Source: a virus
Virus record (IMG/VR): IMGVR_UViG_3300034283_001607
Coordinates: 1-25,334 of that record
Strand: one strand, 5' to 3'
DNA: 25,334 nucleotides
Below are positions 1 to 25,334 of the stretch, one piece after another. Made by a program: the position numbers and the translations under genes. Position 1 is the stretch's first letter. Every line of letters starts with the position of its first letter. Below the pieces are notes generated by a model, which searched no databases, was not told where the DNA came from, and was given only the letters and a program-made list of their open reading frames with translations.

Positions 1-171
1 TTCAAGAGCGTCGGCACGTTCTGGATGTGGGCAGAGTCCAGCAGGGCACGCAGAGCGCCTGTGGCGGCTCCTGAGAGGCCTCCAATCATATGCGTGAGGC
101 CGATGGGGTATGCGCCGCGCCACGGCACGAACGGGAACTCAACAATCCAGTCCAGCTCGACGCATGTCGTC
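1..171 (-). pseudogene. Portal protein, downstream part in a shifted frame (partial)
   Basis: Reading the minus strand one base out of phase with the upstream portal frame gives a clean, stop-free continuation to the window edge. It includes the stretches VEFPFVPWRGAYPIG and GGLSGAATGALRALLDSAH, which are typical of the core of podovirus-type portal proteins. The frame has no convincing start codon or ribosome site of its own, and it becomes open just where the upstream frame loses portal character, in a GAC triplet repeat at about 166-174. It is therefore best read as the rest of the same portal gene, separated by a single-base shift. Whether this is a real mutation, a programmed shift or a sequence error cannot be told from the window. 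The 3' end lies outside. Confidence 0.7.
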
Positions 172-1134
172 GTCTGGCTCCCAGTTCCGGTACAGGGAAA
201 GCGCGAGCCCGCTAGATTTATCAACGCTCAGGATGTACGGCTCGACGCCGTCCCCAAAGTCGATGCTGGTGTAAATCTCGAAAATGGTTCGCAAACCGTC
301 CTCGTTATAGGACAGCTCCTTGCGACCTTCAATTTTGTCGTTGGCTATGGACGCCTTGCTAAACTCCAAGTCGGATGGCGAACCAATTTCGATGTCTCGA
401 TACATGCCGGACTTTACGCGCCGAGCAAATTCCATTTTGGTGACGTACTGAACGTGCGTCTTTCGCTCGGCCGTGTAAAAGTTCGTCGCGGCAAACGGCA
501 GATAGATGTCGTCGATTGGAATGAATTCTGAGACCGGGCGCTTGTTTCGGGCGTCCCACATCAGTTTCATGTACTGGCCGCCGCCTAGTGGGAGTTGCGT
601 GCTGAGCTGTTCTAGCTCTCCGCGAAACTCCTGCATCTGCTCGGTCGTCTGCCAGTTCATGAATTCCGATTTTCGCTCGGCCTTCTCTAACTTCTCCTCG
701 TCGTGCTCGCCAAGAACCTTGGCCTTGACCGGGCCGCCAGACGGAAAGATCTCCTTCATGAAGCGGGCCGAGAAATCAACGCAGGCCTCAATCAGCATTG
801 GATGCACGACCTTATTGGCGCCCGAGAATTGAGCGCCGCCCGGCGCGTCGTCGCCGAGGCCAGTGCGGCGCAGGCCTTCCTCGTATTGCTTGTCGCGTTT
901 CTCGCGGGCTTCTTTGTCGCGGTCGATTTTGTCTAGCAGGTCGCTGACCGCCTCATCAAGCAGGCCGGGGTCAACCTCGTCAACGATGTTGGCGAAATGG
1001 TCGAGATTGTTTACAAGGTCTGCCTCATCGGCAAGGCGAATCATCGCCCCGCCGTCAGGAGTGTCCTCAACCTCAGACTCGTGCTCATCTAGGTCAATCA
1101 TTTCGCCTTCGGACATTTCGTCGTCTTCGTTCAT
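139..1134 (-). CDS. Portal protein, N-terminal part (frame-disrupted)
   Basis: The portal forms the dodecameric ring at the capsid vertex through which DNA is packaged and ejected. The call rests on the segment with SGANKVVHPMLIEACVDF and FMKEIFPSGGPVKAKV, on a Y-M-K-L-M-W-D and PIDDIYLPF region, and on the continuation in a neighbouring frame beyond the stop. The N-terminus is very acidic (many D/E in the first 60 residues). The open frame ends after only 331 residues with an atypical tail (MRRAGLDC), whereas such portals are usually roughly twice as long, so a one-base shift near 166-174 is likely. It starts 12 bases after the end of the 1343-aa gene and is probably co-transcribed with it. 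Homology is recognised from memory of the family; no search was run. Confidence 0.75.
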   Translation of the reverse strand: MNEDDEMSEGEMIDLDEHESEVEDTPDGGAMIRLADEADLVNNLDHFANIVDEVDPGLLDEAVSDLLDKIDRDKEAREKRDKQYEEGLRRTGLGDDAPGGAQFSGANKVVHPMLIEACVDFSARFMKEIFPSGGPVKAKVLGEHDEEKLEKAERKSEFMNWQTTEQMQEFRGELEQLSTQLPLGGGQYMKLMWDARNKRPVSEFIPIDDIYLPFAATNFYTAERKTHVQYVTKMEFARRVKSGMYRDIEIGSPSDLEFSKASIANDKIEGRKELSYNEDGLRTIFEIYTSIDFGDGVEPYILSVDKSSGLALSLYRNWEPDDDMRRAGLDC

Positions 1135-1146
1135 TCAGTCACCCGA

Positions 1147-4100
1147 TTAGAATTCGCGGTTGTAGGTGAACATCACCTTTTCATCTGGGAGCATTCTGTC
1201 CCAAATCCTCTGATTATTCCCCATGCCTTCGCCGCCGATAAGGCTGCCCCGTGTTGCCCTCGGCATGCCGCGCTCATCAAGCCCCAGAGTCTGGGTGAGC
1301 ATGAAGGGCTGAGTGTCGTAGCTTATACCATAGCGGCCAGCAAGGCCGGGCAACCCTTCAAGCTGCGCCTGAATGCCGGCTAGGCTGGCGCCGCCGCCAA
1401 ACTTAGGCTTGCCCACTCGCATCACAGGCCCGCGAGGCCCGTACCCAAGATACCCCTCCGGGTTGACTTGCTGCCCATAACCGCCGCCACCAACCGCATC
1501 AACGCTGAGCGTTGCCGGGCCAATCGGCAAGCGCATTCCCGCGTGACCGCCGCCGCCAAGGCCATTGTTAGAGTCGGTCGGGGCAAGGCCAAGGTCTAGC
1601 TGAAATTCAGGCCGGCGCTGACGCTCTTGGCGAACCATTCGCCGAGTCTGTTGCGGTTCGCCAACCTCGGCGTACTGTCCGGGGTTGTCCGACAAGAAGT
1701 CGCTGATGATCGAGTTCAGTCGATTGCGGTCGCCATCGACTAGGCCGCCTTGGGCAAATTCCTCTGGGTCATCTAGCTCTATGTCTGGAGGATCATTTAC
1801 AAAATTCCCGCCTTCAAGGTTAAGGTTTTCAAGGTCAAGTTCGTTGACCTCAAATTCGTCAGTAAGCTCTTGAGCGCGGTTACTAAAATTATTTCCAAGC
1901 AGAGCGTTGTATTCGTCACTTGAAAGGCCGGAGTTTTCTTTGTCTCCAATTTCTGACCATCTGCCTCTTGATTGCAGAAAGTCTTTCACCATTGAATGGT
2001 ATTTTTGAGATATTGGGCCGTTGCTCCTTCCCTTGATTTGTTCAACGCTTTCAGGCGGGGGAGGAGGCAAGTCATAGAGTTTAGAAGCTTCGTTGTAAAG
2101 AGCCTGATGCCCCTTGTTAAACATGCCGGGAGTATTCGCCAAGACAGAGTCTGCCCCCATTATTTCTTCTTTGTTTGGAAGTGAATTCCAATATTCATTC
2201 CACTGCCTATTGCTTGGCGGCCTTGTTTCAATTGTCACATGGGGATTGCCCTCTTTGTCTCTCAACGAAAATATGCGAGAGCTGCCTTCGGCCACTTTGT
2301 CGCAATATCCGCCTACGCAGTGGGCCATGTAATCGCCTTCCCTACCAAGCGCTTTTTCAAGAAATTCTCTGCCCTGCATTTGATATTGGTCTTCGGCTAT
2401 TTCTGGGATCTTCAGTTCATTCCAAGCATGCCCGGTCGGGTATTCAGTCATACGATGGATTGCCGGATTTTTTTGAGCGTCAAGCATTTCTTGAAGTTTT
2501 TTTCTTCTGTCGAAAATCTGCAAATCTGCTGCTTTGTCAACAGCAGCGCCAACGCTTAAGTTGGGCAAATCTGAAAGCTTGGTTTTGAGGTTGTCAGGAA
2601 TGTCATCTCTGCCAATGGTCTCCAATAACAGATATTTCAATTTTGGAATGCGGTGAGCTTCTCCTGTTGTTATGTAATGAAAAGGTGTTTCTCCCTCCAA
2701 GTTATGAATCCAAGGATTTTCTTTAAGCGCACCATGAAAGTATTCCGGCTGTACAGTGTCCCAACCTCCAATCGGAATTCTGTAATTTCCCAGCCAACTA
2801 TCGGCAGTATCTTTTTCGCCAAATATATTTTTCTTTTTTCCTACGCCGATTGAGCTATCTGCAATGTCATCCCATTCTTTGCCCGCATCAGAAAGCCCAG
2901 TTGTCTCTTCTGGGAACCCAGCATGCCATCTGTTGACGTTTGCTTTTTCTTTTATGTCTTGCCGGCGCAGATCATTAAAGTATTCATTATTACGAAGCAA
3001 ATGGCTTGAGCCATACTCGCTTTTCAGCTCGTATTCTCTGATTGCATCTTCAGAAATTTGTTGACCGCGATTTTTGGCAGCTTGAATTGCATTCTCCCAA
3101 GTGCCCTCTGGCATGCCCGGTCTTGGGCCTTCGGCTTCTAGCTTTGCAGCATGATCAAAGTGAGTCTGAGCTTCGCGTAAAGCGGCATCGCGTTCTTTAT
3201 CAAAGCTTGCCATTCGTCGCTCAATCGTCGCCTTAATCGGGTCTCCTGCGGTGCCCATATCGCTTTGCATGTAACGAGCAAGCTGCTTTTGAAGCCAAAT
3301 GTTGACTTCTTTTTTAGCCCCCAAAGATTCTCCGTACTTATCAAGATAATTTAGCGCGTTCTCTTGAACCTCGGGGGTATATCCGTTGTCACGGGCTATA
3401 TTTATTTCTTCTAGTACAGACTCTGGATCTTCTGAAATGTAATTTCCAAACTTAAGTTTTCTGGCGGCGCTTCTTTTTGCTAGGCGGTCGTTGTATAGGC
3501 TTTCATCAAGAGGGTCATATATACCTTCCTTCATTTCTCTCCAAGGAAGCGGCGCATCCCTAAAGTCAGCACGCTCATATCCGTTACTCATAAGCAACTG
3601 CTCGGCAATTCTTCCCGGAATAGTGTGATCGTTAGTGCCGTTTGGCATATTTACGTCAAGAACCGGAGGCAACCAATTCCCGCCCTTCTGCTTGATGACC
3701 CCGAGGCCGCCTAAGAAAGGCGCTGAGGCTTTCACCGTACCGGCAATCTTGCCCAGTGCGCCGGTCGCGGTGGCCATTGGCAGCGCTCCCGCCATGTCGA
3801 GCGCTTCTGAATTGATCTGCCAGTCAAGCGGATTGCGCGAGCGGGTATTGGCCAGCACATAGGGCTCGCCTTCGGCCATGCGCCGGGCGGCCTCTGGCGC
3901 GTCGCCCATAATCATGTCGCGCAGAAATTTGCCTCGCGGGTTCTCCTTCGGGAACAGGCCATAGGCCGCGTCGAGGTAGGGGCTGACAAGGTCGCCGAAT
4001 TGCATGCTGAGCGTCGGTGGCAGACTGCTAGCGTAGCCGTCAGGGGTAACGCCGCCCATCTGCTCTTCGTCGCGTCTAGCGAGTTCCTCGTCGGTGTACA

Positions 4101-5178
4101 AGCCGCCCTCGGCGTAGCCGCCAAGTTTGCGGGCAGCCGCAGCATCCTCTAGATACTGGCTGATTTCGTCGATGGCCTCGTCGTCCATGTAACGGCCCAT
4201 AGTTGGCCCGGCGGACATCAAATATCTGGGCTCCTGTTCCGGCATTCTTTCTTCGTAATTTGGCCGCCACATCAGGTGTGCAGGGATTTGCTCTCGAAAT
4301 CCTCCAAGCACTTCGCCGTGCAAATTGTTTGGGTAAGAGGGGTGAGGAGACAGAGGATTTCGATTAACTAGATTTTTCAAATCAGCTCTGCTAATGACGT
4401 AGCCAGCCATTCGTGCATCAGGGTGAACGCCCGGATCAGTGAGGGCGTTTCCAATCGCCACCATGTCGGGAAATCCCCCCTGCTGAATTGGTTTAGAGGC
4501 CACAAATTTTTTCATGAAATCGCCGCGCTGGTCGAAAGACAGGTCACGCAACTGATCAAAAAGTTTTTCCGACCTCATCCCTACAAAGTCCGGGATTATC
4601 TTCCCAGCCTTCTCATCGAACAGTTTTTGGCTTGCCCTAGTTAGCGGCGAGTTGTTAAGCATCTGAGAGAGAACATCGGCAAACATAGTGTTGGATTGCT
4701 GAGCCTTCCGCCCCTGCCCTGTAAAAACAGGCAAAACATCAGCGCCGCCATATTTTTCAGTAAGCCCTTTCCAGCCACTTACATATTTACTGACAGCGCC
4801 TTTGTCTGCGGCCCAGATGGCGTTGGGGTCTTCGCCGTAGCGTTGGAACAAACCGAATCGGGGGCCGCCCATTAGTTCGACTGGGCGATCTAAATCGAAT
4901 TGCAAGTCTCCAATCAAGATTGACTTGAGTCTGCGACCAGCGTCCGTATGGTCTCCGTACAGCGGCGTCAGCACTGACCCCTTCAGCTCATACGGATCAA
5001 TGAACCTCGGAATTTCCACGCTTGGAACGGTCGGTTCGCTAATGTGTCCGTAGTGACTCATCGGAAAGTTTGAGTCGTTGCCGATGAAATCCTGCTTGTA
5101 TTCAGGATTTCCTTTTTTGACTCTTGCGGGATGCTGCTTTATGCGCGTAAAAATCTTTTTGGCGGTTGCAAAACTCAC
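1147..5178 (-). CDS. Giant polyvalent protein with PcfJ-like domain (1343 aa)
   Basis: This very long multidomain protein is of the type called polyvalent proteins in phages and conjugative elements. Residues about 45-340 form a conserved phage module (VPSVEIPRFIDPYELKG, GGFPDMVAIGNALTDP). A YAEGGL linker sits near residue 355. A hydrophobic Ala/Gly-rich stretch lies near 465-500. A helical region lies around 580-700. A PcfJ-like domain spans about 880-1080, with the hallmark YMAHCVGGYCDKV, FSLRDKEGNPHVTIE and QIKGRSNGP motifs. A second linker, FAQGGLVDG, is near 1143, and the Gly-rich C-terminus has alternating hydrophobic residues and ends in Phe. PcfJ domains are found in polyvalent proteins of mobile elements; their biochemical role is not settled. 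The gene lies between the inverted cassette and the portal. Base composition varies sharply along it, with AT-rich DNA under the helical and PcfJ parts. Packaging into the virion is an inference. Confidence 0.75.
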   Translation of the reverse strand: MSFATAKKIFTRIKQHPARVKKGNPEYKQDFIGNDSNFPMSHYGHISEPTVPSVEIPRFIDPYELKGSVLTPLYGDHTDAGRRLKSILIGDLQFDLDRPVELMGGPRFGLFQRYGEDPNAIWAADKGAVSKYVSGWKGLTEKYGGADVLPVFTGQGRKAQQSNTMFADVLSQMLNNSPLTRASQKLFDEKAGKIIPDFVGMRSEKLFDQLRDLSFDQRGDFMKKFVASKPIQQGGFPDMVAIGNALTDPGVHPDARMAGYVISRADLKNLVNRNPLSPHPSYPNNLHGEVLGGFREQIPAHLMWRPNYEERMPEQEPRYLMSAGPTMGRYMDDEAIDEISQYLEDAAAARKLGGYAEGGLYTDEELARRDEEQMGGVTPDGYASSLPPTLSMQFGDLVSPYLDAAYGLFPKENPRGKFLRDMIMGDAPEAARRMAEGEPYVLANTRSRNPLDWQINSEALDMAGALPMATATGALGKIAGTVKASAPFLGGLGVIKQKGGNWLPPVLDVNMPNGTNDHTIPGRIAEQLLMSNGYERADFRDAPLPWREMKEGIYDPLDESLYNDRLAKRSAARKLKFGNYISEDPESVLEEINIARDNGYTPEVQENALNYLDKYGESLGAKKEVNIWLQKQLARYMQSDMGTAGDPIKATIERRMASFDKERDAALREAQTHFDHAAKLEAEGPRPGMPEGTWENAIQAAKNRGQQISEDAIREYELKSEYGSSHLLRNNEYFNDLRRQDIKEKANVNRWHAGFPEETTGLSDAGKEWDDIADSSIGVGKKKNIFGEKDTADSWLGNYRIPIGGWDTVQPEYFHGALKENPWIHNLEGETPFHYITTGEAHRIPKLKYLLLETIGRDDIPDNLKTKLSDLPNLSVGAAVDKAADLQIFDRRKKLQEMLDAQKNPAIHRMTEYPTGHAWNELKIPEIAEDQYQMQGREFLEKALGREGDYMAHCVGGYCDKVAEGSSRIFSLRDKEGNPHVTIETRPPSNRQWNEYWNSLPNKEEIMGADSVLANTPGMFNKGHQALYNEASKLYDLPPPPPESVEQIKGRSNGPISQKYHSMVKDFLQSRGRWSEIGDKENSGLSSDEYNALLGNNFSNRAQELTDEFEVNELDLENLNLEGGNFVNDPPDIELDDPEEFAQGGLVDGDRNRLNSIISDFLSDNPGQYAEVGEPQQTRRMVRQERQRRPEFQLDLGLAPTDSNNGLGGGGHAGMRLPIGPATLSVDAVGGGGYGQQVNPEGYLGYGPRGPVMRVGKPKFGGGASLAGIQAQLEGLPGLAGRYGISYDTQPFMLTQTLGLDERGMPRATRGSLIGGEGMGNNQRIWDRMLPDEKVMFTYNREF

Positions 5179-5307
5179 GGCATTCCCTCGTCAAAAAATC
5201 AAGATTTGCGGAAAGTCTACCTCATCGCGAAGCGCATCAAAATAAAGTGTCGCGTTACACGCAATGCGTGTGTTAAATTCAAACCTCAACAACAAAAGGA
5301 GAAAACC
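5179..5307. promoter_or_regulatory. Divergent intergenic region with 15-bp palindromic operator
   Basis: This 129-base gap separates the start of the leftward 1343-aa gene from the start of the rightward three-gene cassette. It contains a perfect inverted repeat ACACGCA-A-TGCGTGT at 5257-5271, with a further GTGT at 5247-5250, so GTGT/ACAC half-sites recur at about one helical turn. An extended -10-like TGtTAAATT at 5271-5279 abuts the palindrome, but no good -35 is seen. An AAAAGGAGAAAACC ribosome site precedes the ATG at 5308. The palindrome is well placed to be an operator for the XRE-type protein encoded at the end of the cassette; that link is inference. Confidence 0.55.
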
Positions 5308-5541
5308 ATGCACAAGGGCTACATAGTCGAATTAGACGGCATCATCTGGGGCAGCGCCAACACCTGCGACGGCGCGTGGCGTGACGCCGAGGAGGTTTGG
5401 AAAATGGAAAATCCCGAAGACAAAGCGGCCTGCCATCCGGCGACCAACCGTCTGCTGGCCATGATTGACCTCATGGGCGCCAGCGCTGAGTGGCACATCA
5501 AGCACGGTGTCGCGTGCTACTACGATGAGGTGATGGCATGA
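5308..5541 (+). CDS. Hypothetical protein, first gene of inverted cassette
   Basis: This encodes a 77-residue soluble protein of unknown function with no recognised domain. It is rich in Trp, Ala and acidic residues (for example GAWRDAEEVWKMENPEDKAA) and has no membrane segment or signal peptide. The ATG at 5308 is chosen over earlier in-frame codons because a clear AAAAGGAGAAAACC ribosome site lies immediately upstream. Its end overlaps the next gene by ATGA (5538-5541), which points to translational coupling. It is the first of three small plus-strand genes set against the leftward late block. Confidence 0.75.
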   Translation: MHKGYIVELDGIIWGSANTCDGAWRDAEEVWKMENPEDKAACHPATNRLLAMIDLMGASAEWHIKHGVACYYDEVMA

Positions 5542-5849
5542 GCGAAACCGTGTTTAATTTTATGTTCACGCTTCCGTTCGGCAGCGCTAACGAGGCAAAA
5601 ATTGACCAGATGATGAAGGCAGTAGGGCCGCTCAGCGCGGACATGTCGGGTCAAGATGCCTGCAATTACTACTACGCTCCAATTCGCGAGGCCTGCGTTG
5701 AGGCGGGCCTTGAGGAGGTTGAGCAGTCGCCCATCGGGGCGCTCTGGCGCGGGACGATGCCTCAGGTGATGGCCGCCGCAATGGCGCTCCCTGACTGGGC
5801 GCAGGGATTTGCGTGGCCAGTGCTTCCTGATGAACAGCCCGACGCCTGA
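5538..5849 (+). CDS. Hypothetical protein, second gene of inverted cassette
   Basis: A 103-residue protein of unknown function that begins in an ATGA overlap with the preceding gene. It contains the segment SADMSGQDACNYYYAPIREA, followed by an Ala/Met-rich stretch (PQVMAAAMALPDWAQGFAWP) that is too short and polar to call a transmembrane helix with confidence. Its last 20 bases overlap the start of the XRE-type regulator gene in another frame. Position suggests that it belongs with the regulator as an accessory ('moron'-like) unit; no function is claimed. Confidence 0.75.
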   Translation: MSETVFNFMFTLPFGSANEAKIDQMMKAVGPLSADMSGQDACNYYYAPIREACVEAGLEEVEQSPIGALWRGTMPQVMAAAMALPDWAQGFAWPVLPDEQPDA

Positions 5850-6012
5850 GGCTATCAAGGCCGCCAGAGCTGCCGCCGGCCTAACGCAGGCTGAGGCGGC
5901 GGCTCTGATTTATTGTGGCTGGCGAGCTTGGCAGGAGTGGGAGGCCGGGAACCGCAAGATGCATCCGGCCTTCTGGGGACTGTGGAAGCTCAAGGCCCTC
6001 AAGGAGCCCTGA
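5830..6012 (+). CDS. Small XRE/helix-turn-helix-type DNA-binding protein
   Basis: This 60-residue protein has a compact helix-turn-helix signature: AIKAARAAAGLTQAEAAALI, then WRAWQEWEAGNRKMHPAFW. The LTQAEAA plus W..WE.G pattern is that of short XRE-family regulators common in phages and prophages. The start at 5830 is preferred because the domain begins directly after it; an earlier in-frame start at 5809 would add eight-odd residues of no family character. It overlaps the previous gene by 20 bases. Its 3' end overlaps the convergent 164-aa gene by 14 bases (5999-6012). It probably binds DNA, perhaps the palindrome at 5257-5271 upstream of its own operon (inference). Confidence 0.8.
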   Translation: MNSPTPEAIKAARAAAGLTQAEAAALIYCGWRAWQEWEAGNRKMHPAFWGLWKLKALKEP

Positions 6013-6493
6013 CAAGTCGCATTGCTGTCAGTGGGCGCGGCGCCTGTCGCAGGAGGCTCTTGAGCAGCGCAAGGCCTCCAAACCCTCCTGCCACTCGGCC
6101 CGTCTCATAGGCCAGCCCCTCGCCCTGTAGCCCAGTCCTGTCGGCAATGTAGTCGCTCCCCATGAAAGGCTTTTCAGAGTCGGGGCCGAGCATGTTCCGA
6201 ATAGCCCGAGCGTAGGGATTCCCGCCTTCCGGCGGCGACAGCGGAAGCATCGAGGCAATGTCGGCGGCGCCGCCGGCCCAATCAGCGCCGCTCCGCAGGA
6301 ACCCCTTGCCGAAATCTTTGGCGTTCTGCACTGGCCCTTGGCTGGCAGAGCGGGCCATTTCCATCATGGCCTCTGCCGCTAGCTGGTCGCGGTATCGCGC
6401 CACTATTGCTAAAAGCCCCGGATCTACCTCTGGCTTTGGCGCCTGCGGGAAATATCCCTCGGGCGGGTAGATGTATTCGTATTCGCCGCTCAT
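5999..6493 (-). CDS. Hypothetical protein, linker-like fragment of a polyvalent protein
   Basis: This 164-residue protein starts in an ATGA overlap with the end of the 935-aa gene (6490-6493) and so is probably translationally coupled to it. The middle part (DFGKGFLRSGADWAGGAADI, then GPDSEKPFMGSDYIADRTGL and a Gly-rich GRVAGGFGGLALL) resembles connector segments that I recall from inside long phage polyvalent proteins rather than an independent enzyme. The C-terminus turns basic and Pro-rich (RQAPRPLTAMRLVRAP), exactly where the gene overlaps the inverted cassette. That suggests the frame may have been cut short when the cassette arrived. No catalytic motif is visible. Confidence 0.7.
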   Translation of the reverse strand: MSGEYEYIYPPEGYFPQAPKPEVDPGLLAIVARYRDQLAAEAMMEMARSASQGPVQNAKDFGKGFLRSGADWAGGAADIASMLPLSPPEGGNPYARAIRNMLGPDSEKPFMGSDYIADRTGLQGEGLAYETGRVAGGFGGLALLKSLLRQAPRPLTAMRLVRAP

Positions 6494-9297
6494 TTGTATT
6501 TCTCTACCATGTTGATCAGGCGCTGGTTTAGCAAGGGCTCGACGACCTCGCGAGTCATAGCTGGGGCCATTCCGTTGCCGACGATGATTTTGGCTAGGCT
6601 GCGGTCATCAGGGAGAGGATAGCTGTCTGACAGGCCGAGCAAACGAGCGTAAGAGCGCGGATTAAGTGCTCGCACATCACCGCCGGGCAGCACCACTCGG
6701 TCGGTTTGCACCGGACTAGATAGCACCGTGATTCCGGGCTTGCCTGCGAACGCCAGTGGGATGTCCCCTTTGAAGCCAGAGCCGCCGCCGACTAGCAGAG
6801 GCGTGTCAAGACTTGCTGGATCAATGCCACGCTCAGCAAGCCGCCTGAGCTGCCACGGCGCAAGCTGGGAAGGCCGCATGCTCTCAAGCTGATCTTCAAT
6901 AGCAGGAAACCAGTCACCCGGTTTAGGCCAGTATTGTTGGGCCGGCGGCAAGTCTGCATCGAGCATTGCGCGAACCATCATTCTGTTTCGATTGCTCGGG
7001 GCGCCAAGGTCAGCGGCATTGTGGCGCACGATGTCCCAGTTATAACCCTGCTCGTTCAGTTCGTCGGCAATTCGCTGAAACGCTCCGCGCTTCTGGTAAG
7101 CCGGGACGTTCTCTAGCGTGAAAATTGGCGGTCGAATGTCCCTGATGGCGCGAGCGGTAGCATCGGCCGTCATAAGGTCGATGGGGTCTTCAGTTTTACA
7201 GTTGGCGCTGCTGTAGTTTTTGCAGCTCGGGCTGGCGTGCAACAGGTCTACCTTGCCGGCCATCGGCGAAAAATCAACGTCTTGCACATCAGCGTTGACT
7301 ATGTGCTTGCCAAACAAATTAGCGTAGTGCTGAGCAATCTCCGGATCTTTCTCGACCGCCATCACCGGCTTGGCCAGTCCTTCAAGGCCGTGCTCAAGCG
7401 TGCCGCCGCCGGAGAAAATCGACATCATGCGGGGCAGATATTTTTCGGCCAGCCCCACTAGCCCTCCCTTGGCCTTGCGGTCAACAATGTTGGTGATGCT
7501 CGGGTCGAAGATTACGAAGTTTCTGCTGCCTTCTCCGGCATTGCGAGAGTTTCCATCAAGGTACTTGATGCCGGGGATGCCCGCTTCCTGAAAATCTTGC
7601 CGAACTCTTTCGGCGGATTCCCTCCATCCGGGCTTATCAAAATGTTTAAGCGGCCCCCTTAAATAGTTATAAAAATCTTCCCCGGAATTAAGGACATTTG
7701 TTCTTCCGGCAGAAAGCCACTTGTCTAAATTTTTATCATAAGAAGCAAGCCCGGTAGACCCCATAAAGTCTTTTACGGCCTCAGACTGCACCCCAAGCGG
7801 CTTGTCCCAGTCCAGCATCTGAATCACTTTGTCTTCTGGCAGCTCGACGGTGTACAGCTTGCCCGTGGCGTTTACTGCATTCCTAAGCTCATCTGACGGG
7901 TCGTAATTGTGGAGGTCTCTGTAGGCCGCGCTAATTGCTTGCGAGGGATAATCAAAGCCTAGCCAGTCGTCAGCGTGCAGCGCCTTGATAAGGCCTTCCT
8001 GCGGCTCTGAGAAGTGCCCGGTGCCCAGCAAATCAAGCAGCTCATCGTGTTCAGCATCTTTCGGCAGAGCCTCAAGAAACTTTTCTCGCATTGCTTTGTG
8101 TGAAAGTTTTTTGGCGTACTGCTTAGCCACTTCCATATCCTCAGCAGTGTATGCGCCGTGACCATAGGCCTGCGATCCCTCCCCTGTTCCAATCTTTGAC
8201 AGGTCAAACTCTCCGAGCGGATTGCGCTCGGTCGGCGGGAAAACATGTGGCGAGCCGTGATAGACCTTGAGGTACTTTTTGACTAAATTCTCAAGGCCGC
8301 CGACAAGGCCGCCCCTCGCGTACTCCTCCGGCTCCTCGCTCTCTGGCTGATACAGCGCAGCACCGCCGGCCACTGGCGTCACCACTGCGGCGTGTCTAAG
8401 GGCGCGGATGAGATCGTTGTGCGTCGTCTGGTCGCCCTCAAGAGCGTCCCAGTTGCCATGATGCACAAGGTGCTGGTAGTACGGTTCAAGGTCGGGCTCT
8501 ATCCTGACATCCATCGCCCGCTGCCTGTCGCCCATGCGGTCAACCGCCTCATAGCCGCCGATGGGACGCCCCTGCCTAGAGCGAGACATGTACTTGCCGG
8601 CGTCCTCGCTCGACATCCCGATGTGGCCCTTGATTTCTCTAGCGTCGAACGTGCCGATGTCACCGCGCCCCAGCATGCTGGCCGGGAAGCCAGACTTGCC
8701 GCTTGAGACGCCCTTGATGCCCTCGGTGAAGCCGCGCCATTCGTCAATGGGGGCGAACAGCATCTCGTTCAGCTCATATCCCTTAGGGGCGAGGTTCTCG
8801 GCGGCATAGCGCAGGTCGTCGGCCAGCATGTTCTGCATGCCGAAGACCCGGAACTTGCGCCGGATGTCCTCAATCGAGTCGGTGTCTGCGACGCCCTGCT
8901 CGGCAAGGTCGAGGTACTTCTGCCCGGCCGGGCTCAGCAGCCAGCTAGAGAACGCGCCCTCGGGTCGAATCAGTCCCGGCTCGGGGTCGTAGATTTTGAG
9001 ACCTAAGCGCTCAACATCGTCGAGCTTGCGGCCGGTACGCATCACGCTGCTACGGGTGATTCCGTAGGCCTTGAGCAGGTCTCGCGGCCCCATCTCGCCG
9101 CGACGAGCCCGCTCGGCCTGCTCCTGCATGAAGCGGCCGAAGTTGTCCTGAATGTAGGCCGGCACCTCCTCGATGTAGCCGGTGTCCCGATGGAAATCAG
9201 ACAGCGGCCGCCACACCCAGTCGTCGATTTTAGTCGTCGGCGCGTCAACGTGCTCCGCAATCTTCTTCAGCCTGCCGAGCGCTGACTTGAGCCCCAT
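6490..9297 (-). CDS. Polyvalent fusion: N-terminal helical domain, ADP-ribosyltransferase-like domain, C5 cytosine-DNA methyltransferase (935 aa)
   Basis: Three modules are joined by YARGGLVGG (about 326-334) and KAKGGLVG (about 608-615) linkers. Residues 1-320 are a mostly helical domain with LLSPAGQKYLDLAEQG and SGFPASMLGRGDIGTFDARE. Residues about 343-606 look like a polyvalent-type ADP-ribosyltransferase: VYHGSP, then GTGEGSQAYGHGAYTAED, and near the end GIPGIKYLDG and NFVIFDPSITNIV. Residues about 624-922 carry the ordered C5 methyltransferase motifs: SIFSGGGTLEHGL (I, SAM binding), SPSC (IV, catalytic Cys692), LENV (VI), NAADLGAPSNRNR (VIII) and the IX/X region IIVGNGMAP. The methyltransferase part appears complete. 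The gene follows the 84-aa gene by one base and overlaps the 164-aa gene by ATGA. Its place among packaging genes, and the domain mix, suggest anti-defence or DNA-modifying roles; this is inference. Confidence 0.85.
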   Translation of the reverse strand: MGLKSALGRLKKIAEHVDAPTTKIDDWVWRPLSDFHRDTGYIEEVPAYIQDNFGRFMQEQAERARRGEMGPRDLLKAYGITRSSVMRTGRKLDDVERLGLKIYDPEPGLIRPEGAFSSWLLSPAGQKYLDLAEQGVADTDSIEDIRRKFRVFGMQNMLADDLRYAAENLAPKGYELNEMLFAPIDEWRGFTEGIKGVSSGKSGFPASMLGRGDIGTFDAREIKGHIGMSSEDAGKYMSRSRQGRPIGGYEAVDRMGDRQRAMDVRIEPDLEPYYQHLVHHGNWDALEGDQTTHNDLIRALRHAAVVTPVAGGAALYQPESEEPEEYARGGLVGGLENLVKKYLKVYHGSPHVFPPTERNPLGEFDLSKIGTGEGSQAYGHGAYTAEDMEVAKQYAKKLSHKAMREKFLEALPKDAEHDELLDLLGTGHFSEPQEGLIKALHADDWLGFDYPSQAISAAYRDLHNYDPSDELRNAVNATGKLYTVELPEDKVIQMLDWDKPLGVQSEAVKDFMGSTGLASYDKNLDKWLSAGRTNVLNSGEDFYNYLRGPLKHFDKPGWRESAERVRQDFQEAGIPGIKYLDGNSRNAGEGSRNFVIFDPSITNIVDRKAKGGLVGLAEKYLPRMMSIFSGGGTLEHGLEGLAKPVMAVEKDPEIAQHYANLFGKHIVNADVQDVDFSPMAGKVDLLHASPSCKNYSSANCKTEDPIDLMTADATARAIRDIRPPIFTLENVPAYQKRGAFQRIADELNEQGYNWDIVRHNAADLGAPSNRNRMMVRAMLDADLPPAQQYWPKPGDWFPAIEDQLESMRPSQLAPWQLRRLAERGIDPASLDTPLLVGGGSGFKGDIPLAFAGKPGITVLSSPVQTDRVVLPGGDVRALNPRSYARLLGLSDSYPLPDDRSLAKIIVGNGMAPAMTREVVEPLLNQRLINMVEKYK

Positions 9298-9298
9298 C

Positions 9299-9553
9299 TC
9301 AGCAATTCCACGCTTTGAGGCTTAAAGCCTTGCGCGTCGGCTTGCCCTTCTCGTCCTTCATCGGCCCCGGCATCCCGCCCATGCGGGCGCAGAATGATTT
9401 GCGCCGGGCCGCGTCCTTCTCGGTCTTGGGATGCGGGGCCGGAGGCTTGAGGTTCATGCCCTCGGCCTTGGCGCTGGCCCTGCCCTTGGCATTCAAACCG
9501 CCCTTCGGGTCTTTGCCCTCCTTGCGAGTCCATGCGGGTGTTTTAGGCGGCAT
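9299..9553 (-). CDS. Small conserved phage protein (DUF6321-like)
   Basis: An 84-residue, strongly basic protein with the conserved features WTRKEGKDPKGGLNAKGRAS and RRKSFCARMGGMPGPMKDEKG, ending TRKALSLKAWNC. I recognise this as the small DUF6321-type family often found beside terminase or in DNA-metabolism regions of phages; its function is unknown. The start is placed at the ATG at 9553 (MPPKTPAW) because family similarity begins there. The frame is open further upstream, but that part only runs antiphase inside the terminase gene. It overlaps the end of TerL by 11 bases and is followed one base later by the 935-aa gene. Several Lys/Arg clusters would suit nucleic-acid contact. Confidence 0.85.
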   Translation of the reverse strand: MPPKTPAWTRKEGKDPKGGLNAKGRASAKAEGMNLKPPAPHPKTEKDAARRKSFCARMGGMPGPMKDEKGKPTRKALSLKAWNC

Positions 9554-11114
9554 AGGGATTTGTCCTCTCCTTGCGGTATTTTCGCGGCTCATCGTGGTCT
9601 CGCGCCACCGGCAGCTCAAACCATCGTTCGTTGCGGAGAAATATAACAGCCTGCGTAAAAGTGTCCACATAGTCGTCGTGCTCGGCCACGGGGAACTTGC
9701 CGATTTGCTTTAGGAAGCCGGCAGCCCATGAGACCGGATGCCCGAGATTCTTCGCCGACTCGGGAATCCAAATCAGCTCAAGCTCCAGCGTTGGCGCCGC
9801 CTGATGCGCCCGGCTGACCTTGTCGGCGTTGCCGGGGTTGTAGCCGATTGCGGGCACCTTGGCGAGCCTGAGGTCTTGCAGCAGGCTCTGGCCACTGGCC
9901 TTGGCCTCGACCAGCACCCTGTCGGGCCGGCGCGGCCTCGCATACGGGTTGTCCTTGGTCTTGCCGCCGCCACCATACTCCGTGCTCCAGTCCTTGATGG
10001 CCCGCGCCCTGAGGTCGGGGTAGCTCAGGTGCTCATCCCATGCGTCGATGAGCATCACGTTGCGCTCACCCTTGTGCGTGAACACGGCCCAGACTGTGCA
10101 GGCGGTCGGGTCGCCAGTTGACCTTTCCGTAAACGCACAGTCGTAGCTCTGGAGGATGAACTCAAACTGCGGCAGCCCCTCGTCAGCCGGCCAGAGCTGG
10201 AAGTACTTGGTCTTGAGAATCCCGCCCTCGCTCGGCGTCGGGTCTTGCTGGAGCTGGCCAGCGGTGCCGTAAACGCCGAGCAATTGCTTGAGGTTGCGTA
10301 TCTCCTCAGCGCCGAAGCGCTCGGAGCAGATAAGCTCGCCGACCTTCTGGCGCGGATCGTAGGCGCCAAGCGATGTCGTGCGCTTCTTGCCATCCCATTC
10401 GGCCGGGATGCAGATGTGCTCCCAGCCGCCGATGTCGAGGATGTGCCCGCTGATGTCGCGCTCATGCAGGCGCTGCATGACGGTAACCATGCTGTCGGTC
10501 TTTGGGTTGTTCAGGCGCGTGCTCCACACCATGTCGAACCACTCCAGCGCCGAGTCTCGCATCGCGTCGGACTGGGCCTCCTGCGCCGAGTGCGGGTCGT
10601 CGAGGATGAGCCGGCTGCCGCCCTCGCCGGTCGCCGTGCCGCCGACACTGGTCGCGATTCGGTAGCCCGTCTTGTCATTTTCAAACCGCTGCTTAGCGTT
10701 CTGGTCGCCCGCCAACGCGAACAGATGACCCCATCGCGCTTGATACCAAGGGCTTTGCACCAGCCGCCGCGCCTTGAGGTTGTCCCTGATGCTCAGCGTG
10801 CCGGAGTAACTCGCGCACAGGAATTTCTGTTCCGGGCAGGTGAGCCATTCCCACATCGGCCACATCACGCTGACGATGGTCGATTTGCTGTGTCGGGGCG
10901 GAATGTTGATCAACAGGCGCCGCAACTCTCCGGCACTCACCGCCTCAAGGTGCTCGCAGATTTCCTCGATGTGCCAGCTTTCCACGAACGGGATGCCCGG
11001 CTCGACAACGTGCCACGCTTGCCGCACGAACTCATACAGGCTTGCGCTGGCCTTACGCCGAGCCTGCTCGGCCTCCACGGCCTTCAGCAGCAGCTCTGGC
11101 GTGAGCTGGCTCAT
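9543..11114 (-). CDS. terL: Terminase large subunit
   Basis: This is the DNA-packaging motor ATPase and nuclease, 523 residues, a normal length for the family. The ATPase half shows a Walker-A-like PPRHSKST at about 72-79, the conserved ASYSGTLSIRDN segment, and Walker B LILDDP near 169-174. The nuclease half has the acidic triad candidates Asp325 (QSYDCAF), Glu403 (VLVEAKASGQS) and the HDDYVDTF cluster at about 479-485. The start in an ATGA overlap with TerS (11111-11114) indicates translational coupling. It is followed by, and overlaps, the small SFCARMGGMPG-motif gene. The protein docks on the portal during packaging. The motif set is complete, so it should be active. Confidence 0.95.
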   Translation of the reverse strand: MSQLTPELLLKAVEAEQARRKASASLYEFVRQAWHVVEPGIPFVESWHIEEICEHLEAVSAGELRRLLINIPPRHSKSTIVSVMWPMWEWLTCPEQKFLCASYSGTLSIRDNLKARRLVQSPWYQARWGHLFALAGDQNAKQRFENDKTGYRIATSVGGTATGEGGSRLILDDPHSAQEAQSDAMRDSALEWFDMVWSTRLNNPKTDSMVTVMQRLHERDISGHILDIGGWEHICIPAEWDGKKRTTSLGAYDPRQKVGELICSERFGAEEIRNLKQLLGVYGTAGQLQQDPTPSEGGILKTKYFQLWPADEGLPQFEFILQSYDCAFTERSTGDPTACTVWAVFTHKGERNVMLIDAWDEHLSYPDLRARAIKDWSTEYGGGGKTKDNPYARPRRPDRVLVEAKASGQSLLQDLRLAKVPAIGYNPGNADKVSRAHQAAPTLELELIWIPESAKNLGHPVSWAAGFLKQIGKFPVAEHDDYVDTFTQAVIFLRNERWFELPVARDHDEPRKYRKERTNPYAA

Positions 11115-11449
11115 TGCAGCACCCGGTCGTCGGCACGCTCCTGCACGCCGGCCTTGCCGAGCATGCTCCTCATGCTGGCCAGCTCAGCGTCGCTGAGGTT
11201 CGCCAACTTGACGACAGTCTCAACTGTAGTGACCGATTCCTGCTTGACTTGCAGTGGCAGCACCTTGCCGACCAGCGCCAGAAACGGCCCCGGATTCTCG
11301 ACCGCCTGCTGCGCGAGATAAGCGACGCCGCCGGCATCGCTAAGCGCCGTGAGGATCATGTCCTTCAGCGCCGCCGTGTTTTTATTCGGCGTGCCGACCG
11401 TGCGCCCGCCCCGCCTCACGCCCTTAAATTCGCCCTTCTTAAATGGCAT
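11111..11449 (-). CDS. terS: Probable terminase small subunit
   Basis: A 112-residue protein with a basic N-terminus (MPFKKGEFKGVRRGGR, then VGTPNKNTAALKDMIL) typical of small phage DNA-packaging proteins, and a central helical part (AYLAQQAVENPGPFLALVGK, LPLQVKQE). TerS recognises the packaging site and regulates TerL. Position directly before TerL with an ATGA overlap supports the call; the sequence alone would be less certain. I chose the ATG at 11449; a TTG three codons upstream (11458) is also possible. No strong ribosome site is seen, and a small inverted repeat lies just upstream, so translation may depend on local RNA structure. Confidence 0.75.
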   Translation of the reverse strand: MPFKKGEFKGVRRGGRTVGTPNKNTAALKDMILTALSDAGGVAYLAQQAVENPGPFLALVGKVLPLQVKQESVTTVETVVKLANLSDAELASMRSMLGKAGVQERADDRVLQ

Positions 11450-11457
11450 TCTTATCA

Positions 11458-11472
11458 ACGCTTCTTAAGCGT
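11458..11472 (-). promoter_or_regulatory. Inverted repeat just upstream of terS
   Basis: On the minus strand the sequence ACGCTT-AAG-AAGCGT forms a six-base-pair stem with a three-base loop, ending eight bases before the terS ATG. The only purine-rich Shine-Dalgarno-like bases (AAGAAG) lie in its loop and 3' arm, so folding could limit terS translation. This is a short repeat and could be chance. Confidence 0.3.
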
Positions 11473-11496
11473 CGCCTCATATTTCTCGCTGTTAAT

Positions 11497-11739
11497 TCAA
11501 CAGCAATCTTTAACGCTAACTTTGAAACACTCCGGTGCCAAATAGTGGCACTCACATTCCCCGCTCTTCGTTTCGTGTGGCCACAGCGTAACCCATCCGT
11601 CTCCGAGCCGCTCGTAACTGTCTGCGGCCAGCGCGGCCTGAGCCGCCACCATAACCATCGTCATTTCGCTTGCGCCTTTCCGGTAAGCCCTGAGGATGTC
11701 CAGCAGCTCACCCAGCCCCCTGCGATTCATCGTGACCAT
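11497..11739 (-). CDS. Hypothetical protein upstream of terS
   Basis: An 80-residue protein of unknown function. The first part is helical (RRGLGELLDILRAYRKG, then an Ala-rich AAQAALAADSYERLG). The second part is Cys-rich (GECECHYLAPECFKVSVKDCC), with six cysteines in the last 25 residues, which could bind metal, though no standard finger spacing is present. The start at 11739 overlaps the stop of the preceding gene in TGATG fashion. A second in-frame Met three codons later is an alternative start. It appears to be the second gene of the operon that leads into terS. Confidence 0.65.
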   Translation of the reverse strand: MVTMNRRGLGELLDILRAYRKGASEMTMVMVAAQAALAADSYERLGDGWVTLWPHETKSGECECHYLAPECFKVSVKDCC

Positions 11740-12194
11740 CAGTTAACGCTTGCGTCAATGGAAAGGTTGACGTTTGCGTTAAGGTTAGGTCGGTAAATCG
11801 TGCTCTCCCACCGCGTCACCACATCCATGTGATTGTGGCGCTGCTGCGGCGTCACTCGACATATCGGCTTGATCCAGCCGATATGCTTCAGAGCCCCGAC
11901 CCCGGACACCCAGACATTGTGGTGCAGCCGAATATCCCGCAGCAGCCCGTGCTGCGAACAGTAACTGCGGAACCTGTCTCCCTCCACAAACCGCTGGCGC
12001 ACCAGCAGCCCGGCGCATAGCGTCAGATACCGTTCAACAAACTCGGGGGCAACCCTGTACGCCCGACCCCAGCACTGAGCGGCCAGCCGGAAGGCTTCCC
12101 GCATCCTGTCCTGCTCGGGGCGCGGCGCTTGCCCATGCGCCCAGCCAAGGCCCGCAACGTCATCATCATCAAACAAACTCGCTTGCTGAAACAT
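11739..12194 (-). CDS. Hypothetical phage protein, first gene of the packaging block
   Basis: A 151-residue protein of unknown function. It is basic and aromatic in the middle (LCAGLLVRQRFVEGDRFRSY, HHNVWVSGVGALKHIGWIKP) and contains RHNHMDVVTRWESTIYR. I recall similar endings in small replication- or packaging-region proteins of other phages but cannot assign a role. A strong GGGAGGAG ribosome site lies about seven bases before the ATG at 12194, which fits the first gene of a transcript. It is followed by a TGATG overlap with the next gene. The GTAC-rich non-coding region lies immediately upstream, so its expression may be controlled from there. Confidence 0.7.
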   Translation of the reverse strand: MFQQASLFDDDDVAGLGWAHGQAPRPEQDRMREAFRLAAQCWGRAYRVAPEFVERYLTLCAGLLVRQRFVEGDRFRSYCSQHGLLRDIRLHHNVWVSGVGALKHIGWIKPICRVTPQQRHNHMDVVTRWESTIYRPNLNANVNLSIDASVN

Positions 12195-12254
12195 GACTGA
12201 ACTCCTCCCGCATCAACATAATTTTTTTCCCGTTTTGGCACCCAAATCGTCCGC

Positions 12255-12414
12255 GTACCCAGCGTACCTTTTTGTACCCCCCCTATAGGGGGTGGGTACG
12301 TTTAGGTACGGCTAGGGCACTTTTTGCCCTCCGGTACCCAAATTGGAAAAGTACCGGCAGGTACGTTTAGGTACGCGTACTCAAACGTACTTAGTACCGG
12401 GACGTACCGGGTAC
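12255..12414. repeat. Fourteen phased GTAC tetramers
   Basis: GTAC starts at 12255, 12264, 12274, 12296, 12306, 12334, 12351, 12361, 12371, 12377, 12387, 12394, 12404 and 12411. Steps of 10 occur six times and steps of 17 link several others (for example 12377-12394-12411). The longer unit GTACGTTTAGGTACG occurs twice, at 12296 and 12361, and flanking bases are often G before and C or G after. About 0.6 would be expected by chance in 160 bases. Because GTAC is its own complement, the array reads the same on both strands. The last copy touches the primase stop codon. Confidence 0.85.
12314..12330. repeat. Small hairpin inside the GTAC array
   Basis: AGGGCA-CTTTT-TGCCCT is a perfect six-base-pair stem with a five-base loop. 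It fills the largest gap between GTAC copies (12306 to 12334). No U-tract follows on either strand, so it is not a typical intrinsic terminator. Confidence 0.5.
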
Positions 12415-14439
12415 CTAGCGCTCATTTTTGCGAATCATCAGGGCGCCGGCATGCACTGCATCGACCATCGTCCAGCCGCCCTCCTGCGCCTCGATGATGT
12501 TGGCCTCCAGCAGGTCGGCGATGAATTTGCCGGTCGCGCTGGCCTTCAAAGTCTGCTTGGCGTAGGCCTCGGTGAAGTCTTTTTGCTGAACCAGATAGGT
12601 CATCATCGTTTCACGGGAAACGTATGGCGCCCCTCGTAGCTCGTCAGCTCCGGTGCCCCACCATGCGTTCTCCCAGAATTTCCGGTGCTGCGCGAGCTTG
12701 CTTTCCTTCTTGCTGGTGGCCGCCGAAGGCTTAGCATTAGCGTCAATAACAAGCACGGCGCTGCTCACCGGCTCGCCATCCTCGTCCACCCAGCCCGGAA
12801 TCTCGACCGACTCCAGCCGAGCGCAGAGCGGTTCCGCAAGCTCGGCGTCCTTGCTTTTGCGCTGGATGATTTGCAATGGCTCGCCGTCCTTGCCGGGCAC
12901 GATGGAGACCTCAATATCGAGCGCTCCCCGCCACGCACTGGAGCCTCTAGCACGGTGCTGGGCTTCCTCCGACACGCCAGTGTGGTGAACCAGCAGCACG
13001 CTGCATTTGAACTCCCTCATCAGGGCGTTGCAGGCGTCTAACATCGTCTTGGTATCCTGTGCGGAATTCTCGTCGCCGGACAAGAATCTGTGCAGAGTAT
13101 CCACAACTATTAAACAGGGTTCTAAGCCCAGCGCCCGGATTTGCTCGACCACTTTGCGGTATCCCTCGGGCGTGTTGAGGTCGCAGCCATCGCGGCTCAG
13201 CCACATGTTGAGCTTGTCGATTTTGTGGCAATGCTTCCACGCTGCCACGCGAGCCCGCAGACCATGATGGCCCTCGCCAGCCAGATAGATAACCGTCCCG
13301 CTCTTGACCGCCTTACCAGCCCATTCTTCGATGGCGCTACTGATTCGCAGGCACCAGTCCAGCACCACAAAGGTCTTGCCACCGCCTGACGGGCCGTGAA
13401 CCATAATCAGAGCCTGCGACTGCACCCAGTGCTTGATGAGCCAAGCCAGCGGCGCTGGCTGGGCGCTGAAGTCATCGGCCGGAATGAGCCAGTCATGCGC
13501 TGGTGGCGCCAGCAGAAGCGCGAGGTCGTGGCCCGACTGGACGAAATCGTTGGCGTCGCCGGGAATTGGCGGGACGACCATGCGGGCGCCCCACTTGGCG
13601 CAGGCCTGCTCGGCGTAGCGCTGGCCGACACCGCTGGCGTCATTGTCAGCGACGATGACGATGGGCTGCGTGCTGCCAAGCTCTCGGATAGAGCCAGTGA
13701 CCGGCACCAGATTGCTGGCGCTGTAAGCAATAGCGCAGGGGCGACCAGTCGTCTCATGAATTGTCGCCGCTGTAGCAAAGCCCTCGGCAACATAAATGAC
13801 TCCGGGCTCGTCCATCGTGCCGAGCATCCAGAATTTGCCACCAGTCTGGGCGCCGGGGTGATACAGCTTGCCGCCCTCCTTGTCGATGTACTGGAGGCTG
13901 CTGAGCGAGCCATCCGCGCCATACAGGGGCACCATCAGGCGGCCGTCTCCGGTGACTCGGGCGCCGTGCGGCTGGATGCCTTTGCGCTTGAGGTATTCGT
14001 GCTCGGCGCTTGCCGGCCCCGCGACCGACCAGATTTTCTCGACCGTATCCGCAGCTACCGCCCTCTGCTTGGCCAGCTCCTCATCGCGGATTGCCTTGGC
14101 CTCGGCCAGTCGCCGGGCGTTGGCCATTTCTTCGGCTGCGCTGATTGGTCGCCCGACATCAGCTCTGAAGGTGACCTCAACCCCTGCCCGCCAGCAGCCG
14201 AAGCGCCCTGCAGGGATGCCGTCGGGATAGATGATGTACCAGCCAGACTTGTCGCCGGCCTTGCCTGACCCCTTAGTGCCAGAGCGGAATCGGTGGATTT
14301 TACCGTCAAGCTGGAGGTGGTCGGGAGGCTCAAGCCCCGCCGCGACCATCGCGTCTTTTAGCTGTATTTCAGGCGGGTCGGGCCTGAAAGTTTCCTGCGG
14401 CAGCACTGGGCCGCCAAAGATTTTAGTGAGGTCTGCCAT
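12415..14439 (-). CDS. DNA primase-helicase (Toprim plus RecA-fold ATPase)
   Basis: A 674-residue replication protein. The N-terminal half has a primase-like region with SGWYIIYPDGIPAGRFGCWR, then a Toprim fold: YVAEGFATAATIH with Glu219 and IVIVADNDASG with Asp265/Asp267. The C-terminal half is a RepA/AAA_25-type RecA-fold helicase: Walker A HGPSGGGKT (349-356), YLAGEGHHGL, Walker B LIVVDTLHRF (443 on) and VLLVHHTG (sensor-like histidines 485-486). No N-terminal zinc finger is visible, so primer synthesis is less certain than helicase activity. The start at 14439 has a modest GCGAGACCAACA leader. It is transcribed away from the recombination block, from a divergent promoter region. The gene ends in TAG directly against the GTAC array. 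Confidence 0.9.
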   Translation of the reverse strand: MADLTKIFGGPVLPQETFRPDPPEIQLKDAMVAAGLEPPDHLQLDGKIHRFRSGTKGSGKAGDKSGWYIIYPDGIPAGRFGCWRAGVEVTFRADVGRPISAAEEMANARRLAEAKAIRDEELAKQRAVAADTVEKIWSVAGPASAEHEYLKRKGIQPHGARVTGDGRLMVPLYGADGSLSSLQYIDKEGGKLYHPGAQTGGKFWMLGTMDEPGVIYVAEGFATAATIHETTGRPCAIAYSASNLVPVTGSIRELGSTQPIVIVADNDASGVGQRYAEQACAKWGARMVVPPIPGDANDFVQSGHDLALLLAPPAHDWLIPADDFSAQPAPLAWLIKHWVQSQALIMVHGPSGGGKTFVVLDWCLRISSAIEEWAGKAVKSGTVIYLAGEGHHGLRARVAAWKHCHKIDKLNMWLSRDGCDLNTPEGYRKVVEQIRALGLEPCLIVVDTLHRFLSGDENSAQDTKTMLDACNALMREFKCSVLLVHHTGVSEEAQHRARGSSAWRGALDIEVSIVPGKDGEPLQIIQRKSKDAELAEPLCARLESVEIPGWVDEDGEPVSSAVLVIDANAKPSAATSKKESKLAQHRKFWENAWWGTGADELRGAPYVSRETMMTYLVQQKDFTEAYAKQTLKASATGKFIADLLEANIIEAQEGGWTMVDAVHAGALMIRKNER

Positions 14440-14474
14440 TGTTGGTCTCGCTGTTTTTTGTCGTGCCGGGCGAG

Positions 14475-14502
14475 TGTGCTACCAGTTTTCGCCGGCTGTC
14501 AA
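14475..14502 (-). promoter_or_regulatory. Leftward promoter for the primase-helicase gene
   Basis: On the minus strand TTGACA lies at 14502-14497, inside the ten-mer GTTGACAGCC. That ten-mer is identical to the one holding the -35 box of the rightward promoter at 14561-14570. The -10 is weak: GC-rich AGCACA or TAGCAC at 15-16 bases spacing. The position about 58 bases before the ATG fits. Confidence 0.45.
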
Positions 14503-14513
14503 CGGCAATCCGT

Positions 14514-14532
14514 GTCACCGATTGACGGTGAC
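14514..14532. promoter_or_regulatory. 19-bp inverted repeat between divergent promoters (operator candidate)
   Basis: GTCACCG-ATTGA-CGGTGAC is a perfect seven-base inverted repeat with a five-base spacer. It sits between the two outward-facing -35 boxes (14497-14502 and 14562-14567). Such a site could let one dimeric regulator control both the replication gene and the early block. No binding protein can be named. Confidence 0.6.
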
Positions 14533-14561
14533 AAGCCGATAAAAATAATTTCTTTTAGTTG

Positions 14562-14590
14562 TTGACAGCCCTTATTTTAAGGCCTTAAGA
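14562..14590 (+). promoter_or_regulatory. Rightward sigma70-like early promoter
   Basis: A consensus TTGACA at 14562-14567 is followed 17 bases later by TTAAGA (14585-14590). The spacer is AT-rich and contains the palindrome TTAAGGCCTTAA (14578-14589). The 12-mer CTTAAGATTAGC at the -10 recurs at the promoter near 24055. It would drive the early block from 14643. Confidence 0.65.
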
Positions 14591-14642
14591 TTAGCCCCGC
14601 ACAGCAACCAGACTTCTCTGACCGCTGAAAAAGGAGACCAAG

Positions 14643-14828
14643 ATGAAGACCGAATACTCCATCAAAAACGAGACCTCCCGCCCCGCCGGGAACTTTCGCG
14701 ACAGCGTTCCGCTCAAGCGCCAGTGGGCGCTGGTGAAGAACCAGAAGCCCTACGGCTACACCGTCATCAGCAGATTTTCCACCAAAGAAGCCGCTGAAGC
14801 GGCGCTTAAAAACCTGACCAACGGTTAA
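14643..14828 (+). CDS. Small hypothetical protein, first early gene
   Basis: A 61-residue basic protein of unknown function (KRQWALVKNQKPYGYTVISR, then FSTKEAAEAALKNL). The second half looks like one amphipathic helix. An AAAAAGGAGACCAAG ribosome site directly precedes the ATG. It is the first gene after the strong early promoter, about 50 bases from the -10, a place where phages often encode small host-takeover proteins; that role is not shown here. The stop codon is followed by a TAAGGAGAC signal for the next gene. Confidence 0.8.
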   Translation: MKTEYSIKNETSRPAGNFRDSVPLKRQWALVKNQKPYGYTVISRFSTKEAAEAALKNLTNG

Positions 14829-14838
14829 GGAGACAAAC

Positions 14839-15132
14839 ATGAAATTCATCATTGAACTAGACCGCGTCAAAAACGATGGCCTGTCCGACCGCGACTGCGA
14901 CGCGGTCATCGAGACGATCCAGAGCGCTCTGCTTGACCACTACGAGGGGAGCATCAAGGTAGCTGACGCCTACCTTGACCACTGGGAGCGCCTGTCCGCT
15001 GGCGAGGCCACTGCCGAGGACGGCTCCGACGAATGGAGCCAAACGATGAGCTGGGCTCTGGGCCGCTGTGAGCGGTTGTTCGACAACTGGCACTCGGTGC
15101 CGCCGATTTTTCCCTCTTTGCGAATTGTTTAA
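14839..15132 (+). CDS. Small hypothetical early protein
   Basis: A 97-residue acidic protein of unknown function. It has a helical N-terminal part (RDCDAVIETIQSALLDHYEG) and a Trp-containing middle (SDEWSQTMSWALGRCERLFD). No membrane segment or known motif was found. The ribosome site TAAGGAGACAAAC overlaps the stop of the preceding gene, a repeated arrangement in this block. It is co-transcribed with the neighbouring small genes. Confidence 0.75.
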   Translation: MKFIIELDRVKNDGLSDRDCDAVIETIQSALLDHYEGSIKVADAYLDHWERLSAGEATAEDGSDEWSQTMSWALGRCERLFDNWHSVPPIFPSLRIV

Positions 15133-15141
15133 GGAGACGAC

Positions 15142-15345
15142 ATGAACATCGACCTCAACGAAATCCTCGACGGCCCGCTCTGGCAGGTCGTCAACACCCT
15201 TACCGCCATCAAATATGACGTTCAGTACGAATGCGGCCAGTACTGTAACGTGGCCCCGGAAATCGCCGCTCAGGCCTACGAATGGGCTCAGCAGATTTAC
15301 GACATGAGCGAGGCGGAATTCGCCGCGTGGAAGTCTGAAGAATAA
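15142..15345 (+). CDS. Small hypothetical early protein
   Basis: A 67-residue acidic protein with no recognised domain. The sequence is probably helical (LNEILDGPLWQVVNTLTAI, EIAAQAYEWAQQIYDM) with two Cys in DVQYECGQYCNVAP. Translation is set by TAAGGAGACGAC before the ATG, with the TAA being the stop of the previous gene. It sits between two similarly spaced small genes, ten bases from each. Confidence 0.75.
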   Translation: MNIDLNEILDGPLWQVVNTLTAIKYDVQYECGQYCNVAPEIAAQAYEWAQQIYDMSEAEFAAWKSEE

Positions 15346-15355
15346 GGAGACCAAC

Positions 15356-15676
15356 ATGATTAACCTGACCCCACACTCCATCACCGTTCGGATGCCTGAC
15401 GGCAGCGACCGGACTTTCCCAGCCTCTGGCACGGTTGCCCGAGTCACGACTTTCGAGACCAGTGCTCTGTCGCTGGACGGCATCCCGACCGCTTACCGGC
15501 GGACGGGCAACGTCGAAGGGCTCACGCTGCCCCTGCGGCAGCCAGTGCTCGTCAGCGCGATGGTGCTGGCCGAGCTGCCGGGCGCGGACAACGTGTTCGC
15601 CCCTGACAGCGGGCCGACCGCCATCAGGGACGAGCGCGGCCAGATTGTGGCGGTGACCCGCCTGATTCGGGCCTAA
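15356..15676 (+). CDS. Conserved phage protein of unknown function (NLTPHSITV type)
   Basis: A 106-residue, mostly beta-strand protein beginning INLTPHSITVRMPDG, followed by FPASGTVARV, a central LPLRQPVLVSAMVLAEL and a closing TAIRDERGQIVAVTRL. I recognise this pattern from small proteins in many phage and prophage early regions, but no function is known to me. No catalytic motif is visible. It has its own TAAGGAGACCAAC ribosome site. A short T-rich stretch and a new promoter follow, so it may be the last gene of the first early transcript. Confidence 0.75.
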   Translation: MINLTPHSITVRMPDGSDRTFPASGTVARVTTFETSALSLDGIPTAYRRTGNVEGLTLPLRQPVLVSAMVLAELPGADNVFAPDSGPTAIRDERGQIVAVTRLIRA

Positions 15677-15695
15677 AATTTTTTTCTAAAAAGTG

Positions 15696-15723
15696 TTGAC
15701 GACTTTAAACGGAACCCTTAAAG
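15696..15723 (+). promoter_or_regulatory. Second rightward early promoter
   Basis: TTGACG (15696-15701) is followed after 16 bases by TTAAAG (15718-15723), the same layout as the promoters near 14562 and 24033. It lies in the 97-base gap before the zinc-motif gene and could drive the recombination block. A weak CCCG-loop-CGGG stem and a T7 run precede it (15659-15685), possibly a poor terminator of the first transcript. Confidence 0.5.
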
Positions 15724-15773
15724 TCGCAACCCACAGGGCAACCGGATTTCCCGACCGCCCAGAGGAGAGAAAC

Positions 15774-16244
15774 ATGACGACAAAGTTTGAGACCAAGACT
15801 TGCACCCGCTGCGGCGGCAACGGCCGATACAGTTTCAACCTGATGCATGGCGACCGCTGCTACGGGTGCAACGGCACCGGCAAGCAGCACACCAAGCGCG
15901 GGCTTGTCGCCCGCTCGTATTTCTTCGACATCACAACAGCGCTTGCCGGAGACGTGCGGGTCGGCTGGCTCATTCTTGACGACCTGCCCGGCAAAAAGCC
16001 GGTGTGGCTTCCCGTGCTGGAAACCCGGGACGACACGCTAAACGCGGGATACGTCACGATGAGCACCCGGCGCAGCTCCTACGGCTGCCACCGCGACGTC
16101 AAAACCCGCGCGGTCCCGAGCGAGCAGGCGCTGCACGATGCGATGGCGGAGGCTCTGGCATATCAGGGCACGCTGACCGTAACCGGCAAGCCTTCAAAAC
16201 GCCCGAAAATCACCGCGGTGATTGTCGAGCACCACGCCGGCTGA
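15774..16244 (+). CDS. Hypothetical protein with DnaJ-type zinc-binding motif
   Basis: A 156-residue protein whose first 36 residues carry paired CxxCxGxG motifs: CTRCGGNG (Cys10, Cys13) and CYGCNGTG (Cys29, Cys32). These resemble half of the DnaJ central zinc finger, and four cysteines suffice for one zinc site. The remainder is basic with no recognised catalytic motif (VWLPVLETRDDTLNAGYVTM, RSSYGCHRDVKTRAVPSEQA). The ATG at 15774 is chosen because an AGAGGAGAGAAAC ribosome site precedes it; the earlier open frame covers the promoter. A nucleic-acid or protein-binding role is likely but unproven. It is followed by about 110 bases without a clear gene. Confidence 0.75.
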   Translation: MTTKFETKTCTRCGGNGRYSFNLMHGDRCYGCNGTGKQHTKRGLVARSYFFDITTALAGDVRVGWLILDDLPGKKPVWLPVLETRDDTLNAGYVTMSTRRSSYGCHRDVKTRAVPSEQALHDAMAEALAYQGTLTVTGKPSKRPKITAVIVEHHAG

Positions 16245-16258
16245 AGCCGCGCAACACC

Positions 16259-16348
16259 TTGGCCGCGCTGAACGAGTGGACGAGCGGCACCGCCCGCGAC
16301 CGCGCCACCGCTGTGCGGGCACTGGCCGACAAGTACATCAACAACTAA
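16259..16348 (+). CDS. Possible very short gene or displaced tail of the preceding gene
   Basis: Between the zinc-motif gene and the ATPase gene, one frame reads LAALNEWTSGTARDRATAVR then ALADKYINN, ending in a TAA that carries the next ribosome site. It looks like a real helical protein segment, and the codon use matches its neighbours. No ATG or ribosome site is present; TTG at 16259 is the only nearby start. It may be a C-terminal part lost from the preceding gene by a frame change, or a leaderless small protein. Confidence 0.25.
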   Translation: MAALNEWTSGTARDRATAVRALADKYINN

Positions 16349-16358
16349 GGAGACTTTG

Positions 16359-17036
16359 ATGGCTATCAACCTCAAACGCACCAACGCTCTCGCGGCGGAC
16401 GGTGTCAAGATTCTGGTCTACGGGCACGCGGGTGCCGGGAAGACCAGTCTCATTCCGACCCTGCCGGCGCCCATCATCCTGAGCGCTGAGGGCGGCCTAC
16501 TGTCTATTGCCGATGCCGATGTGCCGTACATCGAAATTGGCGACGTTCAGGCGCTGCGGGACGCTTATCAGTGGATTGTCAGCAGCGACGAGGCCAAGGG
16601 CTTTCAGAGCGTGGCGCTGGATTCCATCAGCGAAATTGCTGAGGTCATCCTGAACCATGAGAAGAAGGCCAGCAAAGACCCTCGGGCGGCCTACGGAAAC
16701 ATGCAGGAACAAATGGCCGACATCATCCGCGCTTTCCGCGACCTGCCCGGCAAGCATGTCTACGTCAGCGCCAAGCTGGAGAAGGCCACCGACGAGCTGG
16801 GGCGCATCCTGTACAGCCCGTCGATGCCGGGCAATAAGACCGGGCAGGCGCTGCCCTATTTCTTCGACGAGGTGCTGGCGCTGCGCGTGGAGCGCGACGC
16901 CGAGGGCGTGCCCCAGCGTGCCCTGATGTGCGACAGCGACGGGCTCTGGCTGGCGAAAGACAGGAGTGGCCGACTGGCCGCTTGGGAAGCGCCCGACTTG
17001 GGCGAAATCATCAACAAGATTGGAGGTGGAAAATGA
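16359..17036 (+). CDS. Sak4-like RecA-fold recombination ATPase
   Basis: A 225-residue ATPase of the AAA_24/Sak4 kind, a family of short phage single-strand annealing or RecA-like recombinases. It has Walker A YGHAGAGKTS (21-30), AEGGLLSI, Walker B SVALDSISE (84 on), and a conserved polar stretch GNMQEQMADIIRAFRDLPG followed by YVSAKLEKATDE. The ending, with PYFFDEVLALRVE and DGLWLAKDRSGRLAAWE, is also typical. The ATG at 16359 is preferred over the TTG one codon earlier because of the TAAGGAGACTTTG spacing. It overlaps the next gene by ATGA. The partner DUF669-type protein three genes on is commonly found with Sak4. Confidence 0.88.
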   Translation: MAINLKRTNALAADGVKILVYGHAGAGKTSLIPTLPAPIILSAEGGLLSIADADVPYIEIGDVQALRDAYQWIVSSDEAKGFQSVALDSISEIAEVILNHEKKASKDPRAAYGNMQEQMADIIRAFRDLPGKHVYVSAKLEKATDELGRILYSPSMPGNKTGQALPYFFDEVLALRVERDAEGVPQRALMCDSDGLWLAKDRSGRLAAWEAPDLGEIINKIGGGK

Positions 17037-17254
17037 GCGACGGCACTGGAGTGACGTTTGCGAATATGGAAGAGATTTCTCGCCGACTGGCGCCAAAGCC
17101 AGCGATGAGCAAGGACAAGACGCTCCGCGACTACTTCGCGGCCTGCGCCATTCCGGCGCTCATCGCTCGCGGCATGTACGGATATACCGACCTCGCCATG
17201 CACGCCTACGCGATGGCCGACGCCCTGCTGGCGGCTCGGGAGGTGCAATCGTGA
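17033..17254 (+). CDS. Small hypothetical protein in the recombination block
   Basis: A 73-residue protein. Its start in an ATGA overlap with the ATPase gene, and a GGAGGTGG ribosome site just upstream, indicate coupling. The C-terminal half (LRDYFAACAIPALIARGMYG, then YAMADALLAAREVQ) matches a short conserved tail seen in many phage proteins of unknown function, in which YFAA is followed by an Ala-rich helix ending in a MADALLAAR-type motif. No enzyme motif is present. It ends in a GTGA overlap with the next gene. Confidence 0.8.
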   Translation: MSDGTGVTFANMEEISRRLAPKPAMSKDKTLRDYFAACAIPALIARGMYGYTDLAMHAYAMADALLAAREVQS

Positions 17255-17643
17255 GCCGCGACATGCTTGACGCATTGGCCATTGAGTGGAGCCTGCACAA
17301 GAAGTTTGAGGAAGACGCTGTGGCGGCTCGCCGGGCGATTGAAGACCAGATGGTCAAGCTGGCCTCAATCCCTGAAACGCTCGACGGCACCGAGACCCTG
17401 CGGCTTGATAGCTGCGAGGTCAAGATTGTCGGGCGCATTGACCGCAAGGTGGATGGCGACAAGTTGCAGCAGCTGGCCGCCGAGCACGGGCTGACGGACT
17501 ACCTGAGCAGCCTGTTCCGCTGGAAGCCAGAGCTGTCGATGACGGCGTGGAAGCATGCCGACGCCGAGATTACAAATGTTCTGTCGGGCGCCATCACGGC
17601 CAAGGCCGGGCGCCCATCATTCAAAATCACAACCAAGGAGTAA
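17251..17643 (+). CDS. Recombination-block accessory protein (conserved phage family)
   Basis: A 130-residue protein with a GTG start, chosen because GTGA overlaps the previous stop (17251-17254) and GGGAGGT lies six bases upstream; an ATG four codons later is the alternative. The N-terminal helix (WSLHKKFEEDAVAARRAIED) is followed by a beta part (TLRLDSCEVKIVGRIDRKVD) and a closing segment FRWKPELSMTAWKHAD...AKAGRPSFKITTKE. I recognise this layout from a small family that sits between Sak4-type ATPases and DUF669 proteins in many phages. Its biochemical function is not known to me. Position suggests help in strand annealing or nuclease control. Confidence 0.8.
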   Translation: MSRDMLDALAIEWSLHKKFEEDAVAARRAIEDQMVKLASIPETLDGTETLRLDSCEVKIVGRIDRKVDGDKLQQLAAEHGLTDYLSSLFRWKPELSMTAWKHADAEITNVLSGAITAKAGRPSFKITTKE

Positions 17644-17648
17644 GCCAC

Positions 17649-18146
17649 ATGGCTTTTTTGACCGAATCGTTTGACATCGCGACCCTGCCCGAAAGCACCA
17701 GCGGCTTCGACCCGCTGCCGGCCGGATGGTATCAGGCCACGATTGCCAGCACCGACCTGAAGACCACAAAGGCCGGCAACGGGCAGTACATCAAGCTTCG
17801 CTACGACATCGTCGGGCCGACGCATCAGGGGCGCGTCGTGTTTGGGAATCTCAACGTGTTCAACCCCAACCCCAAGGCTGAGGAAATCGGTCGGGAGCAG
17901 CTTCGCGCTCTCATGCTGGCTGCCGGGCTGAGCAAGCTTCAGGACACCGACGAGCTGGTCGGCGCGACCGTCCAAATCAAGCTCGCCATCCGCAACGACC
18001 CCCAGTACGGGTCGAGCAACGAGGTTCAGGGCTTCAAGGCTTTGAATGGCGGCAGTATGCCTCGTCCGAGCACCGCTCCTGCGGCGGCCCCTGCGGCGGC
18101 TCAGGCTCCGGCCGGGCGCGGCGCCCCGCCTTGGGCTAAGAAGTAG
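17649..18146 (+). CDS. DUF669-type protein, probable ssDNA-binding partner of the ATPase
   Basis: A 165-residue protein with DUF669 features: GFDPLPAGWYQATIASTDLK, TKAGNGQYIKLRYDIVGPTH, GRVVFGNLNVFNPNPKAEEI, and the helix EQLRALMLAAGL. A flexible Ala/Pro tail (TAPAAAPAAAQAPAGRG) closes with the short tip PPWAKK. An OB-fold core followed by a disordered tail with a conserved tip is the layout of single-stranded DNA-binding proteins, and DUF669 proteins are often neighbours of Sak4-type recombinases. An AAGGAG site lies eight bases before the ATG. A hairpin with an adjacent A-tract follows the stop. Confidence 0.85.
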   Translation: MAFLTESFDIATLPESTSGFDPLPAGWYQATIASTDLKTTKAGNGQYIKLRYDIVGPTHQGRVVFGNLNVFNPNPKAEEIGREQLRALMLAAGLSKLQDTDELVGATVQIKLAIRNDPQYGSSNEVQGFKALNGGSMPRPSTAPAAAPAAAQAPAGRGAPPWAKK

Positions 18147-18148
18147 GC

Positions 18149-18185
18149 AAAAAAATCCCCGGCTCTCTTGCGAGGGTCGGGGATT
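18149..18185 (-). terminator. Strong hairpin with T7 tract on the minus strand
   Basis: AATCCCCGGCTCTC-TTGC-GAGGGTCGGGGATT (18154-18185) folds into a 14-bp stem with two G-T pairs and a four-base loop. The A7 run at 18149-18155 becomes T7 directly after the stem on the minus strand, the form of an intrinsic terminator for leftward transcription. In the rightward direction no U-tract follows. No leftward gene lies here, so it would stop antisense transcripts, such as read-through from the leftward genes ending at 21167. Confidence 0.6.
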
Positions 18186-18213
18186 CAAGAAGACCAACAA
18201 CAAAGGATGCAAC

Positions 18214-19260
18214 ATGAAATTGCCGGCCAATCTTACCTTAGTTGGGAGTATTGACAAATATCATGCGGATTCAAACGAACTTCCCCGGACGCATATGGGC
18301 GCTAGCATTCTGGGCCACGACTGCGACCGTTATCTCTGGCTGCACTTCCGCTGGGCCGTCATCGAGAAGTTCCCCGGCCGAGTGCGCCGCCTGTTCCGAC
18401 GAGGCCACAATGAGGAGGCAACAATTGTTGACGACCTACGGGCGGTCGGCGTGGACATACGAGCAACGGGAGATTCGCAGGCTCGATTGAATTTCGGCTG
18501 CCACATCGGCGGCAGCGTTGACGGCATCATCGAGAAAGGATTGCCGGAGTCCCCGCACAAGCGCCACATCGCCGAGTTCAAGACGCACAGCAAGAAATCG
18601 TTTGACGACCTTGAGCGGCACGGCGTGCAGAAATCCAAGCCGATGCACTGGGCGCAGATGCAGCTCTATATGCTGGGCACCAAGATTGACAGGGCGGCCT
18701 ACATTGCGGTCTGCAAAGACGACGACAGGCTGTACGTCGAGCGCGTCAGATACGAGCAGAAGGCCGCTCAGGCGCTTCTGGAGCGCGGCAAGCGCATCAC
18801 GCTGGCCGACCGCATGCCTGAGCCCATCAGCGCCGACCCTAGCTGGTACAAATGCAAATTCTGCCCGGCGCACGACCAGTGCTTTGGCAGCAAGCTGACC
18901 AAGCAGGTCAACTGCCGCACCTGTGTTCATAGTACGGCGCGAGAGGATGGCACTTGGCATTGTGAGCGCTGGGATGATGCGATTCCTGAAGAGGCTCAGC
19001 GCACCGGCTGCGACAGCCATGTGCTTCACCCTGACCTCGTCCCGTGGCCGATTGCCAACCAGTCCAGCGGCTGGGAGGGCAGCTACCTCATCGATGATAA
19101 GCCGGTGAGGAACGGAGAGGCCGACGCCTACACGTTCAGCAGCCACGAGCTAATTGCCAACCCTTCGGCCTGTGCATGGGGCGATGAAAACATCACCGCC
19201 ATGCGCCAGACCTTCGGCGCCCGGATTGTGCCCAGCCCGCCGCCGGAAGAGCCGTTTTGA
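18214..19260 (+). CDS. PD-(D/E)XK nuclease with Cas4/AddB-like Fe-S cysteine pattern
   Basis: A 348-residue nuclease. Core residues: GHNEE (Glu68/69), GGSVDGII (Asp103), AEFKTH (Glu121, Lys123) and HWAQMQLYM (Gln148/150), which form the PD-(D/E)XK fold with the QxxxY motif of the RecB/Cas4 group. One cysteine before the core (Cys37 in LGHDCDRY) and three after it (KCKFCPAHDQC: Cys214, Cys217, Cys223) match the 4Fe-4S 'staple' of AddB, Cas4 and Dna2 nucleases. A second cluster (Cys234, Cys237, Cys250, Cys266) could bind zinc. The ATG at 18214 follows AAAGGATGCAAC. It ends in a TTGA overlap with the helicase. It probably resects DNA ends for recombination. Confidence 0.85.
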   Translation: MKLPANLTLVGSIDKYHADSNELPRTHMGASILGHDCDRYLWLHFRWAVIEKFPGRVRRLFRRGHNEEATIVDDLRAVGVDIRATGDSQARLNFGCHIGGSVDGIIEKGLPESPHKRHIAEFKTHSKKSFDDLERHGVQKSKPMHWAQMQLYMLGTKIDRAAYIAVCKDDDRLYVERVRYEQKAAQALLERGKRITLADRMPEPISADPSWYKCKFCPAHDQCFGSKLTKQVNCRTCVHSTAREDGTWHCERWDDAIPEEAQRTGCDSHVLHPDLVPWPIANQSSGWEGSYLIDDKPVRNGEADAYTFSSHELIANPSACAWGDENITAMRQTFGARIVPSPPPEEPF

Positions 19261-20894
19261 GCGCTCTGCGCGATTACCAGCGTAGAGCCATTGACCAGCT
19301 CTACGAATGGTTTGCTAAGAACGATAGGGGCAATCCCTGCATTGTCATGCCGACAGGGTCAGGCAAGAGCCACATCGTGGCTTCTTTGTGCAAGGAGGCC
19401 TTGCAGCAGTGGCCAGAGACGCAAATCCTGATGCTGACGCATGTCAAGGAGCTGATTGAGCAGAACGCGGAGAAAATGCTTCAGCACTGGCCTGAAGCGC
19501 CGCTGGGCATCTACTCGGCCAGCGTTGGCATTAAGCACATTGACAGCATCACGTTCGCCGGCATCCAATCCATCTGGCGCAAAGCCAGCCTAATTGGGCA
19601 CATTGACCTCATCGTGATTGATGAGTGTCACCTCGTATCGCATCGGCAGCAGGGCACCTACCGCCAATTTATTGACGACCTAAAAGCCATCAATCCAAGC
19701 CTGCGAGTTATTGGTCTGACCGCAACTCCGTACCGGCTAGGGCATGGCCTAATCACTGAGGACGGTGCGTTGTTCGATGCGCTCATTGAGCCTGTGAGAA
19801 TTGAGGAGCTGGTGCTAAAGAATTTTCTGGCGCCGCTCAGGAGCAAGCTGACAAAAGAGAAGCTTGACGTTAGCGGGGTCAAAAAGCGTGGCGGCGACTT
19901 CGTTGAGCATGAATTGCAGGCCGCTGTCAACAAGCCCCAAAAAACCGCTGCGGTTGTCGAGGAAGTGATTGGGCTAGCCGGCGACCGCAGGGCGTGGCTG
20001 TTTTTCTGCTCTGGCGTTGACCATGCGTTTGCTGTGCGCGACGAGCTGCGCGGCAGGGGCATCAGCGCTGAGACGATCTACGGAGAAACTCCAAAGCGCG
20101 AACGCGAAGAAATCATTGCGGACTACCGAGCAGGAAAAATCAGGGCATTGACAAATGCCAACGTCCTGACGACTGGCTTTGACTATCCCGATATTGACCT
20201 CATCGTGATGCTGCGCCCAACCATGTCGCCGACCCTCTATATGCAAATGGCCGGGCGCGGGATGCGGCCGAAGTCGCACACCGACCATTGCCTTGTGCTG
20301 GACTTCGCTGGCGTCGTTGAGACGCACGGCCCTGTCACCGCAGTCAATCCGCCAAAGAAAGGCACTGCGGGCGCTGGAGAGGCTCCCGTGAAGGCATGCC
20401 CGGAATGTCATGAGCTAGTGGCCATCGCTGCGAAAGAGTGCTCGGCCTGCGGTTACCAGTTCCCGGCACCGGAGGAAAAGAAATTTCGGCTGCGCGATGT
20501 TGACATCATGGGCATTGAGGGCGAGGAGATGAGCGTAACGTCATGGCATTGGCGCCGGCACATCTCGCGCAGCAGCGGTTCAGAGATGCTGGCAGTGTCG
20601 TATTATGGCGCCCTATCCGACCCGCCTATCACCGAGTACCTGACGGTAATGCATGAGGGTTTTGCCGGCAACAAGGCAAAAACCTTGATGATGAGCATTG
20701 CCTTCAATGCCGGCGCAAAAACCTCTGAGCTGGTCGGCGCAGACCTAACAGAAGCAGCGAAAATTTTGAACTATGCGAAACCTCCGAAGAAAATCAGTTG
20801 CCGCCGCGACGGCAAGTATCACCGCGTCATCCGCCGAGACTGGGCGCCTGCCGACCGAGCACGAGGAGCAGAGACTCTTAGTGCAATGGTTTAG
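19257..20894 (+). CDS. SF2 DEAD/DEAH-type helicase with zinc ribbon
   Basis: A 545-residue helicase with all main SF2 motifs: ALRDYQRRAI (Q-like), Walker A MPTGSGKS (31-38), LTHVKEL (Ia), DECH (122-125, II), LTATPYR (III), LTNANVLTTGFDYPDI (V) and QMAGRGMRP (VI). After the two RecA lobes a zinc ribbon follows (CPECHEL and CSACGY, Cys381/384/395/398). The start is TTG at 19257: its TTGA overlaps the stop of the nuclease gene, GGAAG lies just upstream, the Q-like motif begins within a few residues, and no ATG is available before motif I. Coupling to the nuclease suggests that the two act together, as in AddAB-like end processing. Confidence 0.92.
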   Translation: MSALRDYQRRAIDQLYEWFAKNDRGNPCIVMPTGSGKSHIVASLCKEALQQWPETQILMLTHVKELIEQNAEKMLQHWPEAPLGIYSASVGIKHIDSITFAGIQSIWRKASLIGHIDLIVIDECHLVSHRQQGTYRQFIDDLKAINPSLRVIGLTATPYRLGHGLITEDGALFDALIEPVRIEELVLKNFLAPLRSKLTKEKLDVSGVKKRGGDFVEHELQAAVNKPQKTAAVVEEVIGLAGDRRAWLFFCSGVDHAFAVRDELRGRGISAETIYGETPKREREEIIADYRAGKIRALTNANVLTTGFDYPDIDLIVMLRPTMSPTLYMQMAGRGMRPKSHTDHCLVLDFAGVVETHGPVTAVNPPKKGTAGAGEAPVKACPECHELVAIAAKECSACGYQFPAPEEKKFRLRDVDIMGIEGEEMSVTSWHWRRHISRSSGSEMLAVSYYGALSDPPITEYLTVMHEGFAGNKAKTLMMSIAFNAGAKTSELVGADLTEAAKILNYAKPPKKISCRRDGKYHRVIRRDWAPADRARGAETLSAMV

Positions 20895-21183
20895 GCGGTC
20901 TTACCCTGATGTGCGGATTTTTGCAATTCCCAACGGGGGCGCCCGAAGCCCGGCAACTGCCGGGCGTCTCAAGGCCGAGGGCGTCAGTGCTGGCGTCCCT
21001 GACCTTTTCGTTCCGGCTATGAATCTTTGGATTGAAATGAAGCGCCAGAAGGGCGGCTCTCTGTCAGCAGAACAGAAGGACTGGGCGGAGCATTTGAGAG
21101 GCCTCGGCTACGAGGTTCTCGTAGGCCGAGGATTTGAGGATGCGAAGCAGCAAGTCTTGCAGTTTGCTATTCGGCGCTCCTGA
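20773..21183 (+). CDS. VRR-NUC domain nuclease
   Basis: A small VRR-NUC (virus-type replication-repair nuclease) protein, up to 136 residues. Motifs: EHEEQRLLVQWFRR (Glu at about 31), IPNGGARS, GVPDLFVP (Asp77), WIEMKRQKG (Glu88, Lys90) and LSAEQKDWAEHLRGLGYEV. Stand-alone versions in phages are taken to act as structure-specific nucleases, perhaps Holliday-junction resolvases. The ATG at 20773 has no clear ribosome site and overlaps the helicase gene by 122 bases. The domain itself needs only a start near residue 28, so an internal non-ATG start is possible. It ends 17 bases inside the convergent gene at 21167. Confidence 0.88.
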   Translation: MRNLRRKSVAAATASITASSAETGRLPTEHEEQRLLVQWFRRSYPDVRIFAIPNGGARSPATAGRLKAEGVSAGVPDLFVPAMNLWIEMKRQKGGSLSAEQKDWAEHLRGLGYEVLVGRGFEDAKQQVLQFAIRRS

Positions 21184-21376
21184 TAGCTTGAGCGCAGTCG
21201 TAAGGCGTTGCGCCCTCCGGCCAGTCCTGTAGCTGCTCGCAGATTTGAGCGCAGCGCTCGCGCTCAGCGGCGGCGACTAAAGCGGCGAAGCGTTCAAAGT
21301 AATCGATGAGACCGCCCTCCATCAGCCCTGTAAGCCCAGCTTCCCGCGCCAGCCGAATGATTTCTTCTCTAGTCAT
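21167..21376 (-). CDS. Small conserved phage protein (MTREEIIRLAREAG type)
   Basis: A 69-residue, all-helical protein beginning MTREEIIRLAREAG, with YFERFAALVAAAERERCAQI and ending in a helix DCAQAIRSAE. This pattern is very common in small phage and prophage genes of unknown function. It starts in an ATGA overlap with the gene before it and is the last gene of the leftward accessory run. Its 3' end overlaps the VRR-NUC gene tail to tail by 17 bases, with no terminator seen between them. Confidence 0.8.
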   Translation of the reverse strand: MTREEIIRLAREAGLTGLMEGGLIDYFERFAALVAAAERERCAQICEQLQDWPEGATPYDCAQAIRSAE

Positions 21377-21879
21377 TCCTGCCCCTCCGAACGTTCTATC
21401 TGCTCGATAATTTCTTCCGGCTGAGCATCCGCTTCGGGTTCTGGTGTTGGGTTGATAGCGCTCAAAAAATCTTCATCGCCAAGGGCGTTCCATCCTCCAT
21501 GAAGTTCGTAGTGGACGTTTGCCTTTTTATTTAAATGAAACCCTATCAGCCAAGATAAAACCTTAGAATCCAAAGGCACTCCACACTCTTTGACTTCTAA
21601 GTATGTAGATTCGCTTATAGTTCTCCAAGTGCAAATCACTTTTGAGACGCTTGGCTTAAGCCATTCAGGTAATGAGTTATCAACAAGCCACACGCATTTA
21701 TATGTTTTGCACGGGCTATGAGGTCTGTTGATATAGATAGCGCATCCGTTTTCCGCTACAAAATGACAGGGACGCCCTGCATACATCATCTTGTCGTGGA
21801 TATTTGCATACAGCCATCCTTGACAACACATCGTGCAGCCGCCACAAGATCTATCATAATCCGTAATCAATTCGTTCAT
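21373..21879 (-). CDS. YkgJ-like CxxCxxCC metal-binding protein
   Basis: A 168-residue protein with the N-terminal signature CGGCTMCC (Cys12, 15, 18, 19), then GRPCHF, GCAIYINRPHSPCKTYKC (Cys46, 57, 62). These eight cysteines match the YkgJ/UPF0153 family of putative zinc- or iron-cluster proteins; its activity is unknown. The C-terminal 30 residues are acidic and Pro-rich. The ATG at 21879 is chosen because the motif begins ten residues later and ATGA overlaps the preceding gene (21876-21879). The DNA is more AT-rich than its neighbours, which suggests separate acquisition. It may have a redox or protein-modification role; not assigned. Confidence 0.78.
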   Translation of the reverse strand: MNELITDYDRSCGGCTMCCQGWLYANIHDKMMYAGRPCHFVAENGCAIYINRPHSPCKTYKCVWLVDNSLPEWLKPSVSKVICTWRTISESTYLEVKECGVPLDSKVLSWLIGFHLNKKANVHYELHGGWNALGDEDFLSAINPTPEPEADAQPEEIIEQIERSEGQE

Positions 21880-22244
21880 TTTTTGCCCCTCCGCACATAC
21901 ACCGCCGTGCCATCTGGCCAGACCGCTGCGGCGTTTTCGGCGAACGCGGCCAACATCCACCGCCCGCCATACGTCCCGTCAATGGTGCCGATGAACTCGT
22001 ACTCATCTTGCTCCTCGGCCTCCATTTGTTCGACTGCAATGGCGTTGTGATAGCGATTAAATTCAATGTTTTCCAGCGCCTCATCAAGCTGCTGGTGTGT
22101 TTCCGACAAACACACTAGTGCGTCCTCGCGCAGGGCTTCGCGCAGGGCGAAAATCAGTTCTGCGGTGTGAATGCTGTCATGCGCCCATTTCGGAGATTCC
22201 CAGCGTTCGACCACAGCTTCCGCCGCTTCTCGTAACTTACTCAT
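21876..22244 (-). CDS. Conserved hypothetical phage protein
   Basis: A 122-residue acidic protein starting MSKLREAAEAVVERWESPKW, a beginning shared by many small phage proteins with a helical AEALRE-type segment (here ELIFALREALREDA). The middle is acidic (VEQMEAEEQDEYEF) and the end mixed (GRWMLAAFAENAAAVW, YVRRGKK). The function is unknown. The start at 22244 is supported by the eight-base overlap with the preceding gene and by family resemblance from MSKLREAA onward. It ends in an ATGA overlap with the YkgJ-like gene. Confidence 0.75.
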   Translation of the reverse strand: MSKLREAAEAVVERWESPKWAHDSIHTAELIFALREALREDALVCLSETHQQLDEALENIEFNRYHNAIAVEQMEAEEQDEYEFIGTIDGTYGGRWMLAAFAENAAAVWPDGTAVYVRRGKK

Positions 22245-22512
22245 CGCGAGCCTCGCTTTCTGCCGCAAGGGCGGCATACGCCACATCATCGATGTAGTCG
22301 TCTTCTCGGTACTGACCCTGAGAGCCCCGTACCTTTTTCAGGAGGCTCATAAACTGCCAGCCTTCGGTCACTGACAAGCAATGGCCATAAATGAGGTTAA
22401 ATGCCGCGACAGTTTTGGCCATTGAGCGCTCGCCCTCGGCGGTGTCCCTGCTGGCGGCGCGGTCTTCCATCTGGCCTCGCGCCTCGTTCAGGTAGTCATT
22501 TGCTGTCTTCAT
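22237..22512 (-). CDS. DUF6378-like conserved phage protein
   Basis: A 91-residue protein with the pattern ASRDTAEGERSMAKTVAAFN, GWQFMSLLKKVRGSQGQYRE and DDYIDDVAYAALAAE. I recognise this as the small family annotated DUF6378 in many phages of Gram-negative bacteria. Its function is unknown. The conserved RD..GERSM and DDY.D..AYAAL parts suggest a defined helical fold, perhaps with acidic metal ligands. It overlaps both neighbours (ATGA at 22509-22512 with the gene before it, eight bases with the gene after it). Confidence 0.85.
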   Translation of the reverse strand: MKTANDYLNEARGQMEDRAASRDTAEGERSMAKTVAAFNLIYGHCLSVTEGWQFMSLLKKVRGSQGQYREDDYIDDVAYAALAAESEARDE

Positions 22513-22874
22513 TTGTTTAGCTCCTCTTCAAGCTTTTTTATCCGGCGTTGCAGCGCCTTCAGGCGGTTCTTTTTGAGCCGCTTCTCTTTGATGGTCTCAA
22601 GCTCTGACGGCTCGTCAGACGGCTCATCAGCCTCGACGACCGGCGTCATATATTTTGGCTGGGGGCCGTCGAGATTGAGGCGCATGCGCCACGCCCGGCG
22701 GTGCAGGCCCTTGGCTTCCATTCGCGCCGCTCGGCTCATCGCCTCGGCCCATGCGGCCTCGTCAACAAAATACGGGCGAAAGCCGGCATCGCCGGTAATC
22801 TCTCCCTGATGGCTTGGCGAAAATCGCCCCCGGCCTACGCCGGAGTCTGATGTCTTGTGATGTGCTGCTGCCAT
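22509..22874 (-). CDS. Hypothetical protein with C-terminal coiled coil
   Basis: A 121-residue protein of unknown function. The N-terminus is polar and perhaps disordered. The middle holds VDEAAWAEAMSRAARMEAKG and a basic patch HRRAWRMRLNLDG. The C-terminal third (SELETIKEKRLKKNRLKALQ, then RRIKKLEEELNK) is a highly charged coiled-coil helix. It is preceded by an ACAGGAGACCAAC ribosome site that matches those of the early block. It couples by ATGA to the next gene. Confidence 0.72.
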   Translation of the reverse strand: MAAAHHKTSDSGVGRGRFSPSHQGEITGDAGFRPYFVDEAAWAEAMSRAARMEAKGLHRRAWRMRLNLDGPQPKYMTPVVEADEPSDEPSELETIKEKRLKKNRLKALQRRIKKLEEELNK

Positions 22875-22889
22875 GTTGGTCTCCTGTTG

Positions 22890-23087
22890 TTATTTAGGCC
22901 GGCTCAGGCCGGCAGCTCGGTAGTAGCCCTCGCAGGCCTTGCAGTTAGGGCTGAGCCCCTGCTTGGCGCCGGCCGGAGGATAAAAAGAATCTGTTCGCTT
23001 GCGCTCCCCGCATTTCGCGCAGGGGCGCCAGCCCATTGATTCCGCAAGCCGTCGCGACTCGCGGTGCCATCCACTTTCTGGCTTCAT
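22890..23087 (-). CDS. Small zinc-finger protein (two CxxC pairs)
   Basis: A 65-residue basic protein with CAKC (Cys23, Cys26) and CKAC (Cys49, Cys52) separated by a SFYPPAGAKQGLSPN loop. This spacing and the F-x-G-L-x-P-x-CK-x-C pattern match the zinc-binding part of HNH/endonuclease VII-like phage proteins, but the catalytic histidine and asparagine are absent, so it is probably only a nucleic-acid-binding finger. It starts in an ATGA overlap with the previous gene (23084-23087) and is followed by a 15-base gap. Confidence 0.75.
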   Translation of the reverse strand: MKPESGWHRESRRLAESMGWRPCAKCGERKRTDSFYPPAGAKQGLSPNCKACEGYYRAAGLSRPK

Positions 23088-23277
23088 CGAGCGTAGTGGA
23101 CAGGCCGCTCGTAGCGGCCGGTCTCGTCGCGGTAAACGCTGACCTGACGGCCATGACGGCTGCCGTCATACCAGCACCAGCGCCGGGTCTCACCCTGCGC
23201 GATGGGGCTGCTGGAGCAGTCCCAAGCGTCGAGCAGGCCTTCAGCCGACAGGGCGGCGTTCAGTGTGGGGAAGTAGT

Positions 23278-23281
<4 letters not shown>
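23084..23281 (-). CDS. Small hypothetical protein
   Basis: A 65-residue protein of unknown function (YFPTLNAALSAEGLLDAWDC, then WCWYDGSRHGRQVSVYRDET). It has a beta-rich, aromatic second half with several Trp and Tyr, and no known motif. It sits between two genes with ATGA overlaps at both ends, which supports its being translated as part of the run. Confidence 0.7.
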
Positions 23282-23535
<254 letters not shown>

Positions 23536-23551
23536 TCTATGTCTCCTTGTG

Positions 23552-23719
23552 TTAGGCCATCAGGTTTTCAAATGGTGCTTCCGAAAGCTGCACCCAGATT
23601 TCAATAGAGGGAACGTCGCACGGTTCCCACACATTAAGCCCCCAGCTAAACCATCGGTATCCATCGGTTGCCCATCTGTTTCTTGAGCAAGGCATTTCAA
23701 AAACTCGGATTTTTTTCAT
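23552..23719 (-). CDS. Small hypothetical protein (55 aa)
   Basis: A short gene on the minus strand. A CAGGAGACAACA ribosome site is followed by ATG at 23719 and a 55-residue frame: KKIRVFEMPCSRNRWATDGY, then RWFSWGLNVWEPCDVPSIEI, ending in SEAPFENLMA. Many aromatic residues (five Trp) and no known motif. It is separated by 16 bases from the acidic-tail gene. Its stop context (ATGGCCTAAC on the coding strand) is identical to that of the gene upstream, so the two may be distant relatives or share an intergenic cassette. The function is unknown. Confidence 0.7.
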   Translation of the reverse strand: MKKIRVFEMPCSRNRWATDGYRWFSWGLNVWEPCDVPSIEIWVQLSEAPFENLMA

Positions 23720-23761
23720 TGTTGTCTCCTGATGCCCCGGCTCAGCACCGGGGCGGTTGCG

Positions 23762-23938
23762 TTAGGCCATGAAGTCTTCAGAGCGCTCGGCCAGCTCGGC
23801 CAGCTCCTCCATCATCTTCGGGGTCATCTCCTCCCCGATGATGATGAGGGCGAGGTCGCTGGCTCGCGCCAGCTCCTCGGCGCTGAGCGCCGGGAGGTAC
23901 TTGGCCAGCTCGGCCTTAAACATATCGACCTTATTCAT
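23762..23938 (-). CDS. Small acidic helical hypothetical protein (58 aa)
   Basis: A 58-residue protein beginning MNKVDMFKAELAKYLPALSA, followed by an almost wholly helical acidic part (IIIGEEMTPKMMEELAELAE). The ATG at 23938 is chosen because AACAGGAGAGCGAC lies just before it; the frame is open far upstream but only across the promoter and an opposing gene. It is the first gene behind the leftward promoter at 23968-23996. No known domain. Confidence 0.7.
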   Translation of the reverse strand: MNKVDMFKAELAKYLPALSAEELARASDLALIIIGEEMTPKMMEELAELAERSEDFMA

Positions 23939-23967
23939 GTCGCTCTCCTGTTGTTGTTGAGGAGCGA

Positions 23968-23996
23968 ATTGTAAGGCCTGATTTGCAGGCCTGCAA
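23968..23996 (-). promoter_or_regulatory. Leftward promoter of the accessory run
   Basis: On the minus strand TTGCAG (23996-23991) is followed after 16 bases by TTACAA (23974-23969), then the leader to the gene at 23938. The -35 box lies within the 14-bp perfect palindrome TTGCAGGCCTGCAA (23983-23996), so a symmetric repressor site may overlay the promoter. The opposite rightward promoter at 24033 begins with the same TTGCAGGCCT. Confidence 0.55.
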
Positions 23997-24032
23997 TAGG
24001 TCTTAAAAAGATATTTTATTTTAAGAAAGTAG

Positions 24033-24060
24033 TTGCAGGCCTTAAAACATTTGCTTAAGA
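24033..24060 (+). promoter_or_regulatory. Rightward promoter of the 24 kb block
   Basis: TTGCAG (24033-24038), 16 bases, then TTAAGA (24055-24060) inside CTTAAGATTAGC, a 12-mer shared with the early promoter at 14584-14595. The region between the two divergent promoters is AT-rich (24001-24030). It would drive the genes from 24089 including the stand-alone methyltransferase. Confidence 0.6.
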
Positions 24061-24088
24061 TTAGCTCTCCAGCAAAAAGGACAAGGTC

Positions 24089-24436
24089 ATGACCAAAACA
24101 GTTTATGAGTGGGCCGTCGAAGCAGTCACCGTATCCAGCGAGGACATTCTTGACATTAATCACGCGCCTGAGCTTGATTTCTACAGCACCGACCAGTTGC
24201 GTCTTGCCGTTAACGGCACGCAGTGGATGAGCGAGGATGACGAGCCTGAGCTGATGTTCTACCGGCTCGCCTTGACCAAAAAAGTGTACGAAGGCCCAGA
24301 CGAGTACGACGACTTGCTCCACATGGACTATGCCTACGTCAACAGCGCTGGCGAGTTCGACGAGTTCGACGATGCCGGCGGGCTGCCTCCGGTGAAGTAT
24401 CGCAAAGAGCTTGTGACCAACATGAGGAGAATCTAA
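24089..24436 (+). CDS. Hypothetical acidic phage protein
   Basis: A 115-residue, strongly acidic protein of unknown function (YEWAVEAVTVSSEDILDINH, then GPDEYDDLLHMDYAYV, EFDEFDDAGGLPPVKYRKEL). No catalytic motif or membrane part. An AAAAAGGACAAGGTC leader gives a moderately good ribosome site. Its stop overlaps the next ATG by one base (TAATG). It is the first gene after the rightward promoter, so it should be expressed with the methyltransferase. Confidence 0.75.
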   Translation: MTKTVYEWAVEAVTVSSEDILDINHAPELDFYSTDQLRLAVNGTQWMSEDDEPELMFYRLALTKKVYEGPDEYDDLLHMDYAYVNSAGEFDEFDDAGGLPPVKYRKELVTNMRRI

Positions 24437-24654
24437 TGCGAATCGCAGACATCAACCGCAAGCTTGCCAAGGCCGGGCACCCGGTGAATTTGTACAGGGG
24501 CAACGGCTACCTGTATTTCGTCTGGAGCGACGGGGAAGAATTCATCGACGAGTCAGTGCCGGTTTGTTACTACAATCAGATGCCCGGCCAGTGGTGGCTG
24601 GCCGAGGCGCTGGGCTTTGCAGCGCGGTGCGCCGCTAGAATCAAGGGAGAATGA
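24436..24654 (+). CDS. Small conserved hypothetical phage protein
   Basis: A 72-residue protein (MRIADINRKLAKAGHPVNLY, then RGNGYLYFVWSDG and GQWWLAEALGFAARCAARIK). The opening 'NRKL...G....L..GxGYFYF' pattern recurs in small proteins of many phages of Gram-negative hosts; no function is known. A ribosome site AGGAGAAT lies in the end of the preceding gene. Coupled by a TAATG junction. Confidence 0.75.
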   Translation: MRIADINRKLAKAGHPVNLYRGNGYLYFVWSDGEEFIDESVPVCYYNQMPGQWWLAEALGFAARCAARIKGE

Positions 24655-24657
24655 TCA

Positions 24658-24876
24658 GTGTTGTACAAATTCTGCACCCCGCCCGATGTCGAAAACTTGG
24701 AAATCAAGAGCCTGACCGACAACTGCGCGGTCATTATCCAGTCCATGCCCAAGCCGTGGCGCGGGCCTTATTGTGTAATTCTGGTGGACTGCGACGGCGA
24801 GGGCATCATCGGCCCGCGCCGCTTTTATCAGAGCCTTGAAGATGCCAAGGCTTATGTTCACTCAAACTTTAAGTAA
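24658..24876 (+). CDS. Small hypothetical protein with GTG start
   Basis: A 72-residue protein (YKFCTPPDVENLEIKSLTDN, then YCVILVDCDGEGIIGPRRFY and SLEDAKAYVHSNFK) with an apparent alpha/beta pattern but no known domain. GTG at 24658 is proposed as the start: AAGGGAGAA lies about eight bases upstream and no in-frame ATG is near. TTG one codon later would also work. It ends ten bases before the methyltransferase start, with the TAAGGAGG signal for that gene overlapping its stop. Confidence 0.68.
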   Translation: MLYKFCTPPDVENLEIKSLTDNCAVIIQSMPKPWRGPYCVILVDCDGEGIIGPRRFYQSLEDAKAYVHSNFK

Positions 24877-24885
24877 GGAGGAATT

Positions 24886-25334
24886 GTGAATGAGCTGGCT
24901 TTATTCGCAGGCGCTGGTGGAGGAATACTCGGCGGCAAACTGCTCGGATGGCGAACCGTCTGCGCCGTTGAGTGGGAACCCTACGCAGCTTGCGTACTTG
25001 CCGCCCGACAAAATGACGGCATTCTCCCGGCTTTCCCGATTTGGGATGACGTTCAAACCTTTGACGGCAGACCGTGGCGAGGCATTGTTGACGTTGTATC
25101 TGGCGGATTTCCGTGCCAAGACATTAGCAGCGCAGGAAAAGGGGCTGGAATTGATGGGGAGCGCTCAGGGATGTGGCGAGAAATGGCGCGGATCATCGGC
25201 GAGGTACGACCCAGATTCGCGTTCGTGGAAAACTCACCAGTACTCACTTCTCGGGGGCTTGACAGAGTTCTCGGAGACTTGGCCGAGATGGGGTTTGATG
25301 CGAAATGGGGAGTTGTTTCCGCAGCAGACGTTGG
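24886..25334 (+). CDS. Stand-alone C5 cytosine-DNA methyltransferase (partial, cut by window end)
   Basis: The first 149 codons of a Dcm-type methyltransferase. Motif I is LALFAGAGGGILGGKLLGW (residues 4-22), motif II holds VEWEPYAACV, motif IV is GGFPCQDISSAGKGAGI with the catalytic Cys in PCQ, and motif VI is FVENSPVL. The start of motif VIII (SAADVG) is reached at the edge. The start is GTG at 24886, set by a near-perfect AAGGAGG five bases upstream; the ATG four bases on is in another frame. The enzyme would methylate cytosines at a defined short site, probably to protect phage DNA from restriction. Unlike the fused methyltransferase at 6490-9297 it keeps the canonical PCQ. Confidence 0.93.
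   Translation, partial: MNELALFAGAGGGILGGKLLGWRTVCAVEWEPYAACVLAARQNDGILPAFPIWDDVQTFDGRPWRGIVDVVSGGFPCQDISSAGKGAGIDGERSGMWREMARIIGEVRPRFAFVENSPVLTSRGLDRVLGDLAEMGFDAKWGVVSAADV

Follow-up and report, generated by a model that had tools for sequence, protein, structure and literature searches.

A GTAC repeat array beside a phage primase–helicase gene is probably an iteron-type replication origin that is exchanged together with the enzyme's C-terminal head

The window analysed here is a stretch of 25,334 nt from a viral sequence record (IMGVR_UViG_3300034283_001607), in which a cluster of GTAC tetramers lies in the non-coding stretch that separates the stop codon of a primase–helicase gene (minus strand) from a gene for a 151-aa protein (Table 1). 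In the primase–helicase, Pfam recognizes AAA_25 and Toprim_3 only, and the solved relative of the helicase is RepA of RSF1010 (1g8y, E 1.3e-12). Terminase genes lie about 0.7 kb beyond the array, with the large terminase gene adjoining the primase–helicase/array module, and sequences that read in translation like C5-methyltransferases are encoded at 6490–9297 (C-terminal part) and 24886–25332; the first is the C-terminal part of a 935-aa protein (minus strand), which looks like a long polyvalent protein carrying a fused C5 DNA methyltransferase. Elsewhere in the window, an 85-aa ORF (23278–23535, minus strand) has a long Asp/Glu run at its end.

Table 1. Features of the primase–helicase/array region, in window coordinates
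Feature	Coordinates	Strand	Description
Primase–helicase gene, 674 aa	12415..14439	-	Toprim_3 (residues 215–302), AAA_25/RepA-like RecA-fold helicase (320–490)
C-terminal head, residues 565–674	12418..12747	-	Predicted winged-helix-like domain, proposed iteron reader
Codons 619–637	12529..12585	-	HTH helix (624–631) and following turn; residues 622, 626, 629 and 632 track the iteron word
Iteron array of the putative origin	12255..12414	-	14 GTAC cores; iterons GGTAC(G) in either orientation; replaced by other words in relatives
A+T-rich stretch inside the array	12340..12351	.	Candidate unwinding site, from sequence; placement relative to iterons no better than random over the family
GGGCAAAAAGTGCCC box, lying between the array's two parts	12315..12329	-	GGCRA in 66/76 nonredundant origins; short motif, raw count
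Hairpin/inverted repeat, iteron-flanked	12274..12299	.	GTACCCCCCC-TATA-GGGGG-T-GGGTAC; exact arms 12279–12283/12288–12292; centre CTATAG 12283–12288
Neighbouring 151-aa gene, downstream of the array	11739..12194	-	Not part of the module; another gene takes its place in L002

The observation behind the original prediction holds. The array contains 14 copies of GTAC where chance would give about 0.2–0.6 per 160 nt, successive copies are 9, 10, 22, 10, 28, 17, 10, 10, 6, 10, 7, 10 and 7 nt apart (six steps of exactly 10), and GTACGTTTAGGTACG is present twice, at 12296 and 12361. That GTAC occurs at ordinary density elsewhere is roughly true, but the 50 copies outside the array are still about 1.6 times the shuffle expectation (64 in the whole window vs 31.1 ± 4.6 in dinucleotide shuffles). 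Similarly, the helical phase ascribed to the sites exists between neighbours but not over all 14 of them, which show no significant phase coherence (R=0.33, p~0.2); the distance between neighbours in relatives is most often 10 nt, within a broad range of 5–12. We further argue against self-complementary GTAC as the unit. The repeat is probably the asymmetric GGTAC(G), present in 12–14 copies in both orientations, and the words of relatives are mostly non-palindromic. When the window was compared with L002 and L003, which share the word GGTAC and whose proteins are 94–95% identical, changes were too few to show selective conservation of GTAC over spacers, and an Rfam search gave only a chance-level miRNA match.

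Relatives of the locus comprised 80 viral contigs with the primase–helicase (fetched with the window protein), about 145 further loci (queries L050 and L067), four annotated cultured phages and 78 loci from bacterial genome assemblies. In most of about 200 relatives, down to about 33% protein identity, a dense array lies directly 3′ of the primase stop codon; this is the arrangement in the cultured phages CGphi29, 1N2-2, XX1924 and PB15, and relatives at 33–45% protein identity, very distant prophage and MAG ones included, have further words at the same place. The words themselves are exchanged (GGTAAC, GGGAAC/CGGAAC, AGGGTCA, AGGGTGA, AGGGTAC, AGGGGCA, GGGACA, GGTTCA, GGTACA, GAGTGA, GTGTCA, GTAAG, GGTAG and others), giving about 25 classes in all, a number that is soft because words were assigned from k-mer enrichment. 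The lack of conservation in relatives with the same flanking genes that would have told against the original prediction applies to the letters GTAC and not to the array, whose architecture is kept. The shared anatomy consists of 4–17 iterons within about 200 nt (a mean of 7.7 exact copies per nonredundant relative, and 14 in the window) together with a covarying hairpin centred on CTWWAG. Genes beyond the array vary while the array stays with the primase–helicase gene; the 151-aa gene has only four relatives in the viral collection, and in L002 the array is as in the window without that gene adjoining it. One clade (L036, L038–L045, L226, L231) has the same enzyme and no recognizable array beside the gene, nor was one found in the L036–L045 contigs. 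An AGGGTAC array forecast for L074 from its KNDLNPS head failed to appear beside the gene; at 1977–2450 this locus has dense CTTGA/TCAAG repeats upstream of the primase gene instead of a downstream array. In the records of the four cultured phages the region carries a 'DNA primase' (or similar) label and then intergenic DNA with no annotation, so these origins appear to be unannotated there, and the open-access literature, to which our search was confined (subscription papers lay outside it), yielded no description of this origin family.

Features typed as origin marks accompany the arrays. The 260 nt that follow the stop codon contain 3.75 exact DnaA boxes (TTATCCACA) per kb vs 0.062 per kb elsewhere in the same loci, a 60-fold enrichment. 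Boxes are found within those 260 nt in 41 of 94 nonredundant loci, and in several GGGAAC phages they bracket the array, at +10/+22 and about +200; near the window array there is none. Moreover, 47 of 76 nonredundant origins have a covarying stem around CTWWAG, in which pairs 1 to 6 are complementary in 46, 47, 45, 44, 41 and 36 of the 47 loci, with two to four Watson–Crick pair types each; as a control, 6/10 flanking pairs were present at only one of the 29 CTWWAG motifs that lie within the gene. The DnaA boxes, and the constancy with which the array stays with the primase–helicase, strongly support an origin among the functions that had been put forward for the cluster. The cumulative GC skew suggested as a further sign shows no turn at the array in the window. 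The PICI-like rule that iterons flank an AT-rich region held no more often than with random placement (50/71 vs 54 ± 3). In L027 (8655–8945), and at similar offsets in L028 and L029, a second non-coding region lies 650–940 nt after the primase gene and carries several DnaA boxes and no iterons.

The part of the enzyme encoded next to the array, its C-terminal head, is also its least conserved part (pairwise identity 0.36–0.44 over the last ~100 residues vs 0.52–0.79). AlphaFold2 with 63 relatives predicts for it the order helix–strand–helix–helix–helix–strand–strand–helix, which is winged-helix-like (pLDDT 85.5, pTM 0.73). By sequence no solved structure matches the head, and fold matches in the PDB are weak and of the CRP-family HTH type (best E 0.13). 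A similar head (BFVD A0A6J5RWR5; TM 0.86 by query length, 37% identity) is modelled on a 629-aa phage protein annotated Prim_Pol, and heads of this kind may thus also be carried by AEP-type primases.

In particular, the head varies with the word. Among 99 nonredundant proteins, differences within 13-residue windows were compared with differences in word after removal of core distance, and the partial correlation reached 0.559 at residues 619–631 and 625–637, a figure from related sequences that is not a formal phylogenetic test and with which two matched comparisons agree; all windows before residue 575 gave a mean r of −0.002 (sd 0.045, max 0.132). At equal core identity (0.939), median head identity is 1.00 in same-word pairs vs 0.66 in different-word pairs (p=5e-9, the pairs being non-independent). 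In 33 cases the nearest neighbours by core and by head point to different words; the head neighbour then gave the correct one 21 times and the core neighbour once. Residue 629 is Gln at 20/20 GGTAAC, 4/4 CGTAAC and 3/3 GGTAG loci, Val at 15/15 GGAAC loci, and Asn at 17/17 GGGTCA and 7/7 GGGGCA loci; Lys, Asn and Glu/Asp at residue 632 go mostly with A, T and G, respectively, at word position 4. Most information on word positions 5–6 comes from residues 622 and 626, that on position 3 from 629 and that on position 4 from 632. Residues 622, 626 and 629 are spaced i, i+4, i+7 and would form one face of the predicted helix 624–631 with its N-cap. Since five of the 5-residue head signatures each occur with two words, other residues must matter too and the list is incomplete. 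These covariations suggest that the last ~100 residues of the primase–helicase are probably the iteron reader.

Comparison of close relatives points to the unit in which specificity changes. L069 and L071 have cores that are 99% identical, heads that are 33% identical and different words, and sister phages with 94–99% identical cores and different words differ in the HTH region, where, for example, residue 629 is without exception Gln in the GGTAAC phage and Val in the GGGAAC phage. Between L033 and L096, DNA identity falls to 0.37–0.62 between positions −180 and +240 relative to the stop codon and returns to 0.80–0.97; between L172 and L173 it also drops around the stop codon and recovers downstream. 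The finest contrast is that of L105 and L107, in which the DNA is ~93% identical over most of 20 kb and the primases differ at 13 of 673 residues, three of these in the head (Q628V, S634A, P635T). At corresponding positions the iterons read GGTAAC in L105 and GGGAAC in L107, between DnaA boxes that both phages keep. L102 and L104 differ in the head by this same trio of substitutions (Gln to Val, Ser to Ala, Pro to Thr), and so do L093 and L094; we do not count the three pairs as independent, because they may represent one allele pair moving between backbones. L014 has two successive arrays at 3596–4000, GGTAAC and then GGGACA, each with its own hairpin, and before the second comes an 11-residue stretch that weakly (E 0.03) resembles the last codons of another primase allele, so that the second array is apparently the scar of an earlier exchange. 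On the strength of such comparisons we hold that head and origin are exchanged together as one cassette, and have been many times among these relatives. Since the head codons abut the array, one recombination event can replace both and would switch origin specificity in a single step.

Considering these findings together, we regard it as very likely that the phage starts its replication at the GTAC cluster, an iteron array 3′ of the primase–helicase gene that would be read by the winged-helix head, which in turn would load the helicase. The cluster could be an origin whose iterons are read by another protein (the small Cro-like regulator encoded upstream of the primase in some relatives, DnaA alone or a protein not seen here), with the head tracking the word by physical linkage only. 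Recombination would indeed move head codons and adjoining array together, and regulators are encoded beside the gene in CGphi29, 1N2-2, XX1924 and PB15. However, linkage predicts a correlation that rises towards the gene end, whereas that observed peaks at 619–637 (r 0.56) and drops to 0.13–0.16 at 643–661, nearer the array, which argues against plain DNA linkage; in addition, remote backbones with the same word have Q629/K632 in common, and upstream of the window primase no ORF looked Cro-like. We therefore think another reader unlikely, and neither the 151-aa protein nor TerS, both named earlier as candidates for this role, finds support.

The phased repeats do occupy an intergenic gap upstream of the 151-aa gene, as would a multi-copy operator for that gene or for the primase operon, yet the downstream genes differ among relatives while the array keeps its place with the primase, and DnaA boxes lie beside it in relatives. 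Moreover, the sole promoter-like site in the window array region is on the other strand, a scan of that region found no intrinsic terminator for the primase gene, and the arrays that were read have no T-run after the stem; an operator is accordingly quite improbable. A methylation-controlled switch at palindromic GTAC would suit the C5-methyltransferase-like sequences encoded in the window, but GTAC methylation is not a general function of the site because relatives use non-palindromic words there, and we give this proposal very little credence. Least credible of all is a packaging (pac/TerS) recognition region: despite the nearby terminase genes of the window, the arrays of 1N2-2 and XX1924/PB15 follow the primase with no terS adjoining, and the word goes with the primase head rather than with a TerS.

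Read as an origin with its own reader, the replicon of head and array resembles, by analogy, the SaPI/PICI initiators and the swapped RepA_N/ori modules of PLE in its way of working, here on a RecA-fold helicase in tailed phages. In SaPI/PICI initiators the C-terminal domain recognizes iterons directly 3′ of rep (PMC7581432, PMC6092414); an array directly 3′ of the initiator–helicase gene and allele-specific iterons are common to both, and recognition by a C-terminal domain would be so too, as the tracking of head and word suggests. The SaPI/PICI proteins are of D5_N/SF3 or DUF927 type (PMC6092414, PMC7581432) and are carried by satellites, which lack a full set of virion genes of their own, whereas here a RecA-fold AAA_25 (RepA-like) helicase is combined with TOPRIM in tailed phages (the window has a large terminase gene, and CGphi29 and 1N2-2 are isolated phages), and DnaA boxes and the CTWWAG hairpin are added. 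Vibrio PLE RepA/ori and ICP1 Odn are alike in that their DNA-binding domain and ori also vary together and have repeatedly been swapped as a pair; in PLE, however, RepA_N is N-terminal, the iterons are three semi-palindromes of ~30 bp and two module types are described (PMC8263062), in contrast to the 5–7-nt words, about 25 types and C-terminal head of this family. With RSF1010 the likeness extends from the RepA-like hexameric helicase to iterons and to hairpins at the origin (ssi priming sites in RSF1010). There RepA, the primase RepB′ and the iteron-binding RepC are separate, whereas here primase, helicase and proposed iteron reader are one polypeptide. The α protein of P4 (ori1–crr) joins a TOPRIM primase, a helicase and a C-terminal origin-binding domain in one protein and has short iterons, a plan that the present enzyme, with its proposed origin-binding head, would share. 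It differs in the helicase (SF3 in P4, AAA_25 here), in a head without sequence match to solved structures and in an array directly 3′ of the gene. The P4 α layout is in part documented together with that of pRN1 ORF904 (PMC4234260), whose origin likewise lies directly downstream of a primase–helicase with a C-terminal winged helix (predicted in our case) and whose hairpin is kept in structure and poorly in sequence; pRN1 has an AEP primase, an SF3 helicase and no iterons (PMC4234260).

We suggest that the winged-helix head of the primase–helicase binds GGTAC/GGTACG at many sites of the array and that this binding would load the RepA-like helicase ring there, with DnaA perhaps helping where relatives have boxes for it. 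The duplex would then open and the origin fire, the TOPRIM domain priming, possibly at the conserved hairpin. On a wider scale, we lean towards the view that this is a widespread tailed-phage family in which origin specificity resides in an exchangeable 'head plus origin' cassette at the 3′ end of the gene for a single-polypeptide TOPRIM/RepA-type initiator and has radiated into 25 or more words through one helix face (residues 622, 626, 629 and 632). The pairs would then constitute a natural recognition code and would define replication-compatibility types among otherwise near-identical phages; the pressure behind this may come, as for PLE, from nucleases directed at the origin or from satellites. 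The layout is similar to that of known replicons and is found here in tailed phages with an unrelated helicase. The dozens of natural word/head pairs, several of them a handful of residues apart, allow one to ask directly how a winged-helix protein acquires a new DNA target and why phages switch their type of origin.
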